From NCBI RefSeq assembly GCF_024753565.1, contig NZ_JANTPT010000004.1:1-64000 (forward strand): 64,000 nt of DNA, written 5' to 3'. The position numbers and the translations under genes were made by a program. The stretch's first letter is position 1. Every line of letters begins with the position of its first letter. Source of the stretch: Mechercharimyces sp. CAU 1602 (GTDB taxonomy: Bacteria; Bacillota; Bacilli; Thermoactinomycetales; JANTPT01). Below, piece by piece: positions 1 to 64,000 of the stretch. The notes beneath the pieces were generated by a model. That model was given only the letters and a program-made list of their open reading frames with translations, searched no databases and was not told the origin of the DNA.

Positions 1-197
1 GTTGGGATAACGCACCACAGGAATCGTTTTTTGGTCATTTTAAAGATGAGACCTATATCAAGCAATGCGAATCCTTGGAGGACTTAAAAAGAGAGGTGAA
101 GAGCTATATGACCTACTACAATCACTATAGACACCAATGGAATTTAAAGAAGATGAGCCCTGTTCAATACAGAGATCATCTTCTTAAGACTGCCTAG
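1..197 (+). CDS. IS3-family transposase OrfB, C-terminal end (partial)
   Basis: Reading from base 3, the frame gives the typical IS150/IS3 OrfB tail: WDNAPQESFFGHFKDE, with the last catalytic Glu, then YYNHYRHQWNLKKMSPVQYR and a stop at 195-197. This is the C-terminal part of the DDE integrase core. Whether the upstream part of this copy is intact cannot be seen. Copy B, which carries the same 3' sequence, is frameshifted just before this segment. Confidence 0.8.
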   Translation, partial: WDNAPQESFFGHFKDETYIKQCESLEDLKREVKSYMTYYNHYRHQWNLKKMSPVQYRDHLLKTA

Positions 198-234
198 GCT
201 TTTTTAAAATGTCCTTTACAAAGGGTATACTTTA
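1..234 (+). mobile_element. IS3-family element, 3' end only (copy A)
   Basis: The first 234 bases are identical to 10275-10508 of this window. They hold the end of a DDE transposase plus a right terminal repeat whose reverse complement begins TAAAGTATACCCT. Identity stops exactly at base 234, which fixes the right boundary of the element. The left part lies outside the window. Together with copy B at 9614-10508 in the same orientation, it brackets the accessory genes between. Confidence 0.85.
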
Positions 235-400
235 CTTTAACGAGTCTCTCCGGCTTTTTCCACGTAAGTTATCAAAAGGGTTAATTATAGTTAGTCATAG
301 TATACTCTCTCATATCTCTTTCTATTCACCCTATGAGATGGAATACTGTGATATAATTATTTACGAGAATTGGACATATGATCCGGGCGGCGTGGAGCCT

Positions 401-502
401 ATGTCAGCAAACGAAGTGCTAGGAATACTGACTTTCGTTGTGTTGCTCCTCGGTTTACTTATCAAAGTGGCTGAGTTTATGCTCAACATACGAAAAAAGT
501 AA
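401..502 (+). CDS. Putative holin-like type I toxin peptide (33 aa)
   Basis: A 33-residue peptide starts MSANEVLGILTF, has one hydrophobic helix (about residues 7-27) and ends in basic residues (NIRKK). This matches the layout of the small 'putative holin-like toxin' / TxpA-type peptides of Firmicutes: M-S-x-x-E-x-L, one membrane span, Lys-rich tail. A GGCGTGGAG ribosome site precedes the ATG. A longer in-frame reading from base 209 starts inside the IS end and is not favoured. A 13-bp inverted repeat overlaps the 3' end, and antisense promoter-like boxes lie downstream, as in type I toxin-antitoxin loci. Such toxins act by inserting in the membrane; activity here is inferred. Confidence 0.6.
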   Translation: MSANEVLGILTFVVLLLGLLIKVAEFMLNIRKK

Positions 503-550
503 TCTATCCGCCCGTGGTCTCCCAAACCTAAAGGGGAAGATTACTTTTTT
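493..550. terminator. Bidirectional terminator at toxin 3' end
   Basis: AAAAAAGTAATCT (493-505) is the exact reverse complement of 538-550. A hairpin followed by a T-run therefore forms on either strand. On the plus strand it ends the toxin mRNA. On the minus strand it would end an RNA coming from about 640. Confidence 0.7.
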
Positions 551-608
551 GTCGTTACCCTGATAGGTTCGGCTTAACGCCGCTCTGTGTCCATGCAATT
601 TCTCCGTG

Positions 609-639
609 AGTGGCAGGTGCGCGAACACCTGCCACTTTT
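609..639 (+). terminator. Strong hairpin with T-run
   Basis: An 11-bp perfect stem (609-619 with 626-636), a 6-nt loop and a following T-run on the plus strand. It is a second, stronger stop for the toxin transcript, or the 5' stem of the proposed antisense RNA read from the other strand. Confidence 0.6.
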
Positions 640-752
640 CATTATACCGTCATTATATCATTATTTTTAGCTTTTGTCTCTTGAGCTTATTATATCCCTA
701 GATAATTCAAATATTCAACCGGACAGCTCAAAACATCAGTCAAGTCTCCCCT

Positions 753-1025
753 TTAAGAAAATATTTCTATAAGTAAAATTACCGTTGCACTTCCAGTAAG
801 TGTGGCTCCTACAATGCTCATCGCTAAATCAAAGCCCCTTTCCCTCCTTATGAAAATAACATTTTGCAAAAAACCAAACAGACATAAGTAGGCAAGCATA
901 GAGTATACCCAATTTAAATTACTTGACCACATTGCCATTATTACACAAGCTATTATAATAATCGGATAGGTACGATCAAACCACTTTCTTATTACTTCCT
1001 TCTTGTCTGAGTTTATTTTACTCAT
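753..1025 (-). CDS. Small membrane protein, unknown function (90 aa)
   Basis: The reading begins MSKINSDKKEVIRKWFDR and then shows three hydrophobic stretches (about residues 20-37, 40-58 and 66-88) separated by a short RRER loop, so an integral membrane protein is likely. The start at 1025 is chosen because AAAGGAGATGG lies directly upstream; the more upstream ATG at 1043 would bury this ribosome site. I do not recognise the family. It sits among other small unassigned genes between an IS end and a Tn3-type transposon, which suggests accessory or mobile origin. Confidence 0.55.
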   Translation of the reverse strand: MSKINSDKKEVIRKWFDRTYPIIIIACVIMAMWSSNLNWVYSMLAYLCLFGFLQNVIFIRRERGFDLAMSIVGATLTGSATVILLIEIFS

Positions 1026-1104
1026 TATTCCATCTCCTTTCATTGCACACTAAAATATAAATTCTAAATATTAGTTGACAAATAATATATTATTCGGGGG
1101 TGAA

Positions 1105-1224
1105 ATGCTATCCATTCAAACTTATGGGTGGATATTATTCTTAGTTTTAACATTAGGTTCAATATCTAGTTTACTACTATACAACAAGGGACACCAAGCG
1201 TGCTCTTATTATGATAGAGGATAG
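1105..1224 (+). CDS. Very short membrane peptide ORF (39 aa)
   Basis: ATG at 1105 is preceded by CGGGGGTGAA. The peptide has a hydrophobic N-terminal half (about residues 8-27) and a short polar tail ending in YYDRG. A TATTAT/AATATATT-rich leader lies upstream, but no clear promoter pair was identified. It could be a small membrane peptide or chance; the ribosome site and hydrophobic segment give modest support. Confidence 0.35.
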   Translation: MLSIQTYGWILFLVLTLGSISSLLLYNKGHQACSYYDRG

Positions 1225-1251
1225 ATACCATGAGTAAAGTGGTTTGTTGTA

Positions 1252-1554
1252 TCACTCATCCCATATCTTCTTCCTTTCTAGTACATAGTCCATCAGCCCC
1301 AAAGCCACTTCGCCCTTCTCTGGAACGATCCCCTCAAAGGGTAGCCTGTAATCCTTGTCGTAGAAGTAGACGTAGCCATCCATGTAATAGAATCGCAACT
1401 TCCCTTGCTGTAACGTAACGGGCTTCCACTTCTCAAATATGAACCATAACAGCCGATCAACAACGTGCTTCTCCAGTTGCCGATGCTTGCAGGCTTCACG
1501 GATATGTCCCTTCCCTAGATCTACATGCCCATCACGGCACGTCCAGACCTTCTT
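1252..1554 (-). pseudogene. Unknown ~100-aa protein gene with lost start codon
   Basis: The open frame reads KKVWTCRDGHVDLGKG, then a helical, aromatic-rich region including LLWFIFEKWKPV and FYYMDGYVYFYDKDY, and ends ERKKIWDE. It looks coding in composition. No ATG, GTG or TTG sits at the expected point. Instead a good AAGGAGGGC ribosome site is followed by TAAAGAAG. If the A at the second position were T, the frame would start ATGAAG with a TAATG overlap to the upstream gene's stop at 1554-1556. The simplest reading is a start-codon point mutation. Function unknown; phage or mobile origin is possible. Confidence 0.45.
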
Positions 1555-1802
1555 TAGCCCTCCTTAGCCTGATGGATGATCGCTTTTTCATTTACTACTT
1601 CCGTTGTGTTGCCTCGAAGCCGTTCATTCTCCACCTCCAACTGCTCCACTCGCTCTCGAAGCTCATTTGCAAGTTGGATTGCATTTTCATTCTTATCCAT
1701 AAGGTCCCTTACGGCGGGTGCATTGTTATCGATGAACGCTTGAAGAGCCTCATCCGTGATCCGCCATCCGTCCTTTCTCGTCTTAGGTGGGATGCCTTCT
1801 AT
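1554..1802 (-). pseudogene. Coiled-coil protein remnant, unknown (about 82 aa)
   Basis: The frame reads EGIPPKTRKDGWRITDEALQ, then a heptad-rich coiled coil (ELRERVEQLEVENERLRG, residues about 45-65), and stops at 1554. The first codon after AAGGGAAG is ATA, so it also lacks a standard start. It would be the first gene of a two-gene unit whose second member (1252-1554) also appears to have lost its ATG. Such short coiled-coil proteins are common in phages and integrative elements. I do not assign a function. Confidence 0.4.
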
Positions 1803-1822
1803 CTTCCCTTGTATAAGTCAAC

Positions 1823-1850
1823 AAAAAAGAACGCTGATTTCTCAACGTTC
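1823..1850 (-). terminator. Rho-independent terminator
   Basis: On the minus strand GAACGTTGA-GAAA-TCAGCGTTC (one G-U pair) is followed by six T. It lies 13 bases past the stop of the 1863-2117 gene. Confidence 0.8.
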
Positions 1851-1862
1851 CTCATGCACTAA

Positions 1863-2117
1863 TCAATTTTGATGAACCCCTCGGAGTTTGTTTCGACAAA
1901 ACCAAAAAATCATTACGACAGTGAATGTCGATGCAAACGCTCCTAAGTAATACCCAGCCAGTTGGAGTGAAACACCCTCACTCTCCGCCTCAAAACGTGC
2001 AATGTTGTAGCCCGTCGTGGGATGCTTATAAAGCGTGTAGATGATGAACAGAGGTAATGCCATCATAAGCGATGACATAACTACCGCTTTCATCCTTCCC
2101 AAATTTATTTTTCTCAT
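1863..2117 (-). CDS. Small two-helix membrane protein, unknown (84 aa)
   Basis: The basic N-terminus (MRKINLGRMK) is followed by a membrane span at about residues 11-29, a polar loop with an NIARFEAESEG stretch, a second span at about 52-72 and a basic tail (RNKLRGVHQN). A weak GGGGAG ribosome site precedes the ATG, and its own terminator follows. I do not recognise the family. It is the last gene before the left end of the Tn3-type transposon. Confidence 0.5.
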   Translation of the reverse strand: MRKINLGRMKAVVMSSLMMALPLFIIYTLYKHPTTGYNIARFEAESEGVSLQLAGYYLGAFASTFTVVMIFWFCRNKLRGVHQN

Positions 2118-2230
2118 GTTTGATCCGTCGCTCCCCTACCGTAAACTCTCTCACCAGCCCCACAGTTGCTAACTGATTTCTCTAATCACCAAAAAGAACC
2201 CTTCCAAAGCCGTAGATTGATGAAAGTGAA

Positions 2231-2235
2231 ATCCA
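2231..2235. repeat. Target-site duplication, left copy (ATCCA)
   Basis: ATCCA directly precedes the left inverted repeat, and the same five bases directly follow the right inverted repeat at 9241-9245. Five base pairs is the standard duplication length for Tn3-family insertion. Confidence 0.85.
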
Positions 2236-2253
2236 GGGGTCACGGTACCCAAA
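2236..2253. repeat. Tn3-type terminal inverted repeat, left (IRL)
   Basis: GGGGTCACGGTACCCAAA is the exact reverse complement of 9223-9240. It starts with GGGG, as usual for Tn3-family ends. Similarity falls off after 18 bases. Confidence 0.85.
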
Positions 2254-2642
2254 AAGTGTAAAAAGGGCACAGTGGCCCTTCATTGGAGAGAATTTGTTGC
2301 ACGTTTGTATGATGTCCGCGCGAGTAAAGCCAACCTCTGATAATGTCTTAATAATACTGGCATCGTGTGAAGGTAGCTAAATCATATTATCATCCAATAA
2401 TTTTTTCGCTTCTTCTTTATACACCAGACCAACCTATTGGCTGGTTAATTTTTGGCTATTTAAAATGACCGCTTAACGGATTTTACTGTTCCGTTACTCC
2501 CCAAACCCCAACACACCATAAGTACACGACCGATAGGTAAACCTGTTCTAATAACAGGTTTACAGTATGATATTACCCTCATCCCAAACGATGCCTAATT
2601 GATATCATATTGTCGAGCTGCTTGTTTAATAATCACTTTGAT
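2254..2642. other. Degenerate left segment of the transposon, no intact gene
   Basis: No complete gene is visible. On the minus strand a frame of coding-like composition runs from about 2430 toward IRL (for example SHDASIIKTLSEVGFTRADI), but a TAG interrupts it near 2382 and it reads out through the inverted repeat. It may be a relic of a transposition-accessory gene such as a resolvase; I cannot identify it. A small hairpin (2538-2547 with 2553-2562) lacks a T-run on either strand. Confidence 0.3.
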
Positions 2643-3649
2643 TTAATTTTCAATATCAGGAATTTTTTTGGCTGTTATAAAGGTTTTTATTTTTTGCGTG
2701 ATTTCGGATTTCAAAAAATCATTCTTATCTGTAATGAGGATACGAAAATAAATTGATTTACTTATCAATTCCTTTATCAGGGGGGATGAGTTTAAAATCT
2801 CAGGGACTTTGTCCGTTGAAAGTCCTATTCTATGGGAAATCATTAGAACCAAGCCCATCCCTTTCTCTTCATGGTCTAATTCTATCAGTTGCAGATCAGC
2901 TTCCGTGAGTTGCTCTTCTGAGGCAACCGAAAGAACTCGCACAAACTCAAAGATTGAAATCGACGTTCCAAGGATGTTTCTTGATGTAGGCACTCGACCA
3001 TGTAAATGCAAAACGTCTCCCCTGTACCCACAAGGACATAAGACACCTTTTTCAAGTTCGCCAACATCACTCATCTTATGATTATATAAATGGCTCTGGT
3101 TTGGGTGTCGGACAGTTACACTAAGCTCATGGTTAACCGGGTTACTAGATAACTCGACATGTTCATAAATATGATAGTCATTACCAGCAAGAGATGAACA
3201 CTGAAATCCTATAGGTCCGGTCTCCTGAGATGTGTAGGCAAGAGGCTTAATGCAAACCCCTGGAATTAGTGTCTGAACTTTTTCAAGGAGGATAGTTGAG
3301 ATTTATTCTCAGAACACAAAAGACGGTTCAAAAAACTGGGAAGGCAAATGATTGTGTCAATAGAGAATGTGTCTATAGCCTCACATAAAGCATCTTTATC
3401 AACAATAGATGCAAAAGGATAATATTCTACTTGGAGCAAACGACAAATCTCATGAGCAAATAGAAAACCACCCCAAAGGTTACCAGCAGCACCCAGACAG
3501 TTAGCGACAGACGAAACTGATAGATCTCTAAACAAAGGTGACAAGACTTTGGCCGCCGTGGAAGTTACAAACTGATAATTCTCCCATGGATGTTCGACAG
3601 TTCGGGATTTCCCCGTAGTCCCACCGGTTGCAAATACTATGACCGACAT
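2643..3649 (-). pseudogene. EhpF/PaaK-like adenylating enzyme, frameshifted
   Basis: An ANL-superfamily (acyl-adenylate-forming) enzyme of the phenylacetate-CoA-ligase/EhpF type. The start at 3649 follows a perfect AAAGGAGGT. The protein opens almost directly at the phosphate-binding loop FATGGTTGKSR; later motifs are YTSQETGPIG and CPCGYRGDVLHLHGR. Whole length would be about 335 aa, lacking the usual N-terminal ~90 residues of PaaK, as the EhpF subgroup does. A run of five A (3279-3283, minus strand) breaks the frame; six A would join the halves without other change. Last gene of the transposon cargo operon. It likely activates a carboxylic acid as adenylate or thioester, but the present sequence ends early. 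Confidence 0.7.
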
Positions 3650-3654
3650 TGGAC

Positions 3655-4812
3655 CTAGACCTCCTTTGTGATGACCCTTTTTAAAAAAATGAATGAAGCA
3701 ATTGCTGCAGAAAACACTGCAATAAATATAAATGAAGGAACATGTTCTGGTATATTTTCGATTGCAACACCTGTAATCCATGAACCAAATGCTGAGCCAG
3801 CATTTGATAAGATAACTATATAACTAAACAATACTCCAGATGGAATTTCTGAATTAATGCCACTGGCCTTAACATAAATTTCAGGGATAATCACTGATTC
3901 ATAAATACTGTATGCAACCAAAGCAATGACGGCTATATATACAGAACCAAGCAAATAAATAGAAGAAAAAGCACCACATATCACAATAAATCTCGAGATC
4001 CAACGCTCATTAAATGTCTTTAATTTTGCAACAACGCCCTGCCATAGACAGATAGTGACCCCAACAATAGAGAAAAAGAAACCGGAATACCCTTCAAGTT
4101 CTGGGCTTATTTTACCAAGAAGCGTCGTAGACGTGATGAAAATTCCCATGATGAGGAAGCAAAAGAATGATGCGAGCAGTATGCTCTGCACCTCTTTAGC
4201 CATATTCCCACGAAATGCGTAAAGCAGACCAACCAATGGTGAGGCAAATGTAGGATTACTCTTATTTCTAGAGAGAGTATGATTTATTGTGAGTGCAGCA
4301 ATTGCCATAGCGGAACTGGATAAAATTACTAGCAGAATAACTTCATTCATGAAATTATATTTCAGAGCCAATGCAGCCAATGAAGGGGCAATAAAAACAG
4401 CAATATTTTGAGATAATGAAAATGTGTTCATTGCTTTTTTAAGATGTGTACCCGATAGACTTTCTGCAAGAATTTCCCTTAAAAACGGTTTTGATATGGA
4501 TTTGGATACAGATATGAGTAAAAAAAACATCAACCATGAGAGCAGAGATAAGGACATATATATTGACAAAAACGCAAGGCTTCTCAGTAAGAATGAAACA
4601 AAAATAAGTTTCCTTCTTGAAAAATACTCAAGATATCCGGTAGTTGTAAACATCAATAAACTTTCCAGTATAATGGCGCCTGCTAAACAGGTACCAACAC
4701 TGGCGGCGCTGATATCTGGAGACATTCCTAGCAGAGGTAAAGAAAAAAAGAAAGAAAACTCAGCCAGAAAAACTGCCAGATATATAAAATACGTCGTCTT
4801 ATAACTACTCAT
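3655..4812 (-). CDS. MFS transporter of the cargo operon
   Basis: About 385 residues with 10-12 hydrophobic helices spread along the whole chain, the layout of the major facilitator superfamily. A basic cytoplasmic loop follows the second helix (EYFSRRK). ATG at 4812 has GGAT a few bases upstream and is preferred to 4821. The gene overlaps the stop of the ATP-grasp gene (4805) by a few bases, and the next gene starts 5 bases after its TAG, so it is translationally coupled on both sides. Likely role: export of the pathway product or self-protection (inferred from context). It is one of two cargo genes without a frameshift. Confidence 0.75.
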   Translation of the reverse strand: MSSYKTTYFIYLAVFLAEFSFFFSLPLLGMSPDISAASVGTCLAGAIILESLLMFTTTGYLEYFSRRKLIFVSFLLRSLAFLSIYMSLSLLSWLMFFLLISVSKSISKPFLREILAESLSGTHLKKAMNTFSLSQNIAVFIAPSLAALALKYNFMNEVILLVILSSSAMAIAALTINHTLSRNKSNPTFASPLVGLLYAFRGNMAKEVQSILLASFFCFLIMGIFITSTTLLGKISPELEGYSGFFFSIVGVTICLWQGVVAKLKTFNERWISRFIVICGAFSSIYLLGSVYIAVIALVAYSIYESVIIPEIYVKASGINSEIPSGVLFSYIVILSNAGSAFGSWITGVAIENIPEHVPSFIFIAVFSAAIASFIFLKRVITKEV

Positions 4813-5764
4813 AATATCCATGTACTGTTTTCGCTAAGTGATCGAAAACTTCTGTCCTTATTTCATCAGGAAGAGTTGTTAAGTCAGTCTCTGCTGTGGA
4901 CATCTCATTAAAATAAAAACCGGACTCGTTCATCAGCCAATCTACAGCTAACGTAGTACAGCCTGATTTTGCTGCTATATTTATTGATAAATGACGCATT
5001 TGTTGAAAATAGGATTCATTGTCATATTGCTCTAGAAATTCACTTTCTGACAGAGTGAACTGTTCCCCCCCACTTGCAACATTACCAATATAACCGTTAC
5101 CAAGTGGTATACGGAATTTAATAAATGCTAGTTTATTTGCGATAAAGAAAAACCGGACATCTCTGGCTCCAGCAAGATAAGGTGTCATGAAATATTCAAC
5201 TGAGGATGCAGATATTAAATTTCCGGTACTAACTGCATGCTGCAAATTGAAAGATTTAATAACGCCAAAACCCATGCCTGTTCCTGTAGGTTTGAAAATA
5301 TACTCTCCGCTGTAGTTAGAAGCAAAACGCTGAATGGCTGGGACTACGTGACGATGATATCCGAGCATAGTAAACGGGAGCACAGGAGCGCCATGAACCG
5401 ATGCCAGTGTCATTTGAGCCACTTTATTCCATTCAAGTGCTTCAATTCCGGCAATGCTTCCATTTAATAAACGCGCGCCTTTCGCTCGAAGATAATGCCG
5501 CAGTGTGGATGCGATTGATCGGGCCTGCGCATTAAGATTAGCCTGGGAAATAATGAAAGTGGAGTTGGACTCATCCAAAACATTTCCTTTATATGTTAAA
5601 TTCATTTCGCAATTTGGATGTGTGGTAACAATGCAATCTTCCAGTGCGAGAAAGCTAAACGCAATATCCCTCTTTTCAAATTCGAGTGTAAACTGAGCAT
5701 ACGACCTCTCAATGTCCTCAACATTATCATATTCTTCCCTTGCGACTATCCAGTATAAATTCAT
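4805..5764 (-). CDS. ATP-grasp ligase of the cargo operon (319 aa)
   Basis: A RimK/GshB-type ATP-grasp reading. The central part holds an ATP-binding YIFKPTGTGMGFGV stretch (about residues 165-180), and the C-terminal part holds LAVDWLMNESGFYFNEMST, matching the Mg-binding D...E.N pattern of the fold. Such enzymes couple a carboxylate to an amine through an acyl phosphate. The substrate cannot be read here. The start at 5764 is chosen from AAAGGA upstream, and from an ATGA overlap with the reconstructed stop of the methyltransferase gene. Intact. It follows the methyltransferase and precedes the exporter in a tightly packed operon. Confidence 0.7.
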   Translation of the reverse strand: MNLYWIVAREEYDNVEDIERSYAQFTLEFEKRDIAFSFLALEDCIVTTHPNCEMNLTYKGNVLDESNSTFIISQANLNAQARSIASTLRHYLRAKGARLLNGSIAGIEALEWNKVAQMTLASVHGAPVLPFTMLGYHRHVVPAIQRFASNYSGEYIFKPTGTGMGFGVIKSFNLQHAVSTGNLISASSVEYFMTPYLAGARDVRFFFIANKLAFIKFRIPLGNGYIGNVASGGEQFTLSESEFLEQYDNESYFQQMRHLSINIAAKSGCTTLAVDWLMNESGFYFNEMSTAETDLTTLPDEIRTEVFDHLAKTVHGYYE

Positions 5765-6724
5765 TTGTTTTCCTTTCTCCATATCATGATTGATTGTGGT
5801 AGTGATGTTGATATTGTTCTTTCTATAATGAATCCGGTTGCTTGTGCCAGGCTTTCATACTCATGATAAAATCTCTCCTTACCCAAAAGAGAGAGCGTCC
5901 ATCAGTAAATCTAGTGTCTTACCTTTGCTACTATCCTTTTTCTTAATAATTTCAATGACAAATAGCCTGGATTCGTTACTCATGGCACGGTGACAGTTTT
6001 CAAGAATTTTTAGAGCATGCTCATCGTTCCAGTCGTGGATGATATTTTTCAAGATATAGATTTCTTTACCTGCGACTATGCTTCTGAAAAAATCAGCATT
6101 AGCGTATTCTATGCCATCCTCAGTTCTGCTATTTTCAGAATAAAGATCAAGAACAGTTGCAGATTTTAGGTTGTACTTCTGATGAAGTTTTTTCATCAGA
6201 ACCCCTTTCCCTCCACCGATATCAACAACGTCAGAATGCTCATCGCATTCAATGTATTCGATGATCTCGGTAGAGAGGTTCTCTGTAATTTTGGCCATTA
6301 GTCTGTCAAAGGTATCTTTTAAATCCGGATTATGGCTTAGATATGAAAAAAATGGAGTTCCATGAGTTCTTTCAAAGGCTGAAGCTGAAGTGTACGAGCG
6401 CATTGAAGATGCATAATGAGGCCACATATTCCAGTAATCTTCGCCCAATTCGCATAATATCCACAATGTCTCCAGACTATTTTCATCAGCCAGAACTTCT
6501 GCGTCTTCAGTCAGTGAATACCGTAAGTTATCTAATCGGACAATGCCGAGTTCAAGCATGACATCAAGTAGACGAGAAAGACGATTACCATCAAGTTCAC
6601 AGTGAGTAGACAATTCATGCAAGGTCAACGCCCTTCTTTGTCCTAAAGAAAAGGGTATGCCCAGTTTAACAAACGTATGAAGTGCTACGGATTGTCTATA
6701 TGCAGTTATTACGTTAATTAGCAT
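5761..6724 (-). pseudogene. SAM-dependent O-methyltransferase, frameshifted near 3' end
   Basis: A caffeate/TcmN-type O-methyltransferase (Methyltransf_2 style): N-terminal winged-helix dimerisation part (residues about 10-85, with LSTHCELDGNRLSRLLD), SAM motif VVDIGGGKGVLM, and active-site region LKNIIHDWNDE with the usual catalytic His. The current frame stops at 5879 after DALSFG. With one G fewer in GGG (5882-5884) the chain continues GKERFYHEYESLAQATGF... and ends in a TGA that overlaps the ATG of the ATP-grasp gene. Restored length is about 320 aa, normal for the family. The gene starts inside the end of the synthase gene (7-nt overlap). The truncated product lacks the last ~40 residues. 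Confidence 0.75.
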
Positions 6725-7949
6725 ACCGTTTCGCCTCTGAGTGCCTTACTTAGTGCGTTAACTGAATCTGCAAACCGTTTAAGCTCTTCCTTTGAATGTG
6801 CTGCAGAGATAGCTACCCGAACAATACTTTGTGATTTTGGTACCGTCGGGTACATGGCTGCTGTAGCGAGAAAACCCTGTATCTGAAGGTTTGCAGAGGT
6901 ATTTATGGCCTCAGTTTCGCAACCTATATGGATTGTGCGAATTGGGCTTGTTTTTTCTTTCACTTCTACATTGAATACTGAGCTGTCAAAAAACTGGATA
7001 TTTTCTTTCAGTTTCGCTTGTAGTTCGGTGATTTCACTCGATAGATGTATATTCGCAGATGCCACGCATGCTGCAATACCCGGCAATGAAGGGGGGCCGC
7101 TGAAAATGTAATTTAGTGCATATTTTTTTATGGTCGAGACTGTTTGCGAATTATTAAAAGATGCAGCGCCACCATGAGAACCAAAGGCTTTTGAAAGTGA
7201 TGACAACAAGATCAAGTTTTCGCTGAACTCACCTAACTTGTGCAGCGTATACCCACATCCATGTTTACCGATTATTGACGTGCCGTGCGCATCATCGACA
7301 TAGAAATAACCTTCAAATTCTTTTACTAGCTTGGTTAATTCAACAACATTATTGCTCCCACCCATTGATCCTAAAGAATCTGATATGAGGATGGGGGTTT
7401 TTCCTTCAGCCCTACATTTTTTTAACGCATCATTGATTAATTCCTGATCAGAAAAGCTAACCCTTTCAAAACTGCCAAACTGCTCTAGAATTCCTCTAAG
7501 TATTTGGATGGATGCATGTGTTGTTTTATCAACAATCCACTTTATCCCTTTTTTACTAATACTATAACCTGGAAGTTCTCCTGACCCAAGTACAGGGAGC
7601 ACTGCGAGATGCGCAGCACCAACTGAATTAAATATAACTGTGTGTGAATTGAAAAAAATCGTGTTTAATTTTTCTTCCAGCTCATCAAAAATATCACATT
7701 TTGCGCGGGTTCTCGCTGCTGCATATTGAACACCGAATCTATCTACAGAATCTTTAATGGCGTTGATTAATCTCGGGTGCCGTTCAATCCAAGATAAGAA
7801 CATGACATGAAATCTATGTATTCTTTTCCGTCGCTACAAATAATCCCTCTTCCATTCGTGCGCGATATGATCGTTAAATCATTTATTGTTCGTTTCCATA
7901 TTTGTTCTTGATGAGGCCGGCTGGAATTTATGCGATCATTTGAAATCAT
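6718..7949 (-). pseudogene. Alpha-oxoamine synthase (AONS/KBL family), frameshifted near 5' end
   Basis: A PLP-dependent enzyme of the family that condenses an amino acid with an acyl thioester (8-amino-7-oxononanoate synthase, 2-amino-3-ketobutyrate ligase, CqsA). The N-terminal piece (7949 to about 7785) reads GRGIICSDGKEYIDFMSCSY-LGL. The main piece continues RHPRLINAIKDSVDRFG, with FYVDDAHGTSIIG (PLP-binding Asp/His) and LLSSLSKAFGSHGG (Schiff-base Lys). The two frames join if one G is restored at about 7785-7790 (TTG-GAA). Full length would be about 410 aa. First large gene of the cargo operon. The substrate pair is unknown; bioF is unlikely because no other biotin gene is nearby. Confidence 0.75.
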
Positions 7950-7987
7950 TAATTTGCTTCTTCATTTCGCATGAATCCTTTTTTCAT
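7949..7987 (-). CDS. 12-codon leader ORF upstream of the cargo operon
   Basis: AGAGGA lies 6 bases before ATG 7987. The peptide MKKGFMRNEEAN ends in TAA, which overlaps the ATG of the synthase gene (TAATG). The synthase start itself has no good ribosome site, so translation of this leader could deliver ribosomes to it by coupling. A regulatory leader is the simplest idea; a tiny precursor peptide is less likely. Short ORFs like this can arise by chance. Confidence 0.35.
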   Translation of the reverse strand: MKKGFMRNEEAN

Positions 7988-8319
7988 GTTATTCCTCTAT
8001 TATGAATGGTCCTTATTATTTTTGCGCCAGAACCTTTCCCCACTATTAACAATACAGGTAATAAGAATACATTTCAAATGAAAATATATTTAGAAATAAT
8101 AGAATTATTTTTATTTAAATATGTTTTTGCACAATTCTGTGAAAATGTATATTAGGGGGTACGAACACCAAAAGCAGATTGAACCGCCACATCTGAAAAT
8201 ATTTCCAAATTGGAACAGTAACCCTGTCACTACTCCTATAAGATGATCAAAGAGTATGAGGGTATGTGAAGAGATATTTCAACTGACGAATCTATATCAA
8301 GTCATTTTCCATTTATTTC
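7988..8319. other. AT-rich gap between cargo operon and transposase remnant
   Basis: Very AT-rich (for example 8080-8125). It must contain the minus-strand promoter of the cargo operon, but no unambiguous -35/-10 pair was picked. No gene is visible. GGGGGTACGAACACC at about 8154 loosely resembles a Tn3-type end but is not repeated elsewhere in the window. Confidence 0.4.
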
Positions 8320-9141
8320 TTGTTCGGCGGTAAAATTGGTCGTTGCTCCCTCTACCCCTACTTGATACGATATTTAAAATATATGAAATATCTATACCTA
8401 GTCTTGATTCCGGAATCCAAGCGATACACTGGATTTGTTGACCACATCTTTGCAATGTGTCGTTTACTAGGATTCCGATTTGCTCCTAGAGTAAACAGTC
8501 TAGGAGCAAATAAAATCTATACATTCCAGAAATCCAATCAATATCCTGAACTATCTTTTTTAATGAGTAACCAATCATTAAAGCCCTATCTAATCAGGAA
8601 AAACTGGGATCATATGTTACATTTAACCAGTTCTCTCGTTCGTGGGACGGTAAGCGCATCATTGATCTTAAAGAAATTAGGATCGTATCCCCGGCAAAAT
8701 GGATTATCTACTGCTTTGCGTGAGTTAGGTCGTATTGAACATAGTTTACATATTCTAGCATGGATGCAAGATCCGGAATTCCGTAAACGAATTCAAATCG
8801 GCTTGAATAAAGGCGAATCAGGAAATGCTCTAAAAAGATCTTTAGCTTTTAATAGATTAGGGGAAATACGGGATCGATCCTATGAAGATCAATCTTATAG
8901 GGCGAAAGGGATTCAGTTAATTATGACTGCAATTGTTACATGGAATACGGTGTATATTTCCAAGGCAGTAGAGGTCTTAAAAGCAAGAGGAATTGATATT
9001 CCCAAAGAATACTTGAACCACCTTTCACCATTGGGATGGGAGCATATTAATCTTGTTGGAGATTATATATGGAATCTAAAACAGGAGGTCTCTCTTGATA
9101 ATTTACGACCTCTACGTGAGAAGAAGTCTTTTGGTAAATAA
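8320..9141 (+). pseudogene. tnpA: Tn3-family transposase TnpA, C-terminal fragment
   Basis: From about residue 38 the frame matches the conserved C-terminal part of Tn3 transposases: GFVDHIFAMCRLLGFRFAPR, LRELGRIEHSLHILAWM, GLNKGESGNALKRSLAFNRL, GEIRDRSYEDQSYRAKG, and HLSPLGWEHINLVGDYIWNL near the end. A complete TnpA is close to 1000 residues. Only about 235 family residues remain, so most of the gene, including the N-terminal DNA-binding part and at least one catalytic acidic residue, is gone. The first ~35 residues do not look like TnpA and probably mark a deletion junction near 8410. The gene ends about 100 bp before the right inverted repeat, the usual position. Confidence 0.85.
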
Positions 9142-9222
9142 AATGAAGAGCTGACTATCTCTTAGCGTATAGGTAGTCAGCTTAATTGTGTCTAAAATAT
9201 GTCTAAACGTGTATTTTTCTTC

Positions 9223-9240
9223 TTTGGGTACCGTGACCCC
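9223..9240. repeat. Tn3-type terminal inverted repeat, right (IRR)
   Basis: Exact reverse complement of 2236-2253, ending ...GTGACCCC at 9240. It is followed immediately by the ATCCA target duplication. Confidence 0.85.
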
Positions 9241-9245
9241 ATCCA
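9241..9245. repeat. Target-site duplication, right copy (ATCCA)
   Basis: Identical to 2231-2235 and directly adjacent to IRR. Confidence 0.85.
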
Positions 9246-9315
9246 GTACCATTCCTTGAAAAAAACCTAGATACCACGGTTTTGCTCTGCTATGCTATGA
9301 AAAAGGAGTGATACC

Positions 9316-9588
9316 ATGAACAAAGCGGAATTCATAGGAAAAGTAGCGGAGAAAGCTGACATAACCAAGAAGGATGCCACGGAAGCGGTTGATGCTGTGC
9401 TTGGCTCTATCACAGATGCGCTTCGTGAAGGGGATAAAGTGCAACTAATCGGCTTCGGAAACTTTGAAGTGCGGGAGCGTTCGGCACGAAAGGGGCGCAA
9501 CCCACAAACAGGGGAAGAGATCGAGATAAAAGCAAGTAAGGTTCCTGCGTTTAAACCAGGGAAACAGCTAAAAGACTCGCTGAACTAG
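9316..9588 (+). CDS. hup: HU-family DNA-binding protein
   Basis: A complete 90-aa HU/HBsu-type histone-like protein: [20 protein letters not shown], the [20 protein letters not shown] arm, and [15 protein letters not shown] at the end. It binds and bends DNA as a dimer. AAAAAGGAG lies upstream of the ATG. It lies between the right end of the Tn3-type transposon and an IS3-like copy, away from the usual chromosomal hbs context (spoIVA/mtrB in Bacillus), so it may be an additional or mobile-element copy. Confidence 0.9.
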
Positions 9589-9613
9589 AAAAGAGCCGTG
9601 AGGGGTCCCATAT

Positions 9614-9637
9614 TAAAGTGTACCCTATAGAGTAGAC
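9614..9637. repeat. IS3-like terminal repeat, left
   Basis: TAAAGTGTACCCTATAGAGT..., imperfect inverted copy of 10485-10508 (TAAAGTATACCCTTTGTAAA on the other strand). Confidence 0.65.
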
Positions 9638-9864
9638 ACCAAAAAAAGTCTATCCTATGGGGTGCTTTTCTGTACAATAAAGAGAAAACGAAGACTGGGG
9701 ATTATCAAATGAGTAAGCTCAAAACACCTTATTAAAGGCAGAAAATGAATTGTTAAAAAAGATGAAAATGATGGAAAGGAGGGCGAAACGAAGTCGTTAA
9801 AATCGCTAGTTGAACAAAAGTATCTTCTGATTCGTTTTTTATCGAAAAATACAAATTAACCAAC

Positions 9865-10471
9865 ATGGTGAGATACTTATGTGCGATTTCAGGGGTTTCA
9901 CGCTCAGGATATTATCGATATCATTCTCTAGAAGCAAGAGAACAAAGAAAGCAGAAAGAGGAAGCAGACGAGAAGTTAAGAGAAAATATCCTGAAAGCCT
10001 ATCACTTTAGAAAGCGTAACAAAGGAGCTCGCCAAATCAAAATGACCTTAGAGGGCCAGGATCGACCAATGAGATTCTAGCCTATCATGTTTCTGATCGC
10101 ATCACATTAGATATCGCAACGGTTACTCTGACAAAACTAAAAGAGAATAAAAAAGTGAAAATGGCAGAAGGGGCGTTTATTCATTCTGATCAAGGAGTTC
10201 ATTACACAAGTCCTATATATCAGAAGATGGTCAAAAAATACAGATTCGGACAACCTATGTCAGACGGGGAAATCGTTGGGATAACGCACCACAGGAATCG
10301 TTTTTTGGTCATTTTAAAGATGAGACCTATATCAAGCAATGCGAATCCTTGGAGGACTTAAAAAGAGAGGTGAAGAGCTATATGACCTACTACAATCACT
10401 ATAGACACCAATGGAATTTAAAGAAGATGAGCCCTGTTCAATACAGAGATCATCTTCTTAAGACTGCCTAG
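9865..10471 (+). pseudogene. IS3-family OrfB transposase, broken
   Basis: The N-terminal part reads VRYLCAISGVSRSGYYRYHS, typical of OrfB, then breaks after the KGARQIKM region with a stop at 10078-10080. About 100-150 residues of the DDE core, including the first catalytic Asp, are missing. The frame resumes with FIHSDQGVHYTSPIYQK (second Asp) and shifts by one base after QPMS (near 10263) to give WDNAPQESFFGHFKDE (catalytic Glu) and a normal C-terminus. It is not expected to be active. Confidence 0.8.
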
Positions 10472-10508
10472 GCTTTTTTAAAATGTCCTTTACAAAGGGT
10501 ATACTTTA

Positions 10509-10682
10509 GTGATTCTCTCAAGCTTTAATACAAAAAACCAGGAGCGTGAGCGGATAGGTCGTTTACACCTCCACGTATGCTTTTCGGTTTCTCATGGAGA
10601 CCACCTACTGTTTTCGTTGGAAAGTAAACGACGTCACCTTCCCTTCGCCGTGATAGGTGACTGAGGAAAACACTAGATCGAA
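10509..10682. other. Gap with nested inverted repeats
   Basis: GTCGTTTAC (10558-10566) pairs with GTAAACGAC (10624-10632), enclosing a smaller GGTTTCTC/GAGACC hairpin; a GTCACC/GGTGAC pair follows. No gene is visible. It lies just past the 3' end of the minus-strand ligase gene and may act in transcription stop or RNA stability, but there is no clear T-run. Confidence 0.3.
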
Positions 10683-11882
10683 CTAAATTCTATTTTCCCT
10701 AACAGGCTCTGTAATAATTTTTATATCCTGAACTGCGCTCTCCGCCTTAGTTACTGCATCCTCAGTGTTTTCCCCAGTAGCAATTAAACAACCTACCCTA
10801 TCAAAAGAGTGGAATATTTCAGTAACGGTATCTTGCTCATTCAATTTTAATTCTATAAATGGAATCGACGGATCTTGAGAGACTCTCTCTATTCCTGAAA
10901 TACTAAGAACTCGCCCTGGAGCAGGAGCAAAGAACCGGATGGCTGCTCCACTAGTAGCACGGGGTGGCTTAAGCCAAGGAGAAATAATTCCAGCCGTCCA
11001 GGCTAAAAACAGCGTAAGCATATTTTCTCCATAAGCATACTTATATAATTCATTAATTTTATCACCGCCTAATCTATTATGTGACTCCACGATACGAGGA
11101 CCTTCAGGGGTAAGAAAAAGTTCTGTATGAGATGGACCTTCCTGTAAGCCTACGAGATCTAAAAATGATTTTACATACTCTATGATTTGATACTGCACCC
11201 TACTAGGGAGTAAACTGGGCATCGCATGCCCACGCTCTACAAAATTGGGAAATAGCACTTTATCAGTAATTGCTAAAACCATATGTTTACCATTAAAGCT
11301 AAATGACTCTACACTAACTTCAATACCACGTAAATACTCTTCTAACAAAAAGGTCGGCAGTTTCTCTAAAATAATGGGAGCGAGACTTTCTAAATCCTTC
11401 CTACTCTTTATTACAAATACATCCCGACTACCATTCCCATCTAAAGGTTTTACAATAAAAGGAAAGGGAAACGAGTATAAATCTTTTATAGATGATCCTA
11501 TTCTGTATTTACAGGATGGAAAATGCGATAACTGAAGCAAAGATCGCATCTTCCCTTTGTCTTGAAGTGTTTTAACTGTGTCAACAGAGTTTCTTTTAAT
11601 ACCCATCATCTCTTCACATTGGGCAGCAGTAATTAATGCTTCCTCAACAAATGAGACTACTCCATCAAGAGGGGATTCTTGATGCATCCTTTTTATTAAC
11701 GAAATGATAGAGGTAGCATCATGTGTATCTAATACATATACACGATCAGCTAATTTGTAATGGTGTGAGCGTAAATGTTCCCTCTTCTGAATTAATATCG
11801 CTTCTATTCCAAGTTGATTAGCTTGCTCTAAAACATCATTTCGCGTACCGATAAATACTAATCGTTTATGCTTCTTTAACAT
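10683..11882 (-). CDS. ATP-grasp amino-acid/peptide ligase of the RiPP-like operon
   Basis: A 399-aa ATP-grasp enzyme of the BacD/carnosine-synthase-like type: N-terminal pre-ATP-grasp domain (about 1-110), ATP-binding FPFIVKPLDGNGSRDVFVI (about 150-170), LLEEYLRGIEVSVESFS (about 200-215), and EGPRIVESHNRLGGD with the metal-binding Glu/Asn. The C-terminal 100 residues form the extra lid domain seen in PurK/BacD relatives. These enzymes join a carboxylate to an amino group using ATP. Starts at 11882 after GAGGAAG and overlaps the MFS gene end by 17 nt. As the last gene of the operon it may add an amino acid to the processed product, or make a dipeptide; this is inferred. Confidence 0.75.
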   Translation of the reverse strand: MLKKHKRLVFIGTRNDVLEQANQLGIEAILIQKREHLRSHHYKLADRVYVLDTHDATSIISLIKRMHQESPLDGVVSFVEEALITAAQCEEMMGIKRNSVDTVKTLQDKGKMRSLLQLSHFPSCKYRIGSSIKDLYSFPFPFIVKPLDGNGSRDVFVIKSRKDLESLAPIILEKLPTFLLEEYLRGIEVSVESFSFNGKHMVLAITDKVLFPNFVERGHAMPSLLPSRVQYQIIEYVKSFLDLVGLQEGPSHTELFLTPEGPRIVESHNRLGGDKINELYKYAYGENMLTLFLAWTAGIISPWLKPPRATSGAAIRFFAPAPGRVLSISGIERVSQDPSIPFIELKLNEQDTVTEIFHSFDRVGCLIATGENTEDAVTKAESAVQDIKIITEPVRENRI

Positions 11883-13158
11883 AAGGCTTCCTCACTTCAT
11901 CCTTTGTCGTCCTAAGAACCATTAACCCAATGAAAGTAACAACCAGAATAAATATTCCATGGGATGCATATAGCCAGCGTTGAGAAAACACTTCGCTTAA
12001 GTAGCCCATTACAATATATATTACCAGTGAAATCGAAGTAACAAAGGTTGTAAATACTGAATGTACTCTTCCTTGATACACGTTATCAACCGTTTGTTGA
12101 ATCGTTGTTATATATAATATTCTCACTTGGAATGTTAACCCGATAAAGAAATACCCTATGATAGCTACCCATAGATGCGAGGAAAAAGCAAACATAAGAA
12201 TACTTAATCCTAAAAAACCCATTCCTGCTATCATAGTAAAATTCCTTCCTGCACTTTTTGTAATAGTCGTTAAGTATAATCCCCCCAACACACCACCTAC
12301 TGCGAAAGACGCATCGATATAGCCAAATCCATCCGCTCCCACCTCTAAAACATATTTAGAAAATGAGGGTAGCAATACATTGATCAGGCGCAACGTGATA
12401 GGAAAAGTTAAAAGGAGGGTATAGAGAACAACAATGGATCGGTGACTTTTAAGATAATGTACACCATCTACTAAATCTGTTTTATAGTTCATCCACAGCT
12501 CATTTAATTTATAAGAAGACGTACTGGGACTAACTTTTTTATTCTTTCTCATTTTTGATAAGCAAACAGCAGAGAGGATGAACGTTACTCCATTTATAAC
12601 CATAACCCAAATGGGTGAGTAAAAAGCAACCACTATCCCGCCGATACCCGTACCAATAAGAGCACCCGCTTGTGCAGTTACTTGTGTTGTCGTATTTGCA
12701 GTTAGAAGTAACCGTTCAGGAACCACTTCCCTAATAAGTGCTATCACAGTTGGTTGAAAGATGATATCACCTATTGAAAGGCAAAATGCCATGAGATAAA
12801 GATGCCACACCTCCAATTGTCCAACAAAATAAAGGGCTGGAACAGAGAACAAGACCATCGCCCGAAATATGTCCATTAAATAAGCTATTTTTCTTCTATC
12901 GATCCTATCAATAATAACTCCGGCAAAAGGGGATACAATCAACCCTGGTACAGTTGAGCAAATGAGAAGTATTGCTACTGACATACTCGTGTTTGTCATC
13001 TCAAGTACAAGCCAACTATTAGCGATAAACTGCATACCAGTCCCTAGAAATGAGATGGAAGTACCTAAAAAGTAAAGGAGATAGGCTCTTATAGAAAGAA
13101 CCTCTCTCCTTTCACGCCAAGCAGAAGATTTTAAACCTCCTTTTCGATGAAATACCAC
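11866..13158 (-). CDS. MFS exporter of the RiPP-like operon
   Basis: About 430 aa with 12 predicted hydrophobic helices and the loop FAGVIIDRIDRRKIAYLMD between helices 2 and 3, the signature A-like region of drug:H+ antiporters (MFS_3 / enterobactin-exporter-like). The listed start is a GTG inside the end of the preceding gene (28-nt overlap). A strong AAAGGAGG lies just downstream of it without a standard start codon in frame, so the true start is uncertain and could be up to about 20 codons later. Placed between tailoring genes and the ligase, it probably exports the product. Confidence 0.75.
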   Translation of the reverse strand: MVFHRKGGLKSSAWRERREVLSIRAYLLYFLGTSISFLGTGMQFIANSWLVLEMTNTSMSVAILLICSTVPGLIVSPFAGVIIDRIDRRKIAYLMDIFRAMVLFSVPALYFVGQLEVWHLYLMAFCLSIGDIIFQPTVIALIREVVPERLLLTANTTTQVTAQAGALIGTGIGGIVVAFYSPIWVMVINGVTFILSAVCLSKMRKNKKVSPSTSSYKLNELWMNYKTDLVDGVHYLKSHRSIVVLYTLLLTFPITLRLINVLLPSFSKYVLEVGADGFGYIDASFAVGGVLGGLYLTTITKSAGRNFTMIAGMGFLGLSILMFAFSSHLWVAIIGYFFIGLTFQVRILYITTIQQTVDNVYQGRVHSVFTTFVTSISLVIYIVMGYLSEVFSQRWLYASHGIFILVVTFIGLMVLRTTKDEVRKPYVKEA

Positions 13159-13610
13159 TTCATCACTTCCTTCGACCAGTCAGGTTGAACGACATCTCCA
13201 ATTGGACCAAATTCACGCATATATGGTTTTATATCTAACACAGGTGTACCATCAATAGCGTCAAGAGATTTAACAGTCAATGTTAGCTTCTCCACTTTTA
13301 TCAGTTGACAGCGAGAAACTCCTATGAAATTGGGACGCGCTTTCGCCCGTTGTGAAAACACCCCTACCTGCGGCCATTTCTTTTGATTTCTTGGGTGCCT
13401 TGCACCTAGATTAACCTTTTCTTTAGGAACACGATGCATATAAAAGACCACTTCGATATGAGAAAAGTCTTCAATACCCTTAATGGATAATTCATCAAAT
13501 TGCTGCTCATCTAGTTGGATAGTTGACTCAATGCCTCCCCAAAAATCATCTTCCATATCTTTTCGCGGTGAAGATACTCGACCAATTGGATTTAACACGA
13601 TCTCTCCCAT
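13131..13610 (-). CDS. TrmO/TsaA-like SAM-dependent methyltransferase
   Basis: 159 aa matching the UPF0066 beta-barrel family (TrmO, VirR): opens VLNPIGRVSSPRKD, core GIEDFSHIEVVFYMH, then VGVFSQRAKARPNFIGVSRC, LDAIDGTPVLDIKPYMREF. TrmO N-methylates t6A37 in tRNA. A copy inside a peptide-modification operon is unusual and hints that this one may act on the operon's product instead (inferred). The gene lies 16 bp after the tautomerase-like gene and overlaps the exporter gene. Confidence 0.75.
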   Translation of the reverse strand: MGEIVLNPIGRVSSPRKDMEDDFWGGIESTIQLDEQQFDELSIKGIEDFSHIEVVFYMHRVPKEKVNLGARHPRNQKKWPQVGVFSQRAKARPNFIGVSRCQLIKVEKLTLTVKSLDAIDGTPVLDIKPYMREFGPIGDVVQPDWSKEVMKWYFIEKEV

Positions 13611-13626
13611 TTCGCAACCCCCATTT

Positions 13627-13974
13627 TTAGGTCCAAATAGTTCCTCTAGCTAAAAGGTGACCAGACGTAACGCGTCTTACGGTAATGAAAACTTCATCTG
13701 GTGAACAGTAAAAAGATTTCGATATAACCTCTTGTACTCTGAATAAAAGGTGATGAATTTGTTTTTTACTATATATTTCTTTACAGACTATGTCTACAAT
13801 TGGTGCCGCTCTTTCTTTCTCCCATCCAGGTTTATATGCAAAAGAGATCGAGTGCCATAATACCCAAGCATGGTTCGGCGGCAACTGAAGAGAGCAGAGA
13901 GCTTCCTCCGCTATTTTTTCTAACAAACCACTAGGAGGATTTCCTTCCTTACTATACAGATGAATGATTGGCAT
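13627..13974 (-). CDS. Tautomerase-superfamily-like protein (115 aa)
   Basis: Begins MPIIHLYSKEGNPPSG, so removal of Met would expose Pro-1, the catalytic base of the 4-oxalocrotonate tautomerase superfamily. A second half (LLFRVQEVISKSFYC, then VFITVRRVTSGHLLARG) resembles the second beta-alpha-beta unit. Length suits a two-unit MIF/cis-CaaD-size protein. This is a family-level guess from the N-terminal pattern and repeat-like layout. In the operon it could tautomerise or hydrate an intermediate. Confidence 0.45.
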   Translation of the reverse strand: MPIIHLYSKEGNPPSGLLEKIAEEALCSLQLPPNHAWVLWHSISFAYKPGWEKERAAPIVDIVCKEIYSKKQIHHLLFRVQEVISKSFYCSPDEVFITVRRVTSGHLLARGTIWT

Positions 13975-13992
13975 AGATACATCTTCCCTCTA

Positions 13993-14763
13993 TCACTTTT
14001 GTCCAATTATTAGTAATGTGTTTATAGATAAATAAAACTCACCATTTCGTTCAGTAATATTCATCTCTTCTAATTGAGTCTGGGGTAATTGAGAAATAAC
14101 TTTTTTAATCCTGTCGTTAGCCCCAGCTCCTGAATCTGCAATCTCGCACCACCTATGAGTAGCTAATCCAGAAGGAAACTCACACAAGCCCCGATAGACA
14201 CTCACATTTTTCAAACCGGCTTTGTTAAAAAAACCTTGCCATTCTTTTGCAGTATAGCTGCGTACATGCGTTGGATCATGAATCGTTTCTAGTTGATGAT
14301 TCGTCTCATCTAATTCAACATCTTCATATCCTTCTAAATCAATGATGGCAACTTTCCCCTCTTTCTTAGCTATTCTTGCCATTTCCTTAACTGCCAGCTG
14401 AATATCGTAGAAATGGTGTGCAGCTAAACGAGAGGTAACCAAGTCAAAGCTACTATCGCTCAAGGATATATTTTCAGCATAATCTTGCACAGCTTTCGAT
14501 GGAATCTTCTTTTCATTCGCTAATTTAACAAAATTTTCTAACATGCGTTCAGAGGGATCAACACCGACCAAATATTTTGCTCTCCCAGAAAAAGATATCC
14601 CTAGATGACCCGCTCCACAAGCAACATCACAAATAGAGTCCATCCAATCATTTTCAAGCAAGCGATGAAGAAGACCGATAGTAGGGCTAGTACGATGAAC
14701 CTCGCTTGTAAGGAAATGCTCTGCTAAATGGTTAAACCGTTTCGCACTTCTTTTGTCTATCAT
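13993..14763 (-). CDS. Class I SAM-dependent methyltransferase (UbiE-like)
   Basis: 256 aa. SAM motif I is ICDVACGAGHLGISF (about residues 38-52), followed by LVGVDPSERMLENF (motif II acid), FDLVTSRLAAHHFYD (motif post-I/III) and EMARIAKKEGKVAIIDLE. This is the Methyltransf_11/UbiE pattern, generally C- or O-/N-methylation of small molecules. Substrate unknown. It follows the hydrolase gene after a 143-bp gap and leads the second half of the operon. Confidence 0.75.
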   Translation of the reverse strand: MIDKRSAKRFNHLAEHFLTSEVHRTSPTIGLLHRLLENDWMDSICDVACGAGHLGISFSGRAKYLVGVDPSERMLENFVKLANEKKIPSKAVQDYAENISLSDSSFDLVTSRLAAHHFYDIQLAVKEMARIAKKEGKVAIIDLEGYEDVELDETNHQLETIHDPTHVRSYTAKEWQGFFNKAGLKNVSVYRGLCEFPSGLATHRWCEIADSGAGANDRIKKVISQLPQTQLEEMNITERNGEFYLSINTLLIIGQK

Positions 14764-14906
14764 TTAAAATCTCCCCTCTATCGTAGGGTAAGAATCGACG
14801 ACGCAGGTATAAGTAACGGATCATCTCTTACCTTCAACTCTTTAAGAGTAGCTGTTCAGCAGTGTCTGTCTTCTTTATCAGGCACTGCTGATCCCACTTA
14901 TTTGTC

Positions 14907-15617
14907 TTATTTCTTGACGGCTTTATCCCTCATCATTAAATGAACGATGTCCCCTACCTTTTGATCTGGAAATTCATTGGTTGGACCTTCCTTGGCTAAC
15001 GTGTGGCCATATCCAAGTAATATATGAGGTGTTACCGCTGAAAATCCAGCGTCTTTCAGGTTTTGGACCGTCCAAGGGATATATTCTTCAGGGGATATAA
15101 TTTCAATTGAGTTTAAATCCTCACCGTATCCAATGTAATCTTCTGACCCATAAATAAGATGGAGTGGCTTATGATATCGCCTTTTTTGAGATGCATCCGT
15201 TGGTTCAAAAACTGCTCCAATAAGAATCATTCCAGCACCAGGTAATTCAGGAACATCCAAGAGAACATGAGCCCCCAATGACACCCCTAGATAAACCAGC
15301 GTATGTTCTAAACTGGCATGGCGAATAACTTCTCTTAAGAGACTCATACGAAGATGAAGGTGATGATCGTCTGCTGGCTCATCTAAATTAGAACGTAGGG
15401 GATGATCAAATTCGATTATCCCAACATTTCTTTGCATAAGCTGATTTGTGACTTGATTATAAAATTCGAGTTCCCCTTCCGCTCCATTTTCATCAAGCTT
15501 ACCAAATTGTCCCGATGGGGAAATTAAAACAGAACAACCTGAATACTGCTCAGGTATTCGCATTCGAATACGAGAATGGTAAGACTGAACCCGGACAGTT
15601 GAAATGGTTTCGAACAC
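14907..15617 (-). CDS. Alpha/beta-hydrolase-like protein (236 aa)
   Basis: A GVSLGAH nucleophile-elbow motif (G-x-S-x-G) around residue 125, a preceding oxyanion-type strand (CSVLISPSGQFG) and a late HILLGYGHTLAKEG with a candidate catalytic His fit an alpha/beta hydrolase. The start is taken as GTG 15617, one base after the stop of the HemW-like gene, because AGGAGA lies 7 bases upstream; an ATG at 15677 would overlap that gene by 59 nt without a ribosome site. In the operon it could cleave an ester or peptide bond during product release. Confidence 0.6.
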   Translation of the reverse strand: MFETISTVRVQSYHSRIRMRIPEQYSGCSVLISPSGQFGKLDENGAEGELEFYNQVTNQLMQRNVGIIEFDHPLRSNLDEPADDHHLHLRMSLLREVIRHASLEHTLVYLGVSLGAHVLLDVPELPGAGMILIGAVFEPTDASQKRRYHKPLHLIYGSEDYIGYGEDLNSIEIISPEEYIPWTVQNLKDAGFSAVTPHILLGYGHTLAKEGPTNEFPDQKVGDIVHLMMRDKAVKK

Positions 15618-15618
15618 C

Positions 15619-17070
15619 TTATACTCTCCTACAAATAGGCTCACTGAACGAACCAATCCGCTGATGAAGATAAACACTAATTATTTCTTCATGAAGAGAT
15701 TCACCATCCAACGTAGGGATAAAAGCGTCACTTGTTTGCTCAATTAACCCTTTGCTTCTTAGATCTTCAAACACATCTTTATAGGGAGCATCACTTAGTA
15801 AATCCACACCAAATTGTTCGAGATATCTTTTAAAAACGATAGGTTGATTTGACTTAAAGTTAAATCCTAATGTAGTAGAAACCGCTTCATGCTCAGTCAA
15901 ATTACGGCCAAAAGATAAAGGAACCTGCTTACTCTCCTTCATATGTTCAACATAAGCATTAATATCAGATATGTTATGTGTTTGGAGGATTTCATTCTTC
16001 CCACCGGTTAACCAACCATATGCCCCAGGACCAAATGCAATCATGGAGTCGTATCTTTGCCATTTATTCCGTGATACACGTGGAATATTCCCTTCTGGAT
16101 AAACCCCAGGTTTGCTCCACCAACCACATGGACTGGGATGATACCCAAACTCCAAAAAGACTTGTAAGACAGCTTCTCTCATTTGATAAGTTTCATCTAG
16201 CGTGGGAAACAAGCCTTCTCTTTCCAATCTCTCCCTATGTTTTGGAACATTCCATAAAGACCGATTTCCAATCCCCATACTTTGACGATCTGCATTTCGA
16301 AGTCGATATATCGTTATGGTAGGTACACCTAGTTCACATAAAACACGAATATCATTAGCAACGCTTTGTGGAGTTTGAAATGGCAAACCAAACATGATAT
16401 CTACGTTAAAAGGTTTCTCTGTTGCTAAAAGCTTGTTAATAGCATCTAGTGACATTTTACTATCGTGCTTACGACCAACAAATTGATTAACTTCATCTTG
16501 TAAAGATTGAACACCCACACTAAATCTATTAAACCCAAGGGAAATAGCTTGTTCCAATTCATCATTCTGATAGTTATCTGGATTACCCTCTAAGGAAATT
16601 TCGCAGTCTGGAGTTAAATAATAATTTTCTCTTACATGATCCATGATTTTTGATAATTGTTCAGCTTTTAAAAGAGAACCCGTTCCTCCTCCAATATAAA
16701 AAGATTCTATCCGCGCTTTTGGTAACCAGGGTACACGTGCTAAATAACGATTAGACTCTTCGATCAGCAAATGAGTCCACTCATTCAAAATCTCATCATT
16801 TCCTTCTTTGTTTGGAAGGAGCTTCTTTACATAGTTACAGAAGTGACAAATATAAGAGCACAAGGGAACATGGAAATAAAGATGAGCCGGCTTACCATAA
16901 CCATCATGCTCAACATACCGTTGAAATAACTCCTCGGATGATAACTTTGCTCCATAATTTGCAGTAACATTAATATTGTAATTGTCGCGGTCAATTTGCA
17001 GTTCTGGATGACGTTCCAAAAGCTTACCTAAATTTAATTCACCTGTCGAGGTAAATGTATGACTTTTCAT
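15619..17070 (-). CDS. HemW/HemN-like radical SAM enzyme
   Basis: 483 aa of the coproporphyrinogen-oxidase-like radical SAM branch. The cluster motif is LCSYICHFCNY (CxxxCxxC, about residue 70), then YIGGGTGSLL (GGE-like SAM loop), EGNPDNYQNDELEQAISLGF, NRFSVGVQSLQ and VDIMFGLPFQT. A HemN-type C-terminal domain follows (GPGAYGW, TLGFNFK). Members include HemN, the haem chaperone HemW, and class C methylases of natural-product pathways. The start overlaps the stop of the SPASM gene (TAATG). Next to a RiPP-type precursor and a second radical SAM gene, a tailoring role such as methylation or a two-SAM reaction is more likely than haem synthesis. Confidence 0.75.
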   Translation of the reverse strand: MKSHTFTSTGELNLGKLLERHPELQIDRDNYNINVTANYGAKLSSEELFQRYVEHDGYGKPAHLYFHVPLCSYICHFCNYVKKLLPNKEGNDEILNEWTHLLIEESNRYLARVPWLPKARIESFYIGGGTGSLLKAEQLSKIMDHVRENYYLTPDCEISLEGNPDNYQNDELEQAISLGFNRFSVGVQSLQDEVNQFVGRKHDSKMSLDAINKLLATEKPFNVDIMFGLPFQTPQSVANDIRVLCELGVPTITIYRLRNADRQSMGIGNRSLWNVPKHRERLEREGLFPTLDETYQMREAVLQVFLEFGYHPSPCGWWSKPGVYPEGNIPRVSRNKWQRYDSMIAFGPGAYGWLTGGKNEILQTHNISDINAYVEHMKESKQVPLSFGRNLTEHEAVSTTLGFNFKSNQPIVFKRYLEQFGVDLLSDAPYKDVFEDLRSKGLIEQTSDAFIPTLDGESLHEEIISVYLHQRIGSFSEPICRRV

Positions 17071-18371
17071 TAATATTCACTCCTTTTCCCTATTAGAGTC
17101 AATCCTAATTCATTCTTCTGTCTTTCTTCCCAATAGCCCCTCGTAAGCAGCATAAACTGTTTAATATACTCTGTTGCACCGCAACCTAGTTCATCTTTGG
17201 AAACATTTTTTGCTAGTGGAGGACATCGAAACTGACACCAGATATCTGACTGATATATCTCACAGTTTTGGCATGACTTGAAGTCGTCAAAAGTAATTGA
17301 GCGAAAGTCATCAAAGCCATCTTCCCAAATCAATTGAAAAGGATCCTCTTTTATATTTCCTCCCAAATACATGCCATTACTCATACAGTTGCTACAAGGA
17401 TAAGTGTTTCCTGAACTATTAATATAAACTACTGAACGACCGCACTTTTCTTGACCTGTTGCTTCTTCCAAACGTTGAGCAAAGTTAATAGTCTGAACAG
17501 AATAAATCTCATCCTCGGCATCTGCGGTAGACAGATCCTGATCATCTGGTCCTTGACTGAAACGATCCATACAGCGTTTATAAATATCAAATACCTTATC
17601 AATATCTTCTTGTTGCAAAAGAATATCGGGATGTAAAAGCGCCCGTCCAATGGGATGCGTCTCCAGCCATTGAGGCCGTGGATATCCGTTATCTACACAC
17701 CATTGAAAGATTTCTTCAACATCATCTAAGTTATTCCGATGAACAGATATAGCCGTCCGTAAACTATGTCCGTACTTGTCCATCCATTCAAATCGTTTAC
17801 GTAATTTGGGAAAATCCATCCCTCCCCTAATCGTACGTTCTGGATCGGCGGTATCAAAGCTAATAAAAAATGAAACTCCTGGAGGTAATTGAGCTAACTT
17901 TTCTTCAGTAATTAATAATCCATTAGTAAATACTTGAGTCAAAAAGGGCTTACTCATAGCATGACGAATGATTGGCACTGCATCTTTATGCGAGAAGACC
18001 TCTCCTCCAGTAAGAAAAACCTGTAATACTCCCATATCAGCCAACTGATCGATGAGAGAAAAAATCTCCTCCGTTGACATCTCATTCGGTCGCTTTACTG
18101 CAGAATCAGCATAACAATGCTTGCACCTAAGGTTACAAAGATTTGTTATCTCTATAAATGCAATTACGGGAGAACTCAGATGAAATTTGTTTAAGTCCAC
18201 AACCGATTCTTCCAAGATATACGAATCGAAATCTATATCTGTTATAGTAATATCTTGATTATGTAGAGATGTAATTGTATCTTCAAACTCGGGCTTTAAC
18301 AGTTCAACCCTACCATCAGGTAGCATTGCTACAATGCCGCCCATACTCTTCTGATAAGGAATCTGATTCAT
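17070..18371 (-). CDS. Radical SAM/SPASM peptide maturase
   Basis: 433 aa. An N-terminal ~65-residue region resembles a peptide-recognition (PqqD-like) extension. Then comes the radical SAM core with EITNLCNLRCKHCYAD (CxxxCxxC) and LTGGEVF. The C-terminal SPASM/Twitch region is rich in Cys: CGRSVVYINSSGNTYPCSNC, CQNCEIYQ, WCQFRCPP and LGCGATEY, enough for two auxiliary Fe-S clusters. Such proteins cross-link or otherwise modify ribosomal peptides (AlbA, PqqE, MftC, SuiB). AAAGGAGT precedes the ATG. It is the first enzyme gene after the 31-codon precursor. Confidence 0.85.
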   Translation of the reverse strand: MNQIPYQKSMGGIVAMLPDGRVELLKPEFEDTITSLHNQDITITDIDFDSYILEESVVDLNKFHLSSPVIAFIEITNLCNLRCKHCYADSAVKRPNEMSTEEIFSLIDQLADMGVLQVFLTGGEVFSHKDAVPIIRHAMSKPFLTQVFTNGLLITEEKLAQLPPGVSFFISFDTADPERTIRGGMDFPKLRKRFEWMDKYGHSLRTAISVHRNNLDDVEEIFQWCVDNGYPRPQWLETHPIGRALLHPDILLQQEDIDKVFDIYKRCMDRFSQGPDDQDLSTADAEDEIYSVQTINFAQRLEEATGQEKCGRSVVYINSSGNTYPCSNCMSNGMYLGGNIKEDPFQLIWEDGFDDFRSITFDDFKSCQNCEIYQSDIWCQFRCPPLAKNVSKDELGCGATEYIKQFMLLTRGYWEERQKNELGLTLIGKRSEY

Positions 18372-18388
18372 AAGAAAACTCCTTTTAT

Positions 18389-18411
18389 AAGGGCAGTTTG
18401 AAACTGCCCTT
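18389..18411 (-). terminator. Hairpin between precursor and maturase genes
   Basis: AAGGGCAGTTT / AAACTGCCCTT is a perfect 11-bp inverted repeat with one middle base (the loop opens to a few bases). It starts 9 bases past the precursor stop and is followed on the minus strand by ATAAAAGG rather than a T-run. Likely a partial terminator or RNA-stabilising stem that keeps precursor mRNA above enzyme mRNA. Confidence 0.55.
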
Positions 18412-18419
18412 AATTTCAG

Positions 18420-18515
18420 TTATTTCTTAACGCTATGACCAGCACCAACTGCAGATAGAACAAGACCTTGCTGAGACTTTTTAATATGAATGGTTGCTAA
18501 TTTCTTGTCTTTCAT
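18420..18515 (-). CDS. Candidate RiPP precursor peptide (31 aa)
   Basis: ATG 18515 is preceded by AAAGGAAGATATCTC. The peptide begins MKDKKLATIHIKKSQQGLV and ends SAVGAGHSVKK. A charged, Lys-rich front half (leader-like) is followed by a small-residue segment, Leu-Ser-Ala-Val-Gly-Ala-Gly-His-Ser, then Val-Lys-Lys. It contains no Cys, Tyr or Trp, so thioether or aromatic cross-link chemistry is excluded. His27, Ser28 and the aliphatic residues are the candidate sites. Its own promoter lies 30-60 bp upstream, and a hairpin plus the SPASM maturase gene follow. I do not recognise the precursor family. Confidence 0.65.
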   Translation of the reverse strand: MKDKKLATIHIKKSQQGLVLSAVGAGHSVKK

Positions 18516-18547
18516 GAGATATCTTCCTTTCTTTGTAGGATGTAAAT

Positions 18548-18577
18548 ATTATCTTATAATGAATATTTACTTGTCAA
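18548..18577 (-). promoter_or_regulatory. Sigma-A-type promoter of the RiPP-like operon
   Basis: On the minus strand TTGACA (18577-18572), an 18-bp spacer and GATAAT (18553-18548). The predicted start is about 25 bases before the precursor ATG. Confidence 0.65.
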
Positions 18578-18867
18578 TGACCAAAAAACAATTCGAGATA
18601 TTTGTATATTTAGACATTTAATTTTTTTATAGACATTAGTATTATATTAGAAGATCGATTTAAGAGGATTTAATCGCAATATACTCGAAATAGACTGAAA
18701 TTACTCATGATATAATCACTTGAAGATGAATATACATCCGATTCAAAATTGAATATCTTTTTTCTTTGATTTTATCTTTTAAATATAAAAGTTTGTAAAT
18801 TTTTCTGCAGTCCGTTATTTTATATTAGCGGTAACGTCATTGTATAATGACCTTACTATATTCTTTT

Positions 18868-18904
18868 TGTAAGCGTTTACAAGCGAGGAAAACTTCATTA
18901 TAAT
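18868..18904 (+). promoter_or_regulatory. Promoter with overlapping cre (CcpA) box
   Basis: TGTAAGCGTTTACA (18868-18881) is a fully palindromic match to the catabolite-responsive element consensus TGWAANCGNTNWCA. Its last six bases are the -35 box TTTACA (18876-18881); after 17 bases comes TATAAT (18899-18904). CcpA binding here would block RNA polymerase, predicting repression by preferred sugars of the short gene at 18982. Confidence 0.7.
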
Positions 18905-18981
18905 ACGGTCAACAGCAGGTGAACGATTCTCGACAGCACGACTAGCTAAGAAGTAGACCACTTCTACCTCGGGAGGATGTC

Positions 18982-19146
18982 ATGATGCTATTTGAAACCA
19001 AATACCGTAAACAAGCCCTCACGCAGTGGAAAAAGGAAACTAAAGTTTATGAAAATAGAACAACTCATCACCGCAAACGAATGCCCCCTCGTCGCCCTTT
19101 AACGGCCACCCTCGCCGCTTTCTTTTTCTGGTTTCTCGACAAGTGA
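18982..19146 (+). CDS. Short basic protein with hydrophobic tail (54 aa)
   Basis: Starts MMLFETKYRKQALTQWK after GGGAGG (ATG at 18982 or 18985). The middle is very basic (HHRKRMPPRRP) and the C-terminus is a short hydrophobic segment (ATLAAFFFWFLDK). No family was recognised. It has a clean promoter with a cre site and is followed by a hairpin, so it is probably a real monocistronic gene. A tail-anchored or membrane-associated small protein is plausible. Confidence 0.5.
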   Translation: MMLFETKYRKQALTQWKKETKVYENRTTHHRKRMPPRRPLTATLAAFFFWFLDK

Positions 19147-19196
19147 ATACTTCGACGTTTAGCTCGGACACATGCATAAAAAAGAGCTAGCTAATA

Positions 19197-19233
19197 GGCT
19201 ACGACTTTATTTTTCAGAAGTAAAGTCGTAGCC
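19197..19233 (-). terminator. 13-bp hairpin downstream of ABC operon
   Basis: GGCTACGACTTTA (19197-19209) pairs perfectly with 19221-19233. On the minus strand the stem is followed, after the self-complementary GAGCTAGCTC region, by a T6 run (ending near 19178). It probably stops the ABC operon. The same motif order, in reverse orientation, recurs at 22516-22579. Confidence 0.55.
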
Positions 19234-19302
19234 CGTGCCATGCCTCATAACACATCGGTATAAAGTACCTCTATTAAAGCATTCGTGTTTACTGGATGAC
19301 TA

Positions 19303-19944
19303 TCATTGGGTATGAGCGATTAATTTGTAATTCTGTATTCGATAGATATGATCACATAAGAAATGAATATCTTCTTGATTATGACTGGTTAAAATAATAG
19401 TCCGTCCTTCTTCTCTAAAGGTGAGCAACAACTGACGGATATTGTCCACACTCTCTTGATCTAAGGCATTAAAGGGCTCATCGAGAATCAAAATTTGCTG
19501 TTCCTCCATTATTGCTTGAGCGAGAGCAAGTTTTTGTTTCATACCAAGAGAATAATTTTTCACCTTTTGTTTTGCGTGCGGCTGAAGACCGACTAATTTC
19601 ATGACTGAGCTAATCTGTTCATCTGAGATTTGTTGCTTAATCATCGCAAGAGCTTTTAGATTATCAAAACCTGTGAGATTATCCATATAACCTGGACGGT
19701 CAATGATGATACCAAAACCATCGGGAAATCGTTTGTTTTTTCCTAGCTCCATCCCTCTCACCCGAATAGTGCCCTCATCTGGAAAGACAAAGCCGCACAT
19801 CATTTTAAACAACACTGACTTTCCGGAGCCATTACTGCCAACAATACCGTAGATATGTCCCTTTTCTATTGTTAAGTCTATATTTTCAAATAAGGTATTC
19901 CCTTTATATGATTTACTAACGTTTACGATCTCAATTAAAGCCAC
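19303..19944 (-). CDS. ABC transporter ATP-binding protein
   Basis: About 213 aa with Walker A GIVGSNGSGKS, Q-loop region near IIIDRPGYMDN, signature YSLGMKQKLALAQAI, Walker B ILILDEPFNALD and H-loop ILTSHNQED. This matches the small CcmA/BcrA-like ATPases that drive ABC-2 type exporters. The second GTG (19944) is preferred because AGAAGG lies 8 bases upstream. Last gene of a three-gene operon after two membrane proteins. Likely exports or excludes a peptide or other amphiphile; the substrate is unknown. Confidence 0.85.
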   Translation of the reverse strand: MALIEIVNVSKSYKGNTLFENIDLTIEKGHIYGIVGSNGSGKSVLFKMMCGFVFPDEGTIRVRGMELGKNKRFPDGFGIIIDRPGYMDNLTGFDNLKALAMIKQQISDEQISSVMKLVGLQPHAKQKVKNYSLGMKQKLALAQAIMEEQQILILDEPFNALDQESVDNIRQLLLTFREEGRTIILTSHNQEDIHFLCDHIYRIQNYKLIAHTQ

Positions 19945-19962
19945 TGTGATCACGCCTTCTGC

Positions 19963-21486
19963 TTAGATTTGTATATCTTTCTTGTTAAGTAGGTAATAAA
20001 TAATGATCGCTTCGATAATAAGCGTACAGGATAAGACGAAGGTTGAATGTCCCCATTGAATACCCACAGCAGCAAGTCCTAAAGCATTTTGACCGACAGG
20101 GAGAAGGTACCCGATATTAAGCCCTGGGAGCATTAGCACGATAAGTGCTCCTACTAAAAACAAGCTATGACTTCCCTCTTTACTGCTCCATGAAACAATA
20201 AAAACCATCAACGTGTAAACAAACAATTGTAGAAAGCCGACGATAAAGTATTGATAAAACAACATCGGCAACGAAAGGTCTGGGAAAACTCGCAATTCCG
20301 CCATGGGTGAAAATCCAAACAACCACAGGATTACTATGGATATAAGAAACAATATGAGCAGAAACGCGAACGTTGCGAGCACTATTTTCCGTAAACAAAC
20401 ATACGCCCATTTGTTTAGAGATTGGTAGCGTATAATCTTGTAAAAGCCTATTTCAGACAACTCTCTTTGAAAATAGAGTTGTATAAAGTAAAGAAAACCA
20501 AAAAATACAATTAAGTAGTACATGAACGAAAGAATCTGAAAGCTTTCATTGGTAGAGCCATAAAACGTAAGTAGCCACGCATCCCAAATCGTAATCTCTT
20601 CTTGCTTCAGACTATACGAAGTGGAAATAACCCCAGATATGCACAAAAATATATATAAGATATAACCACCCATAGAGGAGATGAGAGTAATAAAACTTCG
20701 CAGATTTAGATCGATATGATGTAATACAAACAGAGCAAGGATTAGTAACATACATGGGACCATAAAAACAAAATACGGTGAGCCTAGATTTGTTGCTCCA
20801 TGCGCGAGCGTAAGATAGTTTGCCAATGAAATCCATTCTAAAGTTGGGGGGAAAATTTTAAATGATATAATAGCCCCCAAAAACACTGCTACTCCCATCA
20901 TGTATATGAATGTTTTGCTTTTCGCTATGGTGTAGGCAAGAGCAAGCAATAGGTGAATGAAGGATAAGACCAAGGCACACAATATTAACTGCCCCAAAGC
21001 TGCAAAAACCGGACGATCGAAGAACATTTGTAACGTCCATGAAACTGTATTAAAATTTGATTCAACTTGACTTAATTGACTCCAACCGCTTTCCGCAGGA
21101 ACTCCGATAGTGAGAAAAAACGAAATGGACGTCCATACAAATAAGAGGATAAATAAAGAGGATGAAAAGTCTTTCTGAACCCGATACACCCACTTTTTAT
21201 AGGAGCCCACTCTGATCAGGGTGTGATACTCAAAATCAAGGATAATATTCCGTATCATAATATAAAGAATAAGAGGGAGAATGAAGAATATGATTAAATA
21301 AATCTCGCTTAACAAAGTTAAAATCATATCCCACTGATTAAAGTGCATTTGATTTTGCAACGCCTCGTTCATTAACTCTCTCTTTATATTTAATCCGAAT
21401 ACAAAAATTACTATAGAAATAAATATCCACCTATATGAAATGAATTTATGTAAGAAGGTGGAGCATTCATATTTTAATTTTGTCAT
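19963..21486 (-). CDS. ABC-2 type permease-like membrane protein (507 aa)
   Basis: Twelve or so hydrophobic helices with a short N-terminal basic segment (MTKLKYECSTFLHKFISYRW), length about twice a usual ABC-2 permease. The internal layout looks like two permease halves of about 250 residues each. The ATG follows directly on the stop of the preceding gene (TAAATG). Partner of the ATPase at 19303. No family name can be given from sequence alone. Confidence 0.65.
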   Translation of the reverse strand: MTKLKYECSTFLHKFISYRWIFISIVIFVFGLNIKRELMNEALQNQMHFNQWDMILTLLSEIYLIIFFILPLILYIMIRNIILDFEYHTLIRVGSYKKWVYRVQKDFSSSLFILLFVWTSISFFLTIGVPAESGWSQLSQVESNFNTVSWTLQMFFDRPVFAALGQLILCALVLSFIHLLLALAYTIAKSKTFIYMMGVAVFLGAIISFKIFPPTLEWISLANYLTLAHGATNLGSPYFVFMVPCMLLILALFVLHHIDLNLRSFITLISSMGGYILYIFLCISGVISTSYSLKQEEITIWDAWLLTFYGSTNESFQILSFMYYLIVFFGFLYFIQLYFQRELSEIGFYKIIRYQSLNKWAYVCLRKIVLATFAFLLILFLISIVILWLFGFSPMAELRVFPDLSLPMLFYQYFIVGFLQLFVYTLMVFIVSWSSKEGSHSLFLVGALIVLMLPGLNIGYLLPVGQNALGLAAVGIQWGHSTFVLSCTLIIEAIIIYYLLNKKDIQI

Positions 21487-22269
21487 TTAATTCATCCATT
21501 CGTACGGTTTCTTATAGAGGTATAGGGCTGTTATTCCAATGAATAAGCATAAGATCGAATATGGGATAAGAATGGTCCATAATTCTTGCTGTTCTATACC
21601 GAAAGGAAATATAGTAAACAGAGGCGAGTAAATTTCAATCTTTAGTATCGCGAATACAAAGTTTGATATGTGGTACCAAAGAAAAGGAAGTGCCAGGGAG
21701 AGAAGCGGATTGCGAATGGCAAGCACCAATAGCATGGTAAGCGTAGCATACACTACTCCGTTTACAGCAACCCAACTTGCATAGGTCACTCCATAAATAA
21801 AGGTTCCATATGATAACAGTTGATCAAATGTAGTAGCAGATAATGTGTTCGTTCCCACTGGGGAGTATGTGACAAATGATAAATGAGGTTCAATATAAAA
21901 GACAAAAAGAAAAGGCAGAAAAACAAGTAAGAAAGATAGAACAAAGGACATTAGCGCATTAACAATGATTTTGCTCCAGATATAAGATGGGAGCCAAATT
22001 CGTGTTCGTGTATACAATATAAAATCATGTTTACGTTCACTAACAATATTATCCGCATAAATTACAATCATAAAAAGCGGAAATAACAAAGGGATAAATC
22101 CTGAGAGGAGTTCTTGATAAAACTCAACCGGTCTAAAGTATACATACCCCTCTTTAACCATATTATACTGTATGAGAGAGGGGACCAAGAGAATGATTAA
22201 CCATATAAACAATCTTCTGTGAGACATCATTCTCATCATCTCAACTTTTAATTGGTGCACCATGTGCAT
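21487..22269 (-). CDS. ABC-2 type permease-like membrane protein (260 aa)
   Basis: Six hydrophobic helices, with the second preceded by FRPVEFYQELLSGFIPLLFP and followed by a cytoplasmic VSERKHDFILYTRTR stretch, typical of ABC-2 permeases (the 'ERE/ERK' turn after helix 2). The ATG at 22269 has GAAAGG 8 bases upstream. First gene of the operon. Together the three proteins resemble the LanEFG-type or other self-protection exporters, but no bacteriocin gene was found next to them. Confidence 0.65.
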   Translation of the reverse strand: MHMVHQLKVEMMRMMSHRRLFIWLIILLVPSLIQYNMVKEGYVYFRPVEFYQELLSGFIPLLFPLFMIVIYADNIVSERKHDFILYTRTRIWLPSYIWSKIIVNALMSFVLSFLLVFLPFLFVFYIEPHLSFVTYSPVGTNTLSATTFDQLLSYGTFIYGVTYASWVAVNGVVYATLTMLLVLAIRNPLLSLALPFLWYHISNFVFAILKIEIYSPLFTIFPFGIEQQELWTILIPYSILCLFIGITALYLYKKPYEWMN

Positions 22270-22295
22270 ATTCACAGCCTTTCAATAAGCATTCA

Positions 22296-22329
22296 AGTAC
22301 CTACCGCAAGCAAAATGGCAGTAGGTACT
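22296..22329 (-). promoter_or_regulatory. Hairpin in the ABC operon leader
   Basis: AGTACCTAC (22296-22304) pairs with GTAGGTACT (22321-22329), just upstream of the first permease gene. No T-run follows on the minus strand. A leader stem or operator is possible. Confidence 0.3.
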
Positions 22330-22515
22330 CTCATTATAATACTCAAATGCTATTACACTTTCTCACATTACATGTGATTTATTTAAGAATTTTAGGAGAA
22401 TTTATTTTGTAATGATCTTTAGTTGGGATAGCTCGATCCACCGCACTAGTAGCTTAACAATCCGATTAACTTATGTAGTGAAAACCTTTGATGCCAGCCA
22501 ATAGAAGTTATAATC

Positions 22516-22557
22516 CCAAGTAGCGACCTTGCTTCTAGAAGTAAGGTCGCTACTTGG
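22516..22557. repeat. 15-bp hairpin, inverted relative of the 19197 hairpin
   Basis: CCAAGTAGCGACCTT (22516-22530) pairs perfectly with 22543-22557. On the plus strand CTAG-CTC-T6 follows (22567-22579). The order stem, AGCTAG-like motif, T6 matches the 19178-19233 element read on the other strand; the loops share an AGAAG motif. It lies downstream of the SulP gene and upstream of the ABC operon. Confidence 0.5.
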
Positions 22558-22580
22558 CCTATGAATCTAGCTCTTTTTTA

Positions 22581-24035
22581 TCAATGCCCTGATGTAGATA
22601 ACCCTATCCGCCGCACCAAGGCTTCACTTTCATCGTTTAAACCACGAATCGTCACTTTTTTGCCACGACCTTCATATTTGGCTTGTGCTTTGGCAATCGC
22701 CTCAACAGCAGATTGATCCCAAACGTGCGCCGTCGTGAAATCAATCACAACATGCTCTGGATCTGCTTGGTAGTCAAAGAGATCCACAAAGTGACTCATT
22801 GTACCAAAGAAAAGTTGTCCAGATACGTGGTACACTTTCTTCCCTGCCTCTTCTGATACCGCAGTATGCAACTTCGCCACTTTCCATCCAAAAGCGAGTG
22901 CACTCATAATAACTCCTGCGATTACACCTTTGGAAAGATCATGTGTGACAACCACAATAGCGACTGTAGTTACCATTACCACTGCATCGGTCAGCGGAAT
23001 ACGTGCAATACTTCGTACTGAACCCCAATCAAAAGTTCCAATCGATACCATGATCATGACCCCAACCAAGGCTGCCATAGGAATTTGCTTCACAATATCA
23101 CCCATGACAAGGATGAGGAAAAGCAGAAAAGCACCCGCTACAAAGGAAGAAAGACGACCTCGTCCACCTGATTTCACATTGATCACCGACTGTCCGATCA
23201 TGGCGCAACCTGCCATGCCACCGAAGAAACCTGTAACGACGTTTGCCATCCCTTGTCCTCGTACTTCTTGATTCTTGTTACTCTTTGTATCCGTTTCCTC
23301 ATCTACGATCGTAGCCGTTAACAATGACTCCAGCAACCCAACCAAAGCGAGTGGAATGGAATAAGGTAAAATAATTTTTAAGGTTTCTAAGTTGAAGGGA
23401 ATATCAGGAATCTTAAAGAACGGGAGCGCTTGTGTAATTTCTCCCATATCGCCAACCGTTTTAAGATCTAGCTTCATCGTAATCGCCACTGTTGTCATCA
23501 CAATAATCGCGATCAATGGTGATGGCACAGCTTTTGTAATAAGCGGTAACAAATAAATAATAAGCAACGTTACCGCTACCATCGCATACATCACCCATGA
23601 TGCACCCACAAAATGAGGGAGTTGAGCCATAAAAATTAAGATAGCAAGTGCATTAACAAAACCGATAATAACAGAATGAGGAACAAACGTAATAAAGCGA
23701 CCCACTTTAAGAAGCCCGAGAATAAATTGAATAATGCCCGTCAGCACAGTCGCTGCTAACAAATACTCTACTCCATGCTCCTTTACCAGCGTCACCATTA
23801 ACAGGGCCATTGCCCCTGTCGCCGCTGAAATCATCCCTGGGCGACCACCAACAAAGGCGATGATCACCGCAATACAAAAAGATGCATATAATCCCATCAT
23901 GGGATCGACCCCAGCAATGATGGAGAATGCAATCGCTTCTGGAATCAGGGCAAGTGCCACCGTCATCCCAGCCAATACATCGCCACGAATGTTACCTGTC
24001 CATTGCTGCATATAACGACTAATATTATTTTCCAA
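22581..24035 (-). CDS. SulP-family anion transporter with STAS domain
   Basis: 484 aa. The N-terminal part holds [20 protein letters not shown] (SulP helix 1 signature), followed by about 10 more helices and [20 protein letters not shown]. The C-terminal ~90 residues ([38 protein letters not shown]) form a STAS domain. SulP proteins carry sulfate, bicarbonate or dicarboxylates, often with Na+. The bicarbonate-transporter-like (BicA/YbaR) subgroup is most similar in length and opening. It is monocistronic by position; upstream to 24326 nothing else is seen. Confidence 0.85.
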
Positions 24036-24326
24036 ACATCATCCCTCTTTCTAGTAGATTCATTCACTAGCCGAACCTATATTTATCCACAAAAATAAAA
24101 ACGAACCTCGTTGGTTCGAAATTGACGTATCATTATCCAACTTCAAGCCGCACACGAAGCAATCTTCCTCACACAGTAGCAAAGCACCTTATGAAGAAGC
24201 ATCTACTTCGCTTATAAAAAATAATTGCACCCGCTCCACTAAAAGACTTGTCCATTATAACACGATTTTCTATGTAGTTGAACGTTAATCTCGCAACCAG
24301 TGCCATTTACCAGATTTACCACCAAC

Positions 24327-24366
24327 AAAAAAAGAGGTCGCGTCAATAACCCGCGACCTCTTTTTA
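24327..24366. terminator. Terminator downstream of fadF (bidirectional form)
   Basis: AGAGGTCGCG / CGCGACCTCT stem flanked by A-run and T-run on both sides, 20 bp past the fadF stop. Confidence 0.85.
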
Positions 24367-24386
24367 TCAGCTTAAAGCATCCGTTT

Positions 24387-26486
24387 TTAATGCACACCGT
24401 CCGCAACTTCAATATGCTCATCAAATTCGATTGACATCGCTAATACTTCCGCTACGTCCATCGTCTTCACTTGCTCTTCCATCTCTTTCGACTTCGTACC
24501 ATCACTTAACATGGTTAAGCAGTATGGACAAGCACTACCGATCATAGATGGGGTGACCTTTAACGCTTGCTCCGTCCGCGCCACGTTGACACGCACACCT
24601 TTATCTTCTTCCATCCACATCAAGCCGCCACCTGCTCCACAACACATTCCATTTTCACGATTACGATCCATTTCCACGAGCTCGATCCCTGGAATAGCAC
24701 GGAATATATCGCGTGGCGCCTCATATTCATCGTTATAGCGACCCAGGTAGCAAGAGTCGTGGAACGTGACACGCTCGTTCACCTCTTTGGTAGGGGTGAG
24801 ACGTCCATCACGAATCAACTGTGCCAACAACTGCGTATGATGCATCACTTCAATATCTTCTAAGCCCATATCTGGGTACTCATTCTTGAAGACATTATAT
24901 GCATGAGGGTCAGCTGTAACAATCTTCTTTACGTTATGCTTCTCAAACAACGCAATATTATCCATCGCAAACTGTTGGTAGAGAAACTCGTTTCCAAGGC
25001 GGCGAGCCGTATCTCCAGAGTTCTTCTCTTTTTTTCCGAGAATCGCAAAGTCAATTCCCGCTTGGTTGAGGAGTTTTACCAATGAATGCGTGATCTTTTG
25101 ACTACGATTATCGTAAGAACCCATCGAACCTACATATAGCAGATACTCAAATTCTTTCTTCTCTTTTACCGATGGTACATCAGTATCAGCCGACTCAGTC
25201 CATTTGGCACGATCTTTACGGCTTAATCCCCATGGATTGCCCTGACGTTCGATATTTTGGAAGGTACGCGCCACTTCTGGGCTCATCTTTCCTTGAGTCA
25301 ATACGAGATGACGACGCATATCCATGATTTTATCCACATGTTCATTGGAGACCGGACAAGCGTCTTCACAGTTACGGCACGTAGTACACGCCCACAGCTC
25401 TTCTTCCGTAATCACGTCACCGATCAAGTCGATCGGATACTTATAAGTACCATCTTCTTCTTTGGTCACACCTACGTTTAGTGCTGCTTCGTTCGCCCCA
25501 CTAAATGCAAAAGCTGGCATCCATGGTGTACGCGAAGTAATTGCCGCCCCTTTATCCGTCAAGTGATCACGCATTTTCACCAATAAATCCATCGGTGAAA
25601 GCATTTTCCCCGTGTTGGAAGCGGGACACATATTGGTACAGCGTCCACATTCCACACAAGCATATAAATCAATCAGTTGGTTTTCATGGAAATCTTCAAT
25701 TTTACTTACACCGTATTCGGTTAGTGACTCATCTTCAAAGTCGATTGTCCGCAACTTTGAAGGGGGATCCGTACGCTTCAAGAACACATTGATCGGCCCT
25801 GCAATCAAGTGGAAGTGTTTCGATTGCGGTACATAGACGGCGAAAGCGAGAACTGTAATAAGGTGAATCCACCAGAAGATATAAAACAGTACCGCTGCAG
25901 CTGTCGCCGACATCCAACCTGCAAATGGGAAGGCTAATAGCGACGAAATTGGCATTTCCCATGAAGGTTCAATTCCTAACCAAATTTGTTCAAACGCTGC
26001 TGCAAATAAAATAGATGTTAACAGTGAGGTTAAGAAAATAATAACTAACCCCGCTTTAAATCCACGCTTAAGGCGCGCCAATTGCTCGACGTAACGACGG
26101 TAAAAAGCGTATATTGTTGCCAACAATACGGAGAAAACAACAAACTCCTGAATAAATGTAAATACTCCATACGCTGGGAGCGGTAAATGCTTCCCAGGGA
26201 ATAAACCCTTATAAAATAGATCAATCGCACCAAACTGGATCACGATAAATCCATAAAACATCACCACGTGCATGATACCACTCTTGGTATCTTTTAAAAG
26301 CTTTTTCTGCCCAAAAACGTTAACCATCGTCTGATTAACACGCTGACCCAAATCCTTTTTAAGATCGGCTGGTTTACCCAGCTTCACGAACATATACCGA
26401 CTGTAGAGGATGTAGGAAACCAAATAGATGGCATAACCCACGACTGCTAAAAAGAGAAGTAGGTTTATGATCTGTAACATAGGCAT
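24387..26486 (-). CDS. fadF: FadF-like Fe-S membrane oxidoreductase
   Basis: 699 aa. The N-terminal ~230 residues carry about six membrane helices (nitrate-reductase-gamma-like). Then come two 4Fe-4S motifs, CVECGRCTNMCPAS (about 270) and CTTCRNCEDACPVSNEH (about 375), and a C-terminal pair of CCG domains with HDSCYLGRYN and MCCGAGGGLMW. This is the architecture of B. subtilis FadF (YwjF). It is proposed to pass electrons from acyl-CoA dehydrogenase/ETF to the quinone pool during fatty-acid oxidation. AAAGGAG precedes the ATG; two in-frame ATGs two codons apart are possible. No etfAB/acd partner is adjacent. Confidence 0.8.
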   Translation of the reverse strand: MPMLQIINLLLFLAVVGYAIYLVSYILYSRYMFVKLGKPADLKKDLGQRVNQTMVNVFGQKKLLKDTKSGIMHVVMFYGFIVIQFGAIDLFYKGLFPGKHLPLPAYGVFTFIQEFVVFSVLLATIYAFYRRYVEQLARLKRGFKAGLVIIFLTSLLTSILFAAAFEQIWLGIEPSWEMPISSLLAFPFAGWMSATAAAVLFYIFWWIHLITVLAFAVYVPQSKHFHLIAGPINVFLKRTDPPSKLRTIDFEDESLTEYGVSKIEDFHENQLIDLYACVECGRCTNMCPASNTGKMLSPMDLLVKMRDHLTDKGAAITSRTPWMPAFAFSGANEAALNVGVTKEEDGTYKYPIDLIGDVITEEELWACTTCRNCEDACPVSNEHVDKIMDMRRHLVLTQGKMSPEVARTFQNIERQGNPWGLSRKDRAKWTESADTDVPSVKEKKEFEYLLYVGSMGSYDNRSQKITHSLVKLLNQAGIDFAILGKKEKNSGDTARRLGNEFLYQQFAMDNIALFEKHNVKKIVTADPHAYNVFKNEYPDMGLEDIEVMHHTQLLAQLIRDGRLTPTKEVNERVTFHDSCYLGRYNDEYEAPRDIFRAIPGIELVEMDRNRENGMCCGAGGGLMWMEEDKGVRVNVARTEQALKVTPSMIGSACPYCLTMLSDGTKSKEMEEQVKTMDVAEVLAMSIEFDEHIEVADGVH

Positions 26487-26641
26487 CTTCGTTGTCGCTC
26501 CTTTCTTTCATCTTCTTCAAAGTATCATCATTCACACACTAAGAAACGGTTCCGTTTTTATAATCACACATAGCATCATTGTATCACAAAATGAGCGGGC
26601 ATTCATTCTCTTTTTCAAAGGGAATATGAGACACTATCCCA

Positions 26642-27607
26642 TTATTGTTCACCCATCTTTTGTTTTAAACCTGCATCTTTGGCAGGGATGGTAAACACCT
26701 CTCCCTGTTTGTGAACCTTAATGCGATCTACCTCACTCCCCGCTATCGCATATAGCCTCTCCAGTGGCTCTTCTACTGGCTCCTGGGAAAGTATAAATGT
26801 GCTGTGATGGATAGGTACCATCCAACGAGCCCCTATATGTTTAAACATCTCCCACGCCTGTTCAGGGGTACAGTGGTTACGTTGATAGGAATCAGGACTA
26901 TACGCCCCGATAGGCATAAACGCGACATCTATTGCACCCTCTGCCTGTAGCGCACCAAACGTAGGTGTATACGCCGTATCTCCAGCAAAGAAAAGGCGTA
27001 CCCCTCTCTTCTCAAGCACATACCCTTGGTATCCTAGGTTTCGACTCCAAGGAAAGCGTTCTCCCCAGTGACGAACCGGGATGGCAGTTACTGTAATCCC
27101 ATCCGCACACGCTACCTTTTCATGATGTTGCAACTGACGGATGGAGGCAAACTTATAGCGACGAAGCAACTTATCGATGCCGCTGGGAATCACGACCTCT
27201 ATCTCCTTGTGCAATATCTTATCCAGCGTGGGGTAGTCGAGATGATCCATATGCGCATGCGACAACAATACCAGATCGATTTCTCCCACCTCTTCGATCG
27301 ATAATGCTGCGGGAGTAATTCGTTTGGGCCCCATCTGTATCCCTGCCCCCACGTGAATCCCTATACGTTCCCCCAGAACAGGATCTGTGAGAATCTTCGT
27401 TCCAAAGAAGTTGATCAACACAGTAGCATGTCCAATCCACGTAACAGTCACCTCTTCATCCTTCCATACAGCTGGATGAGGCTTATGTACGGCGTTATTT
27501 CCTCCTTTTTTCTGCATTCTACCTAGACGTAACCAATATTGAACACCAATATATGTTAAAGGTAATAACACTAACAGTAGTGCTACTATACTCCACCAAA
27601 TTCCCAT
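26642..27607 (-). CDS. Metallo-beta-lactamase-fold hydrolase (NAPE-PLD/UlaG-like)
   Basis: 321 aa. One N-terminal membrane helix (about residues 3-25) is followed by an MBL domain: WIGHATVLI, LTDPVL, the zinc motif LLSHAHMDHLDY (HxHxDH), RHWGERFP, FFAGDTAY (metal-bridging Asp) and IHHSTF. The order and the early GHAT-LI strand match the NAPE-PLD-like / YtnP-UlaG type. Membrane-anchored; the substrate may be a phospholipid-like or lactone compound, but it cannot be fixed from sequence. Confidence 0.8.
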   Translation of the reverse strand: MGIWWSIVALLLVLLPLTYIGVQYWLRLGRMQKKGGNNAVHKPHPAVWKDEEVTVTWIGHATVLINFFGTKILTDPVLGERIGIHVGAGIQMGPKRITPAALSIEEVGEIDLVLLSHAHMDHLDYPTLDKILHKEIEVVIPSGIDKLLRRYKFASIRQLQHHEKVACADGITVTAIPVRHWGERFPWSRNLGYQGYVLEKRGVRLFFAGDTAYTPTFGALQAEGAIDVAFMPIGAYSPDSYQRNHCTPEQAWEMFKHIGARWMVPIHHSTFILSQEPVEEPLERLYAIAGSEVDRIKVHKQGEVFTIPAKDAGLKQKMGEQ

Positions 27608-27880
27608 GCACGTCCCTCCCTATCGCGCCACCTACGCTCATTAAACTACTAGCTCTCTAGCAACCATTTGTATCCTATGCCCTTTTATGATTGGATTTTT
27701 CTATTAAATATGCGATACTAGAAAATGAGATAAAGGGAGGTCTCTATTCCTATTATATACCCTACCCTCCTAATTGTATTATAGCCTACTTTCAGTCTAT
27801 TCGATTCACTCTCGTAATGATACCTTCTCACAAAATCAATAGACTTTCTTTTAAACCATATAATTAAACGAGGTGACAAC

Positions 27881-28576
27881 ATGTCCAATAAAAAAGAGCG
27901 CTTGGAGAAGAAACAAGAGGCCGCACGCAAACGACGAATGCAAACCATGATGATTAGCACCATTGTGATTGTACTTGTGGCCGCAATCGCATTTCTCGTC
28001 TTCTCTCAAGAAGACGCCGCAGATGCGCCTGCCTTTACTTTTGCAGCGGATAACCAGCAGTTTAAAGGGGAAGAAAACGCACCTGTAACTGTAGTAAAAT
28101 TTGGTGATTTTAAATGCCCTCATTGTAAAACTGTCTATGATAGTGTCCTTCCACAGCTACAAGAAGAGTATATCGATAAAGGGAAAGTAAAGTTTCAATT
28201 TATGAATCTACCTGTGGTGTCGGAAGACTCCAACACAGCTGCACAAGCGGGAGAAGCGATCTACGCTGAAAACCCAGACGCCTTCTGGAAGTATTACGAT
28301 TATCTATATAGCAATCAAGGGGATCCCCATGAGATTTGGGCAACGAAGGAGTATATTCTAGACGTGATTAACAAAGAAAAACTAGATGTTGATGCAAATA
28401 AGGTTGCCGAAGCCCTCGATGAAAAAACATATGTAAAAGAAGTAAATCTTGATAAACAAGAGGCGACTAAAGCAGGCCTAAAAAGTGTTCCCGCCCTGTT
28501 TGTTAACGGCAAGCTAGTAGAAGATCCGTATGATTTTGACTCGCTGCGGACCATGATTGAAGCCGAATTAAAATAA
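27881..28576 (+). CDS. bdbD: DsbA-type thiol:disulfide oxidoreductase
   Basis: 231 aa. N-terminal basic segment and single membrane anchor (about residues 24-43), then a thioredoxin/DsbA fold with VVKFGDFKCPHCKTVYD (active site C-P-H-C) and VPALFVNGKLVEDP (cis-Pro loop). It introduces disulfide bonds in exported proteins. The oxidising partner BdbC is encoded 30 bp downstream in the same direction. AACGAGGTGACAAC ribosome site. Confidence 0.9.
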   Translation: MSNKKERLEKKQEAARKRRMQTMMISTIVIVLVAAIAFLVFSQEDAADAPAFTFAADNQQFKGEENAPVTVVKFGDFKCPHCKTVYDSVLPQLQEEYIDKGKVKFQFMNLPVVSEDSNTAAQAGEAIYAENPDAFWKYYDYLYSNQGDPHEIWATKEYILDVINKEKLDVDANKVAEALDEKTYVKEVNLDKQEATKAGLKSVPALFVNGKLVEDPYDFDSLRTMIEAELK

Positions 28577-28606
28577 TGCGTTTCTCTTTATTGAAGGGGG
28601 AAAGTC

Positions 28607-29026
28607 ATGAAAAATGCTCGTCTGTTTATATCCACGTATGGTATATACCTCGCTTGGTTGATTGCGCTCATCGCGATGTTAGGGAGTTTATACTTTAGTG
28701 AAATTCGTGGCTTTATCCCCTGTAATCTATGTTGGTATCAGCGGATCTTGATGTATCCTCTGGTTCTCCTACTCGGAATTGCTGCCTTTCGCGATGATAA
28801 ACAGATCATACGTTATACTCTACCACTTAGCCTAATCGGGGGAAGTATTTCATTATTCCATTATGCAGAGCAAAAAATCCCCGCTTTAGCTGCTGTTGCA
28901 CAATGCTCAAGTGGAGTTCCCTGTGATGGCGAGTATATTAACTGGTTAGGTTTTATCACCATTCCATTTTTAGCATTCACTGCTTTTCTCTTGATCTCCT
29001 TAAGTTTGTGGCTTGGACGGAAGTAA
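28607..29026 (+). CDS. bdbC: DsbB-type disulfide oxidoreductase
   Basis: 139 aa with four membrane helices, the quinone-reactive pair in FIPCNLCWYQRILMYP (C-x-x-C) and the second Cys pair in CSSGVPC. BdbC re-oxidises BdbD and passes electrons to quinone. Starts after GAAGGGGGAAAGTC. Forms a two-gene operon with bdbD, closed by the terminator at 29037-29068. Confidence 0.9.
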   Translation: MKNARLFISTYGIYLAWLIALIAMLGSLYFSEIRGFIPCNLCWYQRILMYPLVLLLGIAAFRDDKQIIRYTLPLSLIGGSISLFHYAEQKIPALAAVAQCSSGVPCDGEYINWLGFITIPFLAFTAFLLISLSLWLGRK

Positions 29027-29036
29027 GAGTTAAATA

Positions 29037-29068
29037 AACAGCCCAGCTATCCCTATAGCTGGGCTGTT
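29037..29068. terminator. Bidirectional terminator between bdbC and kamE
   Basis: AACAGCCCAGCTAT / ATAGCTGGGCTGTT, perfect 14-bp stem with a 4-nt loop between two converging genes. Confidence 0.85.
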
Positions 29069-29072
29069 CTAC

Positions 29073-29819
29073 TTATGTCTGCTCTTTCCTCTCTACTGCT
29101 TGCGCGATATAGGATGCGACTAGAGGGGGGAGAGAGCCAGGTCCGAATCCAGCATCGTACCCTAGTTCCAGTGCCATCTCATGATTGATACGTGGCCCTC
29201 CACAAATGAGGAGAAAGCGTTCACGAACACCTTCCGCTTCAGCTAACTCAACCAACTCGGTCAGATTAGTGATATGAACTCCTTTCTGCGTCACCACCTG
29301 AGAGACGAGCAGAGCATCAGCATTTTTTCGAATCGCTTCCGCTAACAACTCCTCGTTGGGGACCTGACTTCCCAAGTTATATGCATCTATCTCAGGATAA
29401 CGCTCTAACCCGTACTCCCCGTTATAGCCTTTCATATTCATAATGGCATCAATTCCTACAGTATGAGCATCTGTCCCCGTACACGCCCCTAAAACAATTA
29501 ATTTTCGTCCGATGCGCTCGCGAATGAAAGCATTAATTTCATAAAAGCTCATCTCTTCGCTTTCTAGTTTAGGTACCTGAATCTTAGCGTAATCGATTCC
29601 TTGCTCACAGCGTCCATACACAATAAAATAGGTGAAACCTTCTCCTAGATCTGCCATATGATACACCTGGGGCTCAGCAAACCCCATTTTTGCTGTAAGT
29701 TGGCGAGCTGCTTCACGCGCCTCCTCTCCATACGGAACCGGAAGAGAGAAGCTGATTTGCACAGCCCCATCATTAGAAGTATCCCCATACGGTCTTACAT
29801 TGGTAAAGTCGATGGTCAC
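29073..29819 (-). CDS. kamE: Lysine 5,6-aminomutase, beta subunit
   Basis: 248 aa. Contains the cobalamin base-off motif GTDAHTVGIDAIMNMKG (D-x-H-x-x-G); the following MKG offers the Lys known in the family to bind PLP when no substrate is present. KamDE moves the 6-amino group of beta-lysine (or D-lysine) to C5 in lysine fermentation, needing adenosylcobalamin and PLP. The ATG overlaps the kamD stop (ATGA). It is the last gene of the sigma-54-driven kdd-kamA-...-kamDE operon. Confidence 0.9.
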   Translation of the reverse strand: MTIDFTNVRPYGDTSNDGAVQISFSLPVPYGEEAREAARQLTAKMGFAEPQVYHMADLGEGFTYFIVYGRCEQGIDYAKIQVPKLESEEMSFYEINAFIRERIGRKLIVLGACTGTDAHTVGIDAIMNMKGYNGEYGLERYPEIDAYNLGSQVPNEELLAEAIRKNADALLVSQVVTQKGVHITNLTELVELAEAEGVRERFLLICGGPRINHEMALELGYDAGFGPGSLPPLVASYIAQAVERKEQT

Positions 29820-31399
29820 GCTTCTGCCCCCTCCCGCTGCACCAACGCAAGACGCTGACGCAAGATTTCTTCGAAAGGGTTAAAATAGCCTTGTTCACGT
29901 GTTATCACACCCGTCAAGCCCCTGCCACCTAAACGCGGTCGTTTTACATCAGCAAAGCGACCTTCCTCAATCGCTGTAAACAATCCGGTACGCTCAACAT
30001 CTTCTAACATAATGACGGCCTGTTGTAGCACCTCTTGTGCCCTCTGTTCAATTCGACCACCACTGCGATAAACGACTTCATCCCCAAGATGACGAGCATT
30101 ATTAAAGATATATTGCGCGTTTTCTATCGCTAGCTTACGATCATGCATATGTGGAGTATGCATCGCTTCTGTCATCATTCCTAAAAGCTGAATCCCTTGT
30201 CCTGTCAAGATACTAACCAAGTTAAACATCGCATCTTGTACATGGCCCTTAAATATATTACCTGTCATATGTTTAGTAGGCGGCATATATTTAAGTGGAG
30301 CATCTGGAAAAAGTTGTCTCGATAATTGAGCATGAGCAATCTCTAATAATAACCCATCCTCCAAATCGGGATTAATTTCAAAAGCATGCCCGATTCCCAT
30401 CTGTTTGGAAGGAAGTCCAGAGAGAAAACCGAGTTGTTCATTAATAAACTGTGAAGCGATGACTGTGTGACTAGATTCTACCGCATCAGCTGTCGTCAAA
30501 TAATTATCTTCCCCTGTATTAATAGTGATACCAGCAAAGGAATTAATCATGCGTGAGAAGGATTGATCAATTAATGTCCGTTGCATATTAATATCGCGAA
30601 ATAGGATACCGTACAAGGCATCGTTAAGCATCATATCGAGCCGTTCCAACGCACCCATAGCAGCAATTTCAGGCATACACAAGCCTGAGCAGTAATTACA
30701 CAGATGAATATACCTATTCAATTCCGTCCCCACTTCATCTAGTGCTTGCCGCATGATGCGGAAGTTTTCTTGTGTGGCAAAAGTACCGCCATACCCTTCC
30801 CGCGTCGCCCCAAACGGAACATAATCGAGCAAACTTTGACCCGTACTACGAATAACCGCTACCACGTCCGCACCTTGTCGTGCCGCTGACTTCCCTTGCA
30901 GCGCATCTTCATAAATATCGCCGGTAGCAACGATGACATATAGATAAGGACGAGGTCGATCGCCTGCCCGCCTAATCCACTCCTCTCGATGCTTGCGATT
31001 TTGTTCAATGCGAGTAAGCGATGCGCTCGCCATCTCTTTCCCCAATTTTCGCAATAGAGTATCATCTAAAGGCTCGAGGTTTTCTAATTCCAATGCTCCT
31101 GTCGCCACTTGTTCAGCTACCTGCTGTGGACGAAGCCCCGTCTGTGCCACCGCTTGAATCATCCAGCGAGCTACCCCTTGCCCCAACTGTTCTTTTTCCG
31201 CCAACTGATCGACAACAACATTGGGGAGCGGCACCCCGTCTGCATCAATACCATCTATACCAAACAACCGTAAGATCGTACGCTCTACCGCCACCGTCGT
31301 TCGTTCTGCCACCATCGCATCCACTTGCCCCGCAATCCGCCCCGCCGCTTGTCGTGCCCTTGTAATCAGATGCTCATCCAACTGCAACTGCTCTTGCAT
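29816..31399 (-). CDS. kamD: Lysine 5,6-aminomutase, alpha subunit
   Basis: 527 aa, the usual KamD length. Recognisable stretches are RPRPYLYVIVATGDIYEDAL, IHLCNYCSGLCMPEIAAMGA, NQDLED-like EINPDLEDGLLLE, and KYMPPTKHMTGNIFKGH. It forms the TIM-barrel catalytic subunit that holds PLP and pairs with KamE, which binds B12. The start shares its last base with the stop of the MutS-like gene (31399), so the genes are coupled. Confidence 0.9.
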   Translation of the reverse strand: MQEQLQLDEHLITRARQAAGRIAGQVDAMVAERTTVAVERTILRLFGIDGIDADGVPLPNVVVDQLAEKEQLGQGVARWMIQAVAQTGLRPQQVAEQVATGALELENLEPLDDTLLRKLGKEMASASLTRIEQNRKHREEWIRRAGDRPRPYLYVIVATGDIYEDALQGKSAARQGADVVAVIRSTGQSLLDYVPFGATREGYGGTFATQENFRIMRQALDEVGTELNRYIHLCNYCSGLCMPEIAAMGALERLDMMLNDALYGILFRDINMQRTLIDQSFSRMINSFAGITINTGEDNYLTTADAVESSHTVIASQFINEQLGFLSGLPSKQMGIGHAFEINPDLEDGLLLEIAHAQLSRQLFPDAPLKYMPPTKHMTGNIFKGHVQDAMFNLVSILTGQGIQLLGMMTEAMHTPHMHDRKLAIENAQYIFNNARHLGDEVVYRSGGRIEQRAQEVLQQAVIMLEDVERTGLFTAIEEGRFADVKRPRLGGRGLTGVITREQGYFNPFEEILRQRLALVQREGAEA

Positions 31400-33018
31400 C
31401 AGTCCTTCCTCCCCTCTTTCATCCTCATCTCTGCCTCACTTACAATCTCCGCTGGTAACCCCAAACGCAAAGCGATTTGCAACGCTTGATAGGGAACACT
31501 TTCTTCACTCGTAACAGGGAGCAAGCGATAATCCATACATGCCTGTAGCCGATTCACCCATTCCTCTTCCTTATCCCGTTCTCCCTTCTTCGTTGCACGT
31601 AAACCAGCAACACGATAACGAGCAATACCAAAAACCGTTAACACGTCATGGTAATGGGTGATATGAATCGTCCAATGCCTTTTCTTACTTAAAAAAGCGG
31701 TGATAGCTGTTGAAAGTGCGGCTCCCTCCACTGGGTTGGTCCCACGCCCAATTTCATCTAATAAAAGGAGCCCCTCGTTTTCTCGCGCTAACACTTTTTT
31801 TAAGCGCACCACTTGTGCACCAAAACTGGATAACCCTTGATGAAAATCTTGATCATCACCTATTAACGCTTCAATATAGGGAAGGAGCGGGAGATGACAC
31901 CCTTGCGCTGGGACGAAGAAACCATATTGAGAAAGTGCGCAAATAAGACCAATCGTCTTAAGCACCATTGTTTTGCCACCCATATTGGGGCCGATAATAA
32001 CTGTTCCCCCTCGCCGTACACAGATATCGATGGGAGTGATCTTTCCGCCCTGCGCATCCATCACCTCTTTCAGGAGAGGATGATATGCTTGTTGTAATTC
32101 AATTTGTTCACGCTCCCATAATGGCCTTCTTCCTGCCCACGTCATAGCCATCCTCATACGCACCCACTGCAAGTCTAAGCGGGCAACCGCTTCAACTGCT
32201 TCCAGCAACACCATGTGATGAGGACGAAAGGAGAGAGAAAGTTGGGCCAGCACCTGTTGTTCCGCCTTTTCTTTATCCGCTTCCGCCTCTTCCCACGCTA
32301 GTTGTTTTGCACGTACCTCTTCACTACTCACATAAATAAAGATGACATCAAACATGGTTTCCCGTTGGACGCGCAAACGAGCATCCTGCTTCAATCTCTC
32401 TAAGTGAGGAGATTCCCGTGCCACTATCCACTCTTCATCCCTAGTACGCCGCAGATCATAATCCATTTCCACTGCCTTTATTTCCCTTTCACGGCACGTT
32501 CTCCATGCCTGCTCCGACTGACGGCAAGTTTTTTTCCATCGTTGCAGTGACGAATCCGCAAAAGCATCCACAGAAAAAGTAGGGGTAAGCTTAGGAGCTG
32601 GATTGAGAATACGCAACAGGGACTGCCACGGGAGTGACGCCACCGCGAAAGCAGTAGCAACACATTCCTCCTGCTTTAACAACATAGCCAAGCGTTCTCC
32701 CTGCCATAAAAATTGCTTCAACCCAAACCAATCGGCAAGTGCCAACTGTCCTGTACTATCCAGTCTACGTAAGATCGGTTCCACATCTGGGACCTGACTC
32801 AATACATGTTCAATAGACCGCCCCCACGACTTCTCCAGACTTACTGTCTTCCACAAAGTTTGTTGTTGATCGAGATACTGTTGCCACCTTTCCTCTTCAC
32901 CAGGAAGAAAAGGGAGGTGCTCCCCTTTTCGTTGTCTCCCCATCGGGGTGAGTGGCCGTAATCGCGACCAAAGGGAAGCAAACCCGATGGCAGAGCTTGT
33001 TTGTTCAGTAATAAACAT
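31399..33018 (-). CDS. MutS-like ATPase of the kam operon (KamB-like)
   Basis: About 539 aa. It lacks the mismatch-recognition domain I of MutS but keeps the ATPase: Walker A VIIGPNMGGKTMVLKTIGL (about 325), Walker B LLLLDEIGRGTNPVEGAAL, and HITHYHDV. Genes like this occur beside kamDE in lysine fermenters, and a role in reactivating or assembling the B12 aminomutase has been suggested for them. The start is placed at 33018 because GGGAGGGG lies just upstream; it overlaps the end of the preceding gene by 14 nt. A DNA-repair role is unlikely from the context. Confidence 0.7.
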   Translation of the reverse strand: MFITEQTSSAIGFASLWSRLRPLTPMGRQRKGEHLPFLPGEEERWQQYLDQQQTLWKTVSLEKSWGRSIEHVLSQVPDVEPILRRLDSTGQLALADWFGLKQFLWQGERLAMLLKQEECVATAFAVASLPWQSLLRILNPAPKLTPTFSVDAFADSSLQRWKKTCRQSEQAWRTCREREIKAVEMDYDLRRTRDEEWIVARESPHLERLKQDARLRVQRETMFDVIFIYVSSEEVRAKQLAWEEAEADKEKAEQQVLAQLSLSFRPHHMVLLEAVEAVARLDLQWVRMRMAMTWAGRRPLWEREQIELQQAYHPLLKEVMDAQGGKITPIDICVRRGGTVIIGPNMGGKTMVLKTIGLICALSQYGFFVPAQGCHLPLLPYIEALIGDDQDFHQGLSSFGAQVVRLKKVLARENEGLLLLDEIGRGTNPVEGAALSTAITAFLSKKRHWTIHITHYHDVLTVFGIARYRVAGLRATKKGERDKEEEWVNRLQACMDYRLLPVTSEESVPYQALQIALRLGLPAEIVSEAEMRMKEGRKD

Positions 33019-34075
33019 CGCCATCCCCTCCCTCATCATCTTCATACCATGCATCCTGCTGGACATCGATGACCGGGATTCCAGGACAAGCCGCTACCAT
33101 CTCACTTTTCAACTGAACCGGATCAAAACGATATCCTTGAGGAGCATATGGATTGATGGCAACGGCCCGTAATGGCAATGAGCGCAAGTATCCTAAACGA
33201 TGTCCAGCTCGAAAGAACTGCCGTACCAGCACATGCGAAAGAAAGCATCGTGTGGGATCACATACCAAAATCGTTAAGGAGCGTTTCACCTGCATCATAC
33301 GAACTAACATCCGCTCCGTCAGTACCCCCGGCAAAGCCAATCCCTCAATATCCTGCTTCTGAACCATGTCGATAAACAATTCCTCTGTCTGCGTAAGCAA
33401 AGATGAATAGGGAGTCACCTCCACCTTCCCCTTCCGCACCAACACTACTTTCCCACACTCTACTGCCAACTCCCCTGCTTTCTGCCAACTCCCCTCTGTA
33501 ATGGTGGGTAAGGAGAAGAGTGCTAGCGCTTCCCTCGTTTGCCGCACAACAGCAGCCAGCGAGCGCCCCATACTGGCGCCAACCACGAGCACAGCCTGAT
33601 CTGTGAGAAAAGGACTAGCACTTGCTTTACGATCATATGCTCCATCTATCAGTGTTAACTTAACCCCTGCTTTGATAAATCGTTCTTTCACCATTTGCAC
33701 ACTTTTACTATTACTTAACCCTGCCAAGGTAACTCGCTTAATCGGATGGTTGGCGCGTGCAATGATTATTTGTCCCACGCTGGAGATGAGTGGGAGGGAG
33801 GCGACCACCTCCCAGTTTCCGCGCTCGCGTTCCAAGTACGGACTAGCTGTTGCAACTAAAGTTCCTACTGGCACACGAATAGCAGGCTTTTCTTTCCCAC
33901 TCCACACATCGCGCTCTTCCCCATCCACTCCAATACTCATCACACCTAGCGGAATGCTACTTTGTTTCGCCACTTCGACTAACGCATTTACCACCGTCGT
34001 TTTCCCCACATTTTTCGCTAAACCAATTACTGCAACGGAGGTCGGGATCTCTTCAGCTAAAAGGGAACGCAACAT
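33005..34075 (-). CDS. P-loop protein of the kam operon (KamC-like)
   Basis: 356 aa. An early Walker A loop, VIGLAKNVGKTTVVNALVE (about residues 17-35), is followed by a region reading LTLIDGAYDRKASASPFLTD. No domain name beyond a P-loop NTPase can be given from motifs. It sits between kamA and the MutS-like gene, where lysine fermentation clusters usually encode a second accessory ATPase next to the MutS-like one. A shared role in maturation or reactivation of KamDE is inferred. Confidence 0.6.
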   Translation of the reverse strand: MLRSLLAEEIPTSVAVIGLAKNVGKTTVVNALVEVAKQSSIPLGVMSIGVDGEERDVWSGKEKPAIRVPVGTLVATASPYLERERGNWEVVASLPLISSVGQIIIARANHPIKRVTLAGLSNSKSVQMVKERFIKAGVKLTLIDGAYDRKASASPFLTDQAVLVVGASMGRSLAAVVRQTREALALFSLPTITEGSWQKAGELAVECGKVVLVRKGKVEVTPYSSLLTQTEELFIDMVQKQDIEGLALPGVLTERMLVRMMQVKRSLTILVCDPTRCFLSHVLVRQFFRAGHRLGYLRSLPLRAVAINPYAPQGYRFDPVQLKSEMVAACPGIPVIDVQQDAWYEDDEGGDGDVYY

Positions 34076-34081
34076 AACGGA

Positions 34082-35368
34082 TCATGCTTTCGTCAACTCA
34101 GACTCAGTTTCTTGCTGAGGACGACGCTTCTCCCGATCTAACTGCTTCGGTTCCAAGTTAAGCTCTTCTTCCGTCATCAATGCAGCAACCCCTGTCGTCT
34201 TACCTTTCGATTGAGCGCAGTACTCACACTCACTAGCATCATGTGATTTGTAGGAGCTCGGTTCAGGATAAGAAGTGATCACCCCTTCAAAATTGCGTAA
34301 AATGGTTTTGTCCGAGCTTTGTGAGACGATATAATTAGGTGCGACAGGAATTTTACCACCACCACCAGGAGCATCCACTACAAAGGTTGGGACAGCATAC
34401 CCCGAAGTGTGTCCCCGTAAATACTCCATGATCTCCAACCCTTTGGAAATCGGGGCCCGGAAGTGTCCAATCCCTTCTGATAAGTCACATTGGTATAGAT
34501 AATATGGACGCACCCGAATTTTAACGAGCTCTTGCATCAACTTCTTCATCAAATGAGGACAATCATTAATACCTGCTAAAATAACCGTCTGATTACCCAA
34601 TGGTACTCCTGCATCAGCTAGCATTTCACACGCCTTTTTCGCCTCAGGAGTCAACTCTTTGGGGTGGTTAAAATGAGTATTGAGCCAAACGGGATGGTAT
34701 TTACGCAAGAGATTGCACAAATTTTCAGTAATGCGTTGCGGAAATACAACTGGGGCGCGCGTGCCGATGCGAATAATCTCCACATGGGGAATCTCACGCA
34801 AGTTCTTTAAGAGGTACTCCAATATCTTGTCATTAACCAGCAAACCATCGCCCCCAGACAAAAGTACATCACGTACCTCTGGGGTGTTACGAATATATTC
34901 AATACAAGCATCCATCTGTTTGCGAGGAACACCCATACCAATTTGTCCTGAAAAACGACGGCGTGTACAATAGCGACAATACATCGAGCATTGATTCGTA
35001 ATAAGGAAGAGAACCCGATCCGGATAACGATGTGTCAATCCTGGCGCTGGGGAATCCGTATCCTCTAACAAAGGATCCGCCATATCATATTGCGTCTGCA
35101 TCAACTCTCCTGAGATAGGAACCGATTGCATGCGCACCGGGTCATTGGGATCGTTTTCATCCATGAGAAGTGCATAGTAGGGCGTAATGTTAAGCGGAAT
35201 TGTCTGCTTGGCGATTTTTACTCCCTCTGTCTCTGCTGGTGTCAGATTGATCACTTTTTGCAGATCATCCATGTTTCGAATCGTGTGCGTCAGTTGCCAT
35301 AACCAATCATTCCATTGCTCTTCGGTTACATCTTTCCAAAGTTCTATTTCACGCCAATCTCTCATCAT
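34082..35368 (-). CDS. kamA: Lysine 2,3-aminomutase
   Basis: 428 aa, the typical KamA length. Radical SAM motif NQCSMYCRYCTRRRF (CxxxCxxC), PLP-binding Lys in DAPGGGGKIPVAPNY, and the C-terminal Cys pair CEYCAQSK used for zinc and dimer contacts. It converts L-lysine to beta-lysine, the first step of lysine fermentation (or of acetyl-beta-lysine osmolyte synthesis). Position between kdd and the kamDE accessory genes favours catabolism. Confidence 0.92.
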   Translation of the reverse strand: MMRDWREIELWKDVTEEQWNDWLWQLTHTIRNMDDLQKVINLTPAETEGVKIAKQTIPLNITPYYALLMDENDPNDPVRMQSVPISGELMQTQYDMADPLLEDTDSPAPGLTHRYPDRVLFLITNQCSMYCRYCTRRRFSGQIGMGVPRKQMDACIEYIRNTPEVRDVLLSGGDGLLVNDKILEYLLKNLREIPHVEIIRIGTRAPVVFPQRITENLCNLLRKYHPVWLNTHFNHPKELTPEAKKACEMLADAGVPLGNQTVILAGINDCPHLMKKLMQELVKIRVRPYYLYQCDLSEGIGHFRAPISKGLEIMEYLRGHTSGYAVPTFVVDAPGGGGKIPVAPNYIVSQSSDKTILRNFEGVITSYPEPSSYKSHDASECEYCAQSKGKTTGVAALMTEEELNLEPKQLDREKRRPQQETESELTKA

Positions 35369-35390
35369 TCATTCCCCTCTCTTTTTTCCG

Positions 35391-36464
35391 TTATCTAGGA
35401 TTCACGCCATCCGCAACGCCATAGCGCCTTCTAAACAAATGGAGTAACCCCTGGTGCTGTCGCAACGTGTTTAATGCTAACTGCGCATGCCCCTGAGCAT
35501 AACCATTTCCTATCAGGAGGTGTACATCTTTTCCTACTCCTTCCGCTCCAAGCGAAGCAGCAGTAAATCGAACCGCTGTGCTAAAGAAGTAAACCGCCCC
35601 CCCTGTGCGTGTTGCCAAAATCGAAGAAAGTTCAGTATCTGCAACATTAACACAATTGATAGTGATGTCCGCTAATTCGCCTGCGGTAGCATCATGCACT
35701 GCCTGCAAGACAGCTACGGGATCAGTGGCATCCACGTGTAATACCTCATCAGCCAGATCGAGCTCGGCTATCTCCCTGCATGCAGTCGAATGAGCTTCCA
35801 ATGCGAGGACTCGCCCTCGTAGCCCAGCCTGCTTCTTCGCGTGATATAAACTTAAAAGACCCGATTTACCTCCTGCTCCTAATACAGCGACCGTCTGACC
35901 TGCGCGTACCCAGCGCGCTGTCTGAGCCGGAGCTCCACATACATCCAAAGCAGCTAATGCCACCCGTTCTGGTAAATCGTGCGGAAGGCGTGCATACGGT
36001 CCGCTCGCGAACAGTATTGCTTTTCCCCTTACTGCTATTTGACCCGTGTTCATATCTACCTCATCAATCTGGTCTAGCTGTAGGGGTGTAAGCGTAAGAG
36101 AAACCAGGGTGGCGATGGTATCACCGCACTGTAGCTGTGAGCCAGGGAAATGAGTACCCTTTTCCAGCACTCGCCCCAACAACATCCCCCCTGAGCCAGT
36201 AACAGGATTATGCATTTTCCCCCGTTCGGAGACAATCTGAAGAATCTTCTCTTTTACCTGCTCAGAATCGCCAGCCGCCTCCTGTTTCAGCTGTACAAAG
36301 GAAGCGGAATCAATATTTAGCCGCTCCACGTCCAGTAACAGTTCATTATCATGACAAATAGGCGTTGCATCCAACTTCCATGCTGGTTGCGGTAATACGC
36401 CTATGGGCTCCACTACCCGATGAAGCCCATACCTATCCCCTAGTCCCATCCTTTCACCTCTCAT
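35391..36464 (-). CDS. kdd: L-erythro-3,5-diaminohexanoate dehydrogenase
   Basis: 357 aa. Opens GDRYGLHRVVEPIGVLPQPA, which is characteristic of Kdd, and has a Rossmann motif VAVLGAGGKSGLLSLYHAK (about 195). It oxidatively deaminates 3,5-diaminohexanoate to 5-amino-3-oxohexanoate with NAD(P)+, the step after KamDE. First gene of the operon; a sigma-54 promoter lies 35 bp upstream. The next pathway genes (kce, kal) are not in the window. Confidence 0.85.
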   Translation of the reverse strand: MRGERMGLGDRYGLHRVVEPIGVLPQPAWKLDATPICHDNELLLDVERLNIDSASFVQLKQEAAGDSEQVKEKILQIVSERGKMHNPVTGSGGMLLGRVLEKGTHFPGSQLQCGDTIATLVSLTLTPLQLDQIDEVDMNTGQIAVRGKAILFASGPYARLPHDLPERVALAALDVCGAPAQTARWVRAGQTVAVLGAGGKSGLLSLYHAKKQAGLRGRVLALEAHSTACREIAELDLADEVLHVDATDPVAVLQAVHDATAGELADITINCVNVADTELSSILATRTGGAVYFFSTAVRFTAASLGAEGVGKDVHLLIGNGYAQGHAQLALNTLRQHQGLLHLFRRRYGVADGVNPR

Positions 36465-36498
36465 CTATGGTCCATTTGGATCTTTCATTAATCTTAAT

Positions 36499-36517
36499 AT
36501 TGCAAGAATAATGCCAA
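36499..36517 (-). promoter_or_regulatory. Sigma-54 (SigL) promoter of the lysine operon
   Basis: On the minus strand TTGGCA, six bases, TTGCA: the -24 GG and -12 GC elements have the exact consensus spacing. The kdd ATG lies 35 bp downstream, and the cognate-looking activator gene ends 150 bp upstream. Confidence 0.85.
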
Positions 36518-36669
36518 TAAATGAGGGACTGAAATATTTTTTCTCGATCCCTTCCCACACCGCTCCTTTTTTCACCTCTAAGGTTTTTCGTTAACCCTTT
36601 TTTTGCACCCATATCTCCACTCATGCGTCTCTTTCTCTTTCCTTACTGCCGAAAATTAAGCATTGATTT

Positions 36670-38085
36670 TCAGTCTGTACTCTTTTCCTTAGAGAGTCCC
36701 CACTTTTTCATCTTATACTGCAGTGTTTGTCGCGGTATCTCCAGCACTTGTGCCGCTTTAACAATATTGCCTGCCTCTTTCTGCAACGCTTGTCGAATCA
36801 TTTTCTCTTCTAGCTCTTGCACCGCTTCTCGTAGTGGCTGAAAAGATAACGTCTTTTGTCGTTTTTCTTCCGGGGAGTGTACAATATGAGCAGGTAAATG
36901 TTTTGACTCAATCCACTCCCCCTCCACCAAATTCATCGCCCCTTCAACAGCATGTTTTAGCTCGCGCACATTCCCAGGCCAGTCATAGCGCTGAAAGATT
37001 TGACCCACATCGGTAGTGATACCTCGCACACGTTTTTGAAAGCGTTCGTTGTACGAAGAGATAAAAAAACGCGTTAATAAAGGCAAATCCTCCATTCGCT
37101 CACGCAGAGGTGGCAGGGTGATTCGAACCACCTGAATACGATAGTAGAGATCTGACCGCAACTGACCGGTGCGAATACTTTCCTCTGGATCCTGATTGGT
37201 GGCAACCAAGAGACGAGCTCGTGCAGTCCGTTCTTTAAGATCACCCACTCGACGCACGACGCCCTCCTCTAATACCCGCAGTAGTTTTGCTTGTAATTCT
37301 ATGGGCATGGCATGTAATTCATCTAAAAAAAGAGTGCCACCATCTGCTAACTCAAATAAACCCGCACGATCCTCCGCTCCTGTAAATGCTCCCCTCACCG
37401 TTCCAAACAATAACCCCTCCAGTAGGGAAGCCGGTATCGCAGCGCAATTTTGTACAACAAGGGACGTATGTCGCTCATTTGAGAGACGGTGAATCATTTG
37501 CACAATCAACTCCTTGCCCGTTCCCGTCTCTCCAACTACCAATACCGGCGAGCTTGTCTGCGCCGCTTTTTGTGCTCGATCCAATGCCTGCTCCATCTTT
37601 TCACTCTGAGTGATGATAGGTTCACGATCAACAGCGCCCGACTGCATGAAAACCCGTTTTTTCTTCCCTCTCTCCCTAATCTCAGTCTGTAGCTGCCTAA
37701 CTTGTTCGGATAGATTTTTCACATACGTGATATCTTTTGCAATCTCCAGCGCCCCTACCAATTTTCCTTCAATATAAAGTGGAACCGTCCTATTGATCGT
37801 TACAATCTGTTTTCCATAACGATTCGTATACATTTGCTGTTGATGATTAATTGCTCGTCCACAGTCGAGGACTTGTAACAAGGTACTCGTTTTTTGATTG
37901 AGTGAAGGAAACACATCTAAAATATACGCTCCTGTTACTTCCTCTACACTTAATCCGTCCAATGTAGCTGCCATATCATTGTAGAAAAGGGTTATCCCCT
38001 CTTTATCTACGATGTGAATACCATCATCAATACGCTGTAATACCAATGGATATAGTTGATTGATCCATTCATCTTTTCCTGTCAC
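36670..38085 (-). CDS. Sigma-54-dependent activator with PAS domain
   Basis: 471 aa. PAS sensor (about 10-120), then an AAA+ domain with Walker A VLVVGETGTGKELIVQMIH, the sigma-54 contact loop FGTVRGAFTGAED, Walker B GGTLFLDELHAM and R-finger region. A Fis-type helix-turn-helix ends the chain (NIVKAAQVLEIPRQTLQYKM). It belongs to the RocR/KamR-like group with an N-terminal ligand sensor. It presumably senses lysine or a pathway intermediate and drives the promoter at 36499-36517. No receiver domain is present. Confidence 0.88.
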   Translation of the reverse strand: MTGKDEWINQLYPLVLQRIDDGIHIVDKEGITLFYNDMAATLDGLSVEEVTGAYILDVFPSLNQKTSTLLQVLDCGRAINHQQQMYTNRYGKQIVTINRTVPLYIEGKLVGALEIAKDITYVKNLSEQVRQLQTEIRERGKKKRVFMQSGAVDREPIITQSEKMEQALDRAQKAAQTSSPVLVVGETGTGKELIVQMIHRLSNERHTSLVVQNCAAIPASLLEGLLFGTVRGAFTGAEDRAGLFELADGGTLFLDELHAMPIELQAKLLRVLEEGVVRRVGDLKERTARARLLVATNQDPEESIRTGQLRSDLYYRIQVVRITLPPLRERMEDLPLLTRFFISSYNERFQKRVRGITTDVGQIFQRYDWPGNVRELKHAVEGAMNLVEGEWIESKHLPAHIVHSPEEKRQKTLSFQPLREAVQELEEKMIRQALQKEAGNIVKAAQVLEIPRQTLQYKMKKWGLSKEKSTD

Positions 38086-38205
38086 CTTCCTCGCCTCCTC
38101 TTGTGCTCATTTATTAGCACTAGGTGCCAAAATATTGTCACACTTTATCTAGATAGCTTCTCCACCAACGGAGAAGCTTCCTCTCTTCCATAAGATTAGC
38201 ATGAG

Positions 38206-38236
38206 AAAAAGGCGATAGCCTTATGGAGCCATCGCC
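38206..38236 (-). terminator. Terminator downstream of yunB
   Basis: Minus strand GGCGATGGC ... GCTATCGCC (one G-U pair) followed by five T, 17 bp past the yunB stop. Confidence 0.8.
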
Positions 38237-38252
38237 CTTTCGCCACACTATC

Positions 38253-39008
38253 TTATGGAACGGGTACAATCGGGATAGGAGCTCTCTCTCCTGTACCCTT
38301 TTCTTCCCCTTCGTTTTGATAATTATAATAATTATCGGGAACTTCACCCGCGATTACATGTTGAGCAATAGGATAATCAAACTCTATCGAAAGATTGCTA
38401 TTTTCATGACTAGGAAAAAGAATTTCCAAATCTGCACGTACTTTTACTTCAATCCGAACCGCAACCATATTGATACCGACCGGCTCATAATAGGCTGCCA
38501 TGTTTACATGAGAAGACCCTTTAGGCCAGAACTGAAAAGGGATCTCTGGGCCTTTATCCACTAAAAAAGCACTATCTGTGATCGATCCAATCGGAATCCC
38601 CATATCTTTCATGCTCGCTTTCCTTAACTCCTCTCGTACCCCCTCTGTTATACTCTCATATATTTGAGACTGTAAATATTGATCTACTTGCAAGCTCCTC
38701 ACTATACCTTCTTCATCCTTGTCAACCACCATCGCCTCATTCATTTTTTCACCTATGTCTTCTTTCATCTTCTTTACACCGTTATTCATGGCTCCTTGCG
38801 CAATTTGTTTCACTTCTGAGCGCGCCATTTTAACGAGCGTCTCCTCTACCTTTTGTTCAAATATATATATAAATGGAAAGGAGAGTATAAACAGAAAGAA
38901 ACCACAAAAGACAAGCAGTTTAAATGGGTTTCGAATCCGCATAGGATGAAAGTGCAAGCGAATGAAGGGACGTGCACGAACTGGGCGTGGACGTTTACGA
39001 AATCGCAT
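38253..39008 (-). CDS. yunB: Sporulation protein YunB
   Basis: 251 aa. Very basic N-terminus (MRFRKRPRPVRARPF), one membrane anchor (about 30-50), then the YunB pattern: EVKQIAQGAMNNGVKK, GIVRSLQVDQYLQSQI, GIPIGSITDSAFLVDKGPEI, and VRADLEILFP, with an extended acidic tail. In B. subtilis yunB is a sigma-E gene of the mother cell. Monocistronic with its own terminator. Confidence 0.85.
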   Translation of the reverse strand: MRFRKRPRPVRARPFIRLHFHPMRIRNPFKLLVFCGFFLFILSFPFIYIFEQKVEETLVKMARSEVKQIAQGAMNNGVKKMKEDIGEKMNEAMVVDKDEEGIVRSLQVDQYLQSQIYESITEGVREELRKASMKDMGIPIGSITDSAFLVDKGPEIPFQFWPKGSSHVNMAAYYEPVGINMVAVRIEVKVRADLEILFPSHENSNLSIEFDYPIAQHVIAGEVPDNYYNYQNEGEEKGTGERAPIPIVPVP

Positions 39009-39199
39009 TCTCTCACCCCCCTTTGTCCCATTCTATTCAGCAAAGGCTGTCCAATTGCATCATTAGCTACAATTCTCCCCTTTTCTCATTACATTACAGT
39101 CACATTACATCGACTTTACGTTTCCATGTTTCTCGTCACAACGCTCTCTATACCAGCTATAATGTACTTATAGTAAATAATTAAGAGGAGCTGAAAATA

Positions 39200-39292
39200 A
39201 TGAACCAAGTGATTGGACTCTGCTACGCCTCAGCCTTTAGTTTCCCGCTCTGGCTACTATTCTTTGTCGCCATTCGCACGTTCATCGCCTAA
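39200..39292 (+). CDS. Single-helix small membrane peptide (30 aa)
   Basis: GAGGAGCTGAAAATA precedes the ATG. The peptide MNQVIGLCYASAFSFPLWLL continues as one hydrophobic helix ending FIA. A strong terminator begins at its stop codon, so it is a compact transcription unit. I do not recognise it. It may be a sporulation-associated or stress small protein. Confidence 0.5.
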   Translation: MNQVIGLCYASAFSFPLWLLFFVAIRTFIA

Positions 39293-39329
39293 TGAAGAAG
39301 GGGGATCCACTTCATTAGGCTCTTTTTTT
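39288..39329 (+). terminator. Terminator at the end of the 30-aa ORF
   Basis: CCTAATGAAG (39288-39297) / CTTCATTAGG (39310-39319) stem followed by CTC-T7. The left arm includes the stop codon of the small ORF. Confidence 0.85.
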
Positions 39330-39585
39330 ATGCTCCCATTCTCTTACATAATTATATTGAAAATTTTCCCTTACATAACGAATTTCAGCATATTATTTGA
39401 CTAATCTTAAAACATTTTTCTCAAACTTCTTCAAGGGGTCGACAACTTTAGTGAAAACATGTTTAAATAGAATATAGATAAATATGTGTGCGGCAACTAG
39501 GCAATAGATGTTAATATCTATTGTTTCCACCTAAAACGATATTCTAACTATGATAGAATCGGCCGCCCTAGCAGAGGAGGATTGG

Positions 39586-40641
39586 ATGAAAAAACGAAAT
39601 TTCATTGCAATCATTGCTACGGTTTGCTTCTTATCCTCTACCTTTCCTTCTTCCCTATCTTATGCTAATGAAGGTAAGGAAAAGATCGAAGATGAGCTAC
39701 AAGAGATCCAAGGGGATAAAGACAAAAAGCAAGAGGATATTAAGTCGATTGAAAGCAACCTAGATAAGCAAAAAAAGCAGCTGCAAGAAACAGAACAGCA
39801 GATCCACGATAAACAAAAAGAGATTGACAGCCAAGAAGAAAAGTTGAAGAAACGTCAAAAACAAGTTGAAAAATACCGTAAGGTTCTACATGGTCGCCTT
39901 GCCGACATTTACAAAAGAGGGGAGATGGCGGATTTAGCCACGTTATTAGAAGCGGACTCCTTCTCTGAATTTCTGAGCACGTACGAAACAATCTTACTCG
40001 TACTGGACAAAGACGAAAATCTTTTTGAAAAAGAGCGTAAGCAAGAAGAGGCGATTGTGAAAATTAAGAAAAAGCTTGAAGAAGAGCAGACAGAGTATAA
40101 GAAAATGCAGGCTGAGGGTAAAAAATCCTTTGAAGAGTATAAAGATAAGCTCACCAAAAGCAAATCTGAATTGGCCAGTATAGAAAAGAAAGAGAATAAT
40201 ATTGAAGCTGATTTACAGAAAATCCGGATCCAGGAGATTAAGTCTGGAAACTTCAAGTTTAAAGGGCCTATGCAGAAGCCCGCAAATGCCCCCATCAGTT
40301 CTAACTATGGTTGGCGTACAAATCCCTATCCACAGATGCATGCAGGTATCGACTATAACGGAGATACTGGGGATCCCATCTATGCCGCCGCAGAAGGCAT
40401 TGTCGTCCGCAGTGAGCCCGCATCTGGGTACGGGTATGTCGTTCAAATCGATCACGGAGAAGGCATCGTTAGCTTATATGCGCACATGTGGTCTTGGGAT
40501 GTTACCGTCAAAAAAGGAGAATATGTAAAAAAAGGACAGGTGATTGGCAAAATGGGTAACAATGGTCAATCTACCGGTTCCCATCTCCACTTTGAAGTTC
40601 AAAAGAATAATCAGCGTGTTAATCCAGCACCTTACATGTAA
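39586..40641 (+). CDS. M23 peptidase with coiled coil (EnvC-like murein hydrolase)
   Basis: 351 aa from ATG 39586, chosen for AGAGGAGG 7 bases upstream. Signal peptide (KKRNFIAIIATVCFLSS...SYA), then a long Lys/Glu/Gln-rich coiled coil (about 30-215), then a LytM/M23 domain with SNYGWRTNPYPQMHAGIDY, GYGYVVQIDHGEGIVSLYAH and STGSHLHFEVQ. This keeps the zinc-binding H...D and HxH residues of an active lysostaphin-type peptidase. It acts on peptidoglycan cross-links or activates other hydrolases outside the cell. Confidence 0.88.
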   Translation: MKKRNFIAIIATVCFLSSTFPSSLSYANEGKEKIEDELQEIQGDKDKKQEDIKSIESNLDKQKKQLQETEQQIHDKQKEIDSQEEKLKKRQKQVEKYRKVLHGRLADIYKRGEMADLATLLEADSFSEFLSTYETILLVLDKDENLFEKERKQEEAIVKIKKKLEEEQTEYKKMQAEGKKSFEEYKDKLTKSKSELASIEKKENNIEADLQKIRIQEIKSGNFKFKGPMQKPANAPISSNYGWRTNPYPQMHAGIDYNGDTGDPIYAAAEGIVVRSEPASGYGYVVQIDHGEGIVSLYAHMWSWDVTVKKGEYVKKGQVIGKMGNNGQSTGSHLHFEVQKNNQRVNPAPYM

Positions 40642-40655
40642 GTATATTAGGAAAT

Positions 40656-40679
40656 GGGAGCCTCTCGGCTCCCTTTTTT
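40656..40679 (+). terminator. Terminator after the M23 gene
   Basis: GGGAGCC / GGCTCCC stem followed by T6, just before the 3' end of argS. Confidence 0.85.
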
Positions 40680-40682
40680 GTT

Positions 40683-42353
40683 TTACATCTTCTCTGGTGC
40701 AGATACACCTATGCTTTTTAATCCATTGATCAACACCTGCTGTATCGCTTGATATAGGGCAAGTCGCGCCTGTGTCACACTAGGATCATCTCCAATGACG
40801 CGATGGGCGTTATAATAGCTGTGGAACAGCGAGGCTAATTCAAAGATATAGCGAATCACGCGATTAGGTGCCATGTTTTCTGCAGCTAATGCTATTTCAG
40901 CCGGAAATTCACCCAGCTTGTTTAAAAGATCATACTCTTGCTCTTCTGTTAATAAATCCCAATCAATCTGATCTGCATCTGGGGTTATGCCTTGCTCACT
41001 TGCTTGTTTTATCACACTGCAAATACGTGCATGAGCGTATTGTACATAAAAAACGGGATTATCATTCGACTGAGATACAGCCAAATCCATATCAAAATCT
41101 AAATGTGTATCAGGGCTTCTCATCGTAAAGAAATAGCGTGTCCCATCGATCCCTACTTCATCTAATAGCTCGGTTAAGGTGACCGCTTTACCCGTTCGTT
41201 TTGACATTTTTACCAGCTCGCCACCTTGATACAGTTTCACCATCTGGGTGATGACGACATCAAAGCGCTCGCTATCATATCCCATCGCCTCGATAAAAGC
41301 GCGCATACGCGCAATGTAACCATGGTGATCGGCTCCCCAAATATTTACAACACGATCAAAGCCACGTTCGAATTTATCTCGGTGATATGCCATATCAGGG
41401 GTGAGGTACGTATATGAACCATCTTGCTTTACTAGTACCCGATCTTTGTCGTCACCAAACTGCGTTGACTTAAACCACAGCGCTCCATCCTGTTCATACG
41501 TATATCCCTTCACATGCAATTCCTTTAATACTTCTTTAATCGCATCTGATTGATACAATGAAGTCTCGCTAAACCAATGATCAAAACGGACGCGATAGCG
41601 ACCCAAATCCTGCTGAATCTTCACCAAAAGTTGTTCCAGACCTTTGGTGCGTAAAACCCCTAACCGCTCTTGTGCCGACAATGCGAGAAGACGCTCTCCT
41701 TCCTCAGCGGCAACTTTCATACCCAACTGACGAATATCTTCACCTCGATACCCATCCTCAGGAAGATGACTCTCTTTTCCCAATGCTTCTAAATAGCGAG
41801 CTTCCAGAGAACGCGCCATCATATCCATCTGGTTGCCAGCGTCATTAATATAATACTCGCGTGTCACCTTATAACCGGCAAGCTCTAATATGTTACTTAA
41901 CGCATCTCCAACTGCAGCTCCTCGTGCATGACCCAGATGTAGGCTCCCTGTTGGATTGGCACTCACATATTCCAATAACACACTTTTACCTGCACCTGTC
42001 GCTGTTTGACCGTACGAGTCCCCTTCTGTTAACACTGTGGGAACAACGTTAGCTAAATAAGACCGATCCATAAAAAAGTTTATAAAACCAGGTCCAGCAA
42101 TCTCCAGCTTGCGAATGAACGCTTTACGCTGGTCAATTTCTGCCACCAACGCCTCCGCAATTTGCCGTGGACTTTTACGTGCCACCTTCACCAACTGCAT
42201 CGCCACATTGGTCGCTAAATCCCCATGCTGTTTCTCTCGTGGCGTTTCTAACGTAATCTCAGGTATCTGGTCTACACTAACGAGGTCGGCCTTTATAATG
42301 GCCTCCCGTATTGCCTCTTTTACCTGTTCATGCACCTTTTCCAACACACTCAT
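40683..42353 (-). CDS. argS: Arginyl-tRNA synthetase
   Basis: 556 aa, class I synthetase: N-terminal Add1-type domain (1-110), HIGH-type motif GSLHLGHARGAAVG, a TWGADHHGYIARM-like stretch reading WGADHHGYIA, KMSKR-type MSKRTGKAVTL, and a DALR anticodon-binding domain ending HSYYNAHRV...INGLKSIGVSAPEKM. It charges tRNA-Arg. Overlaps the end of ywiB by 26 nt, and GGAGG lies upstream of its ATG. Part of the speE-speB-ywiB-argS operon as in Bacillus. Confidence 0.95.
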   Translation of the reverse strand: MSVLEKVHEQVKEAIREAIIKADLVSVDQIPEITLETPREKQHGDLATNVAMQLVKVARKSPRQIAEALVAEIDQRKAFIRKLEIAGPGFINFFMDRSYLANVVPTVLTEGDSYGQTATGAGKSVLLEYVSANPTGSLHLGHARGAAVGDALSNILELAGYKVTREYYINDAGNQMDMMARSLEARYLEALGKESHLPEDGYRGEDIRQLGMKVAAEEGERLLALSAQERLGVLRTKGLEQLLVKIQQDLGRYRVRFDHWFSETSLYQSDAIKEVLKELHVKGYTYEQDGALWFKSTQFGDDKDRVLVKQDGSYTYLTPDMAYHRDKFERGFDRVVNIWGADHHGYIARMRAFIEAMGYDSERFDVVITQMVKLYQGGELVKMSKRTGKAVTLTELLDEVGIDGTRYFFTMRSPDTHLDFDMDLAVSQSNDNPVFYVQYAHARICSVIKQASEQGITPDADQIDWDLLTEEQEYDLLNKLGEFPAEIALAAENMAPNRVIRYIFELASLFHSYYNAHRVIGDDPSVTQARLALYQAIQQVLINGLKSIGVSAPEKM

Positions 42354-42801
42354 CGAGATCAGATACCTCCATCCATTCTATTTTTAAACGATACTCCCCT
42401 AGTGCTTCTTCTCCTACTGTTAATGCGAAAGAGAATGAAATGACCCCTCTCCCATCCACCAGTGTGCGTTCATAAGTATGAGTATGAACAATCATCTCCA
42501 CGGTTCCATTAGGGATTTTCATTAATGAACTACTCTTACTCCCCGGTCGATATGTTTGTCGATAGGAGATCGCACCATGCCGTATGAGAACCACTTCATC
42601 GTGGTTAGCTTTCACAGTTGTCCGTGTCTCCTCCTCCGTACCTTCCTGTTCACGATAACGTAAGAACCAACGCTCTTCTTTATTTTCGAATTGACCTGTC
42701 ACCGTTTGTTGAATCACTTCTTTCTCCTCCATCCCATCCCGGTCGATGGTGGAAGAGATCGTGACACATACCGGTTTCACCGCTCTCTCTCCCTTCGTCA
42801 A
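42328..42801 (-). CDS. ywiB: DUF1934 beta-barrel protein YwiB
   Basis: 157 aa matching YwiB: VTISSTIDRDGMEEK, WFLRYREQEG, and TYERTLVDGRGVISFSFALT near the end. A small lipocalin/streptavidin-like beta-barrel of unknown function that is found just before argS in Bacillales. It starts directly after speB. Confidence 0.85.
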   Translation of the reverse strand: MTKGERAVKPVCVTISSTIDRDGMEEKEVIQQTVTGQFENKEERWFLRYREQEGTEEETRTTVKANHDEVVLIRHGAISYRQTYRPGSKSSSLMKIPNGTVEMIVHTHTYERTLVDGRGVISFSFALTVGEEALGEYRLKIEWMEVSDLDECVGKGA

Positions 42802-43680
42802 CTACCCTTTGAGGAATCCGAGCAACATTTCCCGAATCACCTTAGCCGCTACAACCGCAGTCTGCTCTGTCTGGTCATAATGTGGTGCTACCTCTACCAA
42901 ATCAGCACCCACAATCTGAAGGTCAGCTAACGCCAATTCCTTTACCGCTGCCAATAATTCGCTCGATGAAATACCACCTGGTTCTGGCGTGCCTGTTCCA
43001 GGTGCATAAGCAGGATCTAGTACATCGATATCAATCGTAACATATAGCGGTCGACCTTTGAGTTGAGGTAAGATTTTTTTGAGTGGAGTCAATACCTCAA
43101 AGGGGTAAAAATGAATACCAGCTTCCTTAGCATAGTGAAACTCTTCTCGCGTACCCGAGCGAATCCCTAATTGGAATACATTTTCTGCACCGATCAATTC
43201 CGTAATTTTTCGTAACGGTGTCGCATGAGAATGCTTTTCCCCTTCGTAATCAGTACGCAAATCCGCATGAGCATCCAATTGTAATACCACTAAATCCCCA
43301 TGTTTTTGCACTAACTCCTGGATAATTGGCCACGTTACCAAGTGTTCCCCGCCTAAACCAATCGGGGTTTTCCCTTGCTGTATCACCTGGCGCACAAAGT
43401 GACCAATCTGCTCTTGACTCTTCTCTGGATTGCCAATCGGCAACGGAATATCGCCGGCATCGTAATACTTTACTTCCGATAAGTCTCGATCGAGGGCAGG
43501 ACTATACTCTTCTAATACAAGGGAGACCTCACGGATTCTCTTCGGACCCATACGGGAGCCTGCTCGAAAACTGGCTGTCCAATCCATCGGCATTCCATAT
43601 ATGACTGCCTCTGCCTCTTCTAGCTGATCGGTCGCACCGATAAATACATTGCCTGAATATGCCTCATCAAAGCGCATCAT
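42802..43680 (-). CDS. speB: Agmatinase
   Basis: 292 aa of the arginase/agmatinase family. Mn-binding motifs are IGLGGEHLVTWP, VLQLDAHADLR and VTIDIDVLDPAYAPGTGTPE. It hydrolyses agmatine to putrescine and urea, supplying the SpeE substrate. Ten bp after speE, and followed immediately by ywiB. Confidence 0.93.
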   Translation of the reverse strand: MMRFDEAYSGNVFIGATDQLEEAEAVIYGMPMDWTASFRAGSRMGPKRIREVSLVLEEYSPALDRDLSEVKYYDAGDIPLPIGNPEKSQEQIGHFVRQVIQQGKTPIGLGGEHLVTWPIIQELVQKHGDLVVLQLDAHADLRTDYEGEKHSHATPLRKITELIGAENVFQLGIRSGTREEFHYAKEAGIHFYPFEVLTPLKKILPQLKGRPLYVTIDIDVLDPAYAPGTGTPEPGGISSSELLAAVKELALADLQIVGADLVEVAPHYDQTEQTAVVAAKVIREMLLGFLKG

Positions 43681-43689
43681 CTATCGCTC

Positions 43690-44535
43690 CTATTTTGTCA
43701 ATTCTTTTACAAAGTTTGGTAATTGATATAAACTGCGATGCAACTCGCGGGAATAATACTTCGTATCCAACAAATTTTCTTGCTCATGTAAGTGTAAGGG
43801 GTCATACTTCTTCGATCCCATCGTAAAGCTCCACAAACCGCTCGGATACGTAGGGATACTAGCCGTATATAACTGCGTGTACTGAAAAAGGGTAGAGATA
43901 TCTTGGTAAACTCGACGGATCAAGTCACGATTAAACCAAGGTGATTCTGTTTGTGCCACCATAATCCCATCCTCTTTTAACGCTTCATGTATCCCCTCGT
44001 AAAACGGTTTTTGAAATAACCCAACCGCAGGCCCTACCGGCTCAGTTGAATCAACTAGAATCACATCAAACTGATTGGGATGCTCTGCAATAAACTTAAT
44101 ACCATCCTCTACTTTTACAGTGACACGAGGATCAGCTAATCCGCTTGCAATTTGCGGGAAATATGTTTTGGCCGCCTCAATCACTTGTCCATCAATCTCA
44201 ACGAGGGTGGCCGTCTCTACTTGCTCGTACTTTACCACTTCCCGAATAACCCCACCATCGCCTCCACCGATCACCAGTACATGCTTTGGATTCGGGTGCG
44301 TATTCATCGCTACATGCGTTAACATCTCGTGATACACAAACTCATCTTGATCCGTTGTCATCACCATACCGTCTAATACCATCATATTGCCGAATTGTTT
44401 CGTCTCAATGATATCTAATGATTGAAAATCAGTCTGTTCGTGATGCAAGGTTCGTGTGATTTTACTTGTAATCCCATGATCAGGGGTTTGTTTTTCTGTA
44501 TACCATAAATCCAACTGATTGTTATGCTCACTCAT
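43690..44535 (-). CDS. speE: Spermidine synthase
   Basis: 281 aa. [19 protein letters not shown] opening, [13 protein letters not shown], the decarboxylated-SAM loop [15 protein letters not shown], and [14 protein letters not shown] with the catalytic Asp. It transfers an aminopropyl group to putrescine. First gene of the polyamine-argS operon; divergent from pbpG. Confidence 0.95.
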
Positions 44536-44754
44536 TAATCATTACTCCTTTTCTTCTACACAAAATAAAGAGAACCTCATAAATCCTCACTAGCATACTA
44601 CTTGCAGACCCGCTCCCTCAATCTTTTTTCACCCTTTCGCAAAAAAAATGTGATAAGGTATATTCTTCCTTGAAGCGGATTACAATAATCGAGATCTTTT
44701 ACTAACAAACCTGTCCATCAACTAGCATACTTCCACAAACAAAGGAGCTTATCT

Positions 44755-46803
44755 ATGGGAAAACCAGGAGATCCGCCAACCAACATCATACCCTCGAGAC
44801 AACGGTCAAACAAACGAGGCACTACATGGATAAAGCGTACGACGATCGCTTGCATGTGGGGATTGGCTATAATCCTTACTTGCATCTTGCTCCTTACCCT
44901 TTACCTTTACTCACGCCCACTACCAATTCCTGATATTCCTCTAACCACTACCATTGTGGATCAACATGGGGAACGAATCGATCAGCTTGATCGCGGAGAA
45001 CACCGTGACGCTGTGAAGCTAAAAGATATTGATTCATCTCTCATACAAGCCACTCTCGCTGCCGAAGATCACTCTTTTTATGAACACTGGGGATTTTCGC
45101 TTCGTGGAATCACCCGTGCCATATGGGTAAACATGCGGAATGGTCAACTCTCACAAGGAGCTAGTACCATTACACAACAATTAGCGCGTAATCTATACCT
45201 CTCCCATGAGCGTACATGGACACGCAAATGGAAAGAAGCACTCTATACTATCCAACTAGAGCTTCATTATACCAAAGATGAGATTTTAACCATGTACCTA
45301 AACGATATTTATTATGGTCATGGAGCTTACGGAATTGAGAGGGCCTCACACCTTTATTTTCATAAACCTGCCCGCGCATTAACTTTGGCAGAAAGTTCTA
45401 TTCTTGCTGGTATTCCACGTGGACCCAAATACTACTCCCCCATCGAAAATGAAAAGCGTGCGAAGCAGAGGCAAGCAGTTATCTTACGTACGATGGAGCA
45501 AACCGGTTATATAAGTAAAGAACAGCGGATCGAGGCAGAACAAACCCCCCTCAGCTTTGCGCCGCCACCGACACCCATACCGGCTCAAGCACCTTATTTC
45601 CGTGATTATGTGATCAAGGAAGCTAGTCAACGCTTTGGCATAAACGAGACAGATCTACGCAGTGGCGGATTCACCGTTATCACAACGTTAGATTTAAAAA
45701 AGCAACATGCCGCCGTAGATGCTTTTAAACAGTATGTAAAACAAGAGGGTCTAGAAGGTGCGCTCGTCTCTATAGAACCTCGTACTGGGTATATTATTGC
45801 TATGGTAGGAGGCACCGACTACGGTCGTTCACAATATAATCGCGCTCTGGCTCATCGCCAACCGGGTTCTACTTTTAAGCCCTTTCTTTACCTTGCCGCT
45901 CTGGATCAAGGTCGAACAGCAACAACAAAACTGATGAGCAAACCCACTCGGTTCACTTACGAGAATGGAACCTATGAGCCGCATAATTTCCACAACCATT
46001 ATGCAGATCGTCCTATTTCCATGCGCGAAGCAATTGCTCGTTCAGATAACATTTACGCTGTTCGCACTCACTTTGAGATAGGAAGAGAGAAGACTGTTGA
46101 GATGGCACAACGCTTAGGAATTACCTCTAAGCTACAAGCGCATCCATCCCTTGCTCTTGGTTCAGAGACAGTGACTCCACTTGAAATGGCCAATGCTTAT
46201 GCCACTCTAGCCGCACAAGGAATCCGGGCTCAACCTACCAGTATAATCGCTATTCAAGATGCACAAGGTCATACCCTCTCCACGCCTGCTGTTGCCCCAA
46301 CGCGTGTTGTTTCCAGGGCGAAAGCATTTCTCATCACCGATCTGCTAAAGAGCGTACTGCACACAGGCGGAACGGGTAATCGGGTCAAACAGCTAGTCGG
46401 TTCCATTCCCGCAGTTGGTAAAACAGGTACAACCAGGTGGGATTCTTGGTTTGTCGGCTATACCCCTGATATCGCCACCAGTGTCTGGATAGGCTACGAC
46501 CAAGCAAAAGAGCTACCGTACCAACAATCACGTCTATCCCAATATATTTGGGGAACATACATCAAACAGGCAGAATCCCCTGCGCACACCCCTGCTTTCT
46601 CCATTCCTGATGGAGTGAGTAAGGTAAAGATCGATTCAGAAACGGGCATGCTGGCGACATCTACTTGCCCACAAACCCATACTGAGTACTTTCTCGCCGG
46701 AACAGAGCCTCTTAAAGTATGTAAACACCATCGCCCGCTACCCACTGATGAGACCAGTCCCCTCAAACTGTGGGAGAGTATTAAAAATTGGTGGTCTCAA
46801 TAA
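44755..46803 (+). CDS. pbpG: Class A penicillin-binding protein (PbpG-like)
   Basis: 682 aa. Basic cytoplasmic tail, one membrane anchor (about 28-50), GT51 glycosyltransferase (about 65-235, with LAAEDHSFYEHWG and STITQQLARNLYLS) and a transpeptidase (about 320-610) with SxxK QPGSTFKPF, SDN in ARSDNIYAVR, and KTGTT. All catalytic motifs are intact. It polymerises and cross-links peptidoglycan. Neighbours speE and ywhD identify it with the sporulation-associated YwhE/PbpG of B. subtilis. Confidence 0.9.
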   Translation: MGKPGDPPTNIIPSRQRSNKRGTTWIKRTTIACMWGLAIILTCILLLTLYLYSRPLPIPDIPLTTTIVDQHGERIDQLDRGEHRDAVKLKDIDSSLIQATLAAEDHSFYEHWGFSLRGITRAIWVNMRNGQLSQGASTITQQLARNLYLSHERTWTRKWKEALYTIQLELHYTKDEILTMYLNDIYYGHGAYGIERASHLYFHKPARALTLAESSILAGIPRGPKYYSPIENEKRAKQRQAVILRTMEQTGYISKEQRIEAEQTPLSFAPPPTPIPAQAPYFRDYVIKEASQRFGINETDLRSGGFTVITTLDLKKQHAAVDAFKQYVKQEGLEGALVSIEPRTGYIIAMVGGTDYGRSQYNRALAHRQPGSTFKPFLYLAALDQGRTATTKLMSKPTRFTYENGTYEPHNFHNHYADRPISMREAIARSDNIYAVRTHFEIGREKTVEMAQRLGITSKLQAHPSLALGSETVTPLEMANAYATLAAQGIRAQPTSIIAIQDAQGHTLSTPAVAPTRVVSRAKAFLITDLLKSVLHTGGTGNRVKQLVGSIPAVGKTGTTRWDSWFVGYTPDIATSVWIGYDQAKELPYQQSRLSQYIWGTYIKQAESPAHTPAFSIPDGVSKVKIDSETGMLATSTCPQTHTEYFLAGTEPLKVCKHHRPLPTDETSPLKLWESIKNWWSQ

Positions 46804-46818
46804 CAGACCACCAATTTT
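46784..46818. terminator. Bidirectional terminator after pbpG
   Basis: AAAATTGGTGGTCT / AGACCACCAATTTT, 14-bp stem and 7-nt loop that contains the pbpG stop codon, between two convergent genes. Confidence 0.85.
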
Positions 46819-46820
46819 CC

Positions 46821-47045
46821 TTAACACTCTTGACTCCCACCAACCTCACCGTCACCATCAGCTAGTAAACCGTCATTATATAACGAAATCAAACCGGCCT
46901 CGTCCAAATGCTTCATTACTTCATACAAACTGTTTCGCTTCTCAGATGGTAAGTCATTTACAAACTGATTAATTTGATCGGCAGAGACATTTGCCGTAAA
47001 ATGAACCCCACCGTGTCGAGCAAAGTGATCATGATGCTCTTCCAT
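46821..47045 (-). CDS. Small acidic protein, unknown (74 aa)
   Basis: From ATG 47045 (AAGGTGG 8 bases upstream) it reads MEEHHDHFARHGGVHFTAN, then NQFVNDLPSEKRNSLYEVMK, and ends with an acidic DGDGEVGGSQEC tail. A His-rich start and a C-terminal Cys might bind metal, but no family was recognised. It is probably a lineage-specific protein. Convergent with pbpG. Confidence 0.5.
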   Translation of the reverse strand: MEEHHDHFARHGGVHFTANVSADQINQFVNDLPSEKRNSLYEVMKHLDEAGLISLYNDGLLADGDGEVGGSQEC

Positions 47046-47057
47046 CTTCATCGCCAC

Positions 47058-47720
47058 CTTCGCTTATAGTCCATCTGATGTTAGCATAAGCAGAAATAAC
47101 CGGTCTTAATCAAAGTAATAAATCTAAGATAAGACGATCCAAGAACAACCGATAGAAAGCTTTATACTTATCTCTTTCTAGTCAAAGCATATTCAAATGC
47201 CATAAAGATAAGCCTAGTACACTAATCTGAATTCAAAGATAAAAAAGTCGATATATTGATCAATCCTGCTCAAAAATATCTGGAGCTCAAATCCTCAACA
47301 CATAAACTTAATATCTTCACGGCCCCTCTTGTTTATTTCTACACTTATTTAATTTACTAAGCGAAACAGAATAAGATAGTAATATTCAACTATTTTCTAG
47401 TGATATATTCAGTTTAATATGAAGTCTCATCACTATGTGTAAAGAAGACTATCTTTCTCGAACGATAAAGAAATACTTCATACAATAAAGAGAATTCTCA
47501 TACAAAAGCCTCTCTAATGTGTACCAACCCCAAAAATCAAGCCTTCCCGAAAGTACCCAAGTGTATGCGATTCCTGGATCACGTTCGTCTATTTGACATA
47601 CACACACTAAATCTATTTTTCGCTTCTTAATTATCTTCTCTATTTTTAAACCAATTTTTAAAATTATATTGTATAATGATACTGGTGTTAAAAAAATCTG
47701 AATATGAGGAGAGGGTAATA
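47058..47720. other. Long AT-rich intergenic region
   Basis: About 660 bp without a recognisable gene. A TATAAT box within TTGTATAATGATA (near 47669-47681) probably serves the secreted protein downstream. Otherwise I see nothing distinctive. Confidence 0.4.
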
Positions 47721-49460
47721 TTGAAAAGATGGCTCATTTCTTTCACTTGTACATTGATGGTACTCAGTCTGTTTCCATCGAATGTAACGACGTATGCAGA
47801 AGAATCCACCTTTGTTTTTGATGAAAGCGCTTACAAAGAAAGGCAAGCACTCTATATTGATCAAGTCTTTTCGTCTGATTCTTATGAAGCTCTCATATTA
47901 CAAGCTTATAAAGGAGAGAAGTTGAATCAAAAAGCATTAAATCACTATCTGGATAAAATGCGCAATGGGGGCGTAAAAAACGCAGATTTTGATCTTACAA
48001 AGCTCATTCGTGTTTTAATGCTACGCCCCGAAATCAAGGATGATTTATTTGAAGCACTAGCTGGCTTTCATTTCTGGTTTAAAGAAGGAAGCACAGGAGA
48101 CCATGTGTTCGCTTCCGAAAACCATATGCTCATGTATACATCTTCTCAATTTCTGTTGCAAGAAAAATATGGGATGTTTGAAGATAAACGGACCTATGAA
48201 CGTCTTAAAAGATATTTGGAAGTCAAAAATGAATACGGCTTTTATGAATTTTATTCCGGTGTTTATTTGCCTTACACACTATCCGGTCTATTAAACTTGG
48301 TTGATTTTGCAGAAGATGAAGAGATTCGTCAACTCGCCATCGGCGCATCACAACGTCTGTTGCAAGATGTATTGCTAGTCACAAATGATGAGGGTTCATT
48401 TTATTCGGCAGCCGGAAGAACATATATGAGATATAAAGAGAGTGGTACAGGACATAACATCAATAAGGTGATTTACCTGTTGACCGGATTGCAAGAAGAA
48501 GAAAATCTTTCCAGTAGCCCTATTGGTGTATTTTTAGCCACATCCCAACTGCCCATTACAGATGATGTATTCAAATACTTCGGTAAAGAGATAAACATGA
48601 ATTATACCAATGGTCACTCTTTAAATACTGCCATCAATACCATCTACAAAGACTTCTCTCGTGATGAACGAGTACCCTTTTACTGGAGTCAGGGTGCTTA
48701 CTTCCACCCTGATGTTGCGGCAGATACCGCTTGGTTCGCCAGTAAATATCAATTAGAAGGCTATGATGCTTTAAAGGCATTTGATCGATTCCTTGGACTT
48801 TCAGAGGGGGCCGCACCAGCAGCAGCCAAGGCAGGAGCCGCTTTTAGTCGGAGCTCTGTCCTTTCCTCTGCTAATTTGGCGATGTACAAAGATGGCGGAA
48901 CGATGTTACATTCCTTGCAAGAGTATAGAGGAGGATACCAAGGCTATCAACAAAATCCATGGATTGCTACAACTGGAAGCTTATCTGTGTGGACACAAGC
49001 AGGGAATAGTAGTAACACAACAATGCAAAATGATCACCTCCCCAAAATCAAACAAAAAAATAACGTAGCGGTCATTCAATATAATCCGCTTACCGAAATT
49101 AAGGCCTATCACGGGAAGCCGGATGTTTGGTTATATTGGCCTGATGGATTTGATGAAGAAAAGAGAGAAGGAAATTGGAAATTCGGAAAAGAAGATGATG
49201 GATATGTAGCTCTCCGTTATCCCTGTGGAAATGGAGATTCTGATAAAATCACCTGCAATTGGTCCGAACAAACCTGGGTCACCATTGTGGGAACAGAAGA
49301 AAAATACGGTAGCTTTAACGAGTTCACAACCAAAGTGCTAACTGAAGTCGATTATGACGCAGACTGGGAGTGGCATGGATCGTTCTGGAAAGGTACTTTG
49401 AAGTATGTATATGATTCGGATGTGAAGTTTGACGGTACCGATATAAGCTTAACCTGGTAG
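47721..49460 (+). CDS. Secreted polysaccharide-lyase-like protein
   Basis: 579 aa from TTG 47721, chosen because GAGGAGAGGG precedes it and the product then begins with a clean signal peptide (KRWLISFTCTLMVLSLFPS...YA). The N-terminal half is alpha-helical (toroid-like), with GHNINKVIYLLTGL. The rest holds MNYTNGHSLNTAINTIY, FYWSQGAYFHPDV and RSSVLSSANLAMYKDGG. The overall plan (alpha toroid then beta sandwich, Asn/His/Tyr-rich middle) recalls PL8-type hyaluronate/chondroitin lyases, but motifs are too loose to be sure. It is probably an exoenzyme acting on a polysaccharide; an alternative is a cell-wall-associated protein. Confidence 0.45.
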   Translation: MKRWLISFTCTLMVLSLFPSNVTTYAEESTFVFDESAYKERQALYIDQVFSSDSYEALILQAYKGEKLNQKALNHYLDKMRNGGVKNADFDLTKLIRVLMLRPEIKDDLFEALAGFHFWFKEGSTGDHVFASENHMLMYTSSQFLLQEKYGMFEDKRTYERLKRYLEVKNEYGFYEFYSGVYLPYTLSGLLNLVDFAEDEEIRQLAIGASQRLLQDVLLVTNDEGSFYSAAGRTYMRYKESGTGHNINKVIYLLTGLQEEENLSSSPIGVFLATSQLPITDDVFKYFGKEINMNYTNGHSLNTAINTIYKDFSRDERVPFYWSQGAYFHPDVAADTAWFASKYQLEGYDALKAFDRFLGLSEGAAPAAAKAGAAFSRSSVLSSANLAMYKDGGTMLHSLQEYRGGYQGYQQNPWIATTGSLSVWTQAGNSSNTTMQNDHLPKIKQKNNVAVIQYNPLTEIKAYHGKPDVWLYWPDGFDEEKREGNWKFGKEDDGYVALRYPCGNGDSDKITCNWSEQTWVTIVGTEEKYGSFNEFTTKVLTEVDYDADWEWHGSFWKGTLKYVYDSDVKFDGTDISLTW

Positions 49461-49660
49461 GATAAACTGAGGCGAAAGAGAAGGAAGGGTATCACTCTCT
49501 GGTTGCTTTAAAATAATCGATATAATTTCAGTGCATCCGAAATCCCTTTATGCTTTTACGTTACTCACTTACTAAAGCATTTGGATTTGACGGATGCACT
49601 TTATTTGTCAAAACTTATCTTAATCGCTTTACATCTCTTAAGTTGCGGTCAACTTTCGCT

Positions 49661-51187
49661 CTACGAAAGCTGTGTTACTTCCTTATCAAGACCTAGTTTC
49701 TTATGGATTTTTTCTGCTTCACTAATTCCAGATACTGCTGCACCCTGATAGCCCCCACCTGGACGCGTCCATGCCCCCACTAATGAGAGCTGACCTACCG
49801 GTGTGCTTCGCTGTAAACGATGTAGCCCGGATTGATTAACTGTCTGGGCAAATCCATAAACAGCACCTGCGGGATTTTTTGTATATCTTTGCATCGTTCT
49901 CGGTGTACCTAATTCTAGCACTTCGATCGCCTGTGTAATTCCTGGATAATGTTCTTCTAGTTGACTCAACAAATACTGTGTTACCTCTTCTTTTCTCTTC
50001 TTATAATCTTCCTTATTCTCGGGCCAATTTTCTATAAAGTCGATAAAGGCTGCCACAATAACCGGTTTTCCATTCGGGCTAAGCTCAGGATCTAATTTAT
50101 AATAATTGGTGATTCCGAAATTGGCCTGTTGGTAATCACCGCTCTTTAAATACTGATAATCTTTACTTGGATCTTTTTCCTTCACAAATACAATATCTTC
50201 GTCAACGAGTTGAAAATTTGCTGGGTCTTCTGTTAGTCCGAGATACAGTTGAGTAATGGAGGGACCAATCTCTAATTTTTCGTAACTTTCACGGTATGAT
50301 GACTCTGTAACTGATTCATTCATTAACTTTGAAAATGTTATTTGCGGTGAAGCATTTGAAACAATCCAATTCCCTGTAAAGGTTTTTTCTTTTTTCGTCT
50401 TAATCCCTATGGCCTTCTGATCTTTTACAATGATCTCGGTTACTTCTTGCCGCAGATATACCTTGCCACCATGCTCATGAATAACCTCAGTTAATGCATC
50501 AGCAATAGCTTGTGCACCACCTTTGATATAGAAAGTGCCCTCAAGATGGTAGCCTATCCAAGGCACAAAGAAGTAATGAGCGGAAAGCATTTGCGGGGGA
50601 ACACCATAATAAGGCCATAGTAAAGTGAAAAATGAAATGAGAGCTTCATCATCTACATATTGCTTCATCACTTCTGCTGTTGTCATCTGTGACCATTGAA
50701 TAAACAAAGGGGCCTTGATCGGAAATAGCTCTTGTTTTTCTGCTTTGGGGATCGACGAATCTTGTAGAAAAGCCATCTCTTGCGCAAAAGCATATAAAGC
50801 GTTAAATAACTTAGCCACCCCTTCTCGTTCCTGTGGGAACATATCTTGTAGCAGAGCCAAATACTGCTCATGATCTTGGGGAATTGTTATCTTCTCACCT
50901 TCCCATACAGCAGTGTAGGGATGTTCTTTTTTGAGAGGAGTAATACGGTTCATAATCCCACATTTTGAGAATATCTCATGACAGATTTCCCCTTCATTTA
51001 AGCTGGCAATTGCATGTAAGGATACATCAAATTCATATTTTCCTTTTCGTGGGAAGTTAGTCGCATAGCCTCCTGGACGCACGTGATGTTCAAAAACGGC
51101 CACTTTATAACCTAACTGGGATAATCGTGCAGCAGTACAAAGTCCACCAATACCGGCACCAATGACTAATACGTCATAATTCGACAT
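49661..51187 (-). CDS. Phytoene-desaturase-like FAD oxidoreductase
   Basis: 508 aa. N-terminal FAD motif YDVLVIGAGIGGLCTAARLS, HHVRPGGYATNF, and a C-terminal LVGAWTRPGGGYQGAAVSG typical of the CrtI/CrtN/RetSat group. These oxidise or isomerise polyenes. No phytoene synthase or other carotenoid gene lies nearby, so the substrate is open. Divergent from a PadR regulator 134 bp away, which probably controls it. Confidence 0.75.
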   Translation of the reverse strand: MSNYDVLVIGAGIGGLCTAARLSQLGYKVAVFEHHVRPGGYATNFPRKGKYEFDVSLHAIASLNEGEICHEIFSKCGIMNRITPLKKEHPYTAVWEGEKITIPQDHEQYLALLQDMFPQEREGVAKLFNALYAFAQEMAFLQDSSIPKAEKQELFPIKAPLFIQWSQMTTAEVMKQYVDDEALISFFTLLWPYYGVPPQMLSAHYFFVPWIGYHLEGTFYIKGGAQAIADALTEVIHEHGGKVYLRQEVTEIIVKDQKAIGIKTKKEKTFTGNWIVSNASPQITFSKLMNESVTESSYRESYEKLEIGPSITQLYLGLTEDPANFQLVDEDIVFVKEKDPSKDYQYLKSGDYQQANFGITNYYKLDPELSPNGKPVIVAAFIDFIENWPENKEDYKKRKEEVTQYLLSQLEEHYPGITQAIEVLELGTPRTMQRYTKNPAGAVYGFAQTVNQSGLHRLQRSTPVGQLSLVGAWTRPGGGYQGAAVSGISEAEKIHKKLGLDKEVTQLS

Positions 51188-51321
51188 ATCATTTATCCTC
51201 CTCTTATATCAAAAAGATATATAGCTGTGTGATACAATTATATAGATAAGATTTGAAAATGTCAAAATAAAAAGTGTGCTATACTATGGGAATTCATCAA
51301 CAAGTGAAACGGGGTTGAAAA

Positions 51322-51879
51322 ATGTCCAGAGAAAATAAAACGATGTATACCTTACTTGGCCTTCTGATGTATGCACCCTTAACTGGCTATGAAATAAAAA
51401 AAACCATTGAGAGTAGTATTAAACACTTCTGGCAGGAAAGTTATGGTCAAATCTATCCGACCTTAAAAAAACTTGTAGAGCTCGGCTTTGCTGACTTTCA
51501 CATTGAAAAAGTGGATGGAAAGCCAGATCGCAAAGTGTATACAATTACGGGAGTAGGAAAAAGCCAATTTATAAATTGGTTGGAAAAGCCGATTGAAAAA
51601 ATACCTATCCACAAAAACGAACTACTTCTAAAGCTTTTTTATGGACAACATCTTGATATCAGACACAACATCGCACAAGTCATTCAATATAAACAGAAAA
51701 TGGAAGACATTCTCCAATCTTTAAATACGACAGAACATTTCCTCCTTACCAAAAGGAAAGAGGATCCTCACTTCGATTATTGGATGATGACGTTATCCCA
51801 TGGTCAATGCATTGTAAAGGCCACGATCCAATGGTGTGAAGAAAGTATTAGAAAGTTAGAAGAAAAACAGAAGGGATAA
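51322..51879 (+). CDS. PadR-family transcriptional regulator
   Basis: 185 aa. Winged helix (about 8-90) with YTLLGLLMYAPLTGYEIKK and FWQESYGQIYPTLKKLVELG, then a helical Vir_C-like dimerisation tail. This is the PadR s2-type layout. PadR proteins repress an adjacent gene and release on binding a ligand; the divergent flavoenzyme gene is the likely target. Confidence 0.85.
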   Translation: MSRENKTMYTLLGLLMYAPLTGYEIKKTIESSIKHFWQESYGQIYPTLKKLVELGFADFHIEKVDGKPDRKVYTITGVGKSQFINWLEKPIEKIPIHKNELLLKLFYGQHLDIRHNIAQVIQYKQKMEDILQSLNTTEHFLLTKRKEDPHFDYWMMTLSHGQCIVKATIQWCEESIRKLEEKQKG

Positions 51880-51913
51880 AGGTGGTTGCCTTCACTAATT
51901 GGATTAATACTCC

Positions 51914-53188
51914 TTACGATTGAGAGGGAGCAACCATGTCCTCTGTTTCACCTTTCTTTTTTCGTCCTTGCAAGCCAAAACGCGAAAAGAGAATCGCTAG
52001 TAAAGTGGCAAATAAGATCAGCATACACATCCCAGTACTACCGATTAGTGCGCCAATGGTTAATCCAGCTGCACCAAATAGCTTTCCAAAATGAAGAATA
52101 AAACCATTGACAGCTAAATAAGCACCTCTTTGAGAGGGCTCAATCATATCAGCTAATAAACTTTGCCGGGCTGGGATGAATAGGAGCTCACCCAGTGTAT
52201 AAAGCACAACAGCAAGAATAATCCCAGGTAAAAAGTTTGAAAAACTGAGATAGGCAAAGCTTAATCCAAACAGAGCAAACCCTGTATATTGTAGAACTTC
52301 GCGTGATTTCCCTGCGAACTTCTTTGTTACCAACGTAATGAAACTGATGATTAATACAGTATTTAATCCAATAATCAAACCATACACTTTCATACCATCC
52401 AATGCGAAATGAAGATCGAATAGAGAATAAAAGGTAGTAGGAAACTCTTTTTCTATGCGCACAGAGATGAAGTTATATAATTGTGGTTCGATGGAGGCGA
52501 TCGCAATCCCGCCTAGCGTAAAAAACAGAAAGGAAATATCTTTGATGACGGTAGTGTAGTGTCTCCAGAGTGAGTTTAGGCTCCATATGCCGGTAGGATT
52601 TCTTTTTTCATGATAAACATGGAATGTATCCTCAATCTTCATACTGGTTAACCACAGAGTGAAAAGCGATATAGCAAAAATACCGATAATCATGTAGAAA
52701 TAGTAGTTTTCAAATAACAAGATAGCAATCAATAAACCCGTTACCATGCCTAGATTAATCGCCCAATAGTTTAGTGAAAAAATATAACTTCTATCTTCCG
52801 GCTTACTGACATCAATCAACATGGCTTCAGACGCTGGTGAAATCAATCCCGTACAGATTTGATTGATGACAACCATCAGATAGGTCATGATGGGAGAGGC
52901 AAATAAAGGGGTACTCACCATCAACAATCCGAAAAAGGCGAAAACGTTAATCGTTTCACCGATGACCATCGTCTTTTTTCTACCTATCACATCTGTCAGT
53001 TGTCCACCATAGATACTAGAGAGGAATAAGAGGATAAACATCAGTATTAATAACAGACCGGCGACCTCTTCTCCAAAATGATCAGACAAATAAATGGCCA
53101 TAAAAGGTAGGAGCATGGCATGAACCCACCGTGTTAAGAAAGTAATAAACAACCGAATGCGAATATTGGGATGGCGATGCTTCAACAT
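51914..53188 (-). CDS. MFS transporter
   Basis: 424 aa with 12 hydrophobic helices and GGQLTDVIGRKKTMVIGE (signature A between helices 2 and 3), FISPASEAMLIDVSKPEDR and LFIPARQSLLADMIEPSQRG, as in drug efflux MFS proteins (MdtH/YfmO-like). Convergent with padR and divergent from the SgrR-like gene 100 bp away, which could regulate it as SgrR regulates SetA in enterobacteria. Confidence 0.8.
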   Translation of the reverse strand: MLKHRHPNIRIRLFITFLTRWVHAMLLPFMAIYLSDHFGEEVAGLLLILMFILLFLSSIYGGQLTDVIGRKKTMVIGETINVFAFFGLLMVSTPLFASPIMTYLMVVINQICTGLISPASEAMLIDVSKPEDRSYIFSLNYWAINLGMVTGLLIAILLFENYYFYMIIGIFAISLFTLWLTSMKIEDTFHVYHEKRNPTGIWSLNSLWRHYTTVIKDISFLFFTLGGIAIASIEPQLYNFISVRIEKEFPTTFYSLFDLHFALDGMKVYGLIIGLNTVLIISFITLVTKKFAGKSREVLQYTGFALFGLSFAYLSFSNFLPGIILAVVLYTLGELLFIPARQSLLADMIEPSQRGAYLAVNGFILHFGKLFGAAGLTIGALIGSTGMCMLILFATLLAILFSRFGLQGRKKKGETEDMVAPSQS

Positions 53189-53291
53189 TTAGATCCCCTC
53201 CTTGTACTAAAATTCATTATGAGATACTCTAAAAGGGTTAAAAAGAGAATCTTTACATTCAATACTTCCCCTTTTATTAGGAGGGATTGTG

Positions 53292-55043
53292 GTGGCAAAG
53301 TTAATCCCGTATTTTCAGATGAGAGGATACCTGTATGAGCGCGAGCAAGGACTTAAAGCCAACTTTAAATTTCAAGAATTAGAGCAGTTGTGGAATTGCA
53401 CAGGGAAAAATGTGAAATTGAGATTAAAGAGGTTGCAGGAGCAAGAAAAAATTGTCTACACTCCAGGAAGAGGGCGGGGCAATGCTTCAACCATTACTTT
53501 TTTACGTCCTTTACAAGTAGATCTGGAACACGAAGTGAATCAGTTAATCAAAATGGATCATTTGGATGATGTCATGAAAATATTACAAATACCTCTACCA
53601 TCTCCTTTTTCTAAACAAATTTTGGAGAAGGTGCAGGATTTCCTAGGGTTTCGGACAGCTTCAAATAAAAAAGATGTCCTTCGAGCCATTGCGTATAAAG
53701 ACATATACAGCATTGATCCTCGTTATATATCCACATCATTCGAATGCTTTTTAATTATGCACTTGGGGGATCCATTAGTGCTTTATGATTCTAGTACCGA
53801 TACGATTAAACCGCATATTGCACACGCATGGAAAAAAGATACTGAAGGAGTGGAATGGACATTTTATCTACGTAAAGGTGTCCTGTTTCACCATCACAGG
53901 GAATTGGTAAGCGAAGATATTCGCTTTACCTTCGAACGCTTTCGCGATCCTACTCTTCCCAATCACTGGATTGTAAAGAATATTGCAAATATAAAGTGTG
54001 TCTCACCTTATATCATCACCTTTCGCTTACATAACCCGAACCATCTGTTTTTGCGGTATCTAAGTTGGTATGTTTTAGTTATATTGCCGCGGGATATCCC
54101 TTTTGCAGAGGATCAATTTATTAGTACAGGACCGTTTAGAATCAAAGAAAAGCATGAGGGAAAGCTATCACTCGAAGTTTTTGATCGCCACTTTTTACCG
54201 CGCCCATTTTTAGATGAGGCTCATTTTTATCCCTTGGCAAATGAACGGCATTTTGGAATGAAATACGAAATCATTGAAAATAAGAATGAAAGTTATCATA
54301 CAAAGATAACTGTTGGTGTACGCTTCATCGTATTTAACTTTAAAAAATGTTCCTCGATCATACACAGTCCCTATTTTCGTGAAGCGATCTATCACTTGTT
54401 TGATATAGAAAAAATGGCTCAAGAACTGAAAAGAGATACCATCACCCCAGCTTCAAGCTATTTTGCTACTCGATCTCACTACCTTCCAAAAGATAGAGAC
54501 AAAGTAGCGAACTTACTAAAAAAATCAGGATATCAAGGGGAGGAGATCCTGTTTTCATACAAAATCCAAACTTTTGAACCCGATGTAACATGGTTTATGA
54601 AACAAGCGAAAGAAGTAGGGATACAGATCCGCCCCATGTACAGTTCAACCGATAATCAAACGCGCGATGATCAAGCTGATCTGGTCATGGGACGAGATGT
54701 AGGTAGTGATGATATTTTGTCTTTTCTAGATTGGTTTTATAATCAATCCCTGTTATCTCAACGCACAGGCTTAGTGCAACATTGGAAGCAGATTCAATGC
54801 CATTTAGAAAATATTGAGTTTGAAGTCGATGAAGATAAGCGCACAACAAGCATGAACGATTTAGAAGCATATATCCGAGCGAACCACCTCATGCTTTATT
54901 TAGATCACCCTATTGAACACAATATGTTTAATACCTTGATGAAAGATGTTTACTTAGATCGATTTGGCTTTCTCGATATGAGAAAACTATGGTTGGATGA
55001 GAAGCATCATTGTCAGCAAGGAATTAATCAATCATTTAAATAA
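53292..55043 (+). CDS. SgrR-like regulator (HTH + SBP_bac_5)
   Basis: About 583 aa. N-terminal SgrR-type winged helix (about 1-95: FKFQELEQLWNCTGKNVKLR, RLQEQEKIVYTPGRGRGNAS), then a solute-binding-protein domain (ABC peptide-binding type, about 150-560) with YKDIYSIDPRYISTSFE and EDIRFTFERFRDP. The start is a GTG: the second of two (53292) is better spaced from AGGAGG. In the SgrR group the binding domain senses a cytoplasmic metabolite. Adjacent divergent MFS gene is the likely target. The 3' end overlaps tag by 16 nt. Confidence 0.8.
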   Translation: MAKLIPYFQMRGYLYEREQGLKANFKFQELEQLWNCTGKNVKLRLKRLQEQEKIVYTPGRGRGNASTITFLRPLQVDLEHEVNQLIKMDHLDDVMKILQIPLPSPFSKQILEKVQDFLGFRTASNKKDVLRAIAYKDIYSIDPRYISTSFECFLIMHLGDPLVLYDSSTDTIKPHIAHAWKKDTEGVEWTFYLRKGVLFHHHRELVSEDIRFTFERFRDPTLPNHWIVKNIANIKCVSPYIITFRLHNPNHLFLRYLSWYVLVILPRDIPFAEDQFISTGPFRIKEKHEGKLSLEVFDRHFLPRPFLDEAHFYPLANERHFGMKYEIIENKNESYHTKITVGVRFIVFNFKKCSSIIHSPYFREAIYHLFDIEKMAQELKRDTITPASSYFATRSHYLPKDRDKVANLLKKSGYQGEEILFSYKIQTFEPDVTWFMKQAKEVGIQIRPMYSSTDNQTRDDQADLVMGRDVGSDDILSFLDWFYNQSLLSQRTGLVQHWKQIQCHLENIEFEVDEDKRTTSMNDLEAYIRANHLMLYLDHPIEHNMFNTLMKDVYLDRFGFLDMRKLWLDEKHHCQQGINQSFK

Positions 55044-55585
55044 CAGAAGCAGTCTGTTAAATGATCGTTTACCATTCCAACTGCTTGCATATATGCATAG
55101 CATATCGTGGGACCTACAAACTTAAAGCCTCTTCTCTTTAAATCTTTGCTCATCTGTGAGCTGATCTCAGTAGAACTGGGGACATCTTCTGGATAGTTGA
55201 AATGATTTATAATCGGCTTTCCCTCTACGAAATGCCATATATATAAACTAAATGACCCAAATTCTTCCCTAATGCGAAAATAGGCATGCGCATTATCAAT
55301 AACAGCTTGGATCTTCCGTTTATTACGGATAATACCTTCATTCTGAAGAAGTTCTGCTACTTTTTGATCATCATAATGAATGATTTTGTGAGGATCGAAA
55401 GCATCAAATGCTTCTCTATAGTTCTCACGCTTTTTTAGAATCGTATACCAACTCAGTCCGGCTTGTGCCCCTTCAAGATTTAGCATTTCAAAAAGCTTAT
55501 GATCATCATATACGGGAACCCCCCATTCATGGTCGTGATAGTAAATATATAAGGGATCACTATTTACCCAATTGCATCGCTTCAT
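55028..55585 (-). CDS. tag: DNA-3-methyladenine glycosylase I
   Basis: 185 aa. MKRCNWVNSDPLYIYYHDHE opening with Cys4 and His17, the catalytic region GLSWYTILKKRENYREAF, and the C-terminal zinc ligands in VNDHLTDCFCY. This is the TagI pattern with all zinc ligands visible. It excises 3-methyladenine from alkylated DNA. ATG 55585 after AAGGTGATC; the TTG codon one triplet upstream is less likely. Confidence 0.9.
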   Translation of the reverse strand: MKRCNWVNSDPLYIYYHDHEWGVPVYDDHKLFEMLNLEGAQAGLSWYTILKKRENYREAFDAFDPHKIIHYDDQKVAELLQNEGIIRNKRKIQAVIDNAHAYFRIREEFGSFSLYIWHFVEGKPIINHFNYPEDVPSSTEISSQMSKDLKRRGFKFVGPTICYAYMQAVGMVNDHLTDCFCYLND

Positions 55586-55657
55586 CAATGATCACCTTCT
55601 TCACATTTTCATTTAGTATAGTTAACAAATATAAGAGCAACAAGCTTAGTAAGCTAA

Positions 55658-56422
55658 CTACCGCAATGAATCACACGCCATACCATCACCGTCGCTATCT
55701 AAACGGTGTGGATCTTTTGGACCTATCCGATCATAGAAGGATTGAGCCTCAGCCTGGGTTGCGAAATCTGAACAGTCCTTGTCACTAAGTTCCGAGGGTA
55801 AATCTTCTTTTTGTGAGGGATCTTCGGAAGCAGAACCAACATCACAACTTTCCGAGTGAAATCCATTCTCTTGAACATACCCCTCACATCCCCAAATACC
55901 AATCTCGGCCTCTTCAGCCTTTTGCTCCGCTCTTTGATATTTTTCTAAGTTACGAGTATTGGGTGGGTATATATAAGCCACCCTTGCTAGACCATTTTCC
56001 AAAAGCTCTCGTTGGATGCTAGTATCGTCTACGTAAACATGGGCCAGGAGTCGGTTATATTTATCTCGCTCTTCTTTTCCAATTTCAATATTAAGATTGC
56101 TTCCCGCAGCAATCATTTCTCGGACAAAGTCTTTAGCATCCTGCCCGAAAGGTTGTTCTCCTAACTTAGGGTGAGAGGTTTCGGGTGTATCGACTAATAA
56201 TAAGCGGATGCTCTCTTCTTTCCCATTGAAAAAAACCTTAATGGTGTCACCATCAACTACTTGAACGGTTTTATCAATCTTAATCTCGTGACGAATAACC
56301 TCCTCTTCTGACAGATCGAGAGATTTTTCAACATAGCTTGTACTTGTACCTGAAGAGCAACCGGTTAGAACAGATAATACTAGTAACAGAATGAACCCAA
56401 GGCGATTCCGCTTATACTTCAT
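55658..56422 (-). CDS. Thermonuclease-like lipoprotein with Excalibur domain
   Basis: 254 aa. Lipoprotein signal ([14 protein letters not shown], lipobox LTGC), SNase domain (about 48-190) with [46 protein letters not shown] and [14 protein letters not shown]-terminal Excalibur calcium-binding motif reads [11 protein letters not shown]. Catalytic Arg/Glu positions ([18 protein letters not shown]) are present, so it is probably an active surface-bound nuclease (YncB/YhcR-like). Confidence 0.85.
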
Positions 56423-56468
56423 AATGTGTTCTCCCTCTCAACTTTTTGCACAAAATCAATCTTTTTTA

Positions 56469-56510
56469 GACACCAAAAGAGCAGGCACTTCTGCCTGCTC
56501 TTTTGGTGTC
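56469..56510. terminator. 19-bp perfect hairpin between nuclease and ywhD genes
   Basis: A 19-bp perfect inverted repeat (56469-56487 with 56492-56510) with a 4-nt loop and an internal CTCTTTT. It lies in the gap after ywhD (minus strand) and before the nuclease gene. Confidence 0.7.
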
Positions 56511-56647
56511 CTAGCAATGATGTGGTTCCGTGATTCCACTTCCAAAAAGGGAAGTGTATCTTAATCACATATCTCTTCTTTAGTCTACAGCTAACCCTTA
56601 ACCACGACAAGCAAAAGACGATATTCGTCACACAGCGTTCATTTTTA

Positions 56648-57136
56648 CTATTGTAATGCCTGCTGTACCGCAAGTGAACGCTCCCACATCGCCTCATCAT
56701 TTGTAACCAATAATTTCTTAAGAGCCTCTTTTTCACGCTCATCCAGTCCATCCAGCTTGACTTTTCCTTTTAATGCATCATCCATGCGATTTACATGGTA
56801 AGCGAGATTTTTCCAACCCTGCCGCGTTTCATGATTGATCCGCATGGGACATGCTGTCACACCCGCATAATACGGACCTTCCTCATTACGACTAATACTT
56901 ACCCAAACAATCCAATATGTCTTTCCATCTTTAGCTGTTTCCTCATCAGGTGAAAATTTAATGCCTCGCTCCACGCGACTTTTCGCGTGAATCAACCCTA
57001 AGTCGATCTTAGCCGTATCTTGATCTACCAGTACAGAGGATAAGTCACTTAAATTAAACGTACCTGTATGATAACCTCCATGTGTCGTGGCATCATCACG
57101 GAGAATATTAAATTGATTCTTCTTTTTGTCTGCCAT
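56648..57136 (-). CDS. ywhD: YwhD family protein
   Basis: 162 aa, full match in pattern to Bacillus YwhD: NQFNILRDDATTHGGYHTGT, LIHAKSRVERGIKFSPD, YYAGVTACPMRINHETRQGW. Function unknown; the gene lies close to pbpG/speE in Bacillales, as here (accessory genes separate them in this genome). Confidence 0.88.
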   Translation of the reverse strand: MADKKKNQFNILRDDATTHGGYHTGTFNLSDLSSVLVDQDTAKIDLGLIHAKSRVERGIKFSPDEETAKDGKTYWIVWVSISRNEEGPYYAGVTACPMRINHETRQGWKNLAYHVNRMDDALKGKVKLDGLDEREKEALKKLLVTNDEAMWERSLAVQQALQ

Positions 57137-57211
57137 ATTGGAACGCCTCCTTTCTTACTTGATTGTACCGTAGCTCTACTTGTACATGCAAAAGGTGCGT
57201 TCATCGGCCTG

Positions 57212-58972
57212 CTATTCCATTGTAGACGCTTCTAACATCATCTCATCATGCCCCTTCATCTCAGAAGCACCGTTCGTATCCGTCTGTACTCGACTAGACT
57301 GACGAATAGGTAAGTGAATATTAAAAGTGGTACCGCGACCCGGCTGACTCGTAACATGAATATGTCCCCCGTGTTCAGAAACGATACGATGACAAATGGA
57401 AAGACCCATTCCCGTTCCATCCCCTTTGGTAGTAAAAAAAGGGTCGAAGATACGTGACATGTATTCTGGTTGAATTCCATTCCCATTATCCTCAATTCGA
57501 ATACTGATCCGATCTCTTAACTCTTTCCACCTGATCCACACCGCACCTCGATCTCCTAATGATTCGAGTGCATTTTGCATCAAGTTTATCATCACTTGCT
57601 TTAATTGTTCTGGATCTGCTTCCATTTGAAGTGGATGAGTCGGAGCCTGAGGAACCAGTTCATGCCCCATTAAAAAAGCTTTTGGAGTCATTAACTGGAC
57701 AACATCCTCAATTAATGAGTCTAATTCAATCCATGTAAACTTGGCCGGTTTTTTATCGCTTAAATGAAGGAACTGACGCAATAAGTCATTGATGCGATCA
57801 ATCTCTGGAAGAATAATCGACTCCCATTTCCTCATTTCCTCCGATTCTTTAGCTGATATTTGAATAAATCCACGAATAGAGGTGAGTGGATTGCGAATCT
57901 CATGTGCTAATCCCGCAGCCAATTGACCTACCGCCGATAGTTTTTCTAAGTGACGCCGCCGCTCTTCTACTTGATGGCGAATACGCTGCTGTTGGATAGA
58001 AAGCCTTTTCTCAGCCAAACGAATTAAATTAGAAGCGGACTTTGCTTCTTCCGGATAAGTAGCTGCTCCTTGACAGTAATTGATAATGGTACGTTCCGTT
58101 CGCATACTTGCAATAACGTTCTCCACTTTTTCCAAACAATGTCGCAAAACTGTCTCATCACCGATAATGCCAATAGCAAACTGATCACCGTCATAACGTG
58201 CTACTTGAGCATAAGGGGGAAGATCTTTCTTTAATTGGCGTGCTAAGCGTACGAGTAACTCATCTCCCGCATCCATGCCCTCCCGCACATTTACCTGTTG
58301 AAAATCAACCAGATCAAAACAGATGACATGATACGATTGCTCAGATACACACCTCGCTAAACTGCGGGTCACTTGTTCTTGAAATCCACTCAGATTATAA
58401 AGTCCTGTCAGGTAATCACGACGCGAAGTATCTTCTAACTCGTCTATATAATCATGTAGTCGCCGATATGCTTCATTCACAGTCTGTAATAACTCTTGGT
58501 TTTCTACTTTCATCTGCTGTATTTGTACTCTTGTGCGTTGAATGATTCCACCTGTCCAAAGCAAAATAGCTAACAGTGCGATAGAGCCCATAAAAAAAAT
58601 AGGGCCACTTTCACTAAACCCGTTCTCAACTCCACGCATCACCCAGAATGAAAGATAGAAGAGGGAGCCAATGAACCAATATGGCGGTTGTGTCAGAGTT
58701 GTCATGAGCAAAGAGGCAATCATCAAATATAGACCGATGGTCCAAGCCTCACTCAAAGGTGCCACTAAATCAAAGCCAACAATAATACATAAGACGATCC
58801 CCACACTCAGATATGATCTCTTTCTAGAAATGCGAAATGACTCCACATATCCCGCCCGTGCTGTCCATAAAATAAACAACAAGAATCCGATTCCCAGCGC
58901 CAGCGCAGAGAAAATCCATATGAGTTCCGCTTGACTAGTACCTATCACCTCTCCAATGGAGTTACCACTCAT
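57212..58972 (-). CDS. Hybrid GGDEF-domain histidine kinase
   Basis: 586 aa. About six N-terminal membrane helices (1-145), a GGDEF-like domain (about 185-340: DYLTGLYNLSGFQEQVT, VARYDGDQFAIGI), then HisKA (AAGLAHEIRNPLTSIRGF, phospho-His) and HATPase (QVMINLMQNALESL, DNGNGIQPEYMSRIFDPFFT, GDGTGMGLSICHR). The GGDEF signature reads YDGDQF, so cyclase activity is doubtful and a GTP-sensing or structural role is possible. The kinase part is intact. No response regulator is adjacent; a sporulation-kinase-like orphan is plausible. Confidence 0.85.
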   Translation of the reverse strand: MSGNSIGEVIGTSQAELIWIFSALALGIGFLLFILWTARAGYVESFRISRKRSYLSVGIVLCIIVGFDLVAPLSEAWTIGLYLMIASLLMTTLTQPPYWFIGSLFYLSFWVMRGVENGFSESGPIFFMGSIALLAILLWTGGIIQRTRVQIQQMKVENQELLQTVNEAYRRLHDYIDELEDTSRRDYLTGLYNLSGFQEQVTRSLARCVSEQSYHVICFDLVDFQQVNVREGMDAGDELLVRLARQLKKDLPPYAQVARYDGDQFAIGIIGDETVLRHCLEKVENVIASMRTERTIINYCQGAATYPEEAKSASNLIRLAEKRLSIQQQRIRHQVEERRRHLEKLSAVGQLAAGLAHEIRNPLTSIRGFIQISAKESEEMRKWESIILPEIDRINDLLRQFLHLSDKKPAKFTWIELDSLIEDVVQLMTPKAFLMGHELVPQAPTHPLQMEADPEQLKQVMINLMQNALESLGDRGAVWIRWKELRDRISIRIEDNGNGIQPEYMSRIFDPFFTTKGDGTGMGLSICHRIVSEHGGHIHVTSQPGRGTTFNIHLPIRQSSRVQTDTNGASEMKGHDEMMLEASTME

Positions 58973-59335
58973 TTACATTCCCACTCCTTGAGGATGACCA
59001 TGATTTCCATATGTTCTAATTCCTTTCCATATCTCCCTTAACAATCCCTGCTTTTCATCACTTAAGCTGGATAAAATCGTTCCCCTCATATACCGCAAGC
59101 AATTAAAGAGGGCTTCTGCCTGCCAAAGCTTCTCGTCAAGACACAACGAAAGAGCAAGAGAATACTCTCTTGCTGCAACATTGGGCTCTTTTTGTGTTTA
59201 TGTATCCATACTGACCTTCACATATGATTCAGACTACCACAAAGGGAAGCACTTAAACCAGTTGAAAATGTAAATGAGTGAGAGAAAAAAGAGATAAACC
59301 CTTCCTGTCCCTCAACAAGAAGGATTGTATATTCC
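58973..59335. other. Intergenic region with hairpin, no gene
   Basis: AGCAAGAGA (59153-59161) pairs with TCTCTTGCT (59166-59174). A following GGGCTCTTTTT could act as a plus-strand terminator with an outer AAGAGC/GCTCTT pair. No coding frame is convincing. Confidence 0.4.
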
Positions 59336-59869
59336 CTATCCCAACTGATTCAATATCTGTTGATGCTCTATTTCACGAGTATTCCCTTGTCCTGTTGTCG
59401 CTGCTGTCTCCTCTCTTCCTGCGAAAGAATCTTTCCATTGCGACACCTCATGAGTGCGCACTCCAGAAAAATCACGTACAGGATCTGTCGTTGCCTGACG
59501 CATTCCATTAGTGGGGAGGCTCGTTTGAGGCACACTCATCAATGTTTGCTGTACTGTTTCTTTCAAAATGTTCTTGATTTCTTCGCTCCGATATCCATTT
59601 TCCAATTCCATCACCCACTGATACAGCGATCCGTCTTCAGAGGAAAACGTCACATTGCGCTGCGTCGGTGCCAGCTTTATTTGTTTTTGTAATTGTTCCA
59701 TGAAAGCTGTCGGATCAGTAATCGAGTCTAGCGGAAAATACTTCCCACGCAAATATGATTGAATACAATACTTCACCAGAATCGAAAATTGACCTTTTGG
59801 CAACATATCATACCAGTAACGGAGTAAACGATCCTTTTTTCCAATATAGACACCTACTGTGATTGACAC
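59336..59869 (-). CDS. ParR-like ribbon-helix-helix protein (tentative)
   Basis: 177 aa from GTG 59869, chosen for GGGGGG 8 bases upstream. The N-terminus SITVGVYIGKKDRLLRYWYD followed by MLPKGQFSILVKYCIQSYLR resembles ParR centromere-binding proteins, where a short strand, 'LPKGxRSxxVKEALRxYL' and a variable tail are typical. The C-terminal half is polar and disordered in look (Gln/Thr/Arg-rich). No parM was seen beside it. It may be a plasmid relic or an unrelated protein. Confidence 0.3.
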   Translation of the reverse strand: MSITVGVYIGKKDRLLRYWYDMLPKGQFSILVKYCIQSYLRGKYFPLDSITDPTAFMEQLQKQIKLAPTQRNVTFSSEDGSLYQWVMELENGYRSEEIKNILKETVQQTLMSVPQTSLPTNGMRQATTDPVRDFSGVRTHEVSQWKDSFAGREETAATTGQGNTREIEHQQILNQLG

Positions 59870-60180
59870 AGTACATCCCCCCATTCGATTTTTCATTAGA
59901 GCCGATTCAATCTTCATGAATATAGGTTGTCCAACTAAAATGAAGAGCGACAAATCACAAAACCAATTATATTCTTTTTTCTATCATTATTTTATCAACT
60001 GTAATAATATAATTTCAATGATAGTTTCTGTCGAATTGGTTCGATTCTTGTAATTTTGCTCATTTTTTTTTCGACGGTAAAAAATGTCCCACTCGCTCCT
60101 CATTCTTTTTTGTCGTTTTAGCATAATTGTATGCATATTTGATTACTATTTCATTCTCCCTTGTGCTACCCTTTTCCCGC

Positions 60181-60936
60181 TCAAGACGAGATTATTTTTC
60201 GATGATTTTTCATAATTAAATGGTAAGTCCCTTTATTAGATAAATGAGAAAATATATGGAATTGAGGGCTTGTATTCACCTCATAAATCCAAAAACGCCC
60301 CTCTTGATCCAAACCAAGATCAATTCCTAGCTCTTTTAATCCTGCATAACGCTTCTCCAAGACACTCGCCACATTGAATGAAAGATCCCTTAACTCTTCA
60401 CAAAGCAGCTTTTGATAGGCGGGACTGGGAGTGAAATATGAAAGTGACTTTTCAACCGAAAGAGCACTGCGCCCTTTGCGGCTATTCGTCACTATTTCAC
60501 CGGGAGCTGCAACCTTAGCAATCATCCCTGAAATTTGCCATTTCCCTGCTGGTCGTTGCAGCAATATGCGATAATCAAATGGTCTCCCTTGATAACTCAC
60601 ACTTTCTATGCCTCGTTGCACCAAATATTTTCTCCCTTTTAACATCCACTTCCACACCTGTTCATACAGCCCATCTCTTTCAACGCGTTGCTGCAAACGA
60701 CGGTACCGCACCTCAAAGAGCGTCAAACTAATACGACGAATCCGTATTACTCCGACTCCACCGCCCCCCTTATCCGGCTTGACAAAAAGTAACGGGTAAC
60801 GATCGCTCATATTTTTTAGTGAACCTGCATTTAGCCATTGAGTCTCCGGTATATACGTCTGCACCATTGCATTATCTTCTAACACTTTCGTTTTGGACAT
60901 TTTGGATGCCACTTGTCGATAATTTCGATATCTCAT
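60181..60936 (-). CDS. YheC/YheD-like ATP-grasp protein
   Basis: 251 aa. FVKPDKGGGGVGVIRIRR (ATP-binding loop), YLVQRGIESVSYQGRPFDYR, and LKELGIDLGLDQEGRFWIYE followed by VNTSPQFH near the C-terminus. This is the YheC/YheD pattern of Bacillales, associated with the spore coat or endospore surface. It is shorter than YheC/D (about 360-450 aa) because the N-terminal domain is missing. The metal-binding D...E.N residues remain. Confidence 0.75.
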   Translation of the reverse strand: MRYRNYRQVASKMSKTKVLEDNAMVQTYIPETQWLNAGSLKNMSDRYPLLFVKPDKGGGGVGVIRIRRISLTLFEVRYRRLQQRVERDGLYEQVWKWMLKGRKYLVQRGIESVSYQGRPFDYRILLQRPAGKWQISGMIAKVAAPGEIVTNSRKGRSALSVEKSLSYFTPSPAYQKLLCEELRDLSFNVASVLEKRYAGLKELGIDLGLDQEGRFWIYEVNTSPQFHIFSHLSNKGTYHLIMKNHRKIISS

Positions 60937-61224
60937 GCTTCTCCCTCTCCCTCCTTGTACACATCTTCATCAAGATATGCTATTCACATCCTCTTTCTCT
61001 GGACCCAGCTGATCGCCTATTTAAACAATGTGGTAAAATGAGATAAGAAATCATCACATCGACTACCTCGTCTACCAGAGAGTATTATTCATCTCCCTTC
61101 AGCCAAGGGGGATGATAGGACAAATAACACGACTATCTTTTTCCGACTAGCAGTATTTGTTTCTGGTTATAACTGAGAATAGATAGGATCGAGGAGAGAG
61201 CGAACGATATAAGGGGGACTTCTC

Positions 61225-61941
61225 ATGAGTGCACGCATTATGGTTGTTGAAGATGAAAAGCCCATCGCAGACATTATCCAATTCAACCTATCGAAGGAAG
61301 GGTATGAAGTAGAGTGTATCCACGATGGCCAGGAAGCATTACAAAAAATTATGACTCACCCACCCGATCTCCTATTGCTAGATCTCATGCTACCCGGTGC
61401 AGATGGCATTGAAATTTGTCGGCAAGTACGACAAAAGTATTCACTCCCTATTATTATAGTTACTGCAAAAGACTCTGAGGTAGATAAAGTACTCGGATTG
61501 GAGCTAGGGGCGGATGATTATGTGACGAAGCCATTTAGCAATCGCGAGCTCCTTGCCCGTATCAAGGCAAATTTGCGCCGTTCATCTACTTCATCTTCTA
61601 CCGGCACTCACCCTTCTACCGAAGCTGATGCCATTCAAGTAGGAGAACTCCTCATCGACGAAGGACGCTACACGGTTAAGAAGGAAGGGGCTTTAATCGA
61701 CCTTACTCACCGTGAATTTGAGTTGCTCCTCTATATGGCAAAACATGCCGCTCAAGTATTGACAAGAGAGCATTTACTCCAATCTGTATGGGGATACGAT
61801 TATTTCGGTGATGTTCGTACCGTCGATGTAACCATTCGTCGTCTGAGAGAAAAGATAGAAGAAAATCCGAGTCATCCCCAATATATTATTACTCGGCGCG
61901 GTATCGGATACACGATGCGCGATCCAAAGGCTGCTACCTAA
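61225..61941 (+). CDS. walR: Response regulator WalR
   Basis: 238 aa OmpR-type regulator: receiver (about 1-120) with [20 protein letters not shown], phosphorylated Asp in [13 protein letters not shown] and Lys in [14 protein letters not shown]. The winged helix (about 140-232) has [20 protein letters not shown] and [16 protein letters not shown]. Together with the kinase downstream (1-nt overlap) it is the essential WalRK system for cell-wall metabolism. AAGGGGGAC ribosome site. Confidence 0.95.
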
Positions 61942-63791
61942 TGATACACAAAATAAAAGAAGCGTTTTCTAAGCTTAATAGTGTCCAATGGAAATTGGTC
62001 TTTATATATATTTCACTGATCTTAATCTCTATGCAATTGATCGGTGTATACTTTTTTCGCGAGTTAGAGCGTTACTATATCAACGAGGAGTTCAAAAATA
62101 ACCTCTACTTTCAAGCAAATCTGCTATCTGAATCTGAAGCTTTGAAAGAATTTATTTTAAAGCCCCCTACATCACAAGATGCCGAACAAGAGGAGATCAA
62201 CGACTTAATTGATGATCTCTTCGTTTTAGGTCAGGGCACATCCAGTGAAGGAGGCGCCAGCCTCCAAGTACTTAATCAGGAAGGAATTATTCTAGGGGCA
62301 ACCTCAACTTCACAAAAAGAAGAGATCGTCGGACAGCGAAATATTCGAGCCAACAACGCCATCAACGGACAAGAAGAGGCTTCTATTCGCATAAATAGTT
62401 ATGGCAATCGCGTACAGGTGTATACCATGCCGATTAAAGAAGAGGGTAGAATTATTGGAGCTGTCTATATTGAAGCATCGTTAGAAGAGGTTTATGATAC
62501 CATCCTTAGGATCAACCGTATCCTTGTCAACATTACCATTTTTACTGTACTGTTAACTGCACTCTTAGGATTTATATTAGCTCGAACCATTACAAATCCA
62601 GTTAAAGAGATTACCAATCAAGCGGCTGCGATGGCAAGTGGGGACTTTGAGCGTCGTGTAAAAGTTAAAAGTGTAGATGAAATCGGCCGATTAGGTATTG
62701 CTTTTAATGACTTAGCAGCTCACTTGCGGGAGGCTCTCACACAAAAAGAGGAGGAGAAACGAAAGTTAGCATCCGTCCTTTCTAATATGAGTGATGGTGT
62801 TCTCGCAGCCGATGCAAATGGATACCTCATTGTATGGAATCAACGGGCAGAAGAGATATTACAACGCTCTCTTCGATTGGGCGACTCTTTTTTTAACACC
62901 TTAGCGTTGCCTGGGTTTACTTCCCTGCCCTTGCTAGAACATAAGGAAACTCTCTTAGAGCTAGAACGGGAAGGTGAAGATCATCCTCTCATTATAAAAG
63001 TTACCCTTACTCCTATTCGTCGTCCTAATCAGGAGGAAGCCGGGTTTATTGCGGTTTTACAAGACGTAACCGAAGAAGAACGACTTGACCAACAGCGAAA
63101 AGAATTTGTCGCTAATGTTTCTCATGAGCTCCGCACCCCATTAACTACGATCATCAGCTATTTAGAAGCATTACAAGATGGAGCCTTGGATGATCCAGAG
63201 CTTGCTCGTCGCTTCACAGGTGTCGCTCATCAAGAGGGGGAGAGGATGACACGATTAATCTCAGATTTACTACAACTCTCCCGCTTAGATGCCAAAAAAA
63301 TCCGCTTACAGCGGCAGCCGATGTATATCAAAAATCATTTGGAAGCGGTGGCAGACCGCTTTGCTGTTCCTTTACAACAAAAGCAGATTACGTTTCGACT
63401 TTCGTTCGCAAAAAATCTACCCAAAGTATACATCGATAGCGATAGGGTGAATCAGGTGTTGGATAATCTGCTCTCCAATGCTGTCAAGTATACCCCCGAG
63501 GGGGAATCCATTCACCTTTCCGCCTATCGCAGAGCAGATGGCGCCGTACAAATTTCCATTCAGGATACTGGCATCGGAATTCCTCAGTCTGATCTAAAGC
63601 GCATCTTCGAACGCTTTTATCGAGTAGATAAAGCCCGTTCACGTAGCATGGGGGGGACAGGGCTCGGCCTCTCTATTGCCCAGGAAATTATTCACGCCCA
63701 TGAAGGGGATATCTGGATTGAAAGTGTAGAAGGAGAGGGAACAACCGTCACGTTTACCCTCCCGTCATGTGAAGCGGAGGTGCGAACATGA
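61941..63791 (+). CDS. walK: Sensor histidine kinase WalK
   Basis: 616 aa. Membrane helix (about 15-37), extracytoplasmic domain (to about 190), second helix (about 190-212), HAMP (FILARTITNPVKEITNQAAA), PAS (about 265-375), HisKA (NVSHELRTPLTTIISYLEA, phospho-His) and HATPase (VNQVLDNLLSNAVKYTPEG, MGGTGLGLSIAQEI). Architecture and neighbours identify WalK (YycG). It phosphorylates WalR in response to the state of the cell wall. Confidence 0.95.
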   Translation: MIHKIKEAFSKLNSVQWKLVFIYISLILISMQLIGVYFFRELERYYINEEFKNNLYFQANLLSESEALKEFILKPPTSQDAEQEEINDLIDDLFVLGQGTSSEGGASLQVLNQEGIILGATSTSQKEEIVGQRNIRANNAINGQEEASIRINSYGNRVQVYTMPIKEEGRIIGAVYIEASLEEVYDTILRINRILVNITIFTVLLTALLGFILARTITNPVKEITNQAAAMASGDFERRVKVKSVDEIGRLGIAFNDLAAHLREALTQKEEEKRKLASVLSNMSDGVLAADANGYLIVWNQRAEEILQRSLRLGDSFFNTLALPGFTSLPLLEHKETLLELEREGEDHPLIIKVTLTPIRRPNQEEAGFIAVLQDVTEEERLDQQRKEFVANVSHELRTPLTTIISYLEALQDGALDDPELARRFTGVAHQEGERMTRLISDLLQLSRLDAKKIRLQRQPMYIKNHLEAVADRFAVPLQQKQITFRLSFAKNLPKVYIDSDRVNQVLDNLLSNAVKYTPEGESIHLSAYRRADGAVQISIQDTGIGIPQSDLKRIFERFYRVDKARSRSMGGTGLGLSIAQEIIHAHEGDIWIESVEGEGTTVTFTLPSCEAEVRT

Positions 63792-64000
63792 GAGAACATT
63801 TAAAGTCAGCCCTTTTGACAACCCTCATTCTATTAAGCATTACATTAACCGGTACATTATGGTACAGCTCACCTTCCTACGAAGAGAGTACTCGGGGCGA
63901 TTATTTAAGTCCACCATTAGGAAAAGAGAGTAAACCTTTATTCGAAATAACCGCTCCTCATCAGATGTTTTTTCATGACCGTGGAAACACATTTCGCTTG
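63788..64000 (+). CDS. yycH: YycH (WalH), N-terminal part
   Basis: ATGA overlap with the walK stop. The visible 71 codons give a short cytoplasmic start (MREHLKSALL), a membrane anchor (about 7-25) and the beginning of the extracellular domain (LWYSSPSYEESTRGDYLSPP). Position and topology match YycH, which with YycI regulates WalK. The gene continues past the window end. Confidence 0.8.
   Translation, partial: MREHLKSALLTTLILLSITLTGTLWYSSPSYEESTRGDYLSPPLGKESKPLFEITAPHQMFFHDRGNTFRL

Follow-up and report, generated by a model that had tools for sequence, protein, structure and literature searches.

Here, we describe an operon in a 64,000-nucleotide stretch of Mechercharimyces sp. CAU 1602 DNA (the window, that is, the whole stretch that was analyzed), running on the minus strand from 18515 down to 10683 and comprising a gene for a 31-aa peptide, a hairpin, and eight enzyme and transporter genes. 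With a probability of roughly 0.85, judging from comparative sequence analysis, this is a RiPP operon whose SPASM radical-SAM enzyme acts on the 31-aa peptide, and its product is very probably an undescribed modified-peptide natural product made with two different radical-SAM enzymes. An earlier note on this DNA had proposed a new RiPP class built from the same parts, all of which are present where it placed them, and the pairing it emphasized, a precursor free of Cys, Tyr, and Trp adjoining two radical-SAM enzymes, one a SPASM maturase and the other of HemN type, is borne out by the sequence. The RiPP reading is well supported because it survived the refutation test set in that note, a search for small ORFs beside maturase homologs: an ORF of the same family is present in every orthologous locus, with an invariant motif, and is accompanied by a hairpin in the intact loci. 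A sequence-conserved small gene beside a SPASM maturase, the mark of a radical-SAM RiPP in the broad sense, was found in five loci. The features are, in order:

18548..18577, minus strand: possible promoter (TTGACA, 18 nt, GATAAT; 11/12 consensus bases)
18420..18515, minus strand: precursor peptide, 31 aa, core unit G-x5-V-G-A (family conserved in all orthologous loci; pN/pS <1)
18388..18412, minus strand: hairpin with a perfect 11-pair stem, directly after the precursor (z -4.7)
17070..18371, minus strand: radical-SAM/SPASM enzyme, 433 aa, with CxxxCxxC and SPASM cysteines (PF04055 and PF13186 above cut-off)
15619..17070, minus strand: HemN-type (HemN/HemW-type) radical-SAM enzyme, 483 aa, class C methylase-like (best model HutW/ChuW; PDB matches HemN, NocN)
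14907..15677, minus strand: alpha/beta hydrolase with GxSxG, Asp, and His (weak Abhydrolase match)
13993..14763, minus strand: class I SAM methyltransferase, UbiE-like (PF08241)
13627..13974, minus strand: tautomerase-superfamily protein with N-terminal Pro (structure model; Pro invariant)
13131..13610, minus strand: TrmO-like (TsaA domain) protein (PF01980 at 1.8e-27)
11866..13158, minus strand: MFS exporter (PF07690 and PF05977)
10683..11882, minus strand: ATP-grasp L-amino acid ligase with LAL_C2 domain (PF13535 and PF18603)

Orthologous loci were identified in a further genome from the window's order (L026), two Photorhabdus genomes (L024 and L025), and one Burkholderia-like genome (L132), for a family of five loci in three lineages, four of them intact and one Photorhabdus copy broken. 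The co-conserved core set consists of the SPASM and HemN-type enzymes, the hydrolase, the tautomerase, and the TrmO-like protein, plus a methyltransferase of differing subfamily. This count is a lower bound, given that the patterns used to scan genome contigs were derived solely from the window protein and would overlook relatives like L026; the actual number of loci exceeds those listed. Searches of viral contigs with SPASM, HemN-type, and TrmO-like profiles yielded no member, and none was present among phage records and plasmid records. The closest plasmid proteins, at 28-31% identity, are SPASM relatives from Mesorhizobium and Sinorhizobium; they belong to a different system, set apart by neighbors that include a 640-680-aa radical-SAM enzyme, PLP enzymes, and a TldD or PqqD-like protein. 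PADLOC analysis of the locus returned superfamily-level matches alone.

The precursor family and its hairpin

The peptide ORF starts with ATG, preceded by a AGAAAGGAAG ribosome-binding site. No Pfam or NCBIfam family matches the peptide, and a literature search found no description of it. The precursor relative ranked first among the small ORFs of each orthologous locus (524 in L026, 501 in L024, 694 in L025, and 582 in L132). The pN/pS ratio was 0.52 between the window and L026 (29 codons) and 0.25 between Photorhabdus and L132 (53 codons). Together with the best-matching small ORF in each orthologous locus, these values argue that the peptide is more than a chance ORF, and the codon comparisons indicate that the precursor is under purifying selection.

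The precursors of the window and L026 contain one core unit each, those of Photorhabdus and the Burkholderia-like genome two. In an alignment of these six units, the sole invariant part is G-x5-Val-Gly-Ala, the invariance of VGA being weakly sampled because the units come from four intact loci only. The core residues read A-x-V-G-A or S-A-V-G-A, with no TVGG; Cys is absent from the peptides of the window, L026, Photorhabdus, and L132, and the core units contain no aromatic residue except for His in the window and L026. Gly-Ala-Gly-His-Ser, previously singled out as the core, has to be replaced by G-x5-V-G-A, since in the proteobacterial precursors its His and Ser are either variable or absent. 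Each unit has a Lys- and Arg-rich N-terminal part, often with R-I-H, which may serve as the recognition sequence.

The hairpin-bearing stretch folds at -18 kcal/mol (z -4.7), and the precursors of L026, L024, and L132 likewise have an equivalent hairpin behind them, which with the window makes 4/4 intact loci; the hairpin stays behind the precursor even where the latter sits on the other side of the SPASM gene. An Rfam search with the hairpin gave no match. The promoter fares less well: the TTGACA-18-GATAAT site exists, but in this AT-rich stretch such sites are about as frequent as expected by chance (5 found vs 3.6 expected).

The enzymes and a candidate chemistry

The SPASM enzymes are 59-74% identical across four loci, with all expected cysteines invariant. 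Residues 1-66 match no Pfam or PqqD/RRE model and, in a low-confidence structure model (mean pLDDT 47.6), form three strands and helices. No clear RRE domain and no leader protease were identified, which, like the lineage-dependent methyltransferase described below, counts against the RiPP reading. The best sequence matches of the enzyme are the sactipeptide maturases SkfB, AlbA, and StsB, far below every curated cut-off.

The SPASM stop codon overlaps the start codon of the HemN-type gene. The best model for the latter protein is HutW/ChuW (8.8e-53, below cut-off); it scores 179.6 bits against TIGR04107 (ChuW/HutW; cut-off 400 bits) and 144.9 bits against TIGR00539 (HemW; cut-off 205.4 bits). 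It combines a HemN-type domain with the two-SAM residues that define the class C methylase/HemN family: the NocN contacts Y34, Y96, G100-T101, R153, G157, R171, D196, and R230 are kept, and the position of NocN S225 is occupied by Thr. The label "HemW-like" used before is corrected accordingly: the second radical-SAM enzyme looks less like HemW than like a class C methylase of the HemN family. The genome carries another HemN/HemW-type gene elsewhere, on which ground a housekeeping HemW role was rejected.

Among the tailoring genes, the hydrolase has invariant G131, S133, G135, D180, and H225, and its true start probably lies downstream of the listed GTG. The "methyltransferases" of the earlier note comprise one class I enzyme, which is not orthologous between lineages (another subfamily is found in Proteobacteria), whereas the other is the TrmO-like protein. 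This protein barely exceeds the TIGR00104 cut-off (93.6 vs 93.25 bits) and is the only one in the genome, and an equally close relative in Streptomyces nigrescens stands away from any such operon; its co-conservation with the operon suggests a role other than tRNA (t6A37) methylation. The gene at 13627-13974 had been left unnamed; the structure model of its product gives Z 9-11 against fused 4-OT, MIF, and cis-CaaD, and the beta-alpha-beta fold with an invariant Pro after Met1 assigns it to the tautomerase superfamily, with Pro1 as the catalytic residue.

A precursor with neither Cys nor conserved aromatic residues leaves a radical-SAM enzyme with unactivated aliphatic carbons alone, the likeliest place for new chemistry. 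By analogy with TvgB (TVGG, cyclopropylglycine), we favor a scheme in which the SPASM enzyme would direct 5'-deoxyadenosyl radical chemistry at an aliphatic position that is not activated, the likeliest being the invariant Val of VGA, through dehydrogenation or ring closure, and the HemN-type enzyme, with two bound SAM, would transfer a one-carbon unit onto the sp2 carbon arising from that step. The odds that Val is the modified residue are about even, and those of the one-carbon transfer slightly below even. The hydrolase, tautomerase, TrmO-like protein, and class I methyltransferase could contribute to product release and tailoring, and in the window's lineage the L-amino acid ligase would add an amino acid to the product and the MFS protein would export it, although export of a small ligated product is proposed only tentatively. 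The complete scheme, in which Val is oxidized, the class C enzyme adds one carbon (yielding a methylated dehydrovaline or cyclopropane), and the unit is released and, in one lineage, ligated and exported, is rather unlikely to hold in full. If Val oxidation and one-carbon addition do occur, they would constitute a new route to non-protein amino acids on a ribosomal template, and the defined G-x5-VGA core, its four natural variants, and the small conserved enzyme set make the question directly testable by co-expression.

Alternative readings

One alternative is a special form of the RiPP-operon explanation, with the peptide as a template only, from which a modified amino acid or short piece of the VGA core would be cut, joined by the ligase, and exported as a bacilysin-like dipeptide antimetabolite. 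The nearest solved structures to the ligase are BL00235, the closer of the two, and BacD; the ligase gene adjoins that of the MFS exporter, and a methionine gamma-lyase-like gene, of the type that is a usual target or resistance kind for unsaturated amino acids, adjoins both proteobacterial operons. This product is nevertheless somewhat doubtful: the ligase and MFS genes are confined to the window and L026, both from the same order, and absent beside the proteobacterial operons, the gamma-lyase gene is missing in the window's order, and no peptidase able to excise one residue was identified. An intracellular peptide-derived redox cofactor, as PQQ or mycofactocin, would follow a similar, though Tyr-free, logic of short precursor, SPASM enzyme, and small tailoring enzymes, and would fit the proteobacterial loci that lack an adjoining exporter, but is improbable in view of the very patchy distribution of the operon, with a decayed copy in P. 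thracensis, the exporter in two loci, the lack of a linked dehydrogenase common to all loci, and a core without Tyr or a Glu-Tyr pair.

A further reading takes the small ORF for a regulatory leader peptide and the hairpin for an attenuator, with the enzymes making a small molecule from no peptide substrate; it would suit the window, where the ORF sits between the promoter and the first enzyme gene with the hairpin behind. This is highly improbable: the proteobacterial ORFs come after the SPASM gene and encode 78-81 residues with two core units, the amino-acid sequence is conserved and not the place alone, and the window hairpin has no U-run on the transcribed side. We retain the reading of a RiPP operon in which the peptide is the substrate of the SPASM enzyme.

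Comparison with known systems

The operon shares the SPASM fold with the sactipeptide maturases SkfB, AlbA, and StsB but differs in its Cys-free precursor, and the earlier exclusion of sactipeptides stands and extends to ranthipeptides. The core likewise has no Trp, Tyr, Phe, or Glu-Tyr, as aromatic cyclophanes, streptide, mycofactocin, and PQQ would require; the latter two pathways resemble the operon in combining a short precursor with a SPASM enzyme, whereas the operon lacks a Tyr or Glu-Tyr core as well as a separate PqqD-like protein and has other partners. The bacilysin operon encodes the BacD ligase, the BacE exporter, and anticapsin enzymes. As there, an ATP-grasp L-amino acid ligase adjoins an MFS exporter in the window, but anticapsin enzymes are missing and the building block would derive from a ribosomal peptide. 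The literature searched offers no precedent for SPASM and class C-like radical-SAM enzymes paired on an aliphatic core alongside a tautomerase and amino acid ligase.

NocN/NosN, ChuW/HutW, and C10P share the HemN-family domain and CxxxCxxC with the HemN-type enzyme, and C10P/C10Q resemble the window in having a class I methyltransferase in the operon (PMC12871812, PMC6050322). The two-SAM contacts in common include NocN Tyr34, Tyr96, Arg153, Asp196, and Arg230. The known substrates of class C radical-SAM methylases are aromatic or porphyrin sp2 carbons (PMC12871812, PMC6050322), whereas the core shared by the precursors has aliphatic side chains only, and the enzyme passes no curated cut-off.

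In the TVG pathway of Halomonas anticariensis, TvgB converts Val in the TVGG repeats of TvgA to cyclopropylglycine (PMC9062424). In both systems, the precursor lacks Cys, bears repeats, and has an invariant Val-Gly in its core, and one SPASM radical-SAM enzyme is present, with no need for an aromatic residue (PMC9062424). A TVGG-repeat pattern search of viral contigs, aimed at TvgB relatives, yielded 91 stretches. The operon is best read as that of an undescribed radical-SAM RiPP family; a new RiPP class in the chemical sense is unproven, because the operon is known from genes alone and its Val-Gly core has a characterized look-alike in TvgA (TVGG). The operon lacks the repeating TVGG core that marks the TVG (cyclopropylglycine) RiPPs. 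The TVG pathway differs from the window in its TVGG repeat, dioxygenase, and transporters (PMC9062424), and the window differs from the TVG pathway in its HemN-type radical-SAM enzyme, tautomerase, TrmO-like protein, and methyltransferase.

The precursor family and its operon

In the 2.93 Mb genome of Mechercharimyces sp. CAU 1602, of which the window is C4:1-64000, the operon runs on the minus strand from 18515 to 10683, and its neighboring genes mostly overlap or almost touch. Its features, in order, are:

Minus strand, first in the operon: precursor ORF, 31 residues, MKDKKLATIHIKKSQQGLVLSAVGAGHSVKK
18388-18412, minus strand: hairpin between the precursor ORF and the SPASM gene
Minus strand, first enzyme gene after the hairpin: SPASM radical-SAM enzyme
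Minus strand, after the SPASM gene: HemN-type radical-SAM enzyme
Minus strand, after the HemN-type gene: alpha/beta hydrolase
Minus strand, after the hydrolase gene: class I methyltransferase
Minus strand, after the methyltransferase gene: tautomerase-like protein, 115 residues, unnamed in the earlier note
Minus strand, after the tautomerase-like gene: TrmO-like protein
Minus strand, after the TrmO-like gene: predicted MFS exporter
Minus strand, last gene, ending at 10683: ATP-grasp L-amino acid ligase

Orthologs of the SPASM enzyme were found in G027, a second genome from the window's order (locus L026; 74% identity), in two Photorhabdus genomes, sp. CRCIA-P01 (L024) and P. thracensis (L025) (60-63%), and in the 6.8 Mb Pseudomonadota genome G1584 (L132; about 59%), where the flank carries a porin that we take to be Burkholderia-type. 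A small ORF, MKTRKMSRIHMKKGKEGVVQAVVGAAHTVRNK, lies immediately upstream of the SPASM gene in L026; the Photorhabdus and L132 peptides (81 and 78 residues) are encoded immediately downstream and contain two core units each (in part, ...KKFTRIHMDLSADDGITLAMVGAATSLANEENRHSITLKPTKEGITLAMVGAASAALKK and ...NKFTRIHLDLASDGVTLAMVGAASALKQPDSRHSLVLKPTADGVSLAMVGAASAAQ). The search for small ORFs beside maturase homologs, as proposed in the earlier note, ranked the precursor-family ORF first for similarity to the window peptide in every orthologous locus, among 501-694 small ORFs per locus. When the peptides were shuffled, a score as high as the observed one arose in 0 of 5000 trials for window/L026, 2 of 5000 for window/Photorhabdus and 0 of 5000 for L026/Photorhabdus. 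The pN/pS of the precursor is 0.52 between the window and L026 and 0.25 between Photorhabdus and L132. Only Gly17 and Val23-Gly24-Ala25 are invariant across six aligned core units; the His-Ser that had been assigned to the core is not conserved, being replaced in Proteobacteria by Thr-Ser, Ser-Ala or similar.

In each of the four intact loci, a strong hairpin comes immediately after the stop codon of the precursor (z -4.7, -4.2, -4.1 and -4.9), tracking the precursor rather than gene order, even where the precursor stands after the SPASM gene. An Rfam search with the hairpin matched no family; its placement is compatible with uncoupling of precursor levels from enzyme levels.

Just past the operon 3' end (9865-10471, plus strand) are broken pieces of an apparent IS3-type transposase, identified from sequence, which would agree with the region being mobile. 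Upstream, also on the minus strand (19303-21486), lie genes for an ABC-transporter ATPase and for a membrane protein of 507 aa; they are probably unrelated to the operon, since nothing similar is seen beside that of L026.

Enzyme complement and distribution

The four intact loci share the SPASM enzyme (59-74% identity), the HemN-type enzyme (53-77%), the TrmO-like protein (49-60%), the tautomerase (34-53%), the hydrolase (22-43%) and a class I methyltransferase, the last belonging to different subfamilies in the window's order and in Proteobacteria (23-26% identity across, 45-55% within). The MFS and ATP-grasp genes are confined to the window and L026; the nearest relative of the ligase is the L-amino acid ligase BL00235, followed by BacD. 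A structure model of the tautomerase (mean pLDDT 80) matches fused 4-OT, MIF and cis-CaaD structures (Z about 9-11), and the Pro following Met1 is invariant.

The window genome has no TrmO-like protein other than that of the operon. On the Streptomyces nigrescens plasmid SNP1, which bears no annotated gene, a TrmO-like protein (L130:7746-8276) 51-54% identical to those of the operon is as close to them as they are to one another. Because this relative is not part of such an operon, the TrmO-like protein may be a general methyltransferase that has been recruited.

In both proteobacterial lineages, a gene for a methionine gamma-lyase-like PLP enzyme adjoins the methyltransferase gene on the opposite strand (L024:10242-11480; L132:14059-15243). 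The two proteins are 52% identical and fall under curated cut-offs; tailoring, resistance or chance could each account for them.

The system is rare: it occurs in 2 of a sample of 399 genomes from the window's class and, among 398 from its phylum, in the window genome alone. Photorhabdus is the sole carrier in samples of 198 genomes from its family and 369 from its class, and is joined by G1584 among 398 of its phylum. At genus level, 2 of 12 Photorhabdus genomes are positive, as is 1 of 58 for the genus to which G1584 belongs. The P. thracensis copy (L025:9995-14772) is decaying, with a broken SPASM frame, an in-frame TAG in the HemN-type gene and transposase genes on both sides.

Proposed chemistry

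The HemN-type enzyme matches the HutW, HemW and HemN models, missing all cut-offs, and has HemN and NocN, a class C methylase, as matches in the PDB. Contacts reported for NocN (PMC12871812) were transferred by alignment: Y34/Y65, Y96/Y125, G100-T101/G129-T130, R153/R182, G157/G186, R171/R200, D196/D224, S225/T253 and R230/R258 (NocN/operon enzyme), the mapped positions all being invariant in three aligned sequences. NocN R230 stacks on the SAM adenine and is reported as unseen in HemN (PMC12871812). Retention of these contacts, R230 included, favors, without proving, one-carbon transfer rather than HemN-type decarboxylation.

Class C enzymes target sp2 carbons, and the shared precursor core has no side chain bearing one, so an earlier step would have to create it. 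Given this requirement, and the proposal that TvgB forms cyclopropylglycine in TVGG via beta,gamma-dehydrovaline (PMC9062424), our working model is that the SPASM enzyme would oxidize the Val of VGA, after which the HemN-type enzyme would add a carbon. The cyclopropane of CC-1065 is formed by a HemN-like enzyme that works with a methyltransferase of class I (PMC6050322).

Relation to known systems

Neither NCBIfam nor Pfam has a family for the precursor, and the best 25 models listed for the SPASM enzyme include no curated peptide maturase whose cut-off it reaches. No description of the system was found in the literature searched, most subscription journals lying outside its coverage. The operon represents a real family of radical-SAM RiPPs, one that is apparently undescribed.

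Mesorhizobium and Sinorhizobium plasmids (L027:9085-14298; L028:8495-13252) carry another, uncharacterized pair, in which a SPASM-type enzyme stands with a second, large radical-SAM enzyme, accompanied by PLP decarboxylase/racemase-like genes and, in Sinorhizobium, preceded by a PqqD-like protein.

The residues that define sactipeptides, aromatic cyclophanes, PQQ and mycofactocin are missing from the precursor. TVG RiPPs share a Val-Gly core with it, but the precursor here lacks the TVGG repeat and the gene set is unlike that of TVG.
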